Assembly: GCF_014643835.1 (NCBI RefSeq)
Contig: NZ_BMKD01000004.1
Coordinates: forward strand, 124,001 to 188,000
Direction: 5' to 3'
DNA: 64,000 nt
DNA from: Mucilaginibacter rubeus
GTDB lineage: Bacteria > Bacteroidota > Bacteroidia > Sphingobacteriales > Sphingobacteriaceae
Shown: positions 1 through 64,000 of the stretch, piece after piece
Layout of the letters: every line of letters begins with the position of its first letter
Numbering within the stretch: the first letter of the stretch is position 1
The notes under the pieces: generated by a model
Seen by the model: the letters and a program-made list of their open reading frames with translations, nothing else
The model's database searches: none
What the model was told of the DNA's origin: nothing
Position numbers and translations under genes: made by a program

Positions 1-407
1 CGATTTTAGGAGTTTTATTTGCCTTTTTAATTTTTACTGGCCTGATATCTGCATTAGCATACGCCAACCCTTTAAATGATTTTATGGCTAAAAACATTGT
101 TACTGATGCAATGTATCATTTCCTTGTGTTTTTCATTCTGTGTTTTGTTCTGATAGTACTTACTGCTTATTTCGTTCCCCGGCCTAAAAAAATCGGGGTT
201 TCAATATCGACCATCATTTCTTATTTGCTTGTTGGTGTAGCAATCTTTTACCAATTTGCTATATTGAAAAACCCTGTCAATTTCGTTTTGCCGTTCAGCG
301 TATCAGGAGTAGTTTTAGGTTTGTCTTTAGGACTACTTTTAAGCAAAAGACTTTTTAAAAAGAAAGGTTGGGATTCTACCAAAGCAATCGAATTGGAGAC
401 TTATTGA
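1..407 (+). CDS. Partial multi-spanning membrane protein, C-terminal part
   Basis: The frame is open from the window edge (first full codon at base 3), so the gene begins upstream; an internal ATG at 84 is not a convincing start because hydrophobic coding sequence continues before it. About 134 residues are visible with roughly four hydrophobic segments separated by short loops, the last ending in a basic patch (KRLFKKK) and a short polar tail. No motif I recognise; it may be a small integral membrane protein of unknown function. Its last 32 bases are overlapped on the other strand by an integrase-like relic. Confidence 0.6.
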   Translation, partial: ILGVLFAFLIFTGLISALAYANPLNDFMAKNIVTDAMYHFLVFFILCFVLIVLTAYFVPRPKKIGVSISTIISYLLVGVAIFYQFAILKNPVNFVLPFSVSGVVLGLSLGLLLSKRLFKKKGWDSTKAIELETY

Positions 408-549
408 AATTCCGGGGTGAATTTTCACTATACTCTTTAGGGTATTCTGTTTTTTCGCCATTATAAGTAATGGAGTAGCGAACAAACCACTTTTTATTAT
501 CTTTGTCCCTGCTAATCTTCTTCGGAAGTGTGCAAGTAAATAAATTCAT
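376..549 (-). pseudogene. Probable relic of a phage/ICE-type tyrosine integrase N-terminus
   Basis: The minus strand reads ATG at 549 to TAG at 376, 57 codons. The first ~45 residues (CTLPKKISRDKDNKKWFVRY, then SITYNGEK and KEY) resemble the arm-binding N-terminal strand region of Bacteroidota phage-like integrases; after that the frame runs into unrelated residues and stops, so no catalytic domain is left. Three TTTGTCCCT words lie inside and just upstream of it (501-510 and tandemly at 581-602), as is common near such integrases. The match is from memory of the family, not a search; a chance ORF is possible. Confidence 0.4.
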
Positions 550-580
550 AACTCAAAAAACATTAATATAAGGTAATCAA

Positions 581-602
581 TTTTGTCCCTGTTTTGTCCC
601 TT
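581..602. repeat. Tandem TTTTGTCCCT repeat upstream of the integrase relic
   Basis: Two copies of TTTTGTCCCT stand one base apart, with a third related copy at 501-510. In Bacteroidota such GGGACAAAA words often lie beside integrase genes and may be recombinase arm sites or part of an attachment site. Here they are probably remains of a lost mobile element between the membrane gene and dapD. Confidence 0.4.
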
Positions 603-674
603 TATGGCCATGAAGGCATCAAAACAGCATAAAAGTAAAAAATCCTTTAATTTGCCAAAAGTTTAATTTCACCA

Positions 675-1490
675 ATGCAAGATCTTAAAAAACTGATTGA
701 AGAGGCCTGGGAAGACAGGAACCTGCTGAACTATAATGAATACACCAACGCCATTGAAACCGTTATTGACCGTTTGGACAAAGGCGAGATCCGTGTGGCC
801 GAACCCATTGGCACACGCTGGCATGTAAATGAGTGGATTAAAAAGGCGGTTGTTTTGTATTTCCCGACCAGGCAGATGGAAGAAATTAAAACCGGCCCTT
901 TTGTTTTTCATGACAAAATGAAACTCAAAACGGATTACAAGCAAACCGGCGTTCGCGTGGTACCTCATGGTATTGCCCGCTACGGTGCCCACCTGGCCAA
1001 AGGTGTTATCATGATGCCATCGTACGTAAATATTGGCGCTTATGTTGATGAAGGCACCATGGTTGATACCTGGGCTACTGTAGGCTCATGTGCGCAGATT
1101 GGCAAACATGTACACTTAAGCGGTGGTGTTGGTATTGGTGGTGTTTTAGAACCGCTACAGGCTGCCCCGGTTATTATTGAAGATAACTGCTTTATTGGTT
1201 CACGTGCCATTGTTGTTGAGGGCGTACATGTTGAACATGAAGCTGTATTAGGTGCAAACGTGGTATTAACCGCATCAACCAAAATCATCGATGTTACCCA
1301 CAGCACCCCGGTTGAATATAAAGGCCGCGTACCTGCCCGCTCGGTGGTAATTCCGGGTTCATATACCAAAAAGTTTGCTGCCGGCGAATACCAGGTGCCT
1401 TGCGCCCTCATCATCGGCACCCGCAAGGAATCAACCGACAAAAAAACGTCATTAAATGACGCCCTGCGTGAAAACAACGTAGCGGTATAA
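675..1490 (+). CDS. dapD: 2,3,4,5-tetrahydropyridine-2,6-dicarboxylate N-succinyltransferase
   Basis: Cytosolic enzyme of the succinylase branch of lysine and meso-diaminopimelate synthesis; it transfers succinyl from succinyl-CoA to tetrahydrodipicolinate. The 271-residue length is normal. The N-terminal ~100 residues form the helical DapD domain (MQDLKKLIEEAWEDR start) and the rest shows the left-handed beta-helix hexapeptide pattern, with the family stretch MMPSYVNIGAYVDEGTMVD around residues 113-131. The ATG at 675 is the only sensible start. It is followed by a palindromic word-repeat spacer, so it is probably transcribed alone. Confidence 0.96.
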   Translation: MQDLKKLIEEAWEDRNLLNYNEYTNAIETVIDRLDKGEIRVAEPIGTRWHVNEWIKKAVVLYFPTRQMEEIKTGPFVFHDKMKLKTDYKQTGVRVVPHGIARYGAHLAKGVIMMPSYVNIGAYVDEGTMVDTWATVGSCAQIGKHVHLSGGVGIGGVLEPLQAAPVIIEDNCFIGSRAIVVEGVHVEHEAVLGANVVLTASTKIIDVTHSTPVEYKGRVPARSVVIPGSYTKKFAAGEYQVPCALIIGTRKESTDKKTSLNDALRENNVAV

Positions 1491-1494
1491 TTAT

Positions 1495-1627
1495 AGATAT
1501 GAGATATCAGATGTGAGATATGAGATTTTGCATGGTAAAGATTCCGGCAATACCTTTATTTCACATCTGCTATATTCCTCTGAGAATGCAGCATTTCTCA
1601 CGTCTCATATCTCACATCTCATATCTA
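1495..1627. repeat. Intergenic palindrome of GAGATATGAGAT-type words
   Basis: The left arm (about 1495-1534) is made of repeated GATATGAGAT and AGATGTGAGAT words; the right arm (about 1594-1627) is its approximate reverse complement. The ~60-base centre is unrelated. RNA from either strand would fold into a long imperfect hairpin. The same word family appears at 47890-47973 and 50255-50386. It fills nearly the whole spacer between dapD and the next gene and could act as a terminator or mRNA stabiliser, but that is inference. Confidence 0.7.
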
Positions 1628-1631
1628 AAAC

Positions 1632-2756
1632 ATGAAGATAGGATACGATGCTAAACGGGCTTTTTACAATAATACCGGCTTGGGTAATTACAGCCGCTGG
1701 TTAATTAAAGGCATAGCGTCGCTCAATCTATCCAACCTTTTATATTTATATACGCCAAAGGCCAAAGCCAATCCGCGGCTTAATTTTATTGGCGATTATC
1801 CCAGCATTCGCACAGTTACCCCAAAAAGCAAATGGTTCACTTCATGGTGGCGTAGTAAAGGAATTATCAAAGATTTAAAACGTGATGGTATTGAAGTGTA
1901 CCATGGTTTAAGTCACGAGTTGCCTTCGGGAATCGAACATACCGGCATTAAGTCGGTTGTCACCATGCATGACCTCATCTTCATGCGTTATCCGAAACAT
2001 TTTGGTGCAGTTAATTACCGTATTTACCTCGCTAAGGTTAAACATGCCTGCCGCGTCGCGGATCAAATTATCGCCATAAGCCAAAAAACAAAGGATGACC
2101 TTGTCGACCTGCTCAGCACCGCCCCCCAAAAAATAGAAGTTATTTACCAGGGATGTGACCCTTCATTTGCAATTGAACAAACCGCCGCGCAAAAATCGGC
2201 TGTAAAAGAAAAATATAAGCTACCCAACCGCTTTATTTTGAGTGTTGGCACTATTGAGGAACGCAAAAACCTGCTGCTAACCATTAAGGCGTTAAAAAAT
2301 GTGGATGACATAACACTGGTAGTAATTGGCAAAGAAACCCGATACACAGAATTGGTTAAAACATATATAACAGCTAATAACTTAAACCACCGGGTAATAT
2401 TTTTAAAAGACGTTACCTTTGCAGAGTTACCTGCTGTTTATCAGCTGGCATCGGTATTTGTTTACCCGTCACGGTACGAAGGATTTGGCATACCGGTGTT
2501 AGAAGCTTTAAACTGTGGCACGCCGGTTATAGCAGCAACAGGCTCCTGCCTTGAAGAAGCAGGCGGGCCGGGCAGCCTTTATGTGAACCCTGATGATGAT
2601 GCTGGACTTGCCGAAAAACTAAACCAGGTGCTTAGTGATGATAGATTAAGGCAAACCATGATAACCAAAGGCCGCGCTCACGCAGCTAATTTTACCGATG
2701 ATAAACTAAGCCGGCAATTAATGCAGCTTTACCAAAATATTTTGAACCATGCTTAG
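1632..2756 (+). CDS. GT4-type glycosyltransferase
   Basis: A 374-residue retaining GT-B glycosyltransferase of the GT4 family. The N-terminus begins with KIGYDAKRAF, there is a central HDLIFMRYP segment, and the C-terminal nucleotide-sugar domain carries ILSVGTIEERKNLLLTIKA and YPSRYEGFGIPVLEALNCG with the family E-x7-E arrangement. It probably adds mannose, glucose or a related sugar to a cell-envelope glycan on the cytosolic side. Its stop overlaps the tsaC start by 8 bases, so the two are translationally coupled. Donor and acceptor cannot be read from sequence. Confidence 0.85.
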   Translation: MKIGYDAKRAFYNNTGLGNYSRWLIKGIASLNLSNLLYLYTPKAKANPRLNFIGDYPSIRTVTPKSKWFTSWWRSKGIIKDLKRDGIEVYHGLSHELPSGIEHTGIKSVVTMHDLIFMRYPKHFGAVNYRIYLAKVKHACRVADQIIAISQKTKDDLVDLLSTAPQKIEVIYQGCDPSFAIEQTAAQKSAVKEKYKLPNRFILSVGTIEERKNLLLTIKALKNVDDITLVVIGKETRYTELVKTYITANNLNHRVIFLKDVTFAELPAVYQLASVFVYPSRYEGFGIPVLEALNCGTPVIAATGSCLEEAGGPGSLYVNPDDDAGLAEKLNQVLSDDRLRQTMITKGRAHAANFTDDKLSRQLMQLYQNILNHA

Positions 2757-3318
2757 AGACGAAGTAGCCAAGGCTTTTAAAATTGTACAAGAGGGTGGCA
2801 TCATCCTTTACCCTACCGATACCATTTGGGGCATAGGCTGTGACGCCGCCAACACCGAAGCCATTCAAAAGATCTACCGCCTGAAACAGCGCGATGAGGC
2901 CAAAAGCATGATCATTTTGCTGGATACCGAAAACAAGCTCGAAAGCTATATCAGTGAAGTAAACCCGCTGGCCTTTGAACTGATTGAATACGCAGAAAAC
3001 CCTTTAACACTGGTAATGCCGGGCGCCAAAAACATTTCTCCGGCATTAATTGCCGCCGATGGCAGTGTGGGGGTCAGGGTTGTAAAAGACACGCCTTTTT
3101 GCCAACAGCTGATCCAGCGTTTACGCAAACCTTTGGTGTCAACATCAGCTAATATTAGCGGCAAGCCCTCGCCGCAATATTTTTCGCAAATAGACCAGGA
3201 AATTATTGACGGTGTTGATTATGTTGTTGATTTAGAGCAGCACAGCAAGGAGATCAAAACACCGTCAACCATCATGAGGTTGGCCCCTGATGGGCGGTTT
3301 GAGTTTTTGCGTCGTTAA
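2749..3318 (+). CDS. tsaC: Threonylcarbamoyl-AMP synthase (TsaC/Sua5/YrdC family)
   Basis: Makes threonylcarbamoyl-AMP from threonine, bicarbonate and ATP, the first step of t6A37 modification of ANN-decoding tRNAs. At 189 residues it is the short YrdC form, without the Sua5 extension. The nucleotide and substrate pocket is visible: GGIILYPTDTIWGIGCDA near residues 16-33, KIYRLKQRDEAKSM, and the STSANISGKPSP segment near 131-142. The ATG at 2749 lies inside the end of the preceding glycosyltransferase gene. Together with miaA and cca nearby, this stretch is rich in tRNA maturation genes. Confidence 0.93.
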   Translation: MLRDEVAKAFKIVQEGGIILYPTDTIWGIGCDAANTEAIQKIYRLKQRDEAKSMIILLDTENKLESYISEVNPLAFELIEYAENPLTLVMPGAKNISPALIAADGSVGVRVVKDTPFCQQLIQRLRKPLVSTSANISGKPSPQYFSQIDQEIIDGVDYVVDLEQHSKEIKTPSTIMRLAPDGRFEFLRR

Positions 3319-3500
3319 CGCGAAATTAGAGGTTGGAGATTAGTGATTAGTTAAAAAGGTGTTTTTGAAAATATCTTTTAACAGAAACATTTTTGGAAAA
3401 TATTTTGTGTAACCCCTCTACATATTTAATATACTGACTATCAATTATTTAAATCAAAATAATTAAAATTGTGTTAACCCTGTTAACCCCCTGTCGTGCA

Positions 3501-3595
3501 GAAAGCCGGAAGTATGAGGTTCAAAGTCTGAAGTCTGAAAGTTTTGTTTATTAAGTGGTAAAATACTTAGGACTTAAGACTTTCGACTTAACCGG
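3501..3595. repeat. Intergenic palindrome of AAGTCTGAAGTCTG-type words
   Basis: In the 336-base spacer before cca, the left arm (about 3501-3545) repeats GAAGTCTGAAAGT-like words and the right arm (about 3567-3592) carries CTTAAGACTTTCGACTTAA, its loose reverse complement. A further half-arm of GATTAG-type words lies at 3326-3353. The rest of the spacer (3354-3500) is AT-rich with nothing I recognise. It resembles the other word-repeat hairpins of the window but uses a different word. Confidence 0.5.
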
Positions 3596-3615
3596 GGCAT
3601 TTTACCAATTAATCT

Positions 3616-3623
3616 TACCTTTG
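3616..3623 (+). promoter_or_regulatory. Bacteroidota -7 element (TACCTTTG) before cca
   Basis: TACCTTTG fits the TAnnTTTG -7 consensus of the Bacteroidota primary sigma factor, 31 bases upstream of the cca ATG. No clear TTTG -33 box at the usual spacing, so the call rests on the -7 box alone. Confidence 0.45.
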
Positions 3624-3654
3624 TACCCTTATTAGCGTTTTTAAGCATCCAACT

Positions 3655-5067
3655 ATGCAACAACACCTCAGGCATCCCGTATTTTCTGTTATATCCCGTT
3701 TGGCGGGCGAACAAAATGTACAGGCCTATGCTATAGGTGGTTTTGTGCGCGATATTTTCCTGAACCGCCCGTCGAAAGATATTGATATCGTGATTATTGG
3801 CAACGGGATAGCCTTTGCCGAAATTGTTGCCAATACACTTAAAGTTAAACTGGCGGTTTATAAAAACTTCGGTACCGCCTCGCTCAAATACCGCGATCTG
3901 GAGATAGAGTTTGTTGGCGCCCGCAAGGAATCGTACCGCCGCGACTCGCGCAAGCCAATTGTGGAGAACGGCACTTTGGAAGACGACCAGAAACGCCGCG
4001 ATTTTACCATCAACGCGCTGGCCATTTCCCTCCACCCGGATACTTTTGGCGAGTTACTTGATCCCTTTAACGGCATTGCCGACCTGCAAAACAAGCTGAT
4101 CCGCACACCGCTTAATCCTAACGAAACATTTTCTGATGATCCGCTGCGCATGATGCGGGCCATCAGGTTTGCTACCCAGCTTAATTTCAGGATTGATGAT
4201 ATCGCTGTTGAAGCCATTAAAACCACTGCCGACAGGATCAGCATCATATCGCAGGAGCGCATTACCGATGAACTGAACAAGATCATCCTGTCGCCGGTGC
4301 CATCAATAGGTTTTAATTACCTGTTTGATACCGGACTGCTGCATAAGATCTTCCCGCAAATGGTAGCCCTTTACGGGGTTGACTATGTAGATGGTAAAGG
4401 CCATAAGGATAACTTTTACCATACGCTGCAGGTGCTCGATAATATCTGTGAAACTACCGACGACCTGTGGTTACGCTGGGCTGCTATACTGCATGACATA
4501 GCCAAACCCGCCACCAAACGTTTTGAGCCCGGCCACGGCTGGACTTTTCATGGTCATGAAGACCGGGGCGCACGCATGGTGCCCAAGATCTTCACCCAGC
4601 TTAAGCTGCCGCTTAATGAAAAAATGAAGCAGGTTCAAAAGTTGGTGCAGCTGCATTTAAGGCCCATCGTACTTTCACAATCCATAGTTACCGATTCGGC
4701 AGTGAGGCGTTTGCTTTTTGAGGCAGGAGACGATATTGAAGCACTCATGTTGTTGTGTAAAGCAGACATCACCACCAAAAATGAATATAAGGTTAAAAAA
4801 TATCGTAACAATTTTGAGCTTGTTCAACAAAAATTAAAAGATGTTGAAGAACGCGACAGCATCCGTAACTGGCAACCGCCGGTTACCGGTAACGATATCA
4901 TGACCATGTTCGGTATAAAAGAAGGCCGCGAGGTGGGAATAATCAAAAATCAGATCCGCGAAGCCATATTGGAAGGCGAAATTCCTAACAATCGTGAGGC
5001 CGCGTTAAGCTTTACAATAAGCAAGGGCCTTGAAATTGGCTTAAAAGTTGTGACTACCCCAAATTAA
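3655..5067 (+). CDS. cca: CCA-adding tRNA nucleotidyltransferase with HD domain
   Basis: A class II nucleotidyltransferase of 470 residues that adds or repairs the 3' CCA of tRNAs. The head domain shows YAIGGFVRDIFLNRPSKDID (about residues 23-42), giving the G-G, R and D-x-D motifs of the poly(A) polymerase/CCA family, followed by the RRDFTINALA motif near 118-127 and the RMMRAIRFATQL-type segment. A metal-binding HD domain follows (LHDIAKPATK, then HGHEDRGARM). The layout is the usual one in Bacteroidota. It stands alone between a promoter-bearing spacer and the pRiA4b-like gene 41 bases downstream. A pure poly(A) polymerase is an alternative but less likely. Confidence 0.92.
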   Translation: MQQHLRHPVFSVISRLAGEQNVQAYAIGGFVRDIFLNRPSKDIDIVIIGNGIAFAEIVANTLKVKLAVYKNFGTASLKYRDLEIEFVGARKESYRRDSRKPIVENGTLEDDQKRRDFTINALAISLHPDTFGELLDPFNGIADLQNKLIRTPLNPNETFSDDPLRMMRAIRFATQLNFRIDDIAVEAIKTTADRISIISQERITDELNKIILSPVPSIGFNYLFDTGLLHKIFPQMVALYGVDYVDGKGHKDNFYHTLQVLDNICETTDDLWLRWAAILHDIAKPATKRFEPGHGWTFHGHEDRGARMVPKIFTQLKLPLNEKMKQVQKLVQLHLRPIVLSQSIVTDSAVRRLLFEAGDDIEALMLLCKADITTKNEYKVKKYRNNFELVQQKLKDVEERDSIRNWQPPVTGNDIMTMFGIKEGREVGIIKNQIREAILEGEIPNNREAALSFTISKGLEIGLKVVTTPN

Positions 5068-5108
5068 ATTAAAACATTATTATTTTTGTCCAAAATCTAC
5101 AATAAGCA

Positions 5109-5768
5109 ATGGCAGTATACAGGTTCAGGGTTACTTTTGAAGACTACGATGACGTTACGAGAGAAATTGATGTAAAATCAAATCAAACTTTCGAAGATCT
5201 TCACCGCGCAATTCATCAGTCAACCGGTTATAATCCGGAATTTCCTTCATCATTTTATATCAGCAATGATCAGTGGACTAAAGGTGAAGAAATAACTTAC
5301 CTGCCTAACCAAAGGCGTATTGACCGTGGTGTATCATTAATGAATAAAGTAAAGCTATTGAGTTTTATTGATGATCCGCACCAAAAATTTTACTATACAT
5401 TCAATTTCGACCGCCCGTTTGATTTTCATGTGGAACTGATGAAGATCATTTTAGATGAAACACCGGGCACTACTTACCCTGCCGTTGTAAAATCAGTTGG
5501 CGAAGCGCCTAAACAATTTGGCAATGCATTTAATGCTACCGTTTTACCGCCTGTTACCGAAGACTTCGACTTTTTGAACGAAATGGCCTTTAACCCGGAG
5601 GATGCCGAAGATTTTTCGGAAGTTACAGATACCGATGATCTGCCGGAAGAAAAACACAGCGGCGGCGAAGAAGAAGAGGAGGAAGATGAATTCGGCAATG
5701 AATTTAGCGATGACGAAGGCTTTGATGATGATGAAAGGCCCGGCCGTAGCAGTAGCGACGATTATTAA
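5109..5768 (+). CDS. pRiA4b ORF-3-like protein with acidic tail
   Basis: A 219-residue protein whose first ~170 residues match the pRiA4b ORF-3 family (also listed as IS1096 passenger TnpR-like): YRFRVTFEDYDDVTREIDV, FEDLHRAIHQSTGY and a later FDRPFDFHVELMKI stretch. Family function is unknown. The last ~50 residues are extremely acidic and low in complexity (runs of E and D, with GGEEEEEEDEFG), which suggests a disordered tail. No transposase lies nearby, so here it looks like a resident chromosomal gene, not an insertion-sequence passenger. A strong terminator follows directly. Confidence 0.75.
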   Translation: MAVYRFRVTFEDYDDVTREIDVKSNQTFEDLHRAIHQSTGYNPEFPSSFYISNDQWTKGEEITYLPNQRRIDRGVSLMNKVKLLSFIDDPHQKFYYTFNFDRPFDFHVELMKIILDETPGTTYPAVVKSVGEAPKQFGNAFNATVLPPVTEDFDFLNEMAFNPEDAEDFSEVTDTDDLPEEKHSGGEEEEEEDEFGNEFSDDEGFDDDERPGRSSSDDY

Positions 5769-5772
5769 TCAC

Positions 5773-5807
5773 AAAAAACGAGTATATAATTTATATACTC
5801 GTTTTTT
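5773..5807 (+). terminator. Rho-independent terminator after the pRiA4b-like gene
   Basis: Perfect 16-base inverted repeat (5773-5788 with 5792-5807) around a 3-base loop; the right arm ends in six T, only 5 bases after the stop codon. Confidence 0.85.
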
Positions 5808-5872
5808 ATGTTTGGCCGTCTCACTTGTTTTGATACTTTAACCAGCTCATAATAATTTACCCCCATTTATCA

Positions 5873-6961
5873 ATGAATAACAAAAATTACTATGCCATAA
5901 TTATGGCCGGAGGAATTGGAAGCCGCTTTTGGCCGATAAGCCGTACATCGCACCCCAAACAGTTTATCGATATACTCGGTACCGGTAAAACCTTAATACA
6001 AAACACCTACGAACGTTTCCTGAAAGTTTGCCCCAAAGAAAATATTTACGTTGTTACTAACGAAAACTACACCAAACTTGTAAAACAACAATTGCCAGAT
6101 ATGGAGGATCAGCAGATCCTTACCGAACCGGTAATGCGAAACACCGCACCTTGTGTTGCCTATGGCTGTTTTAAAATTGAAAGTCTTAACCCCGATGCCG
6201 CCATTGTTGTGGCCCCTTCCGATCAGCAGATCCTGGATGAAGATGCTTTTGTTGCCGCTATTGAAAAATCATTGCAAACCGCCGCTTCAAATGACTACCT
6301 GATAACCCTGGGCATTAAACCATCAAGGCCCGATACCGGTTACGGATATATCCAATACACTGATAACGTTATCAATGATGAGTTTCATAAAGTAAAAACC
6401 TTTACCGAAAAACCAACCCTTGAAATAGCTAAAACCTTTATTCAAAGCGGCGACTTTTTATGGAACGCCGGTATCTTTGTTTGGTCGGCCAAAACTATTG
6501 TTAAGGCCTTTAGCCAGTACCTGCCCGAAATGCACGAAATATTTGCTGATGCGAAGCCGGTGTACAATTCGGATAAAGAGAAACCTCACGTTCACAATGT
6601 ATACCAGCAATGCGTCAATATCTCGATAGATTACGGCATTATGGAAAAAGCAGATAATGTGTATGTATTACCTTCGGATTTTGGGTGGAGCGATCTGGGT
6701 ACCTGGGCATCAATATATGACCTTGCCGAAAAGGATTATGTAGGTAATGCCGTTATCCCTGCCGAAAAAGTGATCATGTATGACTCTTCAAACTGCATGG
6801 TAAACGTGCCGGGCGAAAAACTGGTAATATTGCAGGGGCTGCATGATTATATCGTGGTAGAATCGAACAATTCCCTGCTCATTTGCCCCCGCGACCAGGA
6901 ACAAAACATCAAGCAGGTTGTGGCTGATGTAAAAAATAAGTTCGGGACGAAGTATATTTAG
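5873..6961 (+). CDS. manC: Mannose-1-phosphate guanylyltransferase
   Basis: Makes GDP-mannose from mannose-1-phosphate and GTP; GDP-mannose is the substrate of gmd and fcl at 14.8-16.9 kb. The 362-residue protein has the nucleotidyltransferase signature IIMAGGIGSRFWPISR at residues 9-24, FTEKP near 183 and LWNAGIFVW near 200. It lacks the C-terminal cupin isomerase domain of the bifunctional type II enzymes, so it is the short monofunctional form. It sits 37 bases before miaA and is not in the polysaccharide operon itself, which suggests a housekeeping supply role. Confidence 0.93.
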   Translation: MNNKNYYAIIMAGGIGSRFWPISRTSHPKQFIDILGTGKTLIQNTYERFLKVCPKENIYVVTNENYTKLVKQQLPDMEDQQILTEPVMRNTAPCVAYGCFKIESLNPDAAIVVAPSDQQILDEDAFVAAIEKSLQTAASNDYLITLGIKPSRPDTGYGYIQYTDNVINDEFHKVKTFTEKPTLEIAKTFIQSGDFLWNAGIFVWSAKTIVKAFSQYLPEMHEIFADAKPVYNSDKEKPHVHNVYQQCVNISIDYGIMEKADNVYVLPSDFGWSDLGTWASIYDLAEKDYVGNAVIPAEKVIMYDSSNCMVNVPGEKLVILQGLHDYIVVESNNSLLICPRDQEQNIKQVVADVKNKFGTKYI

Positions 6962-6997
6962 TTACCGACATTTTTGATATGAGTAAAGCTTAGGCTT

Positions 6998-7921
6998 ATG
7001 AACATGACGCAGGGTAATAAAACCCTCATTGTAGTTGCCGGCCCCACTGCAGTAGGGAAAACAGCTGCAGCTATTAAGTTGGCGCAGCATTTCAATACTG
7101 TGGTGGTTTCTGCCGATTCGAGACAATTTTTCAGGGAGATGAGTATTGGTACTGCCAAACCTGATGAAAGCGAGTTGGCTGCGGCCAAACACTACTTTAT
7201 CAATTCGCACTCCATATCCGAAAGTTTTTCTGTTGGCGATTTTGAAAAACAGGGGCTTGCGCTTTTAGATGAACTTTTTAAAGTACATGATAAGGTGATC
7301 CTGGCGGGAGGATCAGGTTTGTACATTAAAGCTATTTGTGAAGGCTTTGATGACTTGCCCGTAGCTGATATTTCAGTACGTGAAAAACTAAACCAACAAC
7401 TGGAAAGGGAAGGAATTACAACATTACAAAAACACTTACAACAGGTCGACCCGGATTATTATACCCAGGTCGACCTTAATAATCCTCAGCGTATCATCAG
7501 GGCGTTGGAAGTATTTGAAACCTCAGGTAAACCATTTTCATCTTACCGCAACGCTACTGTAAATAAAAGACCTTTTAATATTATCAAACTGGCACTTGAT
7601 ATGCCCCGCGAAAAACTATATGAGCGTATAAACCTTCGCGTCGATCTGATGGTTAAACAAGGCCTTATTCAAGAAGTAAAAAGCCTCCTGCCCTACCGGG
7701 AGCTTAATGCTTTAAATACAGTGGGTTATTCAGAGCTATTTGATTACTTCGATGGTAAAACCAGCCTCGATGAAGCCCTGCTGCTTATAAAACAAAATAC
7801 CAGGCGCTTTGCCAAAAGGCAGCTTACCTGGTTCAGAAAAGATAAAGATTTTGTTTGGTTTGATGCCGGTGTTCCCGATGTTATTGACCAGATGGTCAAA
7901 GCCATTGAAACTTCCGCATAA
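6998..7921 (+). CDS. miaA: tRNA dimethylallyltransferase
   Basis: Adds dimethylallyl to N6 of A37 in tRNAs reading UNN codons. At 307 residues it is full length, with the P-loop VVAGPTAVGKTAAA (about residues 12-25), the DSRQFFREMSIGTAKP motif and GGSGLYIKA near 104-112. The first ATG (6998) is followed by a second at 7004; either may be used. The stop at 7921 lies only 5 bases from the convergent rfbA stop, with no terminator visible between them. Confidence 0.95.
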   Translation: MNMTQGNKTLIVVAGPTAVGKTAAAIKLAQHFNTVVVSADSRQFFREMSIGTAKPDESELAAAKHYFINSHSISESFSVGDFEKQGLALLDELFKVHDKVILAGGSGLYIKAICEGFDDLPVADISVREKLNQQLEREGITTLQKHLQQVDPDYYTQVDLNNPQRIIRALEVFETSGKPFSSYRNATVNKRPFNIIKLALDMPREKLYERINLRVDLMVKQGLIQEVKSLLPYRELNALNTVGYSELFDYFDGKTSLDEALLLIKQNTRRFAKRQLTWFRKDKDFVWFDAGVPDVIDQMVKAIETSA

Positions 7922-7926
7922 TTATT

Positions 7927-8790
7927 TTATTGCGGCAGCAGGCTTTGTAAATATTTGCCGTAACCACTTTTGATATACTTGTTAACTAACAGCCGCAACT
8001 GATCGTCATTGATAAACCCACGGCGGTAAGCAACCTCCTCAATACACCCGATTTTTGTTGACTGGCGTTTTTCGATCACGCGCACATATTCGGTAGCGTC
8101 GCTCAATGAATCAAACGTACCCGTATCTAACCAGGCTGTTCCCTTATCCATAACGCCAACATGCAGGTTACCCTGTTCAAGGTAAAACTTGTTAACATCG
8201 GTAATTTCATACTCACCGCGGGGTGAGGGTTCAAGATCTTTAGCTATTTGAATTACCGAATTATCATAAAAATAAAGGCCGGGTACTGCAAATTTCGATT
8301 TTGGCTGCAAAGGTTTCTCCTCAATTGACAAGGCCCTGAATTCGGCATCAAACTCAACCACACCGTAACGTTCAGGATCGGCCACATGATAGGCAAAAAT
8401 AGCTGCGCCATCTACATCATTAAAACTGCGGATCAATTCGTTAAATCCGGTACCATAAAATATATTATCGCCCAATATCAAAGCTACTTTATCATCGCCT
8501 ATAAATTGCTCGCCAATAACAAAAGCCTGGGCGAGGCCATTAGGCTTTTCCTGTATAGCATATTCAAATTTACAGCCTAACTCTGTACCATCGCCCAATA
8601 ACCGCTTAAAACCGGGATTATCTTCGGCTGTAGTAATGATCAGAATTTCTTTGATATCCGCCTGTATCAAAACCGATAGCGGGTAGTATATCATAGGCTT
8701 ATCATAAATAGGCATCAGTTGCTTACTGATTGCCCTGGTTATAGGATAAAGCCGGGTGCCTGACCCTCCTGCTAAAATAATGCCTTTCAT
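7927..8790 (-). CDS. rfbA: Glucose-1-phosphate thymidylyltransferase
   Basis: First enzyme of dTDP-L-rhamnose synthesis; makes dTDP-glucose from glucose-1-phosphate and dTTP. The 287 residues carry the full signature [45 protein letters not shown] and YGVVEFD, and the usual C-terminal [10 protein letters not shown] segment. It is convergent with miaA and separated from rfbD and rfbC by the divergent cysDN pair. The dehydratase gene rfbB is not in this window. A good -7 promoter box lies about 35 bases upstream. Confidence 0.95.
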
Positions 8791-8822
8791 ATTTGATTAT
8801 ACTAATTTTTAAGTAAACGTCC

Positions 8823-8830
8823 CAAAGTTA
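8823..8830 (-). promoter_or_regulatory. -7 element (TAACTTTG) before rfbA
   Basis: The minus strand reads TAACTTTG, an exact TAnnTTTG match, about 33 bases upstream of the rfbA ATG. No clear -33 TTTG. The rest of the 305-base rfbA-cysD spacer (8831-9095) is AT-rich; no riboswitch or operator is recognisable to me. Confidence 0.5.
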
Positions 8831-9095
8831 GTATATAATAATGCTTCCGTAATATCAGGGCCCATTATTATACTGTTGAACAATGCTATCAGGTATAAAG
8901 TTGGTATTTATTGTTCAATATGCAAACTTATATTTTATCTGATTATTTTGAACATAAACCATGTACCAGGCAACAAGCCTTTTTCAAAAGCAAAATCCAT
9001 TTAATACCCTCAACATTAGCATAAAATTGTTATTATTGCAGTTTGAACGTTAAAAACTACTATTTAGGTGGATTTAGCGGATTTTCATTGTTAAC

Positions 9096-10001
9096 ATGCA
9101 TAAATATTATCTTACTCATCTGCAGGAATTAGAATCAGAGGCCATTTACGTTATCAGGGAAGTGGTTGCACAATTTGATCGTCCTGCCATCCTGTTTTCG
9201 GGCGGGAAAGACTCTATTGTTGTAACACACCTGGCAAAAAAGGCATTCTGGCCCGCTAAAATCCCAATGCCCCTAATCCATATTGATACCGGTCATAACT
9301 TTCCCGAAACTATGGAGTTTAGGGATAAGCTGGTTGAAAACCTTGGCGTACAACTTATTGTAGGCTCAGTTCAGGAATCAATTAACAAAGGCCGCGCAGT
9401 TGAGGAAAGCGGTATCAACGCCAGCCGCAACGAATTGCAGATAGTAACCCTGCTTGATACCATCGAAAGCAATAAGATTGATGCCGCTATCGGCGGTGCG
9501 CGCCGTGATGAAGAAAAGGCCCGTGCTAAAGAACGTTTCTTCAGTCACCGCGATGAGTTTGGCCAGTGGGATCCTAAAAACCAACGCCCCGAGCTCTGGA
9601 ATATCTTTAACGGCCGCAAGCGCATGGGCGAACACTTCCGTGTGTTCCCGATCAGTAACTGGACCGAAATGGATATCTGGAACTACATTCTGCAAGAAAA
9701 TATAGCCATACCTTCATTATACTTTGCACATCAGCGTAACGCGGTTTACCGCGATAATACCTGGCTGCCTGCTTCAGAATTCTTACAGCTTAGGGAGGGT
9801 GAAACTATCGAAAACAAACTCATGCGTTTTCGTACCCTGGGCGATATCACCATCACCGGCGGTATCGAATCAGACGCCGATACACTGGAGAAGATAGTTG
9901 CTGAAGTATCAGCAACCCGCAGCACCGAACGCGGTAACCGAAGTGACGATAAACGCTCGGATACCTCAATGGAAGACAGGAAAAAACAAGGTTATTTTTA
10001 A
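9096..10001 (+). CDS. cysD: Sulfate adenylyltransferase subunit 2
   Basis: Catalytic ATP-sulfurylase subunit; forms adenosine 5'-phosphosulfate from sulfate and ATP for assimilation or sulfation. The 301-residue protein has the PP-loop FSGGKDSIVV at about residues 33-42, DTGHNFPETMEFRD, GGARRDEEKARAKER and the C-terminal SDDKRSDTSMEDRKKQGYF typical of CysD. It is followed after 10 bases by cysN, so the two form one operon. Neither APS kinase nor PAPS reductase is in the window. Confidence 0.96.
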   Translation: MHKYYLTHLQELESEAIYVIREVVAQFDRPAILFSGGKDSIVVTHLAKKAFWPAKIPMPLIHIDTGHNFPETMEFRDKLVENLGVQLIVGSVQESINKGRAVEESGINASRNELQIVTLLDTIESNKIDAAIGGARRDEEKARAKERFFSHRDEFGQWDPKNQRPELWNIFNGRKRMGEHFRVFPISNWTEMDIWNYILQENIAIPSLYFAHQRNAVYRDNTWLPASEFLQLREGETIENKLMRFRTLGDITITGGIESDADTLEKIVAEVSATRSTERGNRSDDKRSDTSMEDRKKQGYF

Positions 10002-10011
10002 ATTTGATTCA

Positions 10012-11298
10012 ATGAGCCTTCAGGCAGTCAAGCCCGGAGCAAAACATACCACCACAATGGAATTATTACGTTTTACTACAGCAGGTAGTGTTGACGATGG
10101 GAAAAGCACCCTTATAGGACGCTTGCTATACGATTCGAAATCCATCTTTGAAGACCAGATGGAGGCTGTAAAACAATCGAGCGAACGAAAAGGGCTTCAG
10201 CATGTTGATCTTTCATTATTAACTGATGGTTTACGTTCGGAGCGTGAGCAGGGCATTACCATTGACGTGGCCTATCGCTATTTTGCCACACCCAAACGTA
10301 AATTTATTATAGCCGATACCCCCGGCCATATCCAGTATACCCGCAACATGGTTACCGGCGCTTCAACCGCAAACCTTGCCCTGGTGCTTATTGATGCCCG
10401 CAAAGGTGTGGTTGAGCAAACCTGCCGCCACTCGTTTATTGCATCACTATTAAAAATACCACACATTATTGTTTGTGTAAACAAAATGGACTTGGTTGAT
10501 TACAGCGAAGAGGCTTTTAACAAAGTAGTTGAACAATATGAAGCTTTTGCAGCAAAAATTGATGTCACCGATATCCGTTTTGTACCTATCAGTGCTTTAG
10601 CTGGTGACAATGTGGTTAACGATTCGGAAAACATGCCATGGTACAAAGGCGAAAGCCTGTTACATACACTGGAGACTATTCATATTGCCAGTGATGAAAA
10701 CCACTCTGATGCCCGCTTCCCGGTGCAAACAGTGATCCGTCCTCATGCGGCTGAATATCATGATTACCGCGGTTATGCCGGCCGGATAGCAGGCGGCATT
10801 TTCAGGCCTGGCGATAAGATCACTGTATTGCCGTCAGGGCTAACATCGGCTATAAAATCTATCGATACCTATTCGGGTCCGGTTGAGGAAGCTTTTGCAC
10901 CAATGTCGGTTTCCATTACTTTGGAGGATGATATTGATGTAAGCCGCGGCGATATGATTGTAAAAGATGACAGCGAACCGCAGGTGAGCCAGGACCTTGA
11001 CGCCATGATTTGCTGGATGGCAACCCGCAGCCCGCGCCCAGGTGCTAAATATCACCTCAAAACCACCACCCGCGAGGTAATGTCGATCATTAAGGAAGTT
11101 TATTATAAACTTGATATCAATACGCTTGAAAAGCAGGAAGAAAATACTGATATTAAGATGAACGAAATGGTGAAGATCCGTTTACGCACCACTCAACCCG
11201 TAGTGTTTGACGAGTATCGCAAAAACCGTATTACCGGCTCATTGATCCTGGTTGATGAATCAACTAATGAAACGGTAGCAGCTGGGACATTCCTGTAA
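10012..11298 (+). CDS. cysN: Sulfate adenylyltransferase subunit 1 (GTPase)
   Basis: Regulatory GTPase subunit that drives APS formation with CysD. EF-Tu-like domain with GSVDDGKSTLIGRLLYD, the DTPGHIQYTRNM switch II region and VCVNKMDLVDY (NKxD). I chose the ATG at 10012, just after the cysD stop (428 residues); the open frame extends back into cysD but that part is a shadow. A second ATG at 10057 (MELLRFTTAGS) matches the usual N-terminus of many homologues and may be the true start (413 residues). No fused CysC kinase domain. A terminator hairpin follows. Confidence 0.94.
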   Translation: MSLQAVKPGAKHTTTMELLRFTTAGSVDDGKSTLIGRLLYDSKSIFEDQMEAVKQSSERKGLQHVDLSLLTDGLRSEREQGITIDVAYRYFATPKRKFIIADTPGHIQYTRNMVTGASTANLALVLIDARKGVVEQTCRHSFIASLLKIPHIIVCVNKMDLVDYSEEAFNKVVEQYEAFAAKIDVTDIRFVPISALAGDNVVNDSENMPWYKGESLLHTLETIHIASDENHSDARFPVQTVIRPHAAEYHDYRGYAGRIAGGIFRPGDKITVLPSGLTSAIKSIDTYSGPVEEAFAPMSVSITLEDDIDVSRGDMIVKDDSEPQVSQDLDAMICWMATRSPRPGAKYHLKTTTREVMSIIKEVYYKLDINTLEKQEENTDIKMNEMVKIRLRTTQPVVFDEYRKNRITGSLILVDESTNETVAAGTFL

Positions 11299-11320
11299 GC
11301 TATTTGGGGAAAAACTAAAA

Positions 11321-11360
11321 AATGCCAGGTTTGTAAGAAAAGCCTGGCATTTTATTTTTT
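11321..11360. terminator. Bidirectional terminator between cysN and rfbD
   Basis: Stem AATGCCAGG (11321-11329) with CCTGGCATT (11343-11351), followed by a T-rich run on the plus strand and preceded by an A-run that serves the minus strand. It ends cysN and also rfbD, whose stop is at 11375. Confidence 0.8.
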
Positions 11361-11374
11361 TTAAAACTCATTGT

Positions 11375-12238
11375 TTATTGTGCGGCAGCCAATTTTTTAA
11401 TACAAGCTTTTAAGCTGTCGCGCCAGTAAGGGATCTCTATATTAAACGTAGCTTTGATCTTAGCCTTATCCAGTACCGAATATGCCGGTCGTTGCGCATT
11501 CGTTGGATATTCTGATGTGCGTATTGGGAGTACTTTAACATCAGTACCTGAAATATCAAAGATGCCTTTGGCAAAGTCATACCATGAGGTTACCCCTTCA
11601 TTGCTGTAATGATAAATACCATATGCTTTTTTGCCAGCTGTTATGATAGTTAAAATTGCTTCTGCCAGGTCAATAGCATATGTGGGTGTGCCCACCTGGT
11701 CTGCAATCACCTTAAGCTCATCACGGTCGGCCCCAAGCCTTAGCATGGTTTTTACAAAATTGTTGCCATACTCGGAGTATAGCCAGCTTGTACGAATTGT
11801 ATAGTGTTCATCAAGAATTTCCGCAATTGCCTGTTCTCCCTCCAGTTTGGTAAGGCCATATACACTGATAGGCTCAGCAATGGCTTCTTCTGTGAGTGGC
11901 AATGCCACGTCTCCCTTAAAAATAAAATCAGTTGAGATCTGCACAAGGGTAGCACCATATGCTTTACAATGCCTGGCAAGATTTGCGGCCCCGGTTTTAT
12001 TGATCGCCCGGGCCAGGTCAACTTCGTCTTCCGCTTTATCAACAGCGGTATAAGCAGCGCAATTGATAGCAAACGTTGGTTTATATTTTTCAAAAACAAT
12101 ATCGAGCAAATCGTCCCGCAAAATGTCTGCCTCTTCTTCGGGCAGGAAATGGATATAATCTATTTTCCTTTCGCCTGCAACTTTCTTTAAGCAGTTACCC
12201 AATTGTCCTGATGCTCCAAATACGATGATATTTTGCAT
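11375..12238 (-). CDS. rfbD: dTDP-4-dehydrorhamnose reductase
   Basis: Last step of dTDP-L-rhamnose synthesis, an NADPH-dependent reductase of the extended SDR fold. The 287 residues show IIVFGASGQLGNCLKK (Rossmann glycine motif), NCAAYTAVDKAEDE, STDFIFKG and YGLTKLEGEQ (catalytic Y-x3-K). It lies 40 bases after rfbC on the same strand, probably co-transcribed. Rhamnose may enter the polysaccharide made by the nearby locus. Confidence 0.94.
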   Translation of the reverse strand: MQNIIVFGASGQLGNCLKKVAGERKIDYIHFLPEEEADILRDDLLDIVFEKYKPTFAINCAAYTAVDKAEDEVDLARAINKTGAANLARHCKAYGATLVQISTDFIFKGDVALPLTEEAIAEPISVYGLTKLEGEQAIAEILDEHYTIRTSWLYSEYGNNFVKTMLRLGADRDELKVIADQVGTPTYAIDLAEAILTIITAGKKAYGIYHYSNEGVTSWYDFAKGIFDISGTDVKVLPIRTSEYPTNAQRPAYSVLDKAKIKATFNIEIPYWRDSLKACIKKLAAAQ

Positions 12239-12278
12239 TTTTTAGAAGTGTTATTTTTTGATTAAACCAGGATAAAAA

Positions 12279-12833
12279 TTAGAACCCAAAATCAGGAGCA
12301 TCCTTTAAAAAGGGCAGTTCAAGGTCTTTGTCCGATACCAGCACATCGCTCCCGCTGAGCTGCCAATCAATATTTAAATCAGGATCGGCATAATGCAGAC
12401 CACTTTCTGACTCTTTGTTATAGTAGTTATCACATTTATACTGGAATACAGCTTCATCGCTCAATACAATAAAGCCATGGGCAAATCCACGGGGAATAAA
12501 AAATTGCTCGTTATTCTGTTCGGTTAAATGCACTCCATGATATTGCCCATAAGTTGCCGATCCCTTGCGCAGGTCGACAGCTACGTCTAATACTTCGCCT
12601 TTGGTTACCCTAACCAACTTAGCTTGCGAAAACCGACCTTTTTGCAAGTGCAGGCCACGTAATACACCTTTAGTTGAATAGGATTGATTATCCTGTACAA
12701 AATTGACATTGAAGCCCGTAGCATCAGCAAACCGCTGTTGATTAAACGATTCAAAAAAATAACCGCGGTCATCATTAAAAATACGTGGTTTTATTAATAA
12801 ACATCCCTCAAGCGGGGTTGGTATTATAGTCAT
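12279..12833 (-). CDS. rfbC: dTDP-4-dehydrorhamnose 3,5-epimerase
   Basis: Cupin-fold double epimerase of the dTDP-rhamnose pathway, 184 residues. Visible landmarks are RGYFFESFNQQRF, VLRGLHLQKGRFSQAKLVR (catalytic His), VAVDLRKGS, FFIPRGFAHGF and the ESGLHYADPDLNIDW C-terminal motif. First gene of the rfbC-rfbD pair. A paralogue with different specificity lies at 31.9-32.4 kb within the CDP-sugar genes. Confidence 0.93.
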   Translation of the reverse strand: MTIIPTPLEGCLLIKPRIFNDDRGYFFESFNQQRFADATGFNVNFVQDNQSYSTKGVLRGLHLQKGRFSQAKLVRVTKGEVLDVAVDLRKGSATYGQYHGVHLTEQNNEQFFIPRGFAHGFIVLSDEAVFQYKCDNYYNKESESGLHYADPDLNIDWQLSGSDVLVSDKDLELPFLKDAPDFGF

Positions 12834-13241
12834 ATGTTTCCCTTATAAACACAGTAATGTGTGGTCATTATAATTTGATATAATTGACAAAACACATTAA
12901 AATTTATGCAATATTAACTAATAGATCTATAATCAAAGCCGATAATCATTCAAAAAGTCTTTTAACGGCTTAAATAAAACCCTGGTTACATCAATAATAG
13001 TTATACTTCTTACGATGGCAAAAAACTTAAGTTTCTCATTATAGCAAAATTATGCAGCCGCAAATGTTAAAAAAAGTAATTCAAGTTACGTTAATTTGCA
13101 CCTTCTTCTTAATCAGGCTACAGTGGATTGCACGAAATACTTAAATAACATTCATAATTAATTCATACAAAAATCGTTTATTACGTCTTAAATAAAGGCA
13201 TTTACAAAAGAAAAAGGATTAACAAATAATTAATTGATAGC
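12834..13241. other. 408-base AT-rich spacer between divergent rfbC and GH10 gene
   Basis: Divergent regulatory region. Near the rfbC end there is a small palindrome (ACACAGTAATGTGT around 12851-12864). I see no convincing TAnnTTTG promoter pair, RNA gene or ORF. The GH10 ATG is preceded by GAAAAAGGATT, about 25 bases upstream. Confidence 0.4.
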
Positions 13242-14636
13242 ATGCAAATAAATAAATATCGTTCCCACATAATTATCTCATTACTTAGTCTTTTTTTGTT
13301 GTTCTTCTGTATCAATCTCTATTTCAAAGAGCGAGAGGTTCAACAACAGCGCACAGTAGCTGACCCTGAATTAAAATCAGCAGACAACGAGGTTAACTCA
13401 AAGGATGACAAATTAAGTGCAACCACACAGGAACAAAAGCAACCAGAACAAAAACAACCAGAACAAAAACCTATCCGCAATGCCATTGCAAGCCTGGCAA
13501 AAAAAGAGGATATTCAGGATAGTTCAGATCCCAGCACCCTGAAAAAACTTTTAATTAAAAAAGGCATTTATTTTGGCGATTTTTTGGGGAACGAAGATGT
13601 TGAACTCGCAGCTCCGCGTCCGGCGAACTTCTTAACACAAATTAACCAGTATTTTAATTTGTATACCGTGCCTGCCTGGTTTCATCATGTGGAACTCAAA
13701 AATGGCCAGTATGATTTTAGGGGCATTGATGAAGTTGCAGACTTTGCTGTAGCGCATGGCGCCAAAATACAAATGCAAAGCCCTGTGTGGTGGTATGTGC
13801 CTGATTGGGTAAAAAAAGGAAACTTTACGCCTGATGAGCTTAAAAATATCCTAAAAAATCATATCCAGGCTGTAATGCGCCATTATAGGGATAAATATCC
13901 GGGAGCCGTGCTTTCATGGGCCATTGTCAATGAATCGATGAGTGACAGCCCCGATTTTAATCCAAAATATTCGTTGCCAAACGGACTTAGAAGTAACTTA
14001 CCAATATGGAATGTAATTCACAAGCCCGGTTCAAATGACCCTACTGATTATATTCAATTAGCATTTGAATGGGCGCACGAAGCTGATCCTACAGCGAAAC
14101 TTTATTGGACCGAATTTAACGTTGAATACAAAGGTTTTAAAATGGACAGATGGTTTAATATCGTTAAACAACTAAAAGATAAAGGCGTTCCTATTAATGG
14201 CGTGGGTTTCCAAACTCATTTGTATCAGGGATATAACCATCCATTTAGCGAGTTAACTGAAAACATGGACAGGTTTGCAGCTATTGGCCTTACAAGCGAA
14301 ATAACTGAGTTAGACGCAATTATGTCAACTACATCACCAGTTGACCCACCTTTATTCAGGCCAACAATTATCGGTTCACCAAACCAGTTTGACTTTGATA
14401 AGCAGGGAAAATTATTTGCCGGCGTAATTTCAGCCTGCATCAAGGCCCAAAAATGTGATGCTATAATATTATGGGGCGAATGGGACCCAACCAGCTCAAC
14501 AAATACCCAATACAAAAATAAATTAACAGGAAATCCCCTTGGCAAGATGCACGCCAATATATTAGATGATAATTTGAAGCCTAAACCAGCGGTTGCCGCT
14601 ATGGTTAATGCTGCCCGGCAACTCATATCTAAATAA
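13242..14636 (+). CDS. Membrane-anchored GH10 endo-xylanase-like hydrolase
   Basis: A 464-residue protein with a short basic N-terminus, one hydrophobic segment (about residues 10-27, signal anchor), a linker with repeated EQKQP units (residues ~63-77) and a GH10 barrel from ~105 on. Catalytic residues are recognisable: acid/base Glu near 231 in WAIVNES (usual form WDVVNE) and nucleophile Glu near 356 in ITELD; WWYVPDWV lies in the substrate cleft. It is on the opposite strand at the edge of the polysaccharide locus and ends in a strong terminator. It may trim or release the exported polymer; true xylanase activity is not assured. Confidence 0.85.
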   Translation: MQINKYRSHIIISLLSLFLLFFCINLYFKEREVQQQRTVADPELKSADNEVNSKDDKLSATTQEQKQPEQKQPEQKPIRNAIASLAKKEDIQDSSDPSTLKKLLIKKGIYFGDFLGNEDVELAAPRPANFLTQINQYFNLYTVPAWFHHVELKNGQYDFRGIDEVADFAVAHGAKIQMQSPVWWYVPDWVKKGNFTPDELKNILKNHIQAVMRHYRDKYPGAVLSWAIVNESMSDSPDFNPKYSLPNGLRSNLPIWNVIHKPGSNDPTDYIQLAFEWAHEADPTAKLYWTEFNVEYKGFKMDRWFNIVKQLKDKGVPINGVGFQTHLYQGYNHPFSELTENMDRFAAIGLTSEITELDAIMSTTSPVDPPLFRPTIIGSPNQFDFDKQGKLFAGVISACIKAQKCDAIILWGEWDPTSSTNTQYKNKLTGNPLGKMHANILDDNLKPKPAVAAMVNAARQLISK

Positions 14637-14647
14637 CTTATTACCTC

Positions 14648-14677
14648 AAAACGCCTCACGGTTTCGTGAGGCGTTTT
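14648..14677 (+). terminator. Terminator after the GH10 gene
   Basis: Perfect 13-base stem AAAACGCCTCACG (14648-14660) with its complement (14665-14677), loop GTTT, ending in TTTT. It begins 11 bases after the stop codon. Confidence 0.85.
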
Positions 14678-14745
14678 AGCAAATTTTGGAGACATTATTA
14701 TATAATCGCCATCCTAATGGGGAGCCCCGAAAGCCCAAAATCTTC

Positions 14746-14784
14746 AAAAAAAAGTTTGCCTTGTAAAAAGGCAAACTTTTTTTT
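14746..14784. terminator. Second hairpin, terminator of the polysaccharide operon
   Basis: A 15-base perfect stem (14746-14760 with 14770-14784) flanked by an A-run on the left and a T-run on the right, so it works on both strands. On the minus strand it lies 55 bases beyond the fcl stop and probably ends the long polysaccharide transcript. Confidence 0.8.
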
Positions 14785-14838
14785 GAAATAACTGCCGCAA
14801 GCGGCATATAGTTAAAGCGCGTTATAAAACGGAATCAT

Positions 14839-15783
14839 TTAACGTTGAGCAAATTCACCCTCTTTGCTCAAAAAATCCTGGTAAGCAAATTTAATTCCAT
14901 CTTCCAGGCCGGTATGATATTTCCACCCAGCTTCACTCAACTTGGTTACATCCATTAATTTTCTTGGTGTACCATCTGGTTTAGAAACATCGAACGTAAT
15001 CTCTCCTTCATAACCGATAATTTTTTTAACAAGCAATGCCAAATCTTTTATAGATATATCCTCACCCGTGCCAATGTTAACAAGACCGGGTTCATTATAG
15101 TTCTCCATTAAATAATAGCATGCTTCGGCAAGGTCATCGGCAAATAAAAATTCCCGTTTCGGAGAACCCGTTCCCCAAATGGTTACAAACGGCGCTTCCT
15201 GCTCTTTGGCTTCATGAAACCTACGTATCAGTGCCGGCAAAACATGCGAATTTTGAGGATGGTAATTATCATTAAACCCGTATAAATTTGTAGGCATAAC
15301 TGATATGTAATTACAGCCATATTGAGCCCTGTATGCATCGCACATCTTTATTCCGGCAATTTTTGCAACTGCATAAGGCTCATTCGTTTCTTCCAACAAA
15401 CCCGTTAATAAGTAATCTTCTTTTAATGGTTGAGGAGCAAGTTTAGGATAAATACAACTTGAACCAAGAAACATCAGCTTTTTTACATCATTCAAGTATG
15501 ATTGATGGATGATGTTGTTTTGTATTTGCAGATTATCGTACAAAAACTCGGCGCGGTAAACATTATTGGCTACAATACCTCCTACTTTTGCTGCAGCCAA
15601 AAAAACGTAATCTGGTTTTTCCTGTTCAAAAAAATCAGCTACCGCTTTTTGGTCTCTTAGATCAAGTGCAGATGAACTACGGGTAACAAAGTTAGTAAAA
15701 CCCTCCTTTTCGAGCTTTCGCTGAATGGCTGAACCAACCATCCCCCTGTGACCGGCGATGTATATTTTACTTGATTTATCCAT
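14839..15783 (-). CDS. fcl: GDP-L-fucose synthase
   Basis: Bifunctional 3,5-epimerase/4-reductase that converts GDP-4-keto-6-deoxymannose to GDP-L-fucose. The protein shows [37 protein letters not shown], and [13 protein letters not shown] with the catalytic Tyr/Lys. I start it at the ATG at 15783 (314 residues); an upstream TTG would extend it three codons into gmd. It directly follows gmd with about 1 base between genes. This pair is the last of the minus-strand polysaccharide genes. Confidence 0.95.
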
Positions 15784-15784
15784 A

Positions 15785-16900
15785 TTATTCAAATTGGTTT
15801 TTAATGCTGTATCCTGATTCTTTCAATAACTTTTCCCTTCTGAATAAATCCACATCAGCCGCAACCATTTCTTTAACCAATCCCTGCAGGTCATATTTAG
15901 GAGCCCAACCTAATTTTGTTTTAGATTTTGTTGGATCGCCGATAAGTAAATCAACTTCTGTCGGGCGGAAATACGCTTTGTCGACCGCTACTACTTCCTT
16001 ACCAATTTCGATCTGAAAATCAGGGTTATTACAGCTAACAACATATCCAACTTCGTTAACACCTTCACCTTTAAATTCAATCTCGATACCAACTTCGGCA
16101 AATGCCAGCCTTACAAATTCGCGAACCCTGGTAGTTACCCCAGTGGCGATAACATAGTCTTCAGCAACTTCCTGCTGTAATATAAGGTACATGGCCTCCA
16201 CATAATCCTTAGCATGTCCCCAGTCCCTTTGAGCATCCAAATTGCCCAGAAATAATTTATCCTGTAACCCCATAGCAATTTTTGCAGTTGCGCGGGTAAT
16301 TTTACGGGTCACAAAAGTTTCACCACGCAATGGGCTTTCATGATTAAATAAAATACCGTTGCAGGCGTAAATTCCGTAAGCTTCCCTATAGTTTACAGTT
16401 ATCCAATACGCATACATTTTTGCAACTGCATACGGAGAACGAGGGTAAAATGGAGTGGTTTCTGATTGAGGAACTGCTTGTACCAGTCCATAAAGTTCAG
16501 ATGTTGAAGCCTGGTATATCTTGGTTTTCTTTTCAAGCCCTAAAATCCGGATTGCTTCAAGCAATCTTAAAGTACCAATACCATCAGCATTAGCTGTATA
16601 CTCGGGAGTATCAAAGCTAACCTTAACATGCGACATAGCCCCAAGATTATAGATCTCATCGGGCTGTACTTGCTGAATAATGCGGATAAGGTTAGTACTG
16701 TCGCTAAGATCACCATAATGTAGGATCATATTTTTATTATCATCGTGCGGATCCTGATATAAATGGTCAATCCTATCTGTATTAAATAACGAGCTGCGGC
16801 GTTTTATACCGTGTACCACGTATCCTTTTGACAATAGTAGTTCGGTTAGATAGGCACCGTCCTGGCCTGTTATCCCTGTGATTAAAGCAATTTTCTTCAT
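15785..16900 (-). CDS. gmd: GDP-mannose 4,6-dehydratase
   Basis: Converts GDP-mannose (from manC at 5.9 kb) to GDP-4-keto-6-deoxymannose, the substrate of fcl. The 371 residues have the NADP motif [39 protein letters not shown] and [12 protein letters not shown] with the catalytic Y-x3-K, then [16 protein letters not shown]. Length and motifs are normal. A 103-base spacer separates it from the upstream WecG-like gene. Confidence 0.96.
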
Positions 16901-17003
16901 TATATTTTCTTTTATTAAATACTACAAACGGAACCTCTATTTCAAATAATTTCTGTTAGGCAACTATTACTTAAAATTAAACAGTTAAGCAAAAAGAAGC
17001 CGG

Positions 17004-17750
17004 CTACGAAGGAATAACCCTCCTTTTAAATTTGATCATAAATATTTCGTACAAAAAAATCGGCCCATAATATAAGTAACGTCTCCATAAGCGCCTTGGC
17101 TCCTTCAATAATCTCAGCAGCCATTCCATTCCCAGGTTAATTGCAAGCTTACCTGGTCGTTTTACTGTTCCTGCATAAAAATCAAATACTGCCCCTATCG
17201 AGCAAATTACATTTGCATCAATTTGATCTTTTAAAGCATAGGCCCATTTTTCCTGTTTTGGGGCTGTCATACCAACAAATAGTACATCCGGCTTAAAATC
17301 ATTTATGGCTTTAAGCATTTCCTTATTATCGCTGTCGCTAAATTGCGGTTTATACGGGGGCGAATATGACCCAACTTTAATATTAGGATACTCATCATTT
17401 ACCCGCTTTATGATTTTTCCTAAAGTTTCATCTGTTGCACCGAGATAGAAACATGAACCATTATTCAAATTTGCCTCATTTAACAAATAGCTATGTATAT
17501 CGGCTCCTGCAATTTTCTTTATTCGTTTCCCGGTCAGCAATCTTGTAGCCCAAACAATAGCAACACCGTCGGGCAGCAGTATTTCAGATTTTTTAAGAGA
17601 TTCTTTAAAATCAACATCTTCTTTAGCAATACAATATGAATATTGATTAATGGTTGAAATTAAGGCTTTCTCTTTTATAGAAACCTTATTCAATGAGTCA
17701 GCATAAACAGTATAGCCAAGACAACTTATAGTGTTGAATATATTTTTCAT
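17004..17750 (-). CDS. WecG/TagA/CpsF family glycosyltransferase (GT26)
   Basis: 248 residues with the family landmarks: LLPDGVAIVWATRLL, KKIAGADIHSYLL, FYLGATDET and the signature FVGMTAPKQEKWAY, then CSIGAVFDFYAGTVKRPG. GT26 enzymes transfer ManNAc(A), glucose or similar from a nucleotide sugar to an undecaprenyl-linked acceptor on the cytosolic membrane face, usually the second sugar of a repeat unit. The C-terminal basic and aromatic region (RLWRRYLYYGPIFLYEIF) is typical for membrane association. Donor unknown. Confidence 0.87.
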   Translation of the reverse strand: MKNIFNTISCLGYTVYADSLNKVSIKEKALISTINQYSYCIAKEDVDFKESLKKSEILLPDGVAIVWATRLLTGKRIKKIAGADIHSYLLNEANLNNGSCFYLGATDETLGKIIKRVNDEYPNIKVGSYSPPYKPQFSDSDNKEMLKAINDFKPDVLFVGMTAPKQEKWAYALKDQIDANVICSIGAVFDFYAGTVKRPGKLAINLGMEWLLRLLKEPRRLWRRYLYYGPIFLYEIFMIKFKRRVIPS

Positions 17751-17937
17751 ATGGTATTTATTTTCATGCAGCTAATATTTTTTATTACTAAAGGCCGCCT
17801 TTTTTGATTAAACTTTTAACAAATTTAATTTAAAACATGGAAAATATTGAAATTAAAGCACTGTAATTTACGATAAATTATCTTTTTTGCAATTACCAAT
17901 GTAATAAATCTGTTAACTACTTATGCCCCGTAAGGTG

Positions 17938-18783
17938 TTATCCTTTATTTCTTGAGGGAAATAATGAGTAAAAATCAATTTTTTCAAATATTTGCAAATT
18001 CCCGCCAATTGTGGCATCCTTAATTATCCGTCCATCTTGCTCAAACGCCTTCCGAGACAATTTATAGGCAAATTCTTCGCTTTGCAAATCCGGCGCAAAC
18101 CATGTCATTCCAGGTTTATAATACCCTTTTATAAAATGATTGTCTTCTTTTCCTGTACTTTTAATAGTTGCCCCTGATTTCGCATTGGTATTATATGAGT
18201 GATCTTTTCCTATAATATATAGCTCGTTAAACCCCATATAAAACGCCAGCTGCATTGCCATATAAGTAACTGACTGGCCGGTACCATATCCTTGCCTGGC
18301 GATATTTGTAGAAAATTCAGGTGTTAATTTATCTTTTATAAAGTATTGATTTTTTCTTTTTGAAAACTTGTGTCTATAATCCCAATTGAAAAAACATGGC
18401 AACTGTAAATTATCATAGTCATCAATAAATTGAGATAACTGGGCTTCTATATCGATACATGCTAAATATGTAGGCGAAAAACCAGTTTCTTTTTCCATTA
18501 AATAAATCCGGTTTAAGCCTATAGTATATTCATTTTTCAATAGTGAAAAATCGATATGCTTCAAACTTGGGCCATTGGCAATTAAAAAACACCGTTTACC
18601 GGCATGTATATTTTTAAATTGCTCAATACCGCTCCTGTTTGCTTTTGTGAATGGAAAAGGGGCAGCCCAAATAACTTTTTGAGGTATATCAGCAATCCTT
18701 CTCCAAATCGCTTTACTTATCCGTGATAGGGTAACATCGCTCCTTTTCAGGGTTAATAAACGTTTAATATTTCCTAATGCCAT
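17938..18783 (-). CDS. DUF115/MptE-like putative sugar-modifying protein
   Basis: 281 residues. The key landmark is GKRCFLIANGPSLKHIDFSL near residue 62, the N-terminal signature of the DUF115/6-hydroxymethylpterin pyrophosphokinase MptE-like family, followed by TIGLNRIYL and, later, FNELYIIGKDHSYN. In bacterial polysaccharide loci this fold is often associated with glycosyl or sialyl transfer, but no activity is proven by sequence. It stands alone between two spacers of 187 bases (17751-17937) and 35 bases. A glycosyltransferase is my best guess. Confidence 0.65.
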   Translation of the reverse strand: MALGNIKRLLTLKRSDVTLSRISKAIWRRIADIPQKVIWAAPFPFTKANRSGIEQFKNIHAGKRCFLIANGPSLKHIDFSLLKNEYTIGLNRIYLMEKETGFSPTYLACIDIEAQLSQFIDDYDNLQLPCFFNWDYRHKFSKRKNQYFIKDKLTPEFSTNIARQGYGTGQSVTYMAMQLAFYMGFNELYIIGKDHSYNTNAKSGATIKSTGKEDNHFIKGYYKPGMTWFAPDLQSEEFAYKLSRKAFEQDGRIIKDATIGGNLQIFEKIDFYSLFPSRNKG

Positions 18784-18818
18784 AATGTTTGATCAAGCTG
18801 TAATTATTTTTTCAGTGC

Positions 18819-19493
18819 TTAAGATTCCCGCTTTTTTGCCAAAACTGTTACAGCACCACCATTTCCATCTTCCACAAATAAAGGGGCTACAATTACCCAT
18901 TCAAATTCATGATACGCTTCGTTTAACGCCATATCCTCTATTACAAGAATACTTTTCTTATCGCCGCCCGGGCAAAGAAACTGCCTGTGGCTTTCCCTTC
19001 CCTGTGGTCGGAACTTCCATGAAGTAAGGGATATAAAATCAAAGCCTACACATCTTAGTTCAGGGTATTCGGTTCTGAAGTAATCTGCCAGTTCCGGCGC
19101 CAACCCAGGGTTATCGTTCCAGTACTTATCGTCATTCCTGTAATTTTCAAATCCAGTACGTATCAGCAAAAGCTCAACATTTTTATTAATTGGTGGTAAA
19201 TTTTCAAAATCACTGATGTTTATCAATTTTGCCTCGCTGCAAAGGATTTCTACCGTAACAACGTTTTTATAAAAATATTCTTCCAGGGGTATTTCAAAAG
19301 TCTTTTTTCCGTCCTGGCAAAAATGAAAAGGCGAATCGATATGGGTACCTATATGGTTATTTGAAAATATCCAGCAAGCTGTGTTTGCTGTTTCACCTTT
19401 TAAAATTGACGAATTATCCCTTATAAATATGCGATCCTTATTTCCGTACGACGGCGTATTTTGTGAGATAATATGTGAAAGGCGGATATTCAT
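18819..19493 (-). CDS. Cyclase-family metal-dependent hydrolase
   Basis: 224 residues of the cyclase/kynurenine-formamidase-like fold (PF04199). The metal-binding motif is intact in NNHIGTHIDSPFHF (H-x-G-T-H-x-D-x-P-x-H-F) near residues 46-59, and a later ...GFDFISLTS... segment fits the family. Family members hydrolyse N-formyl amides, cyclic amides or lactones. In this sugar-biosynthesis block it may open a lactone or remove an N-formyl group; this is inferred from neighbours only. It is 84 bases after the YhcH-like gene. Confidence 0.75.
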   Translation of the reverse strand: MNIRLSHIISQNTPSYGNKDRIFIRDNSSILKGETANTACWIFSNNHIGTHIDSPFHFCQDGKKTFEIPLEEYFYKNVVTVEILCSEAKLINISDFENLPPINKNVELLLIRTGFENYRNDDKYWNDNPGLAPELADYFRTEYPELRCVGFDFISLTSWKFRPQGRESHRQFLCPGGDKKSILVIEDMALNEAYHEFEWVIVAPLFVEDGNGGAVTVLAKKRES

Positions 19494-19577
19494 AGGGATA
19501 GATTTATTTTAAACATGAAATTTGGGCAGCAACAATGTTGATTAATATATAGCACCTGTTAACAGATTACCAACACG

Positions 19578-20030
19578 CTAAATAGCTACCTTAATAGTAA
19601 TTTTTTTAATAAACTCTGGCTGATTAACGTAATGCTGAGGGCCGTGTCCGTCTTCGGGAAACATTATAGCAAATATTCCGTTCCCTATATCAACATGAGT
19701 ACCCTGGCTTGATGGATCTTTATAGAAGGTACGGTCATGCTCTTCACTATACGGAATATTTACATTCATACCTTCAATTGGCGACCATTTAACCCTTTCA
19801 AGGCCCCTTATAGGATATTGAATGTCAATAACGTGTTTATGAGCTTCATATCCCCTTTCAAAGTTTTCAACGGTATTATATTCGCTAACAATCGCTTTTA
19901 CGTTATCGTTAATTTTATAAACACCAACTTCAATATCCGGAGTGGCGTTTTGTAAATATTGAAGACCAGCATATATATCCTCAGAAATGCCTTTATATGT
20001 ATCAATATTCTTTAATTTATCAACTATCAT
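19578..20030 (-). CDS. YhcH/YjgK/YiaL (NanQ-like) protein
   Basis: 150 residues with the small beta-barrel DUF386 pattern: residues FERGYEAHKHVIDIQYPIRG and YSEEHDRTFYKD, plus the near-C-terminal FPEDGHGPQHYV with metal-ligand-type His. E. coli NanQ of this family speeds up anomerisation of sialic acid; other members sit in galactosidase or xylulose operons. Here it lies 7 bases after the cyclase homologue of DHQ synthase, which suggests it handles the ring form or anomer of a keto sugar in the pathway. The substrate is unknown. Confidence 0.75.
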   Translation of the reverse strand: MIVDKLKNIDTYKGISEDIYAGLQYLQNATPDIEVGVYKINDNVKAIVSEYNTVENFERGYEAHKHVIDIQYPIRGLERVKWSPIEGMNVNIPYSEEHDRTFYKDPSSQGTHVDIGNGIFAIMFPEDGHGPQHYVNQPEFIKKITIKVAI

Positions 20031-20037
20031 TGTATAA

Positions 20038-21102
20038 TTAGTTTAATTCGTTTGTAAAATACTCGTTTAGCCATCCAACAAATTGTTCATCCATCGGCCT
20101 TAAATCTTTGAATATTTTGCCGTAACCTTTATTAAGGATCAAGCCCAATGTTTTACCTACGTTCTTTTTGTCTTTGCTTAATGCTACCGTAAATTTATCA
20201 AGCGAGATATCAGTAATAGAAGTTCCCTCCCACACTTGTTTTAATAACTCCCTTATGTTTTGACGCACCGAATTATCAATGTATCCAAGCTTTACTGATA
20301 CAAAATTGGCCATATCCATACCGTAACTTACAGCAATTCCGTGAGGTATCCGATAATTAGTTAATGATTCGATAGCATGCCCGAATGAATGACCGTAATT
20401 AAATACAAGGCGCTCGTTTTTGTCAAATTCATCCCGCTCAATGTAGCCCTTCTTTATTTCCAGGCTTCTGTTAATTATACCGGCTAAAACTTTTTTATCT
20501 GTTAGGGCCTGCGCATATTCATTTTTAAACCTTGTAAAATCCTCTTCGCCCGATACAATGAAATAGTGACACATTTCGCCCATTCCTGATTTCAAATCCC
20601 ACAATGAAAGGGTATCTAAAAATTCAAGGTTAATAAATATTTGGTTAGGCGGATAAAAACCTCCCAGCTGATTTTTATATTGATTAAAATTGATAGAGGT
20701 TTTACTTCCTATGCAGCTATCGCCCTGGGCAAGTAATGATGTTGGGAAAAAATACCAATCAACCCCACGGTACATGATTGACGCTATAAACGCTGTAGCA
20801 TCCTGGGTTATACCGCCGCCAATGGCAACCAACCTATGATTTTTTCTGAAACCATTATCTATCAGGCTTTCAATTATAGGCATCACCCCCTGGTAACTCT
20901 TAACTTTTTCGGAGGCATCAATGCCAATGTGCCAATACAAATCAAGTACCGGCTGAAGCAGATCTTTATATAGCTCCTTTATTTTGTTATCAATGATAAT
21001 TACGTCGCCTTCTTTAAGTTCCTTAAGTAAAACTCCTTGCGTATCATCTATAAACTGAACACCGTAATCGTGAACAATTGATTTTATTTTAAAATTATAC
21101 AT
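20038..21102 (-). CDS. Sugar-phosphate cyclase homologue (3-dehydroquinate synthase-like)
   Basis: 354 residues with the DHQ-synthase fold: NAD motif AIGGGITQDATAFIAS (from ~94), PTSLLAQGDS (Asp128), SKTSIN (Lys134), KNQLGG (Lys143, Asn144), Glu176, and NYGHSFGHAIE with His238 and His242. Arg231 and a Lys at 217/218 fit the positions that bind the substrate carboxylate in AroB. Unusual: the SG-x-x-E-x-x-K motif reads SGMGEMCH, with His179 for the normally invariant Lys. The ATG at 21102 has GGAGG 9 bases upstream, inside the end of the SDR gene, so I prefer it to the longer frame from 21123. A role in a special sugar, not in aromatic synthesis, is likely. Confidence 0.8.
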   Translation of the reverse strand: MYNFKIKSIVHDYGVQFIDDTQGVLLKELKEGDVIIIDNKIKELYKDLLQPVLDLYWHIGIDASEKVKSYQGVMPIIESLIDNGFRKNHRLVAIGGGITQDATAFIASIMYRGVDWYFFPTSLLAQGDSCIGSKTSINFNQYKNQLGGFYPPNQIFINLEFLDTLSLWDLKSGMGEMCHYFIVSGEEDFTRFKNEYAQALTDKKVLAGIINRSLEIKKGYIERDEFDKNERLVFNYGHSFGHAIESLTNYRIPHGIAVSYGMDMANFVSVKLGYIDNSVRQNIRELLKQVWEGTSITDISLDKFTVALSKDKKNVGKTLGLILNKGYGKIFKDLRPMDEQFVGWLNEYFTNELN

Positions 21103-21856
21103 TGGTATATCCTCCGTCAACAATTATATTTTGACCTGTTAAATAACTATTTAAATTGCTGCTTAAAAAAAGTACAACGTTAGCAATTTCTACAGGTTGA
21201 GCCATCCTGTTCATAGGGATAACTTCAGTTAGTTTTTTCAAATCTTCGGCCGAGTTTGTGGTAGCTGTAAGCTCCGTAAGCGTAAAACCGGGCCCAACTG
21301 CATTTACCAGGATATCATACTTACCCAATTCAATTGCCAACGTTTTGGTAAGCCCAACAATGGCATTTTTATTGGTGGTGTAAACAGAACGCCCCGGCCT
21401 GGTAATAGTGCTCCAGATAGAGGTGATATTAACAATGCGGCCATAACCGTTTTTTTTCATCAGTTTGCTAACTTCACGGCAAAGCACGTACGGTCCCTTT
21501 ACATTAACATTATGCAGCAAATCAAAATCGGCATCGGTAGTATCCACGTTGAGCGCAACCTTGTTAATCCCCGCATTATTGATAAGCACATCTATCTTAT
21601 CTAATTCATTCAGTTTCAACAAAAACCTTTCAACTGATTCAGGACGGGTGAAATCAAGCTGTAAATAACTGATCCTCTTAACGGTATTTTCATTATTTAA
21701 ACGCTCTATTTCGGAAGCATTAGTTCCGGTTAAAATTACAGAACAACCGGCTTCAAGAAAGCGTTCGGCTATCGCGTTGCCAATGCCCCTTGTACCGCCG
21801 GTTATAAGTGCCACTTTACCAGTCAGATCAATCTTTATGTTAGATATGCTATCCAT
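21095..21856 (-). CDS. Short-chain dehydrogenase/reductase (FabG-like)
   Basis: 253-residue classical SDR: cofactor motif ITGGTRGIGNAIAE at ~16-29, NNAGINK, the catalytic Ser in ITSIWS and Tyr-Lys in YTTNK (Y-x3-K), and the C-terminal YLTGQNIIVDGGYTNV. It overlaps the start of the cyclase homologue by 8 bases and follows the SIS gene by 9 bases, so it belongs to one translationally coupled block. It probably reduces or oxidises a ring or chain hydroxyl of the intermediate. Not a fatty-acid enzyme by context. Confidence 0.85.
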   Translation of the reverse strand: MDSISNIKIDLTGKVALITGGTRGIGNAIAERFLEAGCSVILTGTNASEIERLNNENTVKRISYLQLDFTRPESVERFLLKLNELDKIDVLINNAGINKVALNVDTTDADFDLLHNVNVKGPYVLCREVSKLMKKNGYGRIVNITSIWSTITRPGRSVYTTNKNAIVGLTKTLAIELGKYDILVNAVGPGFTLTELTATTNSAEDLKKLTEVIPMNRMAQPVEIANVVLFLSSNLNSYLTGQNIIVDGGYTNV

Positions 21857-21865
21857 AAAGAATAA

Positions 21866-22471
21866 TTAGTTAGCAGTAAGTGCTAAAAACTCCTCGTCGG
21901 TTGAAAGGTAGTTTACTATTATATGATTTAAGATCATATGCACATCTTCAATCGGGCCGTAATCTCCTTTAGGATTTGGTGTATACAGTGGTATAGATGA
22001 TATTTCATTTAATTTTCCACCCAAAAAGCCTACGAATGCAATTGTAGTACCGCCTAATTCATTAGCAAACTCAGCAGCTTTAACCAAATTTGGTGAATTT
22101 CCACTTGCCGATATAGCGATCAAAATATCGCCTGAAACAAACTGACCGCGCATTTGCTCAACAAAAACATCGTCAAAGTTATTGTCATTACCTATTGCGG
22201 TAATCATAGGTACGTTATCGGTTAAAGCGATAATCTTAGGGCGGAACTTTGAGAAATAACGAACAAAGAACCTGAAGTCGGCCTGCATGTGAGATGCTGT
22301 AGCGGCGCTCCCGCCATTACCAACAACATAAATGGTATTGCCGTTTTTAAAAGCAGTGATCATAGCAGTAATTACCTGCTCAAGTTTTGCAACTTCAATT
22401 TTATTTAAAATATCAGTCAAACGGGCGATATAATCACCCAGGTAGTTTTTAACTTTCTCTTGTCTTTCCAT
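21866..22471 (-). CDS. GmhA-like SIS-domain phosphosugar isomerase
   Basis: 201 residues with the SIS fold: VVGNGGSAATASHMQADF (about 50-67) and AISASGNSPNLVKAAEFA (about 118-135), as in sedoheptulose-7-phosphate isomerase GmhA and DiaA. The closing EDVHMILNHIIVNYL segment is typical of GmhA-like proteins. No heptose kinase/adenylyltransferase (HldE) or GmhB is visible in the window, so it may serve a dedicated C7 sugar phosphate that the neighbouring cyclase homologue also uses. The exact substrate is inferred. Confidence 0.85.
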   Translation of the reverse strand: MERQEKVKNYLGDYIARLTDILNKIEVAKLEQVITAMITAFKNGNTIYVVGNGGSAATASHMQADFRFFVRYFSKFRPKIIALTDNVPMITAIGNDNNFDDVFVEQMRGQFVSGDILIAISASGNSPNLVKAAEFANELGGTTIAFVGFLGGKLNEISSIPLYTPNPKGDYGPIEDVHMILNHIIVNYLSTDEEFLALTAN

Positions 22472-22501
22472 TGTAATAGATTTTTATCTTATTGTTACTA
22501 A

Positions 22502-23494
22502 TTAAAATTCTTTTTGTTCGTATACTTTATCTATGATACGCATGAGTTTGTAAGCATCCTCCGAATTACCGATGGCTATCGGCTTATCAGCAGTAATTGA
22601 ATCAAAAAAATGATCCATTTCGTAACGCCAGCTGTTGTTATCAACATACTTGGTTACTATTTCATCTTTCCAGGTAGCCGCAGGCGCCGTCGACCTGTTT
22701 TTGGCAATGGAGAGTGTTTCTTCGCCATATGACATTGATGATGTTATAAGCCCGTTTAATACCATATAACCTTTTTCAAGGAATATCTCTAACGAAAACA
22801 AATGGCGCCATTGCGACATGGTAGAGTGTAATGAAGCTACTTTGCCCGTTGCCGATTCTTTAAGGATCACAAAAGCGTTATCCTCAACATCCATGTGCCA
22901 ATAAAGGTTTGAAACCTCAGCTTTAACAACATCAAAATCACCTGAGAGGTACAGGAACAAATCAAGCATATGAATACCCTGATCCATTAAGATACCACCG
23001 CCGGCTAATTCCTTTTTAGCCCTCCATTGGTTAAAATAATCGCTGGTTACACTTTTTCCGTAACGGCCACGCAACCATAATACTTTTCCATATTCACCGC
23101 TGTCAATCAGCTTTTTGATATGCATAACGCTGTCATGATGACGGTGATTAAAACCGTACATCAATTTTTTGCCGCTGGCTGCTTCGGCTTTTTGTATCTC
23201 TAATATATCAGCACCGGTAAAAGCGGGTGGTTTTTCGCAAAAAACATGCTTTCCGGCATTCAGGGCCCGTATGGTTAAATCTTTGTTTAAAAAGTTGGGG
23301 GTGCAAACTATGATCGCATCTATATCTGCATGATTTATAATTTCCTCATGGCTGATATTGGGGATACCTTTTATTTCAGTTTCTCCATTGGGCTCAGATA
23401 CAGCTACTACAACGCCTTTTTTAATTTCATCGATAGCCTGGTGCCGGATTTTTCCCATTACACCATAACCTATTATACCAATTTTGTAATTCAT
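22502..23494 (-). CDS. Gfo/Idh/MocA-family oxidoreductase
   Basis: 330 residues: N-terminal Rossmann motif IGIIGYGVMGKIRHQAI, the family EKP motif in VFCEKPPAFTG (about residues 93-103), and a C-terminal substrate domain with GGGILMDQGIHMLDLFLYL carrying the conserved D-x3-H. Such enzymes oxidise ring hydroxyls of cyclitols (myo-inositol, scyllo-inosose) or sugar C3 hydroxyls. Its place between the GmhA-like and 2-hydroxyacid dehydrogenase genes, with 8-30 base gaps, ties it to the same pathway. Confidence 0.87.
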   Translation of the reverse strand: MNYKIGIIGYGVMGKIRHQAIDEIKKGVVVAVSEPNGETEIKGIPNISHEEIINHADIDAIIVCTPNFLNKDLTIRALNAGKHVFCEKPPAFTGADILEIQKAEAASGKKLMYGFNHRHHDSVMHIKKLIDSGEYGKVLWLRGRYGKSVTSDYFNQWRAKKELAGGGILMDQGIHMLDLFLYLSGDFDVVKAEVSNLYWHMDVEDNAFVILKESATGKVASLHSTMSQWRHLFSLEIFLEKGYMVLNGLITSSMSYGEETLSIAKNRSTAPAATWKDEIVTKYVDNNSWRYEMDHFFDSITADKPIAIGNSEDAYKLMRIIDKVYEQKEF

Positions 23495-23502
23495 AGTATG
23501 TA

Positions 23503-24420
23503 TTATTTTAGTGCGTTAATTAAGTTTTTAACAGCGTCAATTTCCATTAATAGTTTTCCTTCTTCGGCGTATGAACCAAGGTGAGGGGTAAGCACTACAT
23601 TATCCAGATCGCATAAAGGGCCCGAATATGGCTCAGAAGAGAAAACGTCAATAGCTGCTCCGGTTAATTTATTAGCTGCAAGGGCATTATATAAAGCTTC
23701 TTCATCAACAATACCACCGCGGGATATATTTACCAGGAACGCGCCTGTTTTCATCAAATCAATCTCTTTAGCACCTATTACCGCAGATCCGTCTTCATTG
23801 CCTGGTACATGAACTGTAACGACATCGGCTTTGGTTAACAATGTATCAAAATCAACCAATTCAACTCCGTTATCTGTTGCCCAAGCAGCATCAGCGTAAG
23901 GGTCATAACCAATTACCGGGTTCCCTATCCCCCTGAACAGTTGCGATACCAGTTTACCAATACGTCCTAAACCTACAACTCCAACAACTTTATTAAGAAA
24001 AAGGTTGCCTACCTGCTTTTTCCATACTTTATTTTTAAGATCAGCATGAGCCTGTGGTATTTTTCGCAATAATGACAGTGTCATAGCCAGTGTCAATTCT
24101 GCAACTGCCCTGGTTGGGCCATCGGGGGTATTGGTTACAATAATCCCTTTTTCGGCTGCGTATTTTAAATCTACGCTATCCATGCCTATTCCAACGCGGC
24201 TGATACATTTCAACTTAGGCAGTGCATCCATTACCCTGGCGGTAAGTGGTTCTACACCGGCTACTATACCAATGCAGTCTGCAGCCAACTCTATAACTTC
24301 ATCTTCTGTTAGCTTTCTTCCGTAAGGGTTATTGATTACTTCATAACCATTTTGGAGAAGCAACTCTACAGGTTCATTTCCAACTTGGCCAAAAGACGAG
24401 GGCGAGGTTAATATTTTCAT
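23503..24420 (-). CDS. D-2-hydroxyacid dehydrogenase (SerA-like)
   Basis: 305 residues without the ACT domain of true SerA. NAD motif VGVVGLGRIGKLVSQLF, the catalytic Arg in NISRGGIVDEEAL, the Glu in DVFSSEP and His in LTPHLGSYAEE are all present. It would interconvert a D-2-hydroxyacid and a 2-keto acid; in this block the substrate could be a sugar acid such as a phosphorylated aldonate. Gap to the next gene is 8 bases; the NeuA-like gene lies 62 bases upstream. Confidence 0.85.
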   Translation of the reverse strand: MKILTSPSSFGQVGNEPVELLLQNGYEVINNPYGRKLTEDEVIELAADCIGIVAGVEPLTARVMDALPKLKCISRVGIGMDSVDLKYAAEKGIIVTNTPDGPTRAVAELTLAMTLSLLRKIPQAHADLKNKVWKKQVGNLFLNKVVGVVGLGRIGKLVSQLFRGIGNPVIGYDPYADAAWATDNGVELVDFDTLLTKADVVTVHVPGNEDGSAVIGAKEIDLMKTGAFLVNISRGGIVDEEALYNALAANKLTGAAIDVFSSEPYSGPLCDLDNVVLTPHLGSYAEEGKLLMEIDAVKNLINALK

Positions 24421-24482
24421 AGTATAAATTATCGTTCTTTTATTACAATTGTTATGTTGACAAAATGCAATGGTGTCCTTAA

Positions 24483-25199
24483 TTACTTGCTCCAGTACTT
24501 GGGCGTTGCATTTTGGGTTGACTGATATTTCCTGGCAATTAATAGCGCCTCGGCAAGCCTGAAATCTTTTTCCTCGCTTACCTTCACAGCTACCAATGGG
24601 TCAAGCGGCCAAAAAAGCCTGTTCACCCCAAAATATCCGCTTCGGTTGTTTTCGTATAGTTTTCTAAAAACATTTGCGTTCCATATAGTTACAGCCCAAT
24701 TACATATTGTAATCACCCTATTATTCTGCGACGGGGCAAGCGGGCCGTCAACTACAATGTTTATCGGTTCATTATCAACAAATGACTGCATTTGTGTTTG
24801 TGTACATCCAATAAGGGTGTCTGCATCTGATGCCGAATATGCCTCGAGCGCACCTTGGATATCAGCTTCCCGGATCAGAGGACAAACAGGATTAATAAGC
24901 ACCAGTGTATCCGGATTTTTAGCATTAATAAAATCATAAGTAAAATCTTCGCCGGTTGCGTCGTCACCACCCAATAATGCGGGGCGCCGGTATACTTTAC
25001 AATTTAAACTTTCAGCTATTGCCGCAAGTGAATCATCATCGGTGTTCACATAAACCTCATCCAATAGGTTGCAACTTAAAGCACTTTCAATGCTATAGGC
25101 AATCATTGGTTTACCATCCATGTACCTAAGGTTTTTTGACTGTACCCTTTTACTTCCCCCTCTTGCGGGGATATGAGCTATTACTTTTCCTAATTTCAT
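24483..25199 (-). CDS. NeuA-like CMP-sugar synthetase (cytidylyltransferase)
   Basis: 238-residue acylneuraminate cytidylyltransferase-family protein. The N-terminal nucleotide motif is IPARGGSKRVQSKNLRYMDG (about 10-29), followed by VYVNTDDDSLAAIAE and VLINPVCPLIREADI. NeuA-type enzymes make CMP-activated keto sugars or related acids. No NeuB-type condensing enzyme or NeuC is in the window, so the substrate may be the product of the adjoining cyclase/dehydrogenase set instead of an ordinary nonulosonic acid. It probably opens this sub-block of genes. Confidence 0.85.
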   Translation of the reverse strand: MKLGKVIAHIPARGGSKRVQSKNLRYMDGKPMIAYSIESALSCNLLDEVYVNTDDDSLAAIAESLNCKVYRRPALLGGDDATGEDFTYDFINAKNPDTLVLINPVCPLIREADIQGALEAYSASDADTLIGCTQTQMQSFVDNEPINIVVDGPLAPSQNNRVITICNWAVTIWNANVFRKLYENNRSGYFGVNRLFWPLDPLVAVKVSEEKDFRLAEALLIARKYQSTQNATPKYWSK

Positions 25200-25407
25200 A
25201 GAATGAGATTATAATATTATTAACGACTGACTTTTAAATCAGATTATCCTTTTTTTGATTGTTGCTTTATCGCGATTAAACTTTTAGCAACAACTATTGA
25301 TGCCTTCGCAGCTTTAATAGTGTATAATACCATGGGGTTGCCGTTTATTAATTCAAAATTTTTCAGCTGCCCTTTTACTACCCGGCATTTCTACAATGTA
25401 TTCTATC
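25200..25407. other. Spacer between GT4 gene and NeuA-like gene
   Basis: 208 bases within the operon, where most gaps are under 60. On the minus strand an ATG-less stretch of about 46 codons (ending at a TAA near 25241) is open and looks vaguely protein-like (KNFELINGNPMVLYTIKAAK). A shorter similar piece lies in the 17751-17937 spacer. These could be gene relics from cassette exchange, but support is weak. Confidence 0.3.
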
Positions 25408-26502
25408 TTAAATTGAATCAACTAAATATTTTATATTTTTAACATAATTATCAAACTCAGCAAAAGAACTTACACTTGCTTTAAGCTTGTCTTTGTCATA
25501 GTTTGTGTTTAACATGCTATTAATTTTGGCGGTTAATGCTTCTTTATCATCAAAGTTGATAAACTCAGCTCCCTTATTTACTTCTCTCAATACCGGAATA
25601 TCAGAACATAACGCCGGCGTTCCAACGTACTGTGCCTCTATAGGTGGTAAACCATACCCTTCAAATGACGAACTGTAGATTAATAGTTTTGACGACGCTA
25701 AATGCTTATATTTTTCGGACTCAGAAATGCCTGATTTAAAAACCAACTCGATACTGTTTTCTTTTGCCTGATTGATCAAATCCTGATATATCTCCGGATT
25801 TAATTTTGCCGGATTACCAATAACAAGTAAAATATACCCGGCAGGTAAAGCATTTATAATATCGTTAAGCACATTTGAGTTTTTGTGCTTTTCTCCAAAA
25901 CGTCCGAAATAAATAACCTGGTTTCTTTTTTGAGTATCGATAAAACCATCTGCAACCTTTGAGTTAATACTCAGATACAGTTGTTTAAAACTTAAGTTAG
26001 GATTAAATCGGGCATAATATTCTTCAGCATACTTTGTTCCTTCCTTCGTAGTTGACAGTATTGCATCAACTGATGGCAAAATCTTATTGCTATATTTATA
26101 AGCACTCTCCGGCCTGCTTTGCGGGGTTAGTTTATTAATCCAGTTTGGACTTTCGAAATCAAGAAACCACAACTGACATTTGGAAGCACGTTGAAACTTC
26201 TTAACAGTTGGATAGAAAAAGAACCTATCAAACACGATAGATTTTTTTGAAGCCAGGTGCGGAACAACCAGTAATAAGTCATAATTATTTACACGCGGAA
26301 AATTAAAATACTTACTCACTTTTAAGTGCAAATTTCCGCTTCCGGGGTAAATGTTAAAATCATCAAAAAACACCGGCGCTAAATTGGTATAATAATCAAC
26401 CGTATAACCGTTTGCAGCAAAGCCATGCGCCATCATCAGCGCGTGGATTCGCCCTCCAGAATAGTTGTTTTTATAATTTAATGCAAATACAGCTACCTTC
26501 AT
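25408..26502 (-). CDS. GT4-type glycosyltransferase
   Basis: 364 residues with GT-B layout. N-terminal domain starts VAVFALNYKNNYSGGRIHAL; the C-terminal donor domain shows VIYFGRFGEKHKNSNVLND, LVIGNPAKL and YSSSFEGYGLPPIEAQYVG with the E-x7-E-type motif. It likely adds one sugar of the repeat unit on the cytosolic face of the membrane. Its start overlaps the stop of the Wzy-like gene by 4 bases (ATGA), indicating translational coupling. Confidence 0.83.
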   Translation of the reverse strand: MKVAVFALNYKNNYSGGRIHALMMAHGFAANGYTVDYYTNLAPVFFDDFNIYPGSGNLHLKVSKYFNFPRVNNYDLLLVVPHLASKKSIVFDRFFFYPTVKKFQRASKCQLWFLDFESPNWINKLTPQSRPESAYKYSNKILPSVDAILSTTKEGTKYAEEYYARFNPNLSFKQLYLSINSKVADGFIDTQKRNQVIYFGRFGEKHKNSNVLNDIINALPAGYILLVIGNPAKLNPEIYQDLINQAKENSIELVFKSGISESEKYKHLASSKLLIYSSSFEGYGLPPIEAQYVGTPALCSDIPVLREVNKGAEFINFDDKEALTAKINSMLNTNYDKDKLKASVSSFAEFDNYVKNIKYLVDSI

Positions 26503-27689
26503 GATTTAATAAGTTGCGTTTCTGCCTGACTATTTAACATTATCTTTTTTAACCGGGCTTTTTCATTGACTATATAAAGACAGATTGAAAAGCAGATAAC
26601 GCCCGCAGCATAAGAAAATGGCCAGCTGAGTAAACTCATTAAGAGTATTGTTATTAAGAAAAAAAACTCCGTTGTTTTCTTTGACTTTCGCATGGTTTTG
26701 TATATCAGGGAAAAATATACACACAGATAAATTAGTCCAAAGCGTGCATAATCTCCTATGAAACCTACATCGGATAAAAAATACCCTTCAGATGCACCTA
26801 ATCGCGTTACTTTGGCGCCATATGCCGAACTGGCATCATACTGTCCATTTCCAAACAATACCTCCGAAATATTATCAGAGAAATTAAACAAGAAATAATT
26901 GGCGGCCTTTACCCTGATGTAGCTATCGCCCTGATGTATCTGATCGGCCGTTAAAGCCGTTATCTCTTCATAATACTTAGTTGGGATTAAGAAAATAGCT
27001 GCGACAAATAAAAGGAACATTACCACAATCGCCCTTGCTTTTTCTTTAGAGTTGATAAATAAAAGGAATATACCAACGGCACAAGCAAACAATATATAGC
27101 GCGACCCCTGTAAAAACAAGCCTGCCGTTAAAAGAATAACTAATGCGAATTGAAACACCTTAAATCCCTGGCGGATCATTCTGTCAATCAGGAAAAACAG
27201 TCCCAGATATATGTATTCCTGCCCGTCGATTCTGAATCGAACGGTTGATCTTTCAACGAGAAAATTGGAACTATTTACAATTTCAATTGGATAAACTATT
27301 ACCTGTATGATTACTATCAAAGAAACCAGTGATGCCAGGATCAATATGGTGTTATACATCATATCTATATCCGGCTTTGTTACCAACAGATAAAAATATA
27401 ATAAATAAAAGTACATGAACCGCTGCTCGAGAAAAGTAGTCGCGAAATCCTGATCATGAAACATTATAGCATTGAACGCGCTGATAAAAACACAACCAAG
27501 TATAAAAAAAATCGGCCTTTGAAAAATGGTAAGTTTTAACTTATTCAAATTGGCTAACACAGTACCAAATAAATAAATTATAACCAGCGCCTGACTTACG
27601 GCAATAACATTCACGCTAAAAAAGATCAACCTGAAATAGCCCGATCCCATAAAAAGTATAAGCGAAAGAAAAATAGTTTTTAATTTCAT
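26499..27689 (-). CDS. Wzy-like O-antigen/exopolysaccharide polymerase
   Basis: 396 residues, almost wholly hydrophobic, with about 10-11 membrane segments and one larger periplasmic loop in the C-terminal half (around LTADQIHQGDSYIRVKAANY), the topology of Wzy polymerases. Wzy proteins share little sequence, so the call rests on topology and on neighbours (Wzx flippase directly upstream, glycosyltransferase overlapping downstream). It would polymerise undecaprenyl-linked repeat units in the periplasm. Confidence 0.75.
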   Translation of the reverse strand: MKLKTIFLSLILFMGSGYFRLIFFSVNVIAVSQALVIIYLFGTVLANLNKLKLTIFQRPIFFILGCVFISAFNAIMFHDQDFATTFLEQRFMYFYLLYFYLLVTKPDIDMMYNTILILASLVSLIVIIQVIVYPIEIVNSSNFLVERSTVRFRIDGQEYIYLGLFFLIDRMIRQGFKVFQFALVILLTAGLFLQGSRYILFACAVGIFLLFINSKEKARAIVVMFLLFVAAIFLIPTKYYEEITALTADQIHQGDSYIRVKAANYFLFNFSDNISEVLFGNGQYDASSAYGAKVTRLGASEGYFLSDVGFIGDYARFGLIYLCVYFSLIYKTMRKSKKTTEFFFLITILLMSLLSWPFSYAAGVICFSICLYIVNEKARLKKIMLNSQAETQLIKS

Positions 27690-27754
27690 CTATTTACCGT
27701 TTAACCCCCAACACTGCCATCTACGCATTATTATATTAAAAAAACTAACCACAG

Positions 27755-29182
27755 TTATTGATTTTCACGTTTAAAAAAAGCTTTAATGCTACTATTATTA
27801 AAGTACAGTATAACAAAGAATATCAAAGCACATACTCCTATTCTTAAGATCAAGCTATTATCTGGTATAAATATACCAATAGCTATTACCGCAAGTGAAG
27901 CTATTGAAGGCTTTATCATAACTGAAAACGTTAGCTTCAATGATCTGTAGAAAACCAAAAACAATAATGGCGTAATAATCAAATATGATAAAAAATATGC
28001 CAGCGCTTCGCCTTTTGCCCCATAGTACGACCCAAACCACAATACAGGAGTACATAATATAGCGTTCGCTATACCGCATATCGACAAAATCCTTTGTTTA
28101 TCTGCTGCCATCCAAAGTGTTCCGACCAAACCCTGGATAGTAAATAAGAAAACAAACCAAATTTGATATTTAAAAATAAAAATAGCGGGCAGATAGTCCT
28201 TTCCGAATACAATGAGGATTATCTCCTTGCTGAAAATTGAAAAGAACACGCATATCAGCAATAAAATATTAATAAACAATGGCATCAATTGCTGAATCTT
28301 ATCTTTAAAACGTTCGGCATTGTTAACCCATAACACGCTTACGTTAGGAAAAAAAGAAGAAAGTGCAAGAGTTGTAATTAATTTTACGGGCTGTGTAAGC
28401 CTGTTGCTTGTATTAAAGTATCCTAACTCAGCATTACTACTATTTATTTTCAAAAAGTTGTTTGCCAAAAAGTTTATCGGAAGATTTACCACGATTAGTA
28501 TAAAGTATGGCAAAGCCTGACCAAAAATGTTTTTCACTGTCGCCGCAAAATCAACTATTTTGTTATCTAACAATTTAGCTTGTTTTAACGCAAAGTAGGC
28601 AACCACTATGTTTATAAACAACACTATAGTGTAGGTGATAAACATAGTTTGATAAGTAAACAATTTATTACTTATGACAAAAATGAAAACTACCCAAATG
28701 GCTAATGTTATTGATTTTAACACTCCGGGATAAAGCATTCTCTGATGAGCCATATAAACAGCTTCAGAAGTATCCCAAAAGTTCAACGACATTATATTAA
28801 TACTTAAAATAACAAACGTAAATGCATCATAAGGAGATACCAACCAGCTGTACAGGCCTAATAAAATAATAGACCCAATAAATCCGATACCCTGCAGGTA
28901 AATACCAGCCCAAAAAATTGTATTTGATTGATTCAGATCTCTGGCTATATTCCGAATTAAAATATTCTTAATCCCGATAGAAGCTATGGTAGCAAATAAC
29001 TGTCCCTGCACAAGTAGGTAACTAAATTCACCAAAGCCTTCTGATTTTAATCTCCGGGCTATATAAATTAAGCTCAGAAGGTTAAAAACCTGATAAACCA
29101 GGTTACCAAAAACCAACTCGCTAAAGTTTTTTACAACTTTTAAGGTACCTACTTTTTTAAACTTCGCTACTAAACTAACCAT
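27755..29182 (-). CDS. Wzx-type oligosaccharide flippase
   Basis: A 475-residue MOP-superfamily membrane protein with about 12-14 predicted helices. N-terminal FSELVFGNLVYQVFNLLSLI and YIARRLKSEGFGEFSYLL match the polysaccharide flippase family. I start it at the ATG at 29182; the longer frame would need a TTG two codons upstream. It flips the lipid-linked repeat unit to the periplasm for the Wzy-like polymerase encoded next. Confidence 0.87.
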   Translation of the reverse strand: MVSLVAKFKKVGTLKVVKNFSELVFGNLVYQVFNLLSLIYIARRLKSEGFGEFSYLLVQGQLFATIASIGIKNILIRNIARDLNQSNTIFWAGIYLQGIGFIGSIILLGLYSWLVSPYDAFTFVILSINIMSLNFWDTSEAVYMAHQRMLYPGVLKSITLAIWVVFIFVISNKLFTYQTMFITYTIVLFINIVVAYFALKQAKLLDNKIVDFAATVKNIFGQALPYFILIVVNLPINFLANNFLKINSSNAELGYFNTSNRLTQPVKLITTLALSSFFPNVSVLWVNNAERFKDKIQQLMPLFINILLLICVFFSIFSKEIILIVFGKDYLPAIFIFKYQIWFVFLFTIQGLVGTLWMAADKQRILSICGIANAILCTPVLWFGSYYGAKGEALAYFLSYLIITPLLFLVFYRSLKLTFSVMIKPSIASLAVIAIGIFIPDNSLILRIGVCALIFFVILYFNNSSIKAFFKRENQ

Positions 29183-29244
29183 TATCAAATTAAAATCTTT
29201 TTTCAGGCTGTAAAAATGGGATGGATCATCGCCTTACCTATTCA

Positions 29245-30150
29245 CTATATCTTTTTAAACAACCCTACCATTAGCCCTTTTATATATACACCAACCTTAT
29301 CAGGAAAATAATCTCTGAAAATGTACCTGTATACAAACTTAGGAAGCATCCATAATTGCTTGCCAATGCCATATACCAGGTTTTTGGCGGTTCCATGTTT
29401 CTTAATCAGATAGAAATAATTACGTGCGGTATAAAACAACGCTTCATTTGATGGGAACCGCCTTCCTTTTTCACCTGCGCCATCTTTCCATATATGTTCA
29501 TGCCAGCAATGAACATCAGTGGTAACCGCTATCTTAATACCATGTTTGACTGCCCGGTAAAATACATCTGTTTCGTCGCCGTATAAAAATATCTTCTCAT
29601 CGTAAAGACCAACTTTTTCCCAAAACTCCTTTTTAACCATATACATTCCTCCACAAACAAAAGTCACCTCTTTATAAGCCGGGATAGAAGCATCAAGTTT
29701 AGATCCTACATAATGTTTCTTTATCACAAAATCCTTAGTTGAAATCTCACCTCCGTATTCGCGAATTATGGGCGATCTTTTTTCATAAAAAATCACCGGG
29801 CATATAACTCCATATTCAGGCTTTTCTTCCATTATTTCAGCCATACGGGTAAGGCTGCCCTTTGGAAGGTACATATCCTGAATTATAAAAATGATGTGCG
29901 TACAATCCCGGGTCATGGCATATTTTATCCCGGCATTGAAGCCACCTGCTACACCACCATCTTTCTCAAGCTCAATAATTGTTGAATTTGTGTAATAGTC
30001 CCTAACTTTCTTTTTATAGCCGGGTTTTGAACCGTTATCAACAATTACGTGTTCATACACTTCATCTTTAAACTCATTATAAAAACTGCACCACTGGTCA
30101 AATTGATAATCTTCATCATGAGCCGTTGTAACAACAAGGATTTTATTCAT
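29245..30150 (-). CDS. GT2-family glycosyltransferase (rhamnosyltransferase-like)
   Basis: 301-residue GT-A enzyme: N-terminal ILVVTTAHDEDYQF, IVDNGSKPGYKKK, GGVAGGFNAGIKYA, the metal-binding region IIQDMYLPKG (in place of the common DDD/DxD) and YDEKIFLYGDETDVFYRAVK. The arrangement is that of rhamnosyl- or galactofuranosyl-type GT2 enzymes. It may use the dTDP-rhamnose from rfbABCD. The C-terminal stretch is basic and hydrophobic, consistent with membrane association. Confidence 0.83.
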   Translation of the reverse strand: MNKILVVTTAHDEDYQFDQWCSFYNEFKDEVYEHVIVDNGSKPGYKKKVRDYYTNSTIIELEKDGGVAGGFNAGIKYAMTRDCTHIIFIIQDMYLPKGSLTRMAEIMEEKPEYGVICPVIFYEKRSPIIREYGGEISTKDFVIKKHYVGSKLDASIPAYKEVTFVCGGMYMVKKEFWEKVGLYDEKIFLYGDETDVFYRAVKHGIKIAVTTDVHCWHEHIWKDGAGEKGRRFPSNEALFYTARNYFYLIKKHGTAKNLVYGIGKQLWMLPKFVYRYIFRDYFPDKVGVYIKGLMVGLFKKI

Positions 30151-30256
30151 AAAATAATTTTTCTATTATTAATAAGGATATTTTGAAACAAACATTAAAT
30201 ATTATTAAAGCCAAACAAAGATTGTATTAAGCAACTTCTGCGGCTTGTAAACACGG

Positions 30257-30895
30257 TTAAACTTTTTCCCATAAACCCGATTCTGCATTATATTTTTTTA
30301 TGATTTTGGCAGGTGCTCCAGCAATCACACAGTAATCAGGATACTTTCCACTTACAACGCTATTAGCGGCAATTACACAATGCCTGCCTGTTTCGGTGCC
30401 CGGAAGTATAACCGAGTTGTTATAAACATAAGTTTGATCACCCAACTTTACCGGAAAGGTTTTGAGTTTAGTTTTATTTATCGGAATGTTAATATCATCA
30501 TGCGGATGTATTATATCAGTAATCGTTACGTTTGATGTGACAATTACATCGTTACCGATAACTATTGAATCTGCACAGGTAATATGGCAGTTTGGATGAA
30601 TTTGAGAATTATCACCTAAAACTAACTTAGGTTCAAATTCCACTCCCGCATAACGTGGCAAAAGTTCTATCCGGCTGTTAGGTAAAAGAATTGCATTATT
30701 TCCTAATGTAATTCCTTTAGCAAATACTAATATATTTTGCTTAAAAACTATGGCCTTTTTGCCAACACCGTTAAAAAAAAACTTTAAATAAAATTGTGTA
30801 AAAACGTGACGATATGTTCTTCTGATTAACATTAACCTGGAAAAATAATCCATTTTGATTAATGTCTTGAGATATCGGAAAATCTTGTGCAACAT
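30257..30895 (-). CDS. Hexapeptide-repeat acyltransferase (WcaF/LbH type)
   Basis: 212 residues. The N-terminal ~50 are basic and aromatic; from ~60 onward the left-handed beta-helix repeat appears (LGNNAILLPNSRIEL, IGNDVIVTSNVTI, LGDQTYVYNNSVILPGT, IAANSVVSGKYPDYCVIAGAPAK). The last motif is the typical end of polysaccharide O-acetyltransferases. It probably O-acetylates a sugar of the repeat unit with acetyl-CoA. Gap of 57 bases to the downstream end of the reductase gene. Confidence 0.82.
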   Translation of the reverse strand: MLHKIFRYLKTLIKMDYFSRLMLIRRTYRHVFTQFYLKFFFNGVGKKAIVFKQNILVFAKGITLGNNAILLPNSRIELLPRYAGVEFEPKLVLGDNSQIHPNCHITCADSIVIGNDVIVTSNVTITDIIHPHDDINIPINKTKLKTFPVKLGDQTYVYNNSVILPGTETGRHCVIAANSVVSGKYPDYCVIAGAPAKIIKKYNAESGLWEKV

Positions 30896-30952
30896 ACATT
30901 GTTACGTTAATAGAACTGAATTTTAAATGTTAATTTGTAACCAGGCAATACG

Positions 30953-31870
30953 TTATTTAAGCAGATCAAATATCCTCGAAATTTCGGCTCTGATAGATTC
31001 TTTACCGGACAAACTGAATCCCGATTTTGTAATCATATCCGTACTTATCGAAACCTCGTTTGCTTCTAAAGGCTGATCAGATTTTATTACCAGTTTGCAC
31101 TCTTCATTGTACTTATCCTCATAAATCTCTTTTACTATTCCAGCGATCTCAACTATGGTAAAATTGTTTCCGGATGCTCCATTAACGATTGTATTTTCAT
31201 AATCAGCAAATGATTCGCAGAGCATAATAGTAACGTTTGATAGATCATTCAAATCGATAAAATCTCTTGTTTGCTTTCCGGAACTCATTAATGTGATGGT
31301 CTTCTTTTCAACCGCTTCTTTGCAAAAACAATTAGGTACAAGTGTCCATCTATCAATATCTTTATTAACCGGGGCACCATAAATATTAGTAGGCCTCACA
31401 ATAATGTGCTTTATTGAAGTTGTCCGGCTAAACATCTTAACATAATCTTCGGCCTGCATGTGGGTTATAGCATAATCATTTACAGGCTCAAGCACCGTTT
31501 CTTCATTCATTACTCCACTTACCTTTCCATATACCTGGAAAGTTGAAAAGTAAATGAACTTGTTTATGCCGTTGGCCTTACACAGATCAAGACAGTATTT
31601 AGTACCCAATACTGTAGTGAGCATAGCTGTTTTAGGATCCAAAGAATCAATATCATTCGCGGCAGCCAAATGGATAAACACGTCATATTGATGCTTAAGT
31701 TCTATTTTTATTGGCTGCGTAATGTCCGCCTCATAAAAAACAATTTTTTCTGACTGAACAGAAAGATTGTTTTTTCTACCCAATACCCCTACCGCTTCGC
31801 TTTTGTCAATTATTTTATTTAATAAATTTGATCCGATATAGCCTCCGCCTCCGCTTATAAGTACTTTCAT
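30953..31870 (-). CDS. NAD-dependent epimerase/reductase of the CDP-sugar branch
   Basis: 305-residue extended SDR: MKVLISGGGGYIGSNLLNK (glycine motif), HLAAANDIDS, YFSTFQVYGKVSG and the Y-x3-K-like YAITHMQAED, where the expected Lys after Tyr is not obvious (Y-A-I-T-H). It lies 12 bases after the epimerase and completes an rfbF-rfbG-epimerase-reductase set, so it is probably the C4 reductase that makes a CDP-6-deoxyhexose. The altered Y-x3-K position deserves a check. Confidence 0.72.
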   Translation of the reverse strand: MKVLISGGGGYIGSNLLNKIIDKSEAVGVLGRKNNLSVQSEKIVFYEADITQPIKIELKHQYDVFIHLAAANDIDSLDPKTAMLTTVLGTKYCLDLCKANGINKFIYFSTFQVYGKVSGVMNEETVLEPVNDYAITHMQAEDYVKMFSRTTSIKHIIVRPTNIYGAPVNKDIDRWTLVPNCFCKEAVEKKTITLMSSGKQTRDFIDLNDLSNVTIMLCESFADYENTIVNGASGNNFTIVEIAGIVKEIYEDKYNEECKLVIKSDQPLEANEVSISTDMITKSGFSLSGKESIRAEISRIFDLLK

Positions 31871-31882
31871 AGGTATGCTTGA

Positions 31883-32416
31883 TTATTTTTTTATAAAATC
31901 AGGATGAGAATTATCTTTTTCAGAAATTATCGGATTGGTTATGCCCCAGTTAATACCAAATAACGGATCATTCCACCTTATGCCCCTTTCGCTGCCAGGA
32001 GTATAGAAGTTTGAAACCTGGTAAAAGATCTCAGAATTATCCTCATTTGTTAGATACCCGTGTGCAAATCCTTCAGGTACATATATCATCTTGTAATTAT
32101 CTCCGGTTAATTCAACCGATATATGTTCGCAATAAGTAGCTGATTCAGGGCGGATATCAATAATAACATCAGTTATGGCGCCTCTTATACAGCGTATAAG
32201 TTTGGCTTCTTCAGCGCCGTCAATTTGGAAATGCATCCCCCTGAGTGTGTTTTTGTGTATTGATTTAGAAAGGTTGCTTTGAACCATGTTATATTTCAAT
32301 CCCATCTTTTTAAACTCATCAGCACAAAATGCGCGGGCAAAAAAACCACGGTCATCCTGCCTTAAAGAAAGGTCAATTATGTAAGCTCCTTTTAATTTTG
32401 TTTCGGTAAATATCAT
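31883..32416 (-). CDS. dTDP-4-dehydrorhamnose 3,5-epimerase family protein (CDP-sugar branch)
   Basis: 177-residue cupin-type epimerase: RGFFARAFCADEFKKMG, NTLRGMHFQIDGAEEAKLIR (catalytic His in GMHF), IDIRPESATYCEH and YVPEGFAHGYLT. It is clearly diverged from rfbC at 12.3 kb (RGLHLQKGR there). Between rfbG and a reductase it most likely epimerises CDP-4-keto-6-deoxyglucose at C3 and/or C5, as in pathways to CDP-6-deoxy-L-altrose-type sugars. 31 bases from rfbG. Confidence 0.83.
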   Translation of the reverse strand: MIFTETKLKGAYIIDLSLRQDDRGFFARAFCADEFKKMGLKYNMVQSNLSKSIHKNTLRGMHFQIDGAEEAKLIRCIRGAITDVIIDIRPESATYCEHISVELTGDNYKMIYVPEGFAHGYLTNEDNSEIFYQVSNFYTPGSERGIRWNDPLFGINWGITNPIISEKDNSHPDFIKK

Positions 32417-32447
32417 TTTTCTATTATTATATAAAACTATTATACAC

Positions 32448-33524
32448 TTAACCTAAAAAATAGCGCTCAATTTGTTTATAGCTAACCTCTTTCATATCCA
32501 AATTATCGCGGTAAGCCTTGGTCCACTCAACGATATTTCCTAACGCGGTTTCTATTCCCCATTTAGGATACCATCCGAGCAAAGTTTTGGCTTTTGAGCA
32601 ATCCAGTTTTAAATAATTGGCTTCGTGTGGGTTATTGCCGGTGTCCAATCCAAACTGAGCACCATCACCCCATAGCGAACATATCTTATCAATTATCCAG
32701 CCTACGTTCTTCGCGTCAGAGTCATCAGGGCCAAAATTCCATCCTTCAGCGTACTTAACACCATCCTGATACAATTTTTCGGCTAACGTTAAATAACCTG
32801 AAAGCGGCTCAAGAACATGTTGCCATGGCCTAATGGCATTAGGGTTTCTTATTACAACTTTTTCGTTATTAGTGATAGCACGAATAAAATCAGGTATTAA
32901 ACGATCAACTGCCCAATCGCCGCCGCCAATCACATTCCCAGCCCTGCCAGATGCCAGGCCAACTCCATGTTGACTATATGCCTCCGGATTGAAAAAAGAA
33001 TTTCTAAAAGATGATGTCACTAATTCCGAGCAACCTTTGCTATTTGAATATGGATCATAGCCGCCCATCGGTTCATCTTCTCTGTATCCCCAAACCCATT
33101 CTTTATTTTCATAGCATTTATCAGTGGTTACATTTACTACCGCTTTTACACTTTTTGTGTTCCTTATAGCTTGTAAAAGATTTACGGTGCCCATCACGTT
33201 AACCTCGTAAGTTTCTACAGGGTTTTTATATGATTCTCTGACCAGGGGTTGAGCAGCCATATGTATAACAACTTCAGGTTTCACCTCATCCATAAATTTC
33301 GCAAGGGCGTTATAATTCCTGATGTCATTTATTTCAGAAGTTACAAGTTCGTTCACACGAGCGATAGAAAACAAACTCGGAGTTGTTGGAGAAGGCAGCG
33401 AATAACCGTAAACTTTGGCACCTAACCTATTAAGTACTAAGCATAACCACGAACCTTTAAAACCAGTGTGCCCGGTTACAAGCACTCTTCTGTTTTTATA
33501 AAAGCCGTTAAACAAATTTTCCAT
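32448..33524 (-). CDS. rfbG: CDP-glucose 4,6-dehydratase
   Basis: 358 residues: VLVTGHTGFKGSWLCLVLNR (NAD motif), HMAAQPLVRESYKNPV, NVTTDKCYENKEW, and DPYSNSKGCSEL with the catalytic Y-x3-K, all diagnostic of RfbG rather than RfbB or Gmd. Converts CDP-glucose to CDP-4-keto-6-deoxyglucose. It follows rfbF by 41 bases. No rfbH-type 3-dehydrase is present, so the pathway stays at the 6-deoxy level and does not give 3,6-dideoxyhexoses from genes in this window. Confidence 0.95.
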   Translation of the reverse strand: MENLFNGFYKNRRVLVTGHTGFKGSWLCLVLNRLGAKVYGYSLPSPTTPSLFSIARVNELVTSEINDIRNYNALAKFMDEVKPEVVIHMAAQPLVRESYKNPVETYEVNVMGTVNLLQAIRNTKSVKAVVNVTTDKCYENKEWVWGYREDEPMGGYDPYSNSKGCSELVTSSFRNSFFNPEAYSQHGVGLASGRAGNVIGGGDWAVDRLIPDFIRAITNNEKVVIRNPNAIRPWQHVLEPLSGYLTLAEKLYQDGVKYAEGWNFGPDDSDAKNVGWIIDKICSLWGDGAQFGLDTGNNPHEANYLKLDCSKAKTLLGWYPKWGIETALGNIVEWTKAYRDNLDMKEVSYKQIERYFLG

Positions 33525-33565
33525 AGTGTATTTTTAGTATAAGTACTTATCTATTATAGAAAAAA

Positions 33566-34336
33566 CTACCATTTAATCCATGAGGCAGTACCTGAAGCAA
33601 TCATTTCTTCGAGTTGCGCTTTATCTCTCACGGTATCCATAGGTTTCCAGAAACCGTGATGTTTGTAGGCGAACAATTGGCCGTCTTTCGCAAGATTCTC
33701 GAGTGGTGCCCGTTCAAATATTGTAGTATCATCTTCAAGATAATCGATAACTTCAGGCTGACAAACAAAGAAACCACCATTACTCCATCCTCCATCGCCT
33801 TTCGGTTTCTCCTGGAACGACAAAATCTTTTGGCTATCATCAAAGTTTATCAACCCAAAACGGCCTTCGGGTTGTACAGAAGTGAGCGTTATTAATTTGC
33901 CGTGAGATTCATGAAAAGCTACCAGTTCGTTTACATCGATGTCGGCAACACCGTCACCATAGGTTAGCATAAATGGTTCGCCGTTTAGGTATTCTTTTAC
34001 ACGTTTTAAACGGCCACCTGTCATTGTTTCTAAACCGGTATCAACCAATGTAATATTCCATGGCTCAGCTTGGGTATCGTGAACCTTTACATCGTTATTT
34101 GCCAGGTTGATTGTTACGTTGGATTTATGCAGGTAATAATTGGCAAAATATTCCTTTATCAAGTAGCCTTTATAACCGAGGCAAACAACAAAGTCTGTAA
34201 ACCCGTAGTGAGAATAAATTTTCATTATATGCCATAATATTGGCATACCCCCGATTTCAACCATTGGTTTTGGCTTAAGTATCGTTTCTTCTGATAATCG
34301 GGTTCCTAATCCACCAGCTAATATTACTACTTTCAT
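33566..34336 (-). CDS. rfbF: Glucose-1-phosphate cytidylyltransferase
   Basis: 256 residues: VVILAGGLGTRLSEETILKP, KPMVEIGGMPILWHIMKIY, TGGRLKRVKEYL and LTYGDGVADIDV are the RfbF signature. Makes CDP-glucose from CTP and glucose-1-phosphate and so starts the CDP-6-deoxyhexose branch. It lies 27 bases after the acyltransferase gene and upstream of rfbG in transcription order. Confidence 0.95.
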   Translation of the reverse strand: MKVVILAGGLGTRLSEETILKPKPMVEIGGMPILWHIMKIYSHYGFTDFVVCLGYKGYLIKEYFANYYLHKSNVTINLANNDVKVHDTQAEPWNITLVDTGLETMTGGRLKRVKEYLNGEPFMLTYGDGVADIDVNELVAFHESHGKLITLTSVQPEGRFGLINFDDSQKILSFQEKPKGDGGWSNGGFFVCQPEVIDYLEDDTTIFERAPLENLAKDGQLFAYKHHGFWKPMDTVRDKAQLEEMIASGTASWIKW

Positions 34337-34363
34337 GCTTAATTATTTAATATTATAAATTGT

Positions 34364-35605
34364 TTATATGGCTTTAATTTTAACTTGTTCCTCAGTTTTT
34401 TTTTTATTATCCACTTCTGCTTTCTTTCCCTTTAACTTTTTGGCTAATTCTCTACCGTAATCATTTATCGGGGTTTCCACATATCTATAAAACACATATG
34501 ACAAGCCCAGTGTTAATGGTATAAGCAACACCCATATTTCAAACAGTTGCCATTTTTGCAACAGCAAATAAGTAACACTTAATAATAGTAAGGGATGAAT
34601 CAGGTAAAGGCTATATGATATCTGGCCTAATCGAAGCCAAATAGAATGTAATAACCTCCGTTGAAACAAACTATGAAATGACAAGATGATAAAGGCCAAA
34701 CTTGCAAACATTTGCACCTCATAACTTATGCTATCAACTATGTAATACAGGGCAGGCACCGGTTCAATAAAATGCTTTAGCCCATCAATACAATAAAGAA
34801 TAACCATAATAAAGAACAAAACACAGGCAGATAAATTTGAGTAGTTATTTATTTTATTAACCCAAAATTTCAGATACTTATTTAAGTAAGCGCCCAAAAT
34901 AAAAGGAGACACATAATGTAAAACTTTTGCATCATAGATAATCTTGGGGTTATCGCTTAATAAAGAAAAAGAAAAATGCGATACTAAGATTACTACTATT
35001 AAAAACACCGCGTTTTTATATCCATTATTGAGCCGGTCCATCAATAAAATAAAAAGCGGCAATAATATAGATATCTTTATTTCAATTATTAAACTCCACA
35101 ATGTAGTATCAACATTGTGCGTACCGCCTTGTAAAAAAAGAAATTTAATAAAATTGATTACAGAAACAGGGTGCTCCCACATTTTTTTAAACCAAAAGCT
35201 AATTTCAGGGTGGCTGCTAATACCCGGGGTGTAAAAAAGCTTTCTTAAAATTATTGAGAGTACAATAACGATAATAAAAGGCACCCATAATCTAAAAAAT
35301 CTCTTTACTAAATATTGCTTAAATAGCAGATAATTAACTCTGTTAAATAGTGTTCCTGATAAAACAAACCCGCTTAGTATGAAAAAAAAAACAACGGCTT
35401 CATTACCAGCTTTAAAGAACGCTAACGGAGTATAGGTAAGGATATATGCCCACTTTGAGGTGCTATACATAGTGCCCGCATCGGGCACTCCCCAGTAAGT
35501 AGCCGCAAAGAATACCGATGAGATCGATAGCAAATGCATCAAAAAAACCTGAGAACTCGCAATCCCTCTTAGTGAATCAAGCTGCTCATACCTATTCCCT
35601 GCCAT
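34364..35605 (-). CDS. Acyltransferase 3 family membrane O-acyltransferase
   Basis: 413 residues with about 10 hydrophobic segments. N-terminal RYEQLDSLRGIASSQVFLMH carries the family R-G-hydrophobic-x-x-x-H arrangement (His in FLMHL), followed by FFILSGFVLSGTLF and the later SYSLYLIHPLLL motif. Such OafA/NodX-like proteins O-acetylate exported or lipid-linked sugars. The C-terminal tail is rich in Lys and Glu. It sits between Wzc and the CDP-sugar genes and is a likely second decoration enzyme next to the hexapeptide protein. Confidence 0.87.
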   Translation of the reverse strand: MAGNRYEQLDSLRGIASSQVFLMHLLSISSVFFAATYWGVPDAGTMYSTSKWAYILTYTPLAFFKAGNEAVVFFFILSGFVLSGTLFNRVNYLLFKQYLVKRFFRLWVPFIIVIVLSIILRKLFYTPGISSHPEISFWFKKMWEHPVSVINFIKFLFLQGGTHNVDTTLWSLIIEIKISILLPLFILLMDRLNNGYKNAVFLIVVILVSHFSFSLLSDNPKIIYDAKVLHYVSPFILGAYLNKYLKFWVNKINNYSNLSACVLFFIMVILYCIDGLKHFIEPVPALYYIVDSISYEVQMFASLAFIILSFHSLFQRRLLHSIWLRLGQISYSLYLIHPLLLLSVTYLLLQKWQLFEIWVLLIPLTLGLSYVFYRYVETPINDYGRELAKKLKGKKAEVDNKKKTEEQVKIKAI

Positions 35606-35692
35606 AAAAAATAAATTTTAGTTATCAATAATTCGATGCTGATTATTGTTAGATAGTATTATGAGATCAACTAAATAGTTGATCTCATAATG

Positions 35693-38092
35693 CTATTTCT
35701 TCTTCTTGATGAAGTCAAAAAAGCCCTTTTTTGAGTTTCCCTGATCTATATAATCACCATAGCCATAACCGTAACCATAGCCGTACCCGTAGCCGTACCC
35801 GTAACCATAGTACCCGCCTTTCTTAGTCTCGATATCATTAATGACCAAATAAGCTTTTTTCATTTTATTTGATACAACAAGATCATTTATAAGACCTAAT
35901 TGAGCTTTTAAAGTATAACGCTGCCGTACTATATACAAAGTGAGGTCGGCATATTTCTCAATTAACAATGCATCAGAAACCAAACCTACTGGGGCGCTAT
36001 CTATAATTATATAATCAAATTTTTTCTTTAATTCTTCAATCATAGTACCAAGCTTGGCGCTGAGTAGTAATTCGGACGGGTTTGGAGGAATGGCGCCTGA
36101 ACTAATGATGAAACAATCTTCGCTAAACCATGTAGGTTTAATAATTGCGTCAACTTCAACCGTGTTTGATATAGCGTAATTCGTAAACCCGTAGCTATTA
36201 TCAATCCCTATGTTTTGAGACAGCTTTGGTTTACGTAAATCCAACTCTATAAAAACAACCTTTTTGCCACTCAGAGCCAATACACTACCCAGGTTCAATG
36301 ATATAAATGACTTCCCTTCACCACTCATGCTTGATGTTACCATTATTACCTGTGGTTTGTCAGCATTTAATAGAAACTGAGAATTTGTTCTCAATCCTCT
36401 AAACTGTTCGGAAATGATAGATCTTGATTTATTGGTAACCACTAACGATTGTTCTTCGTCATTGTGGCTAATTTCTCCAACAACCGGTATTTTAGTATGT
36501 TCCTCAACGTCATATTTGGAAATAATTTTGACGTTCAACATTTCTCTTATCCCCAGAAAAACTAACGGACAAACAAAGCCCATTATTAAACACAATACAA
36601 AAACCAGTGATATTTTTGATTTATCAGGCTCATAGCTGCTTTTAGCCGGGTCTACTACCCTTGCTGTTGAAATGGTTGATGTTTTAGATATTGCTGTTTC
36701 TTCCCGTTTTTGCAATAAGTAAACATACAGGTCCTGCTTAACTGTTTGCTGTCTTGTATAATCTAAGAATATTCTTGCCTGGGCGGGCACATTTTCTATT
36801 TTATTTAAAGAACTATTGCTTTGATTTTGGAGATTGGCTCTGCTTACGGTTAACCCTTTTAAGTACGAATTGATATTTTTCAGTACGATAAGGCGTAGGC
36901 TCTCAATTTGACTATCAAGAGCTTGTATATAAGGGTTTTTTTCGGTGCTTGCCAAACTTTGGCGATCACGATCAAGCAACAATTCATTATAGCGCCCTAC
37001 AACATCAGAGATAGTTTGATTATCAGATCCTAACGCTGTAACAGGGATAACCTTTTTGTTATTTGGATTATTCAGAAACTTCAACAAATCCTGAACTACC
37101 GAAATTTGTACATCAAGTGCACTGATCTGTTTTTGGAAATCGCTTGCAGATCCTATCAAAGCTTTTGATTGTTCATCAACATCGGCAATCTTATTTGTTT
37201 TTCGGAATTGCTCAAAACTCTGTTCTACTCCTTGCAATTGCTTGCCTACCAATTCTAACCGTTCGTCAATAAATGTAAGGGTACTATCAGCAATCTGAAC
37301 TTTATTATCCCTGTTGGCTTTCAGATAAATCTCCATCATCTTATTCAAGATGGCCTCACCCTTTTTTGAATTGGGATAATCTAAAGATAGATTGATCGTA
37401 GTGGTCGTTTTACTGGACAAACTTACCTGTACACCTTTAGATAGAGCTTCAACAGAAGATTCGACAGACGCAATATCCACAACGTAACCGATCTTGTCTA
37501 CCGGGTTTCCTGTCGGATTGAAAACAATATCATATTGCGGTAAACTTACTTTCTGACCATACTTAGCATTTATATCAATATCTTCAACGCTGTTGTGTAT
37601 ATGTATCAAATCATTTTTAACTGTTACATTATACCTTCTGAGATCAATAGAATCGCGTTTATTGGTAACATCAATCGTGAAAGGAGCTTCGTCAAAAAGC
37701 TCGGTTTTCTTAATTCTCCCATTTAATCTAATTACAACGTTTAAATTCAACGCCTTTACTACGTTGCTTACGATGTGCCTTGAGTTCAATATCTGAACTT
37801 CATTTTCGGCGTTATTAGGGATACCGAATAAAGATGATATATCAGTTAAATTACTTAAGCCGCCTGCCGCAGAACCGCCTCCCCCTGTTTTATCTTCGGG
37901 CTCAACTATCATTAAAGCATTAACTTTATAATTAGGAGTGGCATATCTTTTGTAAACTAATCCCACAGCTCCAAACACCACTATACAAATCAAAAACAGC
38001 GGCCAGTTTGTGATAACCCTTGCAATGTATTTCTTATAATCAATACCTACTTCTTCCTGAGGTTTTTCAAGACTTTGGTTATTTAAATTCAT
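35693..38092 (-). CDS. wzc: Wzc/GumC-type chain-length regulator and tyrosine autokinase
   Basis: 799 residues. N-terminal Wzz domain with first helix WPLFLICIVVFGAVGLVY (about 34-51), a long periplasmic coiled-coil part, second helix near LVFVLCLIMGFVCPLVFLGI (about 500-520), then a bacterial tyrosine-kinase domain with Walker A SMSGEGKSFIS (Lys594), Walker A' VVFIELDLRKPKLS and Walker B DYIIIDSAPVGLVSD. The C-terminus carries eight Gly-Tyr pairs in a row (about 758-779) before a Lys-rich end, a likely autophosphorylation cluster. Works with Wza just upstream to control polymer length and export. Confidence 0.94.
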   Translation of the reverse strand: MNLNNQSLEKPQEEVGIDYKKYIARVITNWPLFLICIVVFGAVGLVYKRYATPNYKVNALMIVEPEDKTGGGGSAAGGLSNLTDISSLFGIPNNAENEVQILNSRHIVSNVVKALNLNVVIRLNGRIKKTELFDEAPFTIDVTNKRDSIDLRRYNVTVKNDLIHIHNSVEDIDINAKYGQKVSLPQYDIVFNPTGNPVDKIGYVVDIASVESSVEALSKGVQVSLSSKTTTTINLSLDYPNSKKGEAILNKMMEIYLKANRDNKVQIADSTLTFIDERLELVGKQLQGVEQSFEQFRKTNKIADVDEQSKALIGSASDFQKQISALDVQISVVQDLLKFLNNPNNKKVIPVTALGSDNQTISDVVGRYNELLLDRDRQSLASTEKNPYIQALDSQIESLRLIVLKNINSYLKGLTVSRANLQNQSNSSLNKIENVPAQARIFLDYTRQQTVKQDLYVYLLQKREETAISKTSTISTARVVDPAKSSYEPDKSKISLVFVLCLIMGFVCPLVFLGIREMLNVKIISKYDVEEHTKIPVVGEISHNDEEQSLVVTNKSRSIISEQFRGLRTNSQFLLNADKPQVIMVTSSMSGEGKSFISLNLGSVLALSGKKVVFIELDLRKPKLSQNIGIDNSYGFTNYAISNTVEVDAIIKPTWFSEDCFIISSGAIPPNPSELLLSAKLGTMIEELKKKFDYIIIDSAPVGLVSDALLIEKYADLTLYIVRQRYTLKAQLGLINDLVVSNKMKKAYLVINDIETKKGGYYGYGYGYGYGYGYGYGYGDYIDQGNSKKGFFDFIKKKK
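35755..35819 (-). repeat. Six-base (GGN TAY) repeat coding a Gly-Tyr tail
   Basis: Eight tandem GGN-TAY hexamers with synonymous third-base changes encode the Tyr-rich end of Wzc. Such hexamer arrays can gain or lose units in frame, which would change the number of phosphorylatable tyrosines. Confidence 0.85.
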
Positions 38093-38101
38093 TCCTGAAT
38101 A

Positions 38102-38923
38102 TTATTTTCTTGTAAATAAAACGATTAGTACTGACAGTAAGGACCCAACTAAGGTGTAATATCTTGCTTGTGAAGCATCGGTTGTTGAAACTTTACCTGG
38201 TCCGGGTTCTACATAAATTATGTCATTTTGATGCAGATAAAAGTAAGGAGAACTCATTATGTCGCTTTTTTTCAGATTAAAACGATATGGAGTTTTAGTA
38301 CCATCTTTATTTTCACGTATTAATAATACGTTATCCCTTTTTGCGAAAATTGTTAAATCACCTGCCAAAGCGATAGCGTCGAGCACACTTACCTTTTCAT
38401 TTGGTAAAACATACATTCCTGGTTTGAGTACTTCCCCAGTTACACTTACTTTGAAATTTGCATAACGCACTATTACTGTTGGCTCTTTGTAATATTTTAT
38501 GGCCTCCGCCTTTATTACTTCAGTAGCTTCAGATGTAGTATAGCCGGCAACTTTGATTTTTCCGAGTATTGGAATGGTAATAAAACCATCTTTATCAACT
38601 AAAATACCTAACGATGGTTGCTGACTAACACTCGACAAACTTGTAGGATTTAATGAGGTGCCTGTACTTGGAAACGGAAGATTGCCAACATTAATAGCTG
38701 CAGTATTTTGAGGATCGATAGTCTGCACAACAATTGTTAGGATATCATCGGGTTGAATTACCGGAGGTTGATAATCTGCTTTAGAGATCGTTTTCATCTG
38801 ACCGGAGTCAGCAAGATCTTGAAAATATTTTACCTTTTTGGCCGAATTGCAAGAAAGCAGCCCTGCAGAAATGAATAAAATGAACAGAACTAAAAATGAA
38901 TTTACAATATGGGATTTTCTCAT
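38102..38923 (-). CDS. wza: Wza-like polysaccharide export lipoprotein
   Basis: 273 residues: lipoprotein signal with the lipobox LLSC (Cys near residue 25), then the polysaccharide export domain (YQPPVIQPDDILTIVVQTID), an SLBB domain (VSVTGEVLKPGMYVLPNEK) and a C-terminal hydrophobic helix followed by a short basic end (LFTRK), as in Bacteroidota Wza. Forms the outer-membrane pore for the polymer. First gene of the long minus-strand locus; wzc follows after 9 bases. Confidence 0.93.
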   Translation of the reverse strand: MRKSHIVNSFLVLFILFISAGLLSCNSAKKVKYFQDLADSGQMKTISKADYQPPVIQPDDILTIVVQTIDPQNTAAINVGNLPFPSTGTSLNPTSLSSVSQQPSLGILVDKDGFITIPILGKIKVAGYTTSEATEVIKAEAIKYYKEPTVIVRYANFKVSVTGEVLKPGMYVLPNEKVSVLDAIALAGDLTIFAKRDNVLLIRENKDGTKTPYRFNLKKSDIMSSPYFYLHQNDIIYVEPGPGKVSTTDASQARYYTLVGSLLSVLIVLFTRK

Positions 38924-38969
38924 AGAACTTAGGAATTCATGTCTTTATAGGTGTAAGTTGTAAAACGTT

Positions 38970-38999
38970 GCAATATATACACTTTTTTCTCAAAAACAA
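38970..38999 (-). promoter_or_regulatory. Possible promoter of the wza operon
   Basis: On the minus strand TTG, 19 bases, TATATTGC; a weak match to the TTTG-N19-TAnnTTTG pattern, about 47 bases before the wza ATG. It would drive the whole polysaccharide operon. Low confidence because the -7 box is imperfect. Confidence 0.3.
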
Positions 39000-39083
39000 C
39001 ACATTATTATTAAATTTTTCACAAACAAGGCATAAGCATAACTTTTCCTTAACCAAAATGGCATTTTAATATAATATTATCAA

Positions 39084-39395
39084 TTATGCTTGCCCCATTG
39101 TACCGCCAAAATTCATAGGGAAACCTGGATGATCAGGCTGTACTTTGATGCGGCCGTTAATGGCTTCATACTTTTCAATGTTATCTTCCAGGGCCGAAAG
39201 AAGGCGTTTGGCATGCTCGGGGGTTAATATGATCCGCGATTTTACCCTGGCTTTGGGTACGCCTGGCATTACCCGGATAAAATCCAATACAAACTCAGAG
39301 TTTGAATGAGTAATGATAGCCAGGTTTGAGTAGATACCTTCTGCAATTTCTTCTGAAAGCTCAATGTTGAGCTGATTTTCATTTTGTTCTTCCAT
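39084..39395 (-). CDS. DUF3467 protein
   Basis: 103 residues from the ATG at 39395 (MEEQNENQLNIELSEEIAEG). The frame is open further upstream but that part lacks family similarity. The middle segment SNLAIITHSNSEFVLDFIRV and the later RIILTPEHAKRLLSALEDNI fit DUF3467, a small protein family common in Bacteroidota, with unknown function. It lies downstream of rpoC, past the operon terminator, an arrangement I recall from other Bacteroidota genomes. Confidence 0.75.
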   Translation of the reverse strand: MEEQNENQLNIELSEEIAEGIYSNLAIITHSNSEFVLDFIRVMPGVPKARVKSRIILTPEHAKRLLSALEDNIEKYEAINGRIKVQPDHPGFPMNFGGTMGQA

Positions 39396-39562
39396 GCTAC
39401 TAAAATAACAAAAAGACGTTCTCCATAAACAGCCTTTTTTTGAGGTGATTATTGAGCCTTGTTTTACTTTCGATAACATGGATCAACCCCATTGTGACCT
39501 TGCGCAAGGTCGAACGTAGAACAGAGATGTTTTACCTTTGTTTTAACAATTTTAAAAAAAGT

Positions 39563-39594
39563 TATAAAAAAAGCCTCCCGGAAACCGGGAGGCT
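39563..39594 (-). terminator. Terminator of the rpoBC operon
   Basis: GC-rich stem AGCCTCCCGG (39572-39581) with CCGGGAGGCT (39585-39594) around an AAA loop; on the minus strand it is followed by a run of seven T. It begins 27 bases after the rpoC stop. Confidence 0.9.
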
Positions 39595-39620
39595 CAATAA
39601 AATATTTAAACAGTTGAAAA

Positions 39621-42600
39621 TTAAGCTTCCAACTCTTCTGCTTTCGAAGCCATCAGGCGGTCAAATTCTTCCTGTGAGCCTACACGGATATTTTCATACT
39701 CGCGTAAACCGGTACCTGAAGGTATTAAGTGACCTACGATAACGTTTTCTTTCAGGCCAAGCATATTGTCTTTTTTACCTGCGATAGCTGCTTCGTTCAG
39801 TACTTTGGTAGTTTCCTGGAACGACGCTGCCGAGATAAACGACTTCGTACCTAACGATGCCCTGGTGATACCTTGCAGTATCGGACTTGACGTTGCAGGG
39901 ATTGCGTCACGTACCTCAACCAATTTAAGGTCGCGGCGTTTCAATACTGAGTTTTCATCGCGTAAGCGGCGTAATGAAACTATCTGCCCAGCTTTCAATG
40001 TAGTTGAATCGCCTGGGTCAACAACAACTTTCTTGTCATAAATCTCGTCGTTCTCGTTCATAAAATCCCAGCCGTCAACAGCTTCACGTTCTAAGAAACG
40101 GGTATCGCCCGCGTCTTCGATCTGAACTTTCTGCATCATCTGGTGAACGATAACCTCAAAGTGCTTATCATTGATCTTCACACCCTGTAAGCGGTAAACT
40201 TCCTGGATACCGTTAACAAGGTACTCTTGTACTGCGGCAGGGCCTTTGATAGCAAGGATGTCTGAAGGTGAAATTGAGCCGTCAGACAATGGCATACCGG
40301 CTTTAACAAAGTCATTATCCTGTACAAGGATGTGTTTTGAAAGCGGTACAAGGTATTTTTTAATCTGGCCATCCTTCGACTCGATGGTGATTTCGCGATT
40401 ACCACGTTTAACACCACCTAAAGTTACCACACCATCAATTTCAGTCACTACAGCAGGGTTTGAAGGGTTACGTGCTTCAAATAACTCGGTTACACGTGGT
40501 AAACCACCTGTAATATCTCGTGTTTTACCGGTTGAACGTGGGATTTTAGCAATAACCTGACCAGTTTGTAACCTGTCGCCTTCATCAACAGCGATGTGTG
40601 CACCTACCGGAATGTTGTATCCTTTAATGATGTTACCTTTATTATCTGTGATCTGGATAGCCGGGTTTTTAGTTTTATCCCTGGTATCGATGATCACTTT
40701 TTCGCGGTGACCGGTTTGCTCGTCACTTTCTTCCCGGAAAGTGATGCCTTCCAATACAGCATCAAACTGAGCAATACCCGCAAATTCAGAGATAATTACC
40801 GCGTTGTACGGATCCCATGAACAGATACGGTCGCCTTTGGTAATCTTGCTGCCATCTTTTACATACAGGTATGAACCGTATGGAATATTATTAGTAACAA
40901 TTACTTTATTGCTTCCTGCTTCGATAATACGGAACTCGCCCGAACGGCCTAATACCACATCAACAGCGCCGTCTTCGGCAGTTTCATAAGTAACGGTACG
41001 TACGTTCTCAAACTCGATGATACCATCAAACTTAGCGTTGATCTGAGATTCAGCAGCGATGTTTGACGCGGTACCACCCACGTGGAATGTACGAAGTGTT
41101 AACTGTGTACCCGGCTCACCGATTGACTGTGCAGCAATTACACCAACAGCCTCGCCTTTTTGCACGCGTTTACCGCTTGCAAGGTTACGGCCGTAGCACA
41201 ATGCACATACACCACGTTTACTTTCGCAGGTTAATACCGAACGGATCTCGATACCTTCTAACGGTGAATTCTCGATCTTTTTGGCAACCTCTTCGGTAAT
41301 GTCCTGACCAGCCACTGCTAACAGTTCGTTAGTAATAGGGTCATGAACATCATGTAAAGTGGTACGACCTAAAATACGGTCATATAAAGGCTCAACAATG
41401 TCCTCGTTATCTTTCAGTGCAGTTGTGTAGATACCTCTTAAAGTACCGCAATCAACCTCACCAACAATCATATCCTGGGCAACGTCATGCAACCTACGTG
41501 TTAAGTAACCAGCATCCGCTGTTTTCAACGCCGTATCCGCCAAACCTTTACGGGCACCGTGGGTAGAGATGAAGTACTCCAATACCGACAAACCTTCTTT
41601 AAAGTTTGAAAGGATCGGGTTTTCGATGATCTCACCACCTGAACCTGATTTTTGAGGTTTAGCCATCAAACCACGCATACCTGCAAGCTGACGGATCTGC
41701 TCTTTAGAACCACGGGCACCTGAGTCAAGCATCATGTAAACAGAGTTGAAGCCCTGGTTATCGTTGCTCAGGATGTCCATCACGTTAGCAGTTAAGCGGT
41801 TGTTGATACGTGTCCAGATATCGATGATCTGGTTGTAGCGCTCGTTGTTGGTAATGAAACCCATGTTATAGTTGTTCATCACCTCATCAACCTGTTTAGA
41901 AGCAGTATCAATCAGGGTTACTTTTTCTGCAGGGATATTGATATCCTTCAGGTTAAATGATAAACCACCCTGGAACGCCATTTTAAATCCTAATTCCTTA
42001 ATATCGTCAAGGAACTGGGCAGCACGCGCCATACCGGTGATTTTTACTACTTCACCAATGATATCACGAAGTGATTTTTTGGTAAGCAGTTCATTGATAT
42101 AACCTACCTCGGTTGGTACATGCTGGTTAAACAACACACGACCTACAGTGGTATCAATAATTTTGTTTACGATTTTGCCATCGCGCTCTTTAACTAAAGC
42201 TTTAACTTTAATAAACGCATGCAGATCAAGTTTTTTCTCGTTATAAGCGATAATTACTTCTTCTGCAGAGTAAAAAGTTAAACCTTGTCCTTTAACCACA
42301 CGTGTTTCATCAGTTTTACGGCCTTTGGTTATGTAGTACAAACCAAGCACCATGTCCTGAGATGGTACAGTAATAGGCGTACCATTAGCAGGGTTAAGGA
42401 TGTTGTGCGAAGCAAGCATCAGGATTTGGGCTTCCAAAATTGCCGCGTTACCAAGTGGTACGTGAACGGCCATCTGGTCACCGTCAAAATCCGCGTTGAA
42501 TGCTGTACAGGTTAATGGGTGCAATTGGATCGCTTTACCTTCAACCAGTTTTGGCTGGAACGACTGGATACCTAACCTGTGCAACGTAGGCGCACGGTTT

Positions 42601-43910
42601 AGTAATACAGGGTGTCCCTTCAATACGTTTTCCAAAATATCCCAAACTAATGGGTCTTTACGGTCAACAATTTTTTTGGCAGATTTTACTGTTTTAACCA
42701 CACCACGCTCAATCATTTTACGGATGATAAATGGTTTAAACAGCTCGGCAGCCATATCTTTTGGTAAACCGCACTCGTGTAATTTAAGGTTAGGACCTAC
42801 AACAATTACCGAACGGGCAGAGTAATCCACACGTTTACCTAATAAGTTCTGACGGAAACGGCCTTGCTTACCTTTCAGGATGTCTGAAAGTGATTTCAAA
42901 GCACGGTTACCTTCAGTTTTTACCGCGTTAACTTTACGTGAGTTATCGAATAACGAATCCACAGCTTCCTGCAACATACGTTTTTCGTTACGTAAAATCA
43001 CCTCTGGTGCTTTAATCTCAATCAAACGTTTTAAACGATTGTTACGGATAATAACACGACGGTAAAGGTCGTTCAAATCTGAAGTAGCGAAACGGCCACC
43101 TTCCAGTGGTACCAACGGACGCAACTCAGGCGGGATAACCGGAACAATCTTAACAATCATCCACTCAGGGTTATTCTCGATCCTGGTTTTTGCATCACGG
43201 AAAGCTTCAACAACCTGTAAACGTTTTAAGGCTTCGTTTTTACGTTGCTGAGAAGTTTCGTTTGCTGCCTGGTGACGCAAGCTGAATGATAATTCGTCAA
43301 GGTCGAGGCGTTTTAATAACTCTTCCAAAGCCTCGGCACCCATTTTGGCAACAAATTTCTGAGGATCTTTATCGTCAAGGTACTGGTTTTCTTTTGGAAG
43401 GGTATCCAATACGTCAAGGTATTCTTCTTCAGTAAGGAAATCCATTTTGTTGATTCCGTCTGCTTCTTTAATACCCGGTTGGATAACTACGTAACGCTCG
43501 TAGTATATAATAAGGTCGAGCCTTTTTGTAGGCAAGCCTAATAAATAACCAATTTTGTTTGGCAATGAGCGGAAGTACCAGATGTGTGCAACAGGCACCA
43601 CCAGGTTGATGTGGCCCATACGCTCACGACGTACTTTCTTTTCGGTTACTTCAACACCGCAACGGTCGCACACGATACCTTTGTAACGGATACGTTTGTA
43701 TTTACCGCAATGGCACTCATAATCCTTAACCGGACCAAAAATACGCTCGCAGAACAAACCATCACGCTCGGGTTTGTAAGTACGGTAGTTAATGGTTTCC
43801 GGCTTTAAAACTTCACCGCTTGAACGCTCAAGGATAGACTCTGGAGAGGCTAAACTGATGGTAATGGTGGTAAAGTTACTTTTGATTTTATTATCCTTTT
43901 TGTAAGACAT
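39621..43910 (-). CDS. rpoC: RNA polymerase subunit beta'
   Basis: 1429 residues, the usual Bacteroidota length. N-terminal zinc ribbon [20 protein letters not shown], the catalytic [15 protein letters not shown] motif with three Asp that hold Mg2+, [13 protein letters not shown], and the second zinc site [13 protein letters not shown]. Catalyses RNA synthesis with RpoB. Separated from rpoB by a 145-base spacer filled by a hairpin-forming word repeat. Confidence 0.98.
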
Positions 43911-43926
43911 ATCTCTTTTTTTGTAG

Positions 43927-44055
43927 GTTAAAGGTGAAAGGCGAAGGGCGAAAGGTTTTCCTTTTCTGCCGATTCCTTCTCCTGTTATCTAATGACTTTT
44001 AAAGGGTGAAAGGTAAGGGACATAATCTTTTACCTTTCACCTTTATCCTTTTACC
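43927..44055. repeat. AAAGGTG-type word-repeat palindrome between rpoB and rpoC
   Basis: Left arm (43928-43960) reads like AAAGGTGAAAGGCGAAGGGCG; the centre holds AAAGGGTGAAAGGTAAGGG; the right arm (about 44026-44056) is the complementary CTTTTACCTTTCACCTTT. It abuts the rpoB stop codon. Same design as the GAGAT-type elements, different word. May modulate the rpoB:rpoC ratio or mRNA cleavage; unproven. Confidence 0.65.
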
Positions 44056-47000
44056 TTATTCTAAGGTGATATCCAAACCTAAGCCGCGTAACTCGTGAAC
44101 CAATACATTGAATGATTCAGGAACTGATGGCGTTGGCAGGTTTTCACCTTTAACAATAGCCTCATATGTTTTGGCGCGGCCGATAACATCATCCGATTTA
44201 ACGGTTAATATCTCCTGCAGGATGTTTGATGCACCAAATGCTTCCAGTGCCCAAACCTCCATCTCACCAAAACGCTGGCCACCGAATTGTGCTTTACCGC
44301 CCAATGGTTGCTGAGTGATCAATGAGTACGGACCGATTGAACGGGCGTGCATCTTATCATCAACCATGTGACCTAATTTCAGCATGTAGATAATACCTAC
44401 AGTAGTTTGCTGATCAAAACGATCACCTGTTAAACCATTGTATAAGTAAGTACGGCCTGATTCTGGTAAGTTGGCTTTCTTAATCCACTCTTCCACTTCT
44501 TCATGGCTTGCACCGTCGAAGATTGGAGTAGCAAATTTAACACCAAGCTCTTTACCGGCCCAGCCTAATACGGTTTCATAGATCTGGCCCAAGTTCATAC
44601 GTGAAGGTACACCCAGTGGGTTCAACACAATATCAACCGGTGTTCCGTCTTCAAGGAAAGGCATGTCTTCGTCACGTACAATACGTGCAACGATACCTTT
44701 GTTACCGTGACGACCCGCCATTTTATCACCTACTTTAAGCTTACGCTTTTTAGCGATATAAACTTTAGCCATTTGCACGATGCCTGATGGAAGCTCATCA
44801 CCCACACTGATAGCGAATTTATCACGACGGTAAGCACCCAACTCTTCATTGTACTTAATGTTGAAGTTATGAAGAAGGATCTTGATCTGATCGTTTTTAT
44901 CGTCATCAGTAGTCCATTTAGTTGGGTTAATGTTATCGTAATTAAGCTCAACTAATATTTTTTGGGTGAATTTAACACCTTTAGGAACCTGTAACTCTTT
45001 ATAAACGTTATAAACACCTTGCGAAGTTTTACCGTTAACAATCTCAAATAACTTTTCGATCAAGGTATTTTTCAGATCTTTTACAGCTTTATCATGCTTG
45101 TTATCCAATTTCTCTAACTGTGCTTTTTCTTCAGCTTTTGAAGTTTTCTTAGCACGAGAGAACAATTTGGTATCAATAACAACACCGGCAATTGACGGCG
45201 GGGTTTTCAATGAAGCATCTTTAACGTCGCCGGCTTTATCACCGAAGATAGCGCGTAACAGTTTTTCTTCCGGTGATGGGTCTGACTCACCTTTAGGGGT
45301 GATCTTACCAATCAGGATGTCGCCTTCTTTAACCTCGGCACCTACACGGATGATACCGTCTTCGTCAAGGTCTTTAGTAGCTTCTTCTGATACGTTAGGG
45401 ATATCTGGTGTTAACTCTTCCTCACCACGTTTAGTATCACGAACTTCAAGCTCGAACTCTTCAACGTGGATTGAAGTAAAGATATCTTGTGAAACAACAC
45501 GCTCAGAGATTACAATCGCATCCTCAAAGTTATATCCCTGCCAAGGCATGAACGCTACTTTAAGGTTACGGCCCAATGCAAGCTCGCCATTCTGGGTAGC
45601 GTAACCTTCGCAAAGTACTTCACCTTTTTCAACCCTCTGGCCTTTTTTAACAATAGGCTTAAGGTTCATGGTGGTGCTTTGGTTGGTTTTCTTAAACTTG
45701 GTTAATCGGTAGCTTTTGCTATCTCCTTCAAACGAGATCAAACGATCAAGTTCGTTACGGTCATATTTAATACGGATTTCGTTAGCATCAACGTACTCAA
45801 CCACACCATCGCCTTCGGCGTTGATCAGGGTACGGGAGTCTTTTGCAACACGACCTTCCAAACCAGTACCAACAATTGGCGCTTCAGGGCGCAACAATGG
45901 TACGGCCTGGCGTTGCATGTTTGAACCCATCAATGCACGGTTGGCGTCATCATGCTCTAAGAACGGAATCAGCGAAGCCGCAATTGAAGTAATCTGGTTT
46001 GGAGCGATGTCCATCAAATCCAGACGCTCTGGCTCGATAACCGGGAAGTCACCTTCGAAACGTGCTTTTACACGTGGCAATTCAAACTCACCTTTGTCAT
46101 CATATACCGCGTTTGCCTGGCCAATGGTTTTACCGTCTTCATCTTCAGCAGATAAATAGATAACCGGCTCATCAACCATAACTTTACCGTCAACTACACG
46201 TTTGTACGGAGTTTCGATAAAGCCTAAGTTGTTGATCTTAGCGTGTACGCAAAGTGATGAAATCAAACCAATGTTCGGACCTTCGGGAGTTTCGATAGTA
46301 CACAACCTACCGTAGTGGGTATAGTGAACGTCACGAACCTCGAAGCCTGCACGCTCACGCGACAGACCGCCGGGGCCTAAGGCTGACAGACGACGCTTGT
46401 GCGTGATCTCTGCCAGTGGATTGGTTTGGTCCATGAACTGTGATAACTGGTTTGTTCCGAAGAACGAGTTGATCACAGATGATAATGTACGTGCGTTGAT
46501 CAGGTCGGTTGGTGTGAACACCTCGTTGTCACGGATGTTCATACGCTCACGAATGGTACGGGCCATACGTGCCAAACCTACGCCAAACTGAGCATAAAGC
46601 TGCTCACCAACGGTACGCACACGACGGTTTGACAAGTGATCGATATCATCCACCTCAGCTTTTGAGTTGATTAATTTGATCAGATATTTAACAATCGCGA
46701 TGATATCCTGCTTGGTTAAAACTTTAGTTTCTTCCGAAGTGCTCAGTTTCAATTTACGGTTGATGCGGTACCGGCCCACATCACCCAGGTCATATCTTTT
46801 ATCTGAAAAGAATAAACGATCGATGATACCACGAGCTGTTTCTTCATCAGGTGGTTCAGCGTTACGTAACTGGCGGTAGATATGTTCAACCGCTTCCTTC
46901 TCAGAGTTGGAAGTATCTTTCTGTAAGGTATTGTATATAATAGTATAATCACCGCTGGTTGAAGCGTCTTCCTTGTTAAGGATAATGGTTTTAACACCCG

Positions 47001-47859
47001 AGTCAATGATCATATCAATATGGTCGTCTTCCAGTAAGGTTTCACGCTCAAGGATAATCTCATTACGAGGGATAGAAACTACCTCACCGGTATCTTCATC
47101 CACAAAGTCTTCGATCCATGTTTTAAGTACCCTTGCAGCAAGCTTACGGCCAATATATTTCTTAAGGCCTGATTTGCTTACTTTAACCTCGTCGGCCAGT
47201 TCAAACAGCTCTAATATATCTTTATCAGAGTCATAACCAATGGCGCGAAGCAACGTAGTAACCGGGAATTTCTTTTTACGGTCAATGTAAGCATACATCA
47301 CGTTGTTAACGTCTGTAGCAAACTCAATCCATGAACCTTTGAAAGGAATAACACGGGCCGAGTATAATTTTGTACCGTTGGTATGGCGGCTCTGACCAAA
47401 GAACACACCTGGCGAACGGTGTAACTGTGATACAATTACACGCTCGGCACCATTAATAACAAATGTACCTTTTGGCGTCATATATGGGATAGTACCCAGG
47501 TACACGTCCTGTACAATTGTTTCAAAATCTTCGTGCTCCTCATCATTACATGACAGGCGAAGCTTTGCTTTTAATGGTACGCTGTAAGTTAATCCGCGTT
47601 CGATACACTCTTGTATATCATAACGGGGCGGATCAATAAAGTAGTCAAGAAACTCCAGGACAAAGATGTTTCTTGAATCTGAAATAGGAAAGTTTTCGGC
47701 AAACACTTTAAACAGCCCTTCTTTATAACGGTTGTCGGAAGTGGTTTCCAATTGAAAAAATTCCTGGAAAGATTGTAACTGAACATCCAGAAAATCAGGG
47801 TAATCAAGTACCTTTCTACTGGTTGCAAAGTTTACTCTTTGATTATTATTGTTTGCCAA
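44056..47859 (-). CDS. rpoB: RNA polymerase subunit beta
   Basis: 1267 residues. The rifampicin region is visible ([33 protein letters not shown]), with the catalytic-domain [18 protein letters not shown] and the closing [19 protein letters not shown]. The start codon is TTG at 47859: an in-frame TAA lies 18 bases upstream and there is no ATG for about 125 codons, while [16 protein letters not shown] is the expected N-terminus. This unusual start could lower expression. Confidence 0.97.
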
Positions 47860-47889
47860 GGTATTTAAATTTTAGTTATTAATTTTTGT

Positions 47890-47973
47890 AGATGTGAGAC
47901 TTGAGACATGAGATCTGAGATATGAAATAGCGATTTGAAAAATCTCAAATCTCATATCTAATATCTCACATCT
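47890..47973. repeat. GAGATNT-type word-repeat palindrome upstream of rpoB
   Basis: Left arm AGATGTGAGACTTGAGACA... (47890-47930) and right arm ATCTCAAATCTCATATCT... (47942-47973) are near reverse complements with a short centre, giving a long hairpin in the rplL-rpoB leader RNA. Its words match the elements at 1495 and 50255. Confidence 0.7.
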
Positions 47974-48000
47974 AATTCAAAACCTTTATAAACAGCAATA

Positions 48001-48027
48001 GACCCCGACCGTTTATGGTCGGAGTCT
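48001..48027 (-). promoter_or_regulatory. GC-rich hairpin between rplL and rpoB
   Basis: Ten-base stem GACTCCGACC/GGTCGGGGTC with one G-U pair in the minus-strand RNA and a 7-base loop, 26 bases after the rplL stop. No U-run follows, so it may be an attenuator or RNA-processing site like the rplL-rpoB junction of E. coli; that parallel is inference. Confidence 0.5.
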
Positions 48028-48052
48028 TGATGCTATATTTCAGTAGGTTAAA

Positions 48053-48436
48053 TTACTTAACCTCAACTACTGCTCCGGCTTCTTCTAATTGTTTTTTCAA
48101 AGATTCAGCTTCTTCTTTAGTTACACCAGTTTTAAGTTCTTTTGGTGCACCGTCAACAAGATCTTTAGCTTCTTTCAAACCAAGGCCAGTTAAGTCTTTT
48201 ACTAATTTAACAACTGCTAATTTAGCGCCACCTGCTTCTTTCAGGATAACGTCAAATGCAGTTTGCTCAGCAGCAGCTGGAGCAGCATCGCCACCGTCAG
48301 CAGCAGGAGCAGCAACTGCTACAGCAGCAGCAGCAGGCTCAATACCATACTCATCTTTTAATATTTGAGCTAATTCGTTTACTTCTTTTACTGTTAAGTT
48401 TACCAACTGTTCAGCAAACGCTTTTAAATCCGCCAT
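48053..48436 (-). CDS. rplL: Ribosomal protein bL12 (L7/L12)
   Basis: 127 residues: N-terminal dimerisation domain [19 protein letters not shown], an Ala-rich hinge (around 35-55) and the C-terminal factor-binding domain (EKTxF-type start, then [20 protein letters not shown]). Stalk protein that recruits GTPase factors to the ribosome. 64 bases after rplJ. Confidence 0.97.
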
Positions 48437-48500
48437 TTTATTTAAATTTTTACTTTTAATGCTTTTTGTTTGTTATTGTCGAACTTTTGCGAGGCGTTCG

Positions 48501-49019
48501 TTAACCTCTTTCCTGTAATGTTTTTACAAGGCCTGCAATTGTAGTTCCGCCTGATTGTAGTGCAGAAAGTACGTTTTTGGCAGGTGATTGTAGTAAGCCA
48601 ACTATCTCGCCGATCAGTTGTTCTTTTGATTTCAGTTTGGTTAAAGTATCTAACTGGTTATCACCTATAAATACTGCCGAATCAATATAAGCTGCTTTTA
48701 AAATTGGTTTTTCACCTGTTTTCCTTAATTGTTTGATCAACTTTGCCGGAGCAGTTGCTGACTTTGAGAAAAGGATTGATGATGAACCTTTTAATACATC
48801 ATATATAGGGCTGAAATCGCCGCCTGCAGCTTCCATAGCTTTTTTGATCAAGCTATTTTTGGTTACCTGCATCGTAATGTCGTTTTCGAAACATTTACGG
48901 CGGATGTTGTTGATCTTGGCTACAGTTAAATCAGAGGTATCAGTGATATAAAAATTACCATACTCTTTGATTTGCTCAGTTAGGGCTACAACAAGGTCGT
49001 ATTTTTCTTCTTTATTCAT
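48501..49019 (-). CDS. rplJ: Ribosomal protein uL10
   Basis: 172 residues with N-terminal rRNA-binding domain (MNKEEKYDLVVALTEQIKEY, VAKINNIRRKCFEND, VTKNSLIKKAM) and a C-terminal helix that holds L12 dimers (residues ~140-172). Base of the ribosomal stalk, 2 bases after the rplA stop. In E. coli the L10 complex represses its own operon; no such site can be told apart here. Confidence 0.97.
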   Translation of the reverse strand: MNKEEKYDLVVALTEQIKEYGNFYITDTSDLTVAKINNIRRKCFENDITMQVTKNSLIKKAMEAAGGDFSPIYDVLKGSSSILFSKSATAPAKLIKQLRKTGEKPILKAAYIDSAVFIGDNQLDTLTKLKSKEQLIGEIVGLLQSPAKNVLSALQSGGTTIAGLVKTLQERG

Positions 49020-49021
49020 GA

Positions 49022-49720
49022 TTAGATCCCCGCTACTGATTTAGTTTCAACTGTAATTCCAGGCGACATAGTTGAAGAGATATGAATGCTCTTGAAATAT
49101 GTTCCTTTTGCTGCAGAAGGTTTTAATTTAGAGATTGTTTGCAATACTTCTAATGCATTCTCATAAATTTTATCTGCAGAGAAAGATGCTTTTCCTATTG
49201 AAGTGTGGATGATACCGGTTTTGTCAACCTTGAAATCGATTTTACCACCTTTTACCTCAGTTACAGCTTTACCAACTTCTGGGGTAACTGTACCTGATTT
49301 AGGGTTTGGCATAAGGTTACGCGGGCCTAAAATACGACCTAAACGACCTACCTTCGCCATAACACTTGGCATAGTAATGATAATATCAACATCAGTCCAT
49401 CCGCCTTCAATCTTGGCAATATAATCATCCAAACCTACGTAATCTGCACCTGCGTCTTTAGCTTCTTGTTCCTTATCAGGAGTACAAAGCACTAATACAC
49501 GTACAGTTTTACCGGTTCCATGAGGTAATGTTGCAATACCACGTACCATTTGATTGGCTTTACGCGGGTCAACACCTAAACGAACGTCTATATCAACTGA
49601 TGAATCAAATTTAGTAAGGGTTAATTCCTTTACCAATGCAGATGCATCCTGTAATGTGTACGATTTGTTTGCCTCAATTTTGGAGAGTGCCACTTTTTGA
49701 TTTTTTGTTAATCTTGCCAC
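49022..49720 (-). CDS. rplA: Ribosomal protein uL1
   Basis: 232 residues with [41 protein letters not shown], and the L1 motif region [20 protein letters not shown]. Starts with GTG at 49720. Part of the L1 stalk that moves deacylated tRNA; also a likely autoregulator as in other bacteria. 28 bases after rplK. Confidence 0.97.
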
Positions 49721-49748
49721 TGTCTTTAAACTGATTTGTATAAATTAA

Positions 49749-50189
49749 TTAATTCCAGGGAGCTGTACCTGATACGGTAATTCCCATGCTGCGGGCAGTA
49801 CCTGCCACCATTTTCATGGCCGATTCAACTGTGAATGCATTCAAGTCAACCATTTTATCTTTTGCTATAGTCTCAACCTGTTCCCAGTTAACACTGGCAA
49901 CTTTTTTACGGTTAGGCTCAGCAGAACCACTCTTTAAACCGGTAGCTTCCAATAACTGGATAGCAACGGGCGGGGTTTTGATGATAAATTCGAATGATTT
50001 GTCAACATAAACAGTAATCAAAACAGGCAATACTTTTCCAGCTTTGTCCTGGGTGCGTGCATTAAATTGTTTGCAAAACTCCATGATGTTCACACCTTTT
50101 GCACCCAATGCAGGGCCAATTGGTGGTGATGGGTTTGCGGCGCCGCCTTTAACTTGCAGCTTAACCATTGCACCGATCTCTTTTGCCAT
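49749..50189 (-). CDS. rplK: Ribosomal protein uL11
   Basis: 146 residues with [40 protein letters not shown] and the C-terminal rRNA-binding end [12 protein letters not shown]. Part of the GTPase-associated centre. First gene of rplKAJL, separated from nusG by a word-repeat spacer (50255-50386). Confidence 0.97.
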
Positions 50190-50254
50190 TTTAATTTACT
50201 TTAATTATAAACTCAATGTTAGTAAGTGGAAGCTAAGTAACATTTAAGATTTTT

Positions 50255-50386
50255 AGATTTGAGTATTGAGATGTGAGATATGAGACTCCCAAGCTAAATA
50301 CCCGCTTCTTTTTTATATTATTAATTATTCAAGATCGATATAAGAAAAGGGAAACTCTCAAATCTCATATTTAACATCTCAAATCT
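50255..50386. repeat. GAGATNT-type word-repeat palindrome between nusG and rplK
   Basis: Left arm (50255-50295) AGATTTGAGTATTGAGATGTGAG... and right arm (50350-50386) CTCTCAAATCTCATATTTAAC... pair to a long imperfect hairpin; the right arm runs into the nusG stop codon. Same word family as elements at 1495 and 47890. Confidence 0.7.
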
Positions 50387-50927
50387 ATTCTTTCTCTACC
50401 TGCATGTAATTCAATTCAAGCGGCGTACGGCGCCCGAATATCTTTACCATTACTTTCAGTTTCTTTTTCTCTTCGTTAACCTCTTCAATAACGCCGCTGA
50501 AACCGTTGAAAGGTCCGTCCATAACTTTAACGGCCTCACCAACATAATAAGGTACATTCATGGTTTCGCCCTGTGTGCTCATCTCGTCAACCTTACCTAA
50601 AATCCGGTTAACTTCTGACTGGCGAAGCGGTATAGCGTTTCCGGCTTTATCGCCCAGAAAACCTATAACACTGTTTATATTTTTAATGATGTGTTCAGTT
50701 TCGCCATCTAAAACGGCTTCCATAAGCACATAGCCCGGAAAGTAGTTACGCTCTTTCGCGATCTTCTTTCCATCACGCATCTGATAATACTTCTCGGTAG
50801 GTATTAATACCTGTGGTACCAAATGACTAATGCCCAAACGGCTAATTTCGGCATCTATGTATTGTTTAACTTTCTTTTCCTTACCACTAATAGCCCTAAC
50901 TACATACCATTTCAATTGATCACTCAT
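50385..50927 (-). CDS. nusG: Transcription elongation factor NusG
   Basis: 180 residues: NGN domain ([32 protein letters not shown]) and a KOW domain ([21 protein letters not shown]). Binds RNA polymerase and links it to Rho and the ribosome. 17 bases after secE; its stop lies inside a word-repeat element. Confidence 0.96.
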
Positions 50928-50944
50928 CTCCGTCTCCCCTGATA

Positions 50945-51139
50945 TTATGTTAGTGATGTGTAAAACAGTTTAAGCAAATAATTAATGATCTGGTCCATAC
51001 CTAAGATAACCAGCGCAATAATTATAGCGGCAACCAATACCAAAACAGCGCTGCTCTGAAGCTCGCGCCATGTAGGCCAGGTAACCTTTTCGGTTAACTC
51101 GATGTATGACTCTTTAATATATTCAGCTACGCCTGCCAT
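50945..51139 (-). CDS. secE: Preprotein translocase subunit SecE
   Basis: 64 residues from the ATG at 51139: [20 protein letters not shown] with the conserved amphipathic region (TWPTW), then one membrane helix ([18 protein letters not shown]). The open frame continues upstream only into the tRNA-Trp gene, so that part is not coding. Stabilises SecY in the translocon. Confidence 0.95.
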
Positions 51140-51157
51140 TTTTATATTGTGCTTAAG

Positions 51158-51228
51158 CACGGGAACAAGGATTCGAACCCTGATCAAAGGTTTTGGAGAC
51201 CTCTATTCTACCGTTGAACTATTCCCGT
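51158..51228 (-). tRNA. tRNA-Trp (CCA)
   Basis: 71-base cloverleaf: acceptor ACGGGAA pairing with TTCCCGT, anticodon loop CTCCAAA giving CCA, T-arm GGTTCGAATCC. No encoded CCA end. Lies between tuf and secE, 18 bases before secE. Confidence 0.95.
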
Positions 51229-51244
51229 GTGTTATTTATAATAA

Positions 51245-51285
51245 GAAAACATAAGTTTGCCGTTAAAGGCTAAACTTATGTTTTC
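51245..51285 (-). terminator. Hairpin after tuf
   Basis: Perfect 14-base stem GAAAACATAAGTTT (51245-51258) with 51272-51285, plus an inner GCC/GGC pair, 27 bases after the tuf stop. On the minus strand TTATTAT follows, so it may be a partial terminator or an RNA-processing site ahead of tRNA-Trp. Confidence 0.65.
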
Positions 51286-51311
51286 AAATTAACCTTTTTA
51301 TTGAAATATTA

Positions 51312-52499
51312 TTATTTCAAGATTTCAGTTACCTGACCAGCACCTACGGTACGACCACCTTCACGGATAGCGAAACGTAAGCCTTTTTCCATTGCGATAG
51401 CGTTGATCAGTTTTACAGTGATTGTAACGTTATCACCTGGCATAACCATTTCTACACCTGGTTCTAATGAAATCTCACCAGTAACGTCAGTGGTACGGAA
51501 ATAGAATTGCGGGCGGTATTTGTTGAAGAATGGAGTGTGACGGCCACCTTCTGCTTTTGATAATACGTAAACTTCTGCTTTGAAATCGGTGTGAGGAGTT
51601 ACTGAACCTGGTTTGCAGATAACCATACCACGACGGATATCAGTTTTCTCAATACCACGTAACAATAAACCTACGTTGTCACCAGCTTCACCACGGTCAA
51701 GGATTTTGCGGAACATCTCAACACCAGTTACGGTTGATTTCAAGTTCTCAGCACCCATACCCAGGATATCAACAGGCTCACCAGAGTTGATTACACCACG
51801 CTCAATACGACCGGTAGCAACAGTACCACGACCAGTGATTGAGAACACGTCTTCAACAGGCATCAAGAAAGGAAGATCTGTCAAACGTGGAGGGATTGGG
51901 ATGTAGCTATCTACAGCATCCATCAACTCCATGATTTTACCAACCCAGGTAGGATCGCCGTTAAGGCCACCTAATGCAGAACCCTGGATAACTGGAATAT
52001 CATCACCTGGGAATTCGTAGAACGATAATAATTCACGAACTTCCATTTCTACTAACTCTAATAATTCCGGATCATCAACCATGTCAACTTTGTTCATGAA
52101 AACAACAAGTGCAGGTACACCTACCTGACGAGCTAACAGGATGTGCTCACGAGTTTGTGGCATCGGACCATCAGTTGCAGCAACTACGATGATTGCACCG
52201 TCCATTTGCGCAGCACCAGTAACCATGTTTTTCACATAATCCGCGTGACCTGGACAGTCAACGTGTGCATAGTGACGGTTAGCTGTTGAATATTCAACGT
52301 GGGCAGTGTTGATGGTAATACCACGTTCTTTTTCTTCAGGAGCCGAGTCAATTGAATCAAATGAACGAGCTTCTGATAAACCTGCATCAGCCAAAACTTT
52401 AGTAATAGCTGCGGTAAGGGTTGTTTTACCGTGGTCAACGTGACCGATTGTACCGATGTTTAAGTGCGGCTTACTGCGGTCAAACTTTTCTTTTGCCAT
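51312..52499 (-). CDS. tuf: Elongation factor Tu
   Basis: 395 residues: P-loop GHVDHGKTT (19-27), the [12 protein letters not shown] switch II motif, NKVDMVDD, and a C-terminal beta-barrel ([19 protein letters not shown]). Delivers aminoacyl-tRNA to the ribosome. It lies in the classical tRNA-tuf-secE-nusG-rpl-rpo order. Confidence 0.98.
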
Positions 52500-52557
52500 G
52501 ATCTATAAATTATTTTTGTAGGTTAATTTTAACTTTAATGTATGTTTTATAACACCG

Positions 52558-52629
<72 letters not shown>

Positions 52630-52638
52630 TTATTTTTT

Positions 52639-52746
52639 GATTTCGGATTTCGGATGTTCGATGCCGGATTTATTCCTTTCTCTACTTGCCTTACCCGGCA
52701 TCTAATTTTTTGCTTAGTTCAATTCGGAAATTTCAAATCCGACATC
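52639..52746. repeat. TCGGATT-type word-repeat palindrome between tRNA-Gly and tRNA-Thr
   Basis: Left arm GATTTCGGATTTCGGATGTT (from 52639) and right arm ending ATTTCAAATCCGACATC (to 52746) are loosely complementary, with ATGCCGG/CCGGCAT inside. Fills the spacer between the two tRNA genes. Confidence 0.5.
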
Positions 52747-52750
52747 ACCG

Positions 52751-52823
52751 AGCGGAAGACGAGGTTCGAACTCGCGACCTATAGCTTGGAAGGCTATCGC
52801 TCTACCAACTGAGCTACTTCCGC
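52751..52823 (-). tRNA. tRNA-Gly (TCC)
   Basis: 73-base cloverleaf; acceptor GCGGAAG with CTTCCGC, anticodon stem ATAGC/GCTAT and loop CTTCCAA giving TCC, T-arm GAGTTCGAACCTC. Confidence 0.95.
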
Positions 52824-52900
52824 TTATTCAGCTTTCGGTTTGCAGTTTTCAATTAGCAGCTTAACCGCTCAATGACACCCATTCCTCAAACCCTTTTAAT

Positions 52901-52964
52901 CAAGTTAGCAGTTTATAGTTCGGTTAACAAAACTGCTAACTGCGAACTACAAACTGCTTACTTG
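52901..52964. repeat. AGTTAGCAGTTTG-type palindrome between tRNA-Tyr and tRNA-Gly
   Basis: CAAGTTAGCAGTTTATAGTT at the left and AACTACAAACTGCTTACTTG at the right form a ~25-base near-perfect stem, with words of the AGCAGTTTG type repeated inside. Another example of the operon's hairpin elements. Confidence 0.7.
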
Positions 52965-52969
52965 ATAAG

Positions 52970-53050
52970 TGGGGGGAGAAGGATTCGAACCTTCGTAGCC
53001 GAAGCAACGGATTTACAGTCCGTCCCATTTGACCGCTCTGGTATCCCCCC
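52970..53050 (-). tRNA. tRNA-Tyr (GTA)
   Basis: 81-base class II tRNA with long variable arm; acceptor GGGGGGA with TCCCCCC, anticodon loop CTGTAAA giving GTA, T-arm GGTTCGAATCC. Confidence 0.95.
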
Positions 53051-53115
53051 GGTAGTTGTTTCCGGATTTGCGATATCCAAAATTGAAGCTAAATACCTCA
53101 ATCCGAAAAAAACTG

Positions 53116-53188
<73 letters not shown>

Positions 53189-53246
53189 TTATATTTATTT
53201 TGCCTTTACATTATCTAAACGCGGTGTTGCTTTCGATAACGGAGCG

Positions 53247-53254
53247 CAAAAGTA
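53247..53254 (-). promoter_or_regulatory. -7 element (TACTTTTG) of the tRNA-tuf-rpo operon
   Basis: Minus strand reads TACTTTTG, an exact TAnnTTTG match, about 60 bases before tRNA-Thr(TGT). The -33 region is AT-rich (TTTAAAA) without a clean TTTG. The rest of the spacer to 53360 shows no other feature. Confidence 0.5.
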
Positions 53255-53366
53255 ATAAGCTTTTTGATATTTTAAAGAACTATTTTAACTTTTTTTCGAG
53301 GCGTTAAATACCTCCCCGAAAGGGACTGCAAATCTACAAAAAATAACGCCACGTCAAAATTTTTTA

Positions 53367-53402
53367 TCAAAAAAAATCGGCAGGCTAAAAACCTGCCGAT
53401 TT
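53367..53402 (-). terminator. Terminator after hpf/raiA
   Basis: Stem AATCGGCAGG (53375-53384) with CCTGCCGATT (53392-53401), followed on the minus strand by eight T. About 28 bases after the stop codon. Confidence 0.9.
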
Positions 53403-53429
53403 ACGCTTAAAACAAGCCTTTTTATAATA

Positions 53430-53777
53430 TTAAAAACCCTCCTCAACTGCCGTTAAAACAGCTTTTTTTGCTGTAGCATCAGCAAGGGCTTTCTTTTGTT
53501 TATGCTTTTCAATTTGCTTCCTCAGGCTTTCAACCGCCAGGTCGGTAGCTTCCTCAAAACTCTTACACTTCTCTTTTGCAAATATTTGATTTCCGGGTAG
53601 CAATAATTTGATCTCCGTTATCTTATTACATTCATCTTCCACATTCTCAAGCTTTAAGTAAACTTCACCGCTAATAATATGGTCATAAAACGTATCAAGC
53701 TTATCAGCTTTTTTCTGAATAAAATCTAAAAGTTTCTTGTCTGCGGTGAAATGAATTGACTGCACTGTAATTTTCAT
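53430..53777 (-). CDS. hpf: Ribosome hibernation factor HPF/RaiA (short form)
   Basis: 115 residues of the S30AE family: KITVQSIHFTADKKLLDFIQ, KKADKLDTFYDHIISGEVYL and the basic C-terminal EATDLAVESLRKQIEKHKQK. It lacks the dimerising C-terminal domain of long HPF, so it is the short form that binds the 30S decoding region in stationary phase. It follows xerC by 12 bases. Confidence 0.9.
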   Translation of the reverse strand: MKITVQSIHFTADKKLLDFIQKKADKLDTFYDHIISGEVYLKLENVEDECNKITEIKLLLPGNQIFAKEKCKSFEEATDLAVESLRKQIEKHKQKKALADATAKKAVLTAVEEGF

Positions 53778-53789
53778 GTTTCCTCCTTT

Positions 53790-54701
53790 TTAAGCCTTTG
53801 GATGGGCGAGTTTATAAATAGATTTTAGTCTTTCAACTGAATTGTGCGTGTAAATTTGGGTTGCGCTCAGGTTGGCGTGTCCCAAAAGCTCCTTAATTGA
53901 ATTTAAATCGGCCCCGTTATTTAGCATAGTGGTTGCAAAGGTGTGCCTGAGCACATGTGGGCTCCGTTTATTTTGGGTTGATATGTTAGACAGATATTTT
54001 TGCACTATTAAATAAATCAATTTCGGATAAGCATCGGCTCCTTTATTTGTAACGATTAATGTGAAGGAATTGTTATCAAAATTTTGATTTTTCTTTACCT
54101 CCAGATATTCGGGCAGCAGGGCCTTCAGCTCATTATTAATAGGGATAATGCGCTCTTTGTTACGCTTACCCAGTACCTTTACCACTCCCCCCTCAAAGCT
54201 AATATCCTGTTGCTTAATACCTAACAGTTCGGCAAGGCGCATGCCGGTGCCAAACAACAGCTCAATAACAAGCTTATCGCGCAGGCCCGGAAAATCATTT
54301 GTAAAAATGTCATCACTATCTAACATTTTTGTGAGGCGCGTATCTTCAACCACTACGGGCAACGTTTTAGCAACTTTTTGCGACCGTACCCTTGATACCG
54401 GGTTGGTTTCAACAATACCTTCCTGCAATAAAAATTTGAAGTATTTGCGTAGCGTGGCCATTTTACGGTTAACCGAACGGCCGGTAAGTTTTTGATCAAT
54501 AAGCTCAACCATCCAGTTACGGATGTCATGGTAGCTTACCTGCGATGGATGGGTAATAACCGGCTCAGGTGCGGGATCGGCACCGCCGGGATTGTTTAAA
54601 AAGCGCATAAACTGATCCAGATCAGACTGATATGCGGAAACAGTATGCACTGAATACCGCTTTTCGTACTTGATGTACTGGATAAAACGCTCTAAAAACA
54701 T
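53790..54701 (-). CDS. xerC: Tyrosine recombinase XerC/XerD type
   Basis: 303 residues with an N-terminal SAM-like core-binding domain (FIQYIKYEKRYSVHTVSAYQ) and a complete catalytic domain: Arg in GTGMRLAEL, Lys in GKRNKERIIP, HVLRH box, GH in LLGHANLSATQIY and the nucleophilic Tyr in that last motif. Acts at the dif site in chromosome dimer resolution. It lies between rpsU and hpf, with no mobile-element genes nearby, supporting a housekeeping role. Confidence 0.92.
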   Translation of the reverse strand: MFLERFIQYIKYEKRYSVHTVSAYQSDLDQFMRFLNNPGGADPAPEPVITHPSQVSYHDIRNWMVELIDQKLTGRSVNRKMATLRKYFKFLLQEGIVETNPVSRVRSQKVAKTLPVVVEDTRLTKMLDSDDIFTNDFPGLRDKLVIELLFGTGMRLAELLGIKQQDISFEGGVVKVLGKRNKERIIPINNELKALLPEYLEVKKNQNFDNNSFTLIVTNKGADAYPKLIYLIVQKYLSNISTQNKRSPHVLRHTFATTMLNNGADLNSIKELLGHANLSATQIYTHNSVERLKSIYKLAHPKA

Positions 54702-54703
54702 AA

Positions 54704-54747
54704 AAAACTATTTATACATCCGGGATTATGAATGTACAAATAGTTTT
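54704..54747 (-). terminator. Terminator between rpsU and xerC
   Basis: 16-base stem (54704-54719 with 54732-54747, one G-U wobble); on the minus strand it ends in TTTTTT and lies directly before the xerC start, so xerC is read from its own promoter or by readthrough. Confidence 0.8.
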
Positions 54748-54792
54748 AATATAGTGTCAAGAAATTAATTAATTCTTTTCAACAAAAAAGAA

Positions 54793-54984
54793 TTAAACAG
54801 TTTCCTGGTTTAAAGTCTGTTTGTAGATAGCATGTTTAACAACATGACGACGGGTTACAGATTTTTTTTCGAAAGCCTGACGACTGCGTAGTTCTCTTAA
54901 AACACCTGTTTTTTCGAATTTCTTTTTGAAGCGTTTCAATGCTTTGTCTAATGATTCGCCGTCTTTTACGTTAATAATGATCAT
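54793..54984 (-). CDS. rpsU: Ribosomal protein bS21
   Basis: 63 residues from the ATG at 54984: IIINVKDGESLDKALKRFKK, then RELRSRQAFEKKSVTRR and a basic end. The longer frame from a TTG at 55008 is not the start: its first codons are the Shine-Dalgarno region. An AAAGGAGGT sequence lies 12 bases before the ATG, rare in this phylum, and an ideal promoter lies just upstream. In Bacteroidota bS21 helps hide the anti-SD of 16S rRNA. Confidence 0.96.
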   Translation of the reverse strand: MIIINVKDGESLDKALKRFKKKFEKTGVLRELRSRQAFEKKSVTRRHVVKHAIYKQTLNQETV

Positions 54985-54996
54985 AATTCCTAAAAT

Positions 54997-55015
54997 ACCT
55001 CCTTTCAAGGGAGGG
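54997..55015 (-). promoter_or_regulatory. Strong Shine-Dalgarno of rpsU with facing CCTCC
   Basis: AAAGGAGGT (54997-55005) is complementary to the 16S rRNA tail; CCCTCCC (55009-55015) just upstream can pair with GGAGG across a 7-base loop. Whether the CCTCC is in the transcript depends on the start site, which may lie within it. Confidence 0.6.
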
Positions 55016-55046
55016 CAAAGATAATCACAATGTTTTGAATATCAAA
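55016..55046 (-). promoter_or_regulatory. Consensus Bacteroidota promoter of rpsU
   Basis: Minus strand: TTTG (55043-55046), 19-base spacer, TATCTTTG (55016-55023). Matches the TTTG-N19-TAnnTTTG consensus exactly, giving a leader of about 25-30 bases. The rest of the spacer to 55239 is AT-rich with nothing recognised. Confidence 0.8.
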
Positions 55047-55239
55047 TAGAGAGCGGGAATTATTTTTTGATTTGAAGATTACAACGATTGAAGTATGATT
55101 GCACCGATGGTATGATGAATTAAAGTACTATATCTTTTAATATAAAAACTACTTATCTAACTTTCTTAACAAACTTTACCCTCACATTCTTTTAATAGGA
55201 CATTTGTAATAAATATATTGTAATATCAATCTAAATAGA

Positions 55240-55530
55240 ATGAATTTCAACGACTACTTTCTTCATGACGCAACAGTTTTAAAGGTTATCGAATATCCAG
55301 AAACTCAAACATTCGACTTTCATATTAACTACCCTATAAATTGGGAAGAGAATATTTTTGAACCTAAGATTATAAGATTTAACAATGTTACTTTGTACCA
55401 CCGCAATGAGATAAGATTTAATGGTCTTCCCACTATACTTAAAGTTGACATTATAAACGAGCATAAAATAGCGTTGATCACCAATTCAGGTGAAAGAATA
55501 ATTGAATTTGAAACCTGGGTATTGATATAG
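55240..55530 (+). CDS. Small protein of unknown function
   Basis: 96 residues, no signal or membrane segment, rich in Ile, Asn and Phe with alternating pattern suggestive of beta strands (FDFHINYPINWEENIF, KIALITNSGERIIEFE). The start NFNDYFLHDATVLKVIEY resembles small proteins beginning with an H-D-A/C-x-h motif that often appear as orphan or immunity-like genes, but I cannot assign a family. It is the only plus-strand gene between rpsU and crtI and is followed by a terminator; base composition is more AT-rich than neighbours, which hints at recent acquisition. Confidence 0.6.
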   Translation: MNFNDYFLHDATVLKVIEYPETQTFDFHINYPINWEENIFEPKIIRFNNVTLYHRNEIRFNGLPTILKVDIINEHKIALITNSGERIIEFETWVLI

Positions 55531-55544
55531 ATAAATCCTCCATA

Positions 55545-55579
55545 AACAACAAAGGCCGCCAATGGCAGCCTTTGTTGTT
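55545..55579. terminator. Bidirectional terminator between small orphan gene and susD
   Basis: Stem AACAACAAAGG (55545-55555) with CCTTTGTTGTT (55569-55579) and a GGC/GCC inner extension. Ends the plus-strand orphan gene and the minus-strand susD, whose stop is at 55601. Confidence 0.7.
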
Positions 55580-55600
55580 CTCATAACCTATAAGCAATAA

Positions 55601-57100
55601 TTATTGTTTATCCCAATAAACCCTTGTATTAAGCGCATCCGGACCTTGACGGGCAATTACAGCATTGTAATTCGCAGTGTTAAGATCACTTTCTGTTTGT
55701 GGATATTGTTGCCTACGTGGAATTTTCTGGCCTGGGCTTAATGAACCCGGAACCGGATCAAGTAATTTAGGCAAGCCAGTACGGCGATATTCTGCCCATG
55801 ACTCCCAACCGTTACCTAAGAAACCTGCAATCCATTTTTGGGTCATGATTTGATCCATAGCTGTTGCAGCCGAAAATTGAACCGATGCCTGTGCAAGATA
55901 AGCAGTTTCATTGGTAAGGCTAACGCCATTTTGCTCCAGCGACGCAGCTATACCTTTTTTATAGTAGTCTGCAGCAACTCCATCGCCACCAGCTATCCAG
56001 CCAAGATGAGCGGCTTCGGCCTGTGTAAACATAATTTGGGCATATGATGTCCAAACAGTTGGCGAAGCTTGACCAGAAACAGCTATACCTATTAATGATA
56101 CGTTACCCGGTTTAGAACGTGTACCCTGATTGTAATCGCCTAAAGCATCACCATATGTACCATAGGGTAAACCTACATAAGTACCTGAGGCAGTCGGTGC
56201 CGCGTAAACAGTCAACCTCGGATCATGAAGATTAGTTAGAGTATTAACAACTAAACTACTTACCGCGTAATCGTAACGGTTACGGTAGTTATTGTAGTAT
56301 GGATTTTCGTTAGTTTGAGCTGCCAGATACGCATACACAGCATTATCACTGTTTGAGTTCATTAAACCACCAGCAACGGCTTTAGCATACTCATTTTTGC
56401 CGGTAGTCGGATCAACTTTCGAAAGCCTTAAAGCCATAATTGCATGCAATGAATTGGCCCAATGTTTCCATTTGGTAACATTACCTCCAAATAATATATC
56501 TTGCTGAGCCGGGAAAGATGCACCACCATCAAACTGTGCCTGCGCTTCGTCAAGCTCTTTCATTAAAGCTGTATACACATCTTTTTGAGCGTCAAAAGCC
56601 GGCGAAAAATTAGCCTTACCATTCAAAGCTTGTGAGTAGGGTATATCGCCCCATCTATCAGTAATTGTCAAATAGATAAAGGCAGTAAGAATCCTGGCTG
56701 TAGCTATTTGATTATTAGTAGATCCATATCTTTTAACAATCTCCTGATCCTTTTTAGAAGGATCGGTATTAACTTCAATAATTGTTTTTAAATCTTTTAG
56801 CGGACCTGTATAATACCCCTGATAATCATATTGCTTTAATGAAAATAATGATTCATTGGTATAAAAGGTTTCTGCCAGGTATTGTGAATATAATTCGCCT
56901 GTAAACGAGTTAATGTTCGTTGTAGCACCTCCCCCATTTACACCGCCAAGGTATTGAATGGCACTGGACAATAAAAAACCTGGCAGCGCAACTGGCGATT
57001 GATTAGGGTTAACATTCACGTCGCCCCCGGTTTTACATGAGGCAAGGATAATTATACCCACCCCAACTATATATTTACTAATATTAGATAATCTTTTCAT
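55601..57100 (-). CDS. SusD/RagB-like outer-membrane lipoprotein
   Basis: 499 residues. Lipoprotein signal with IILASC lipobox (Cys near 22), then the SusD-like_2-type helical domain: LYSQYLAETFYTNESLF, TARILTAFIYLTITDRWGDI, YSQALNGKANFSPAFDAQKD, and the C-terminal LNTRVYWDKQ. Surface lid that captures nutrients for its SusC partner. It lies 14 bases after susC on the same strand. No glycosidase, sensor or sigma/anti-sigma gene is in the window, so the substrate is unknown; peptides or glycans are possible. Confidence 0.9.
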   Translation of the reverse strand: MKRLSNISKYIVGVGIIILASCKTGGDVNVNPNQSPVALPGFLLSSAIQYLGGVNGGGATTNINSFTGELYSQYLAETFYTNESLFSLKQYDYQGYYTGPLKDLKTIIEVNTDPSKKDQEIVKRYGSTNNQIATARILTAFIYLTITDRWGDIPYSQALNGKANFSPAFDAQKDVYTALMKELDEAQAQFDGGASFPAQQDILFGGNVTKWKHWANSLHAIMALRLSKVDPTTGKNEYAKAVAGGLMNSNSDNAVYAYLAAQTNENPYYNNYRNRYDYAVSSLVVNTLTNLHDPRLTVYAAPTASGTYVGLPYGTYGDALGDYNQGTRSKPGNVSLIGIAVSGQASPTVWTSYAQIMFTQAEAAHLGWIAGGDGVAADYYKKGIAASLEQNGVSLTNETAYLAQASVQFSAATAMDQIMTQKWIAGFLGNGWESWAEYRRTGLPKLLDPVPGSLSPGQKIPRRQQYPQTESDLNTANYNAVIARQGPDALNTRVYWDKQ

Positions 57101-57114
57101 GATTTGTGCGCTAA

Positions 57115-60100
57115 TTAGAACGTCAACTTGATATTAAACCCTAAATTCCTTGTGTTTGGTAACTGACCACCTTCATAGAAAGAAGTTTGCAATTGAGACG
57201 GATCTACACCTTTAAGTTTAGAATAGATCATCCACGGGTTTTGAGAAGTTATGCCAAAATAAGCCGTTTGGAACGGTAGCTTGCCCAACATCTTCTTGGG
57301 GAATGAATAACCTACGCTAACCTCCCTTAATTTTATATAAGAAGCATCATAGGTCCATTTTTCCCAGATTTGGCTGTATGACTGCTCATACAATGTACGG
57401 GTATCAACATAGGTAGTATTAGGTGAGCCATCTTCATGAACACCCGCTACTAAGACACCGCCGCCATCGGCAACATCGTTACGCTTTGGATTGCCTTTAG
57501 CATTGTTGCCTACAGTTTCGATCCCTAAGCCAGAACCGTTCAGGTTTTGCTGCGTAACCGATACAAATTTGCCGCCCTTTTGGAAATCAAGAGAGAACGC
57601 GAGTATAAAATTCTTATAGTTAAAAGAGTTGGTAAAACCACCAGTGTAACTTGGCAGCATGCTTCCTAAATTAACAGTATTGTTTACAATAGGTAAGCCG
57701 TCATCACCAACTACTATGTTACCATTTTTATCGCGGGTAAAACCTGAGCCTATGATTTGACCATAAGATTTACCTACGATGCCGTTAATGCCAAAGCTTG
57801 GTGAACCGACAAAGCCAAAGCTTTGGGTACCCGCAGCCTGGTTACCACCCGAGGCGGTATAGCCACCTAAACCATCAGGAGTAACTTTCAGGTTGTTAAG
57901 ACCGGGGTACAGTGATATAACTTTATTTCTGTTAAATGAAATATTGAAATCAGCATTCCAGGTAAATTCTTTCGATTTAATTGGTGTACCACCAAGAGTT
58001 ATCTCGATACCATCGTTCCTGATTTGACCAGCGTTAATTACGGCTGTAGAGTAGCCAGAAGTCCCATTTACAGGAAGTGGCAGGATCTGGTCTTTTTGAG
58101 TACGCGTATAGTAGTTGAAATCAAACCTTACCCGGTCTTTGATGAAATGCAACTCGGTACCAATTTCATATGATGTAGAGAGCGATGGTTTCAGGCCGGG
58201 ATTAGGTAACGTATTGGGCACAGTTTGAATTGCCGCGTTACCTGCTTTAGTTGGCCCGTATGGCGTAGTAGTTAAATTATACGTTTGATAAATTGAATAA
58301 ATAGGTGCGTCTGAACCTAATTTCGCAGCAGAAAGCCTTAATTTACCAAATGTAAGGATATCATTTTTGGGCATCAGTTCGGTAAATACAAATGAACCTG
58401 ACAAACCACCGTACCAATATGAGTTGTTATTTATTGGTAAAGTTGATGAAATATCGTTACGCGCGTTGAAATCAAGATATAAAAAATCTTTATATCCAAA
58501 TGAAGTAAAACCGTAATAGCTGTTTACCCTTGATAACGCTTTGTAGCTAAATGATGTAGGGGCATTCAACGAGTTTGTAAGGGTATACAAGTCAGGGATA
58601 GAAAGACCGCCATTTGTATTACCTGAAGTATAAAGGTAGCGATCCTGACGTGTTTCGGCATATAAGCCCGCTTTTACAGAAAGGTCTTTAAAATTGTGGC
58701 TATATGCTAAGTTAGCAACATAGTTATTCTCTTTGTAAGTATACTGGCTCTGAGAATATGAATCGGTATTAATAGTACCTGAACCTACGCGTGAGTTATC
58801 GTCGCGGTTTAATAAGTCTTCTCTGGCAATTAACGACAAAGAGAGATCTTTAGTAAACTGATAAGTAGCGGTTAAGTTACCAAATACACGATTATTATTT
58901 GACTGTGAGGTATTCACATAAGACTCAGTGTACGGGTTATCCCAGTAATGTGGCGTTAAGTCGTCCGGACTGGTAATGTTCCATGAAGTGTAAGTACCAT
59001 CCGCCCTTTTATAATTTTTAAGTTTGTTAATTTCAACATCTCTGTGGAACCACTGGCTAAATGAACCTGCAGTTTGTGTACCGTAACCTTCCTGAGGTAT
59101 GTTGTTTGAATTGATTTGGGAAAAATTGAAGTTAGCGCTTACTGTTAATTTCTTGGTTAACTTAAGCTCGCCATTTAAACCAACATTGTTACGTTTTTGA
59201 TTACTATTTGGAGTAATCCCTGTACGATCTATGTTCGTGTATGATACCCTGAAGTTGTAATTATCAGCAGCTTTTGAAAACGCTGCATTGGTATTGTAGG
59301 TTACGCCTGTACGATAAAAATCACGTACGTTATTTGGCTGCGGAACAAACGGCTTTAACTTACCAAAATCGGGATTTGACGGATCCCAAAAATACCATGG
59401 AGCGTACAGGGTACCATCCATTTTAGGTCCCCAGCTTTCGTCAACTCCGTAATCATAAATTTTTACGCCGTTAAACTTGGCAAATGATGCAGGAGAACCA
59501 TTATCAGGATCATAAGTATAAGTATCCCATTTGGTGCTTGTTCCACCACCATATTCATTTTGGTACTCAGGTAATTGATAAACTTTTTCAAAAGTTGTTG
59601 ATTGGTTTAATGACACTCCAATACCTTTATCAACGCCCTTCTTCAGTGTCACAACAACGGCGCCTTCAGATGCCCTCTGGCCGTAAAGCGCCGTAGCAGC
59701 AGGACCTTTAAGTACTGTCAATGATTCGATATCATCATTATTAATTGCATTAGGATCGGTAACGACACCGTTAACAATATAAATTGGATTTGCTCCCGAT
59801 AATGAGTTGATACCACGGATGCGGATAGTTGACGTACCAAACTTTGCACCCGAACCGCCTAAAACCTGTACGCCTGCAATTTTACCTGCAAGGGCGGTGT
59901 TAAGGTCAGATTGCTTGGTTACTGTAAGGTCGTCGCCTTTTACCTGCTGAGCAGCGTAGCCCAGTGATTTTTGCTGCCTTGAGATACCTAACGCGGTTAC
60001 GATTACCTCGTTAAGGCCGCGGGCTGATGCTTCCAAAACCACTTTTAGGTTTGCTGAAGCGCCTACAGGTACATCTTGGGTAGCATAACCGATAAAACTA

Positions 60101-60318
60101 AATGATAGAACCGCGTTGTTTGGAACGCTGAGTGAAAATTTACCGTCGACGGTAGTTTGGGTACCGGTAGTTGTCCCTTTTATTTTCACGGATACACCCG
60201 GCAGGGGAAGGCCGTCCTCCTTGGCCGTTACCGTACCGGTAACAGTGTGATTTTGCGCAAAAAGCTGTGTTACAGCAAATACGAAACTGCACAAAATTAG
60301 TAGTAGTCGTTTTTTCAT
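57115..60318 (-). CDS. SusC/RagA-like TonB-dependent transporter
   Basis: 1067 residues. Signal peptide (RLLLILCSFVFAVTQLFAQN), a carboxypeptidase-regulatory-like domain (TVTGTVTAKEDGLPLPGVSV, residues ~24-105), TonB box/plug with LNEVIVTALGISRQQKSLGY, the plug motif GTSTIRIRGINSLSG and a 22-strand barrel ending in the aromatic GFNIKLTF. No STN domain, so it is not the FecA-type signalling form. Imports a bound nutrient with the SusD partner. A consensus promoter lies 30-60 bases upstream. Confidence 0.95.
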   Translation of the reverse strand: MKKRLLLILCSFVFAVTQLFAQNHTVTGTVTAKEDGLPLPGVSVKIKGTTTGTQTTVDGKFSLSVPNNAVLSFSFIGYATQDVPVGASANLKVVLEASARGLNEVIVTALGISRQQKSLGYAAQQVKGDDLTVTKQSDLNTALAGKIAGVQVLGGSGAKFGTSTIRIRGINSLSGANPIYIVNGVVTDPNAINNDDIESLTVLKGPAATALYGQRASEGAVVVTLKKGVDKGIGVSLNQSTTFEKVYQLPEYQNEYGGGTSTKWDTYTYDPDNGSPASFAKFNGVKIYDYGVDESWGPKMDGTLYAPWYFWDPSNPDFGKLKPFVPQPNNVRDFYRTGVTYNTNAAFSKAADNYNFRVSYTNIDRTGITPNSNQKRNNVGLNGELKLTKKLTVSANFNFSQINSNNIPQEGYGTQTAGSFSQWFHRDVEINKLKNYKRADGTYTSWNITSPDDLTPHYWDNPYTESYVNTSQSNNNRVFGNLTATYQFTKDLSLSLIAREDLLNRDDNSRVGSGTINTDSYSQSQYTYKENNYVANLAYSHNFKDLSVKAGLYAETRQDRYLYTSGNTNGGLSIPDLYTLTNSLNAPTSFSYKALSRVNSYYGFTSFGYKDFLYLDFNARNDISSTLPINNNSYWYGGLSGSFVFTELMPKNDILTFGKLRLSAAKLGSDAPIYSIYQTYNLTTTPYGPTKAGNAAIQTVPNTLPNPGLKPSLSTSYEIGTELHFIKDRVRFDFNYYTRTQKDQILPLPVNGTSGYSTAVINAGQIRNDGIEITLGGTPIKSKEFTWNADFNISFNRNKVISLYPGLNNLKVTPDGLGGYTASGGNQAAGTQSFGFVGSPSFGINGIVGKSYGQIIGSGFTRDKNGNIVVGDDGLPIVNNTVNLGSMLPSYTGGFTNSFNYKNFILAFSLDFQKGGKFVSVTQQNLNGSGLGIETVGNNAKGNPKRNDVADGGGVLVAGVHEDGSPNTTYVDTRTLYEQSYSQIWEKWTYDASYIKLREVSVGYSFPKKMLGKLPFQTAYFGITSQNPWMIYSKLKGVDPSQLQTSFYEGGQLPNTRNLGFNIKLTF

Positions 60319-60347
60319 AGAAAAAATTTAGCTAATAGTTAAGGAAG

Positions 60348-60380
60348 CAAACTTAATAGCCAATGATAAAATAAAACAAA
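60348..60380 (-). promoter_or_regulatory. Consensus Bacteroidota promoter of susC
   Basis: Minus strand: TTTG (60377-60380), 21-base spacer, TAAGTTTG (60348-60355), ending about 30 bases before the susC ATG. Confidence 0.7.
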
Positions 60381-60455
60381 TAATAAATGTAATATTTCTT
60401 TTACATGAATTTTTTTAACCACAGTGAAGGTTTTAGGAAATTATCAACAAGAAAT

Positions 60456-60570
60456 TACCTTTGCTGTCGTTAATACCATATGGCCGTTAGATCCGGCCGG
60501 TAACAAGTCAGTTAATATTGTTAATTATAAGTTAGGAAAATGCGCGAGGCATTTTCCTAACTTGTTTTAC
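60456..60570 (+). ncRNA. Candidate small RNA upstream of susC
   Basis: On the plus strand a TACCTTTG -7 box (60456-60463) is followed by ~65 bases that hold a small GGCC/GGCC hairpin near 60482-60498 and then a perfect 15-base stem (60529-60543 with 60549-60563, loop GCGAG) followed by GTTTT. No ORF fits. The -33 box is weak. The rest of the 579-base spacer (60381-60455, 60571-60897) shows nothing else, except that a 117-codon plus-strand frame from 60703 overlaps the cytochrome b5 gene and looks spurious. Confidence 0.4.
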
Positions 60571-60897
60571 AAGCTCTTGTAAATCAAAACACAATAAAGT
60601 TAACTGTTACGAGAAATCCAAAAGAAAAACTACAACTCACAGTTCCTTAAAACCTCTTTTTACAACAATAAATTGCACCATGTATAGCCCGTTGAAAAAG
60701 GCATGGCAGGAAGGAAAAAGCTTAATTTTTTCATACTTTTCGGCGAGAAATGGCCACGTAACAATATATTTACATGGTTTATTACAGAATATAGCTCATC
60801 AATCACTGCACTAAATGACTCAGGAGTGACAGAAAAAGGGCGTCACACTTCAAAAATTATTCAAAAATGGTTTAGAACATTTTGTTTAAAAAGCATA

Positions 60898-61170
60898 TCA
60901 GTCCTTGTCTTCTTCCCCAATGGAGAGGGTGGGGGTGATGAGGCGACCTACCTTTACAAATCTCTCAAATACGGTTTCGGTATGTGGTGCGTCGGCAAGT
61001 TCATCTGTCAAATCCTGTCCGGCCCAGTGCTCATAATGTTTCCCGTTTCGCCATAATCGGCTTTCAGTTACATCATAAATATCACCTTTATAGGCAACCC
61101 AGATCCGGGGTTTATCCTGACCGTTGCATAAGGCCAGCTGTGATTTGGTATATGTCGGCAACTCACTCAT
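60898..61170 (-). CDS. Cytochrome b5-like heme protein
   Basis: 90 residues with the cytochrome b5 heme-binding fold: TYTKSQLALCNGQDKPRIWV, AYKGDIYDVTESRLW and KHYEHWAGQDLTDELADAPH, where His residues near 44-45 and 63 fit the two heme ligands (the usual H-P-G-G is replaced by a GKHYEHWAG stretch). It overlaps the lycopene cyclase stop by 4 bases, so it is part of the carotenoid operon and may pass electrons to a carotenoid-modifying oxygenase encoded elsewhere. That role is inference. Confidence 0.8.
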   Translation of the reverse strand: MSELPTYTKSQLALCNGQDKPRIWVAYKGDIYDVTESRLWRNGKHYEHWAGQDLTDELADAPHTETVFERFVKVGRLITPTLSIGEEDKD

Positions 61171-61847
61171 CGGCTTAACCTCTGTTGTTTAAAATATTCA
61201 AAGAACCCAATGTTCATGAGCAGTAAAGCCATCAGGTAAAAATGATCCTCAAATGGGATAGTGCCAACCCGCTTTCCCAGGTTTTCGGCATTGTTGTATA
61301 ACACTATTGGGACAGAGGTTAATATGCCGTTTACTATATAAAATGGTAAAAGTGCTACAATATAAGCCAGGTAATAACGATTAACCCAATCGGCCTTAAA
61401 AACGTATTGAATCAACACCACAAGCAGTAGCAATAAGCCAAACGTAACCGCGGTATAAAGCCGGTCGTGATAAAATATCAGCATCAGGATACTCAGTAAT
61501 ATTACCATACTGCTTATAATACCGGTAAGCCTGAAAGGCATCAGCCATTTAACATAGTGATTAAGACAGGCGTAAATAAATATACAGGCAAACGGTACCG
61601 TTAAAAAGAATAGTATTTCCTCTAAAGGCAAACCAAAAAACTTAACGCCAATGATGTATGCCGAATTGAACGACCAAACACCCCTGACGGTAAAAAGCAC
61701 ATCCCAAAACAAAAAAAACAAACCAGTAACGGCCATGCCGGGCCATATAAATTTCCAGCTTTTGTAAAACCGCACCCTTTTATCAAACGAAAGCACAACG
61801 GGAAAAAATACCGTTAGCAGGTTGATCAGTAAATAGGTGTATCTCAC
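61167..61847 (-). CDS. Lycopene cyclase (CrtYcd-type, fused)
   Basis: 226 residues with about seven membrane helices in two related halves, each showing the heterodimeric-cyclase pattern: FDKRVRFYKSWKFIWPG, FFLFWDVLFTVRGVWSFN, and FGLPLEEILFFLTVPF. This P-x-E-E motif is typical of CrtYc/CrtYd and fungal-type cyclases. Makes beta (or epsilon) rings on lycopene. It starts with GTG at 61847, overlapping the previous stop (GTGA). Order in the operon: crtB, unknown, cyclase, cytochrome b5. Confidence 0.88.
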   Translation of the reverse strand: MRYTYLLINLLTVFFPVVLSFDKRVRFYKSWKFIWPGMAVTGLFFLFWDVLFTVRGVWSFNSAYIIGVKFFGLPLEEILFFLTVPFACIFIYACLNHYVKWLMPFRLTGIISSMVILLSILMLIFYHDRLYTAVTFGLLLLLVVLIQYVFKADWVNRYYLAYIVALLPFYIVNGILTSVPIVLYNNAENLGKRVGTIPFEDHFYLMALLLMNIGFFEYFKQQRLSR

Positions 61848-62389
61848 GTAAGTTCGGTTAAGTGTTTATTGAGCGCCTGGCTTTGGGCAGGAGTACATCT
61901 TTTTGAATGAAGAAGGAATTTGATAATCTGGATGGTCAATTCCTTATCGGCCGAGCCATAATTCTTTTTACCCAGTTGGGCTATGATATCGTCGGTATCC
62001 GCCGCGAGGTCTTTATTAAAACCTAAAATGGAAGGCACGTTGTGTTCAACAGAAAAGCGCATGAACCTGATCTCGATATTATGCGGATCGTCAATTAATG
62101 CCTGCTTAAATACCTTTTCCGATCTGTTAAGATATTTCAGTTTCAAATATGGGTTCCAGGCATGCTTGGCTTTTAAGGCAAGCAGGCCGCCTATGAAACC
62201 ATTCACTATACCACTCTTTTCTTTGATACTATTAAGATTATTATACAACGAATCGGTGGTTTTGCTTTTATCAATAGCAATAAGCATTTGCTTACGCAGT
62301 ACTTTCAGATTAGGCTCTTCGGCATTAGCGGTTTGCAACTTGAATACAACTGCCAATATACTGGCTACAAAAAAGATCTTCCTTAACAT
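61844..62389 (-). CDS. Secreted or periplasmic protein of unknown function in carotenoid operon
   Basis: 181 residues with a likely signal peptide (LRKIFFVASILAVVFKLQTANA, cleavage after ANA). The mature part is helical with a possible tetratricopeptide-like segment (YLKLKYLNRSEKVFKQALID, then DPHNIEIRFMRFSVEHNVPS). It sits between crtB and the cyclase and overlaps both (3 and 4 bases), so it is tightly coupled to pigment genes. I know similar genes beside crt genes in Sphingobacteria but no function. Confidence 0.7.
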   Translation of the reverse strand: MLRKIFFVASILAVVFKLQTANAEEPNLKVLRKQMLIAIDKSKTTDSLYNNLNSIKEKSGIVNGFIGGLLALKAKHAWNPYLKLKYLNRSEKVFKQALIDDPHNIEIRFMRFSVEHNVPSILGFNKDLAADTDDIIAQLGKKNYGSADKELTIQIIKFLLHSKRCTPAQSQALNKHLTELT

Positions 62390-63240
62390 TAAATAACATT
62401 TAACTTTTGCTGCAGAACAGCTTTGATGTACAAACTCATTTTACGCGCATCAGAAACCCTGATGCGTTTTTGCAGTATTACGTTGGCAGGCGTGTAACTT
62501 ATTTTTTTAAACAACTGCAGGTAGTAAATATAGGCAATATAAACCCCAAGCCTCGTACCAGCGGGCAGGCATTTTATTCCCTCAAATGCTTCGTCAAAAT
62601 CGTGTTTAATTTCCGCCTCAATGGCAAGCTTATCATGCTCGGTAAAATTATTGAAATCAATCCCCGGAAAGTATGTACGCCCGCGTTCTGTATAATCTGC
62701 CTTAACATCCCGCAAAAAATTGATCTTTTGGAAAGCGGCCCCCAGGCTTCGGGCCTTGGGTACAAGAGCCTCGTAAAGACTATCATCATTGGTAAAAACA
62801 CGCAGGCACATCATGCCGATAACTTCTGCCGAACCATAAATATAAGTTTGGTAGCTGCCCTTATCATAGGCTTTGTGATCCAGGTCCATTTCCATTGATC
62901 TCAGAAAAGCCCTGATCAATTCATGATCGATCTTAAACCGGTTAACTACCTGTTGAAAAGAATGAATTACGGGATTAGTGCTGATCCTTTCTCTGATAGC
63001 CTTGAAAGTCTCTTCCTCAAACCTGCTGATCAGTTGCTGCTGGTTATACCCGTGAAAGGTATCTACAATTTCATCGGCGTAACGTACAAAGCCGTAGATA
63101 GCATAAATGGGATAACGAAAACTTTTATCGAAAGTTTTAATGCCGAGACTAAAGGAAGTGCTATATTTTTTAGTTATCAGTTTACTGCATTCAAGACAAG
63201 TTTCATCGTACAGGCTCATCATCGGCACTCGCGTGGTCAT
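62389..63240 (-). CDS. crtB: Phytoene synthase
   Basis: 283 residues. First Asp-rich motif YADEIVDTF (about 53-61), second in FLRDVKADYTERGRTYFPG (about 174-192), and SFQQVVNRFKIDHELIRAFL. Condenses two geranylgeranyl diphosphates to phytoene. Starts at the ATG at 63240, though the MM pair at residues 7-8 (63222) matches homologues better. First gene of the minus-strand carotenoid operon, divergent from crtI with an 81-base shared promoter region. Confidence 0.93.
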   Translation of the reverse strand: MTTRVPMMSLYDETCLECSKLITKKYSTSFSLGIKTFDKSFRYPIYAIYGFVRYADEIVDTFHGYNQQQLISRFEEETFKAIRERISTNPVIHSFQQVVNRFKIDHELIRAFLRSMEMDLDHKAYDKGSYQTYIYGSAEVIGMMCLRVFTNDDSLYEALVPKARSLGAAFQKINFLRDVKADYTERGRTYFPGIDFNNFTEHDKLAIEAEIKHDFDEAFEGIKCLPAGTRLGVYIAYIYYLQLFKKISYTPANVILQKRIRVSDARKMSLYIKAVLQQKLNVI

Positions 63241-63321
63241 TTTTTCAAAAGTACAAATTCAAAGCGGTATTGTTTTTTATAGGCCTAAAACATTTTGCTT
63301 ATCTTGGGCTTCACATTAAAC

Positions 63322-64000
63322 ATGAGCAGCAAGCATATTATTGTTATTGGTTCGGGCTTTGCTGGTTTATCGGCGGCCTGTGTTTTGGCTAAAGAAGGCT
63401 ATAAAGTTACCATATTGGAAAAAAACGACCAGCCCGGCGGCCGTGCCAGGGTCTGGGAGCAGGATGGTTTCAGGTTTGATATGGGGCCAAGCTGGTACTG
63501 GATGCCCGACGTATTTGAAAACTTTTTTGCACTGTTCGGCAAAAAAACTTCCGATTATTACCAATTAAAAAGATTGGATCCCGGCTACCGTATTTATTAC
63601 AGCAAAAATGAAATATTTGATGTCCCCGCAGACATGATTGAGCTTGAAGCCCTGTTTGAACAAACCGAACCTGGCAGTAGTAAAGCATTACAGGATTTCT
63701 TAAACCAGGCGGCATATAAATATAAAGTAGGCATGGGTGAGTACGTTTTCCGCCCCTCCCATTCCATCACCGAATTTATCGACTTTAACCTGATCAAAAA
63801 AAGCTTCAGCATGCAGCTGCTTACCAGTATGAGCAGCCATGTAAGCAAATATTTTAAAAACCCCAAACTAATTAAATTACTGGAGTTCCCCGTGTTATTT
63901 TTAGGAGCCACCCCGCAAAATACCCCGGCCATGTATAGCATGATGAACTATGCCGACCTTGCCCTGGGCACCTGGTATCCCATGGGTGGTATGAACGAAA
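63322..64000 (+). CDS. crtI: Phytoene desaturase, 5' part
   Basis: The ATG at 63322 opens a frame of 226 codons running off the window without a stop. It begins SSKHIIVIGSGFAGLSAACV, the FAD-binding GxGxxG motif, followed by ILEKNDQPGGRARVWEQDGF (the bi-domain motif) and FDMGPSWYWMPDVF, all typical of CrtI. It converts phytoene to lycopene (four desaturation steps) in the pathway whose next enzymes are on the opposite strand. The bulk of the protein lies downstream of the window. Confidence 0.92.
   Translation, partial: MSSKHIIVIGSGFAGLSAACVLAKEGYKVTILEKNDQPGGRARVWEQDGFRFDMGPSWYWMPDVFENFFALFGKKTSDYYQLKRLDPGYRIYYSKNEIFDVPADMIELEALFEQTEPGSSKALQDFLNQAAYKYKVGMGEYVFRPSHSITEFIDFNLIKKSFSMQLLTSMSSHVSKYFKNPKLIKLLEFPVLFLGATPQNTPAMYSMMNYADLALGTWYPMGGMNE

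Follow-up and report, generated by a model that had tools for sequence, protein, structure and literature searches.

A recurring gene cassette with an exchangeable dehydroquinate-synthase-like module and its possible role in making a CMP-activated sugar acid

The operon at 18819..25199 of the window (the whole 64,000-nucleotide stretch of Mucilaginibacter rubeus DNA that we analysed) belongs to a recurring gene cassette in which an SDR gene and a dehydroquinate (DHQ) synthase homologue of NCBIfam family TIGR04425 occupy a slot that sister cassettes fill with a phosphatase. From its gene content, its conservation, the phosphatase/cyclase swap and the pocket residues, all of which we observe, we propose, with a confidence a little short of even, that the product of the operon is a CMP-activated 2-keto sugar acid of the ulosonic-acid type for a surface polymer, the cyclase homologue and the SDR giving it a deoxy end, most likely without closing a ring.

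Open reading frames and a Pfam scan confirm eight consecutive, tightly spaced minus-strand genes of the families named in the preliminary description, with intergenic gaps of 7-84 bp. They encode a CMP-sugar synthase homologue (PseF/NeuA/KdsB-like, CTP_transf_3, 24483..25199, which we call type CT), a SerA-like D-2-hydroxyacid dehydrogenase (2-Hacid_dh/2-Hacid_dh_C, 23503..24420, matching the first part of the PGDH model), a Gfo/Idh/MocA oxidoreductase (GFO_IDH_MocA, 22502..23494), a GmhA-like SIS-domain sugar-phosphate isomerase (SIS_2, 21866..22471), the two members of the swappable module, namely an SDR ketoreductase (adh_short_C2, 21095..21856) and its key member, the TIGR04425 homologue (DHQ_synthase and DHQS_C, 20038..21102), a putative anomerase of YhcH/NanQ type (YhcH/DUF386, 19578..20030), and a metal-dependent hydrolase of the PF04199 cyclase family (18819..19493). 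Just downstream on the same strand lies a DUF115/MptE-like gene (PF01973, 17938..18783). The TIGR04425 ORF extends to 21123 and probably starts at the ATG at 21102; with that start, sequence reading gives an 8 bp overlap with the SDR gene.

We find TIGR04425-type genes in two contexts, group A (17 loci, the window counted) and group B (8 loci). The loci were collected with a contig scan using the window's cyclase-homologue protein (8 loci), HMM searches in overlapping samples of 301, 395, 92, 79 and 295 genomes, and SIS searches in 395 and 149 genomes; families were called by tblastn with one query per family at E 1e-8, and duplicates were left uncounted (L100, which is L003, and L012 and L042, which are L005). 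In group A the SDR and cyclase-homologue ORFs overlap in all 17 loci, 16 of which also carry the SerA-like, Gfo and SIS genes, and all eight families occur together in 10. The PF04199 hydrolase and the DUF115 gene are each present in 12 loci and absent from five, and YhcH is absent from four, absences that mean little in the short or cut stretches L006, L072, L074 and L078. The 12 cassette queries gave no match in 25 control loci of 2.9-4 kb centred on AroB-like matches below the cut-off, four of whose centre proteins group with AroB in the tree. In TIGR04425-centred windows of control-like size (15 of the 17 group-A loci), the same families are frequent: SDR in 15, SIS in 12, YhcH and the CMP-transferase in 11 each, Gfo in 8, PF04199 in 6 and SerA in 2. 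The contrast with the controls indicates co-occurrence beyond chance, and the earlier suggestion that the eight genes form a pathway is borne out, the unit being found next to polysaccharide genes in other Bacteroidota as well. It appears to be a mix-and-match cassette of soil and other bacteria leading to an acidic cell-surface sugar. We found no description of it in the open-licence PMC literature, where absence carries little weight. In plasmid records, queries with group-A and group-B proteins gave no TIGR04425-like neighbourhood among the matches listed (60 of 115 in one search), which are below 60% identical and, where annotated, are AroB or other cyclases.

The window's cyclase homologue scores 448.9 bits against TIGR04425 (cut-off 400) and 254.9 bits against the aroB model TIGR01357 (cut-off 305). 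All 17 group-A proteins pass the TIGR04425 cut-off, the lowest at 401.8 bits, as do five of the eight in group B, the other three falling below it; the window protein and all eight further group-A proteins scanned against both models fail the aroB cut-off. In a tree of sugar phosphate cyclases (the SPC tree), TIGR04425-type proteins form their own branch (support 96/93), apart from AroB, S7P (sedoheptulose 7-phosphate) cyclases and DOIS, and outside the S7P-cyclase branch (99/98). The AroB rows themselves do not form a single clade here, a Fusobacterium AroB-like row adjoins the TIGR04425 branch (90/93), and DOIS, L045, Nostoc and others have long branches. Identity to AroB rows is 26-29%. In one of the HMM searches five genomes have a TIGR04425-type protein, which scores over the TIGR04425 cut-off in four and below it in G163, and all five also have a second match of AroB strength. 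The findings that would have undone the pathway proposal are not what we see: the cyclase homologue does not group with AroB, it is not the sole candidate DHQ synthase in these five genomes other than the window's, and the genes do occur together elsewhere. NCBIfam lists TIGR04425 (P_lya_rel_AroB) as a hypothetical equivalog, its name guessing at a sugar-phosphate phospholyase and giving no pathway; what we add are the two gene contexts and the phosphatase swap. The name also includes "cyclizing", which we take to rest on homology. No paper in the open-licence PMC literature names the family, again an absence of little weight. EboD has been described as a further new clade of the cyclase superfamily, encoded in a six-gene operon (PMC5133447).

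AroB and the sugar phosphate cyclases (EEVS, DDGS, DOIS, EboD) are a homologous fold family whose zinc ligands and DAHP-type acid pocket are kept in TIGR04425, which differs in being a separate clade, in having His at Lys197 (group A) and in reading HGI/V/Q for HGE. Of the 11 DAHP-pocket residues given in the excerpted text of PMC6262012, 10 are kept in all 17 group-A proteins, Lys197 being the one replaced, and all 11 in each of the eight group-B proteins. S7P cyclases differ at five of these positions in 4/4 reference rows (for three the name comes from the record annotation; for the fourth, Nostoc, it is a guess), and DOIS at three in its one reference row (L055 was left out for want of a usable ORF match). 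TIGR04425 proteins show none of the S7P-type changes (Lys250 to Met, Arg264 lost, His275 to Pro, Lys356 lost) and not the Ala/Glu/Asn at 264/268/356 of the single DOIS row. Neither in clade nor in pocket, which lacks the S7P-type Met250, Pro275 and so on, do they match S7P cyclases (EEVS/DDGS), and the EEVS-type chemistry on sedoheptulose 7-phosphate put forward in the preliminary description is contradicted. Against a non-cyclising reaction, the proteins retain almost every residue that complete DHQS chemistry requires; besides Lys197, only the Glu of HGE is altered, and Tyr stands in its place in one ordinary AroB row (B. finegoldii) and His in the Nostoc row. Since the pocket is DHQS-like, including residues lost by the S7P and glucose-6-phosphate cyclases, a 2-keto sugar acid carrying a phosphate is the probable substrate.

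Thirteen Mucilaginibacter genomes bear the cassette, and in each of them the slot that follows the SIS gene is taken either by SDR plus cyclase (5) or by a phosphatase (8), never both. The phosphatase is of the inositol-monophosphatase family (PF00459), as tested on one of the eight and called by tblastn in the others. A point against the model is that G163 (L102) keeps an SDR alongside the phosphatase. The SerA, Gfo and SIS proteins are 66-95% identical to the window's across both cassette types, and the window DNA can be aligned with that of its phosphatase-type relative over the stretch from SerA through SIS; alignment resumes at the hydrolase gene, and the part in between does not align. 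On the Gfo tree (in which the L071 row is a distant paralogue on a very long branch), at least three changes of the slot are forced and there are four in all. The CMP-transferases of relatives (type CTc, 39-42% identical to the window's type CT) in cyclase-type L005 and L097 are 82-83% identical to the CTc of phosphatase-type L084, which speaks for a common final stage in both types. As the phosphatase holds the same slot in sister cassettes and the two never occur together, the SDR-cyclase pair seems, by elimination, to do the job of phosphate removal. Even on a cautious reading this is a natural experiment, with three core genes accompanied by a phosphatase or a DHQS-like module that have been exchanged repeatedly among close relatives.

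We infer every reaction of the pathway and its product from these patterns. The SIS protein would start from a ketose phosphate, probably one of seven carbons, and isomerise it to an aldose phosphate, of which Gfo/Idh would oxidise C1 to a lactone; the PF04199 hydrolase, which we propose to be a lactonase, or water would open it; and the SerA-like enzyme would oxidise C2 of the phosphorylated 2-hydroxy acid to a 2-ketoaldonate (2-ulosonate) phosphate. From this the phosphatase of sister cassettes would strip the phosphate. In the window the TIGR04425 homologue may instead be a phospholyase acting with the coupled SDR, by NAD-dependent oxidation near the phosphate-bearing end, phosphate elimination and ketone reduction. 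The result would be a deoxy (or carbocyclic) end and, with a carbocycle most likely not formed, a terminal CH3 rather than CH2OH; the module-specific YhcH anomerase, the CMP-transferase and the putative DUF115 transferase would perform the last steps. The EKP motif of Gfo is present in 25/25 rows, and the motif Arg of the SerA-like protein is conserved in 22/22. The SIS protein is GmhA-like, as described earlier, but not GmhA proper: closest to GmhA among solved structures, it fails the gmhA cut-offs, and positions 61, 68 and 175 carry residues other than GmhA's in all 25 SIS proteins of the cassettes. We compared the GmhA residues Asp61, His64, Glu68, Gln175 and His183 (counted on the 2xbl chain), whose roles we take as given; 23 of the 25 rows, the window's included, read Thr/His/Asp/Glu/His, the others being L067 (Ser at 64) and L077 (Ile at 61, Leu at 183). 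A SIS pocket unlike GmhA's is a point against the pathway model, in which the SIS substrate is conjectural.

Kdo and sialic, pseudaminic and legionaminic acids come from CMP-ulosonic acid pathways. With these the operon shares a KdsB/NeuA/PseF-type CMP-transferase and a NanQ/YhcH-type protein, but it has no NeuB/KdsA-type condensing enzyme among its genes, in place of which we propose stepwise oxidation (SIS, Gfo, SerA) to the 2-keto acid. The CMP-transferase assignment holds at the Pfam level (PF02348, 74.7 bits, cut-off 22.6), with no NCBIfam cut-off reached. The YhcH protein falls below the NanQ cut-off (NF040884, 72.8 against 160 bits) and passes that of the YhcH/YjgK/YiaL subfamily (81.7 against 45.5). 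The YhcH tree splits (100/99) into a cyclase-only clade of 14 rows, to which the window's protein belongs, and a clade with all phosphatase cassettes, and a YhcH clade found only in SDR-cyclase cassettes suggests a sugar with an anomeric centre. The DUF115 protein might transfer the CMP-sugar: all seven phmmer matches are sialyltransferases, but they span some 36 residues with E values of 0.03-0.09, and a profile search gave a pterin pyrophosphokinase (E 0.08) but no sialyltransferase. An HpcH/HpaI aldolase occurs in 11 of the 17 group-A loci and, genome-wide at E 1e-20, in 6/6 CTb-type genomes and 0/7 CTc-type Mucilaginibacter genomes (Fisher p 0.0006, uncorrected for kinship; on the Gfo tree this comes down to two independent pairs, which agree with the pattern but do not amount to a test). 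As it is absent from all seven CTc-type genomes, we dropped it as a core step making a common precursor in the manner of NeuB/KdsA. The aldolase of CTb-type cassettes has no place in the proposed scheme.

To our knowledge, all characterised members of the cyclase superfamily cyclise, a point against a non-cyclising model, and since the DHQS enol intermediate can close spontaneously in solution, avoidance of a carbocycle needs explaining. An alternative that we judge unlikely, though it survives best, keeps the acid-first route with full DHQS chemistry: ring closure turns a 2-ulosonate 7-phosphate into a quinate-like carbocycle, whose ketone the SDR reduces, and a tertiary carbinol bearing the carboxylate is joined to CMP, giving a carba-analogue of an ulosonic acid. 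Superfamily precedent (familiar cases and the accessible portion of PMC5133447), the retained zinc ligands and 10/11 pocket residues, and the "cyclizing" of the NCBIfam name agree with it, and a nearly isosteric product would be compatible with a shared CTc. Such a product lacks an anomeric centre, which is at odds with a YhcH specific to the module (unless YhcH acts on the cyclase substrate); it is unfit as a usual glycosyl donor and, in group B, as a 2-keto-acid donor for the ThDP enzyme. The carbocyclic product of the preliminary description is possible but not favoured, because the phosphatase replaces cyclase plus SDR beside the same type of CMP-transferase. A cyclitol route, in which sedoheptulose 7-phosphate is the substrate of a GmhA-like SIS protein as well as of an EEVS-type cyclase and the C7 cyclitol is redox-tailored and activated by CTP, is very improbable. 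It agrees with Pfam-level family membership and the nearness of SIS to GmhA among structures, but the cyclase homologue lies outside the S7P branch without its substitutions, the SIS protein departs from GmhA at three sites, and replacement of cyclase plus SDR by a phosphatase, the rest of the cassette unchanged, is difficult to reconcile with a cyclitol as central intermediate; we rejected this route on pocket residues and tree. Least credible is a duplicated AroB supplying dehydroquinate for an aromatic or quinate-like polymer decoration, which has the DHQS-like pocket, the identity to AroB and the adjoining Fusobacterium row in its favour but which we rejected on the cut-offs and the separate clade, the second AroB-strength matches also standing against it and the phosphatase swap left unexplained.

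The non-cyclising phospholyase reading extends, more tentatively and with the chances rather against it, to TIGR04425 as a whole: a non-cyclising DHQS branch that with its SDR would make methyl-ended 2-ulosonic acids, CMP-activated in the window's cassette, where a phosphatase could take its place and give the hydroxymethyl sugar, and, in group B, a caryophyllose-type donor, 3,7-dideoxy-heptulosonate. Caryophyllose carries a 1,3,4,5-tetrahydroxyhexyl branch (excerpts of PMC5706390), whose donor could be a 3,7-dideoxy-hept-2-ulosonate, that is, a DAHP-like acid with its C7 phosphate end turned to CH3 and no ring closed; a group-B context beside caryophyllose-type genes fits such a reaction. If true, the textbook DHQ-synthase scaffold has a phosphate-removing "deoxygenase" branch for surface sugars, a new route to deoxy sugar acids that might also supply the C6 branch of caryophyllose. 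In the accessible portions of the open-licence PMC literature we found nothing on the origin of this side chain, an absence of little weight, and the word "dehydroquinate" does not occur in the main text of three papers on mycobacterial LOS genes, which is a point against the link. As far as excerpts of PMC12247030 and PMC5706390 describe caryophyllose/YerE-type branched CDP-sugar pathways, group-B loci resemble them in having RfbF/G/H and a ThDP enzyme with SDR and TIGR04425-type enzyme, whereas the window's cassette has CMP rather than CDP activation and no ThDP enzyme among its genes, only the SDR-cyclase pair being common. Group-B loci are thus candidate caryophyllose makers. In all eight a YerE-like ThDP enzyme accompanies the cyclase homologue, seven have an SDR, RfbF/G and RfbH each occur in five, and every locus has exactly one of a NeuB-like synthase (2) or an HpcH/HpaI-like aldolase (6).

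The preliminary description held that eight consecutive minus-strand genes of the window (18819-25199) form a pathway. The ORF and family scan bears out the eight genes and their families: a NeuA-like CMP-transferase (CT), a SerA-like dehydrogenase, a Gfo/Idh oxidoreductase, a GmhA-like isomerase (SIS), an SDR, a DHQ-synthase homologue, a YhcH protein and a cyclase-family hydrolase (PF04199). A DUF115/PF01973 gene (17938-18783), counted as the ninth gene of the cassette because it recurs with the eight-gene set, is a weakly supported candidate for the transferase. The DHQ-synthase homologue, here called the cyclase, belongs to NCBIfam TIGR04425 (448.9 bits, cut-off 400) and misses the aroB cut-off (254.9 against 305). 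The SDR and cyclase genes overlap (in the window, ATGTATAA).

A single scan of genome contigs with the window protein gives 8 loci. TIGR04425 is found above cut-off in 4/301 genomes of the family sample and 9/395 of the phylum sample, and is therefore rare and patchy. The five family-sample genomes with a TIGR04425-type protein have two matches apiece, the second of AroB strength (236.3 bits in G292 and 231.8 bits in G235; in the other three by count of matches). Group A collects the 17 loci with a window-type cassette, the window included (tblastn, E 1e-8). Gfo, SIS and SDR genes and the SDR/cyclase overlap are present in 17/17; SerA and the CMP-transferase in 16/17 each, counts on which a 5-kb contig (L006) bears; YhcH in 13/17, the hydrolase and DUF115 in 12/17 each, and an HpcH/HpaI aldolase in 11/17. 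All eight families occur together in 10/17. In outline, the pathway idea of the preliminary description is confirmed. As a control, 12 cassette queries give no match in 25 loci around sub-cut-off, AroB-like matches, while 15 group-A windows of similar size contain SDR (15), SIS (12), YhcH (11), CT (11) and Gfo (8). The residues we take to be catalytic are intact in the SDR (Tyr/Lys, 18/18 rows), Gfo (EKP, 25/25), SerA (Arg, 22/22) and hydrolase (HxGTHxD..H, 16/16); the cassette SIS is changed relative to GmhA at positions 61, 68 and 175 in 25/25 rows.

The position after the SIS gene is a slot with two alternative contents. Five of 395 phylum genomes have the SIS protein at E 1e-42. Four of them have TIGR04425 above cut-off; the fifth, G001, has a single match below it. 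G001 is the window's nearest relative among the genomes compared (30% of sampled 31-mers in common), and its cassette, in a setting resembling the window's, reads CT-SerA(85%)-Gfo(90%)-SIS(92%)-[250-aa gene]-YhcH-hydrolase(76%)-DUF115(55%), where the 250-aa gene encodes an inositol-monophosphatase-family protein (PF00459, 9e-52). Within the genus, 13/149 genomes have the SIS gene, with SDR+TIGR04425 in the slot in 5 and the phosphatase in 8; none of the 13 has both or neither (20 kb per locus). In G163 the cassette (L102) retains an SDR beside the phosphatase; this genome also carries a group-B-like locus (cyclase homologue sub-cut-off) about 20 kb away. At the DNA level, the window and G001 align from SerA up to where SIS ends, and the alignment resumes at the hydrolase gene. 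With the cyclase-type G1106 it runs unbroken from SerA on into DUF115 and past it. The window CMP-transferase gene aligns with neither, so this slot has been exchanged too. In a Gfo tree (22 rows) the slot changed 4 times, at least 3 of them forced by well-supported branches. The cassette cyclase and Gfo proteins of Dyadobacter luticola (L004, 6529-15367) nest within Mucilaginibacter in both trees, pointing to a probable horizontal transfer between families.

All four combinations of CMP-transferase type and slot content are found. Type CTb occurs with the HpcH/HpaI aldolase, CTc and the window CT without it; genome-wide, the aldolase is in 6/6 CTb versus 0/7 CTc Mucilaginibacter genomes. The CTc of two cyclase-type loci (L097 and L005) is 82-83% identical to that of the phosphatase-type L084. 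The YhcH tree (26 rows) splits in two (100/99): one clade (14 rows) occurs solely with the cyclase, and the other holds all 8 phosphatase cassettes along with second copies found in 4 cyclase loci of type CTb. In the cassette locus L071, a CMP-transferase homologue (14393-15526) carries a cupin domain (PF07883) fused at its C-terminus; a 52%-identical relative is the sole CMP-transferase found in L077.

We mapped 11 DAHP-pocket residues onto TIGR04425-type, S7P-cyclase and DOIS rows. The positions follow A. nidulans numbering, and their spacing agrees with the pocket list of PMC6262012, which covers the DHQS of S. aureus and of M. tuberculosis. Group A retains 10/11 (Lys197 is His in 17/17) and group B, 8 loci with a TIGR04425-type protein in another gene context, 11/11 in 8/8. 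Since the DAHP-type pocket is retained in both, the substrate is likely to bear a carboxylate. The Glu of HGE is missing from TIGR04425-type proteins and likewise absent in one of the AroB rows and in Nostoc. In a 41-row tree of the sugar phosphate cyclase superfamily, group A is a single clade (99/98) and TIGR04425-type proteins stand together (96/93); AroB rows do not form one clade, and a Fusobacterium row adjoins TIGR04425 (90/93). S7P-cyclase chemistry, which the preliminary description had suggested, is not supported, as each of four S7P-cyclase rows deviates at five pocket positions (250, 264, 268, 275, 356; the one DOIS row at 264, 268 and 356) and they branch separately (99/98). A second DHQ-synthase-family protein of G001 (L002, contig 27, 913-2211, minus strand, 432 aa) does branch with the S7P cyclases and has His/Ser/Asp at 250/264/268; it passes PRK06203 ('3-dehydroquinate synthase', 569.7 bits) and fails aroB.

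In group B, the TIGR04425-type protein is above cut-off in 5 loci, at 397-399 bits in 2 and at 303 in L045, and its gene adjoins a YerE-like ThDP enzyme in 8/8. A NeuB-like enzyme is present in 2 of these loci and an HpcH/HpaI-like one in the other 6; further members are an SDR (7/8), RfbF + RfbG (5/8) and RfbH (5/8), assignments checked on L073 and L066. According to PMC12247030, CDP-4-keto-3,6-dideoxyglucose is the partner to which the YerE-like ErwE couples hydroxy 2-keto acids, and an enzyme of caryophyllose synthesis, MMAR_2332, prefers similar donors; caryophyllose is 3,6-dideoxy-4-C-(D-altro-1,3,4,5-tetrahydroxyhexyl)-D-xylo-hexopyranose (PMC5706390). We infer 3,7-dideoxy-hept-2-ulosonate as the caryophyllose-type donor. 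In group B, the NeuB-like enzyme or aldolase would join pyruvate or PEP to erythrose-4-P, the TIGR04425 enzyme would remove the C7 phosphate without ring closure, and the SDR would reduce C6 to give this donor. For these Bacteroidota loci the caryophyllose link is putative.

Taking groups A and B jointly, we favour TIGR04425 as a probable phospholyase on 2-ulosonate phosphates, a sharper, testable hypothesis in place of S7P-cyclase chemistry. In the window, the acid substrate would be produced by SIS-Gfo-(hydrolase)-SerA, with a chain length of C7 inferred from GmhA likeness and DHQS geometry. The main rival is a carbocyclic product of the SDR and cyclase module; NCBIfam titles the family 'AroB-related putative sugar phosphate phospholyase (cyclizing)'. 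We prefer a product that would keep its anomeric centre and differ only at the far end, with CH3 for CH2OH, for two reasons: a CMP-transferase of the same type serves cassettes with a plain phosphatase, and the module comes with an anomerase of its own.

The surroundings of the cassette look like a Wzx/Wzy-type polysaccharide locus, with a Polysacc_synt flippase, a Wzz/kinase-type protein, glycosyltransferases and CDP-glucose genes; a Wzy_C match is sub-threshold (23.1 bits against 31.7). At 31883-34336 (minus strand), RfbF, RfbG and an RmlC-type epimerase each score above their NCBIfam cut-offs, which predicts that the polymer with the cassette sugar also draws on a CDP-6-deoxyhexose. RfbH has no tblastn match in the window, whereas G001 has one. 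Where the locus ends, the opposite strand carries a xylanase-type gene of glycoside hydrolase family 10 (GH10; 13242-14636, plus strand). GH10 genes also lie opposite in strand near the L003 and L084 cassettes (3/3 tested, window included), and such an enzyme may belong to these polysaccharide loci.
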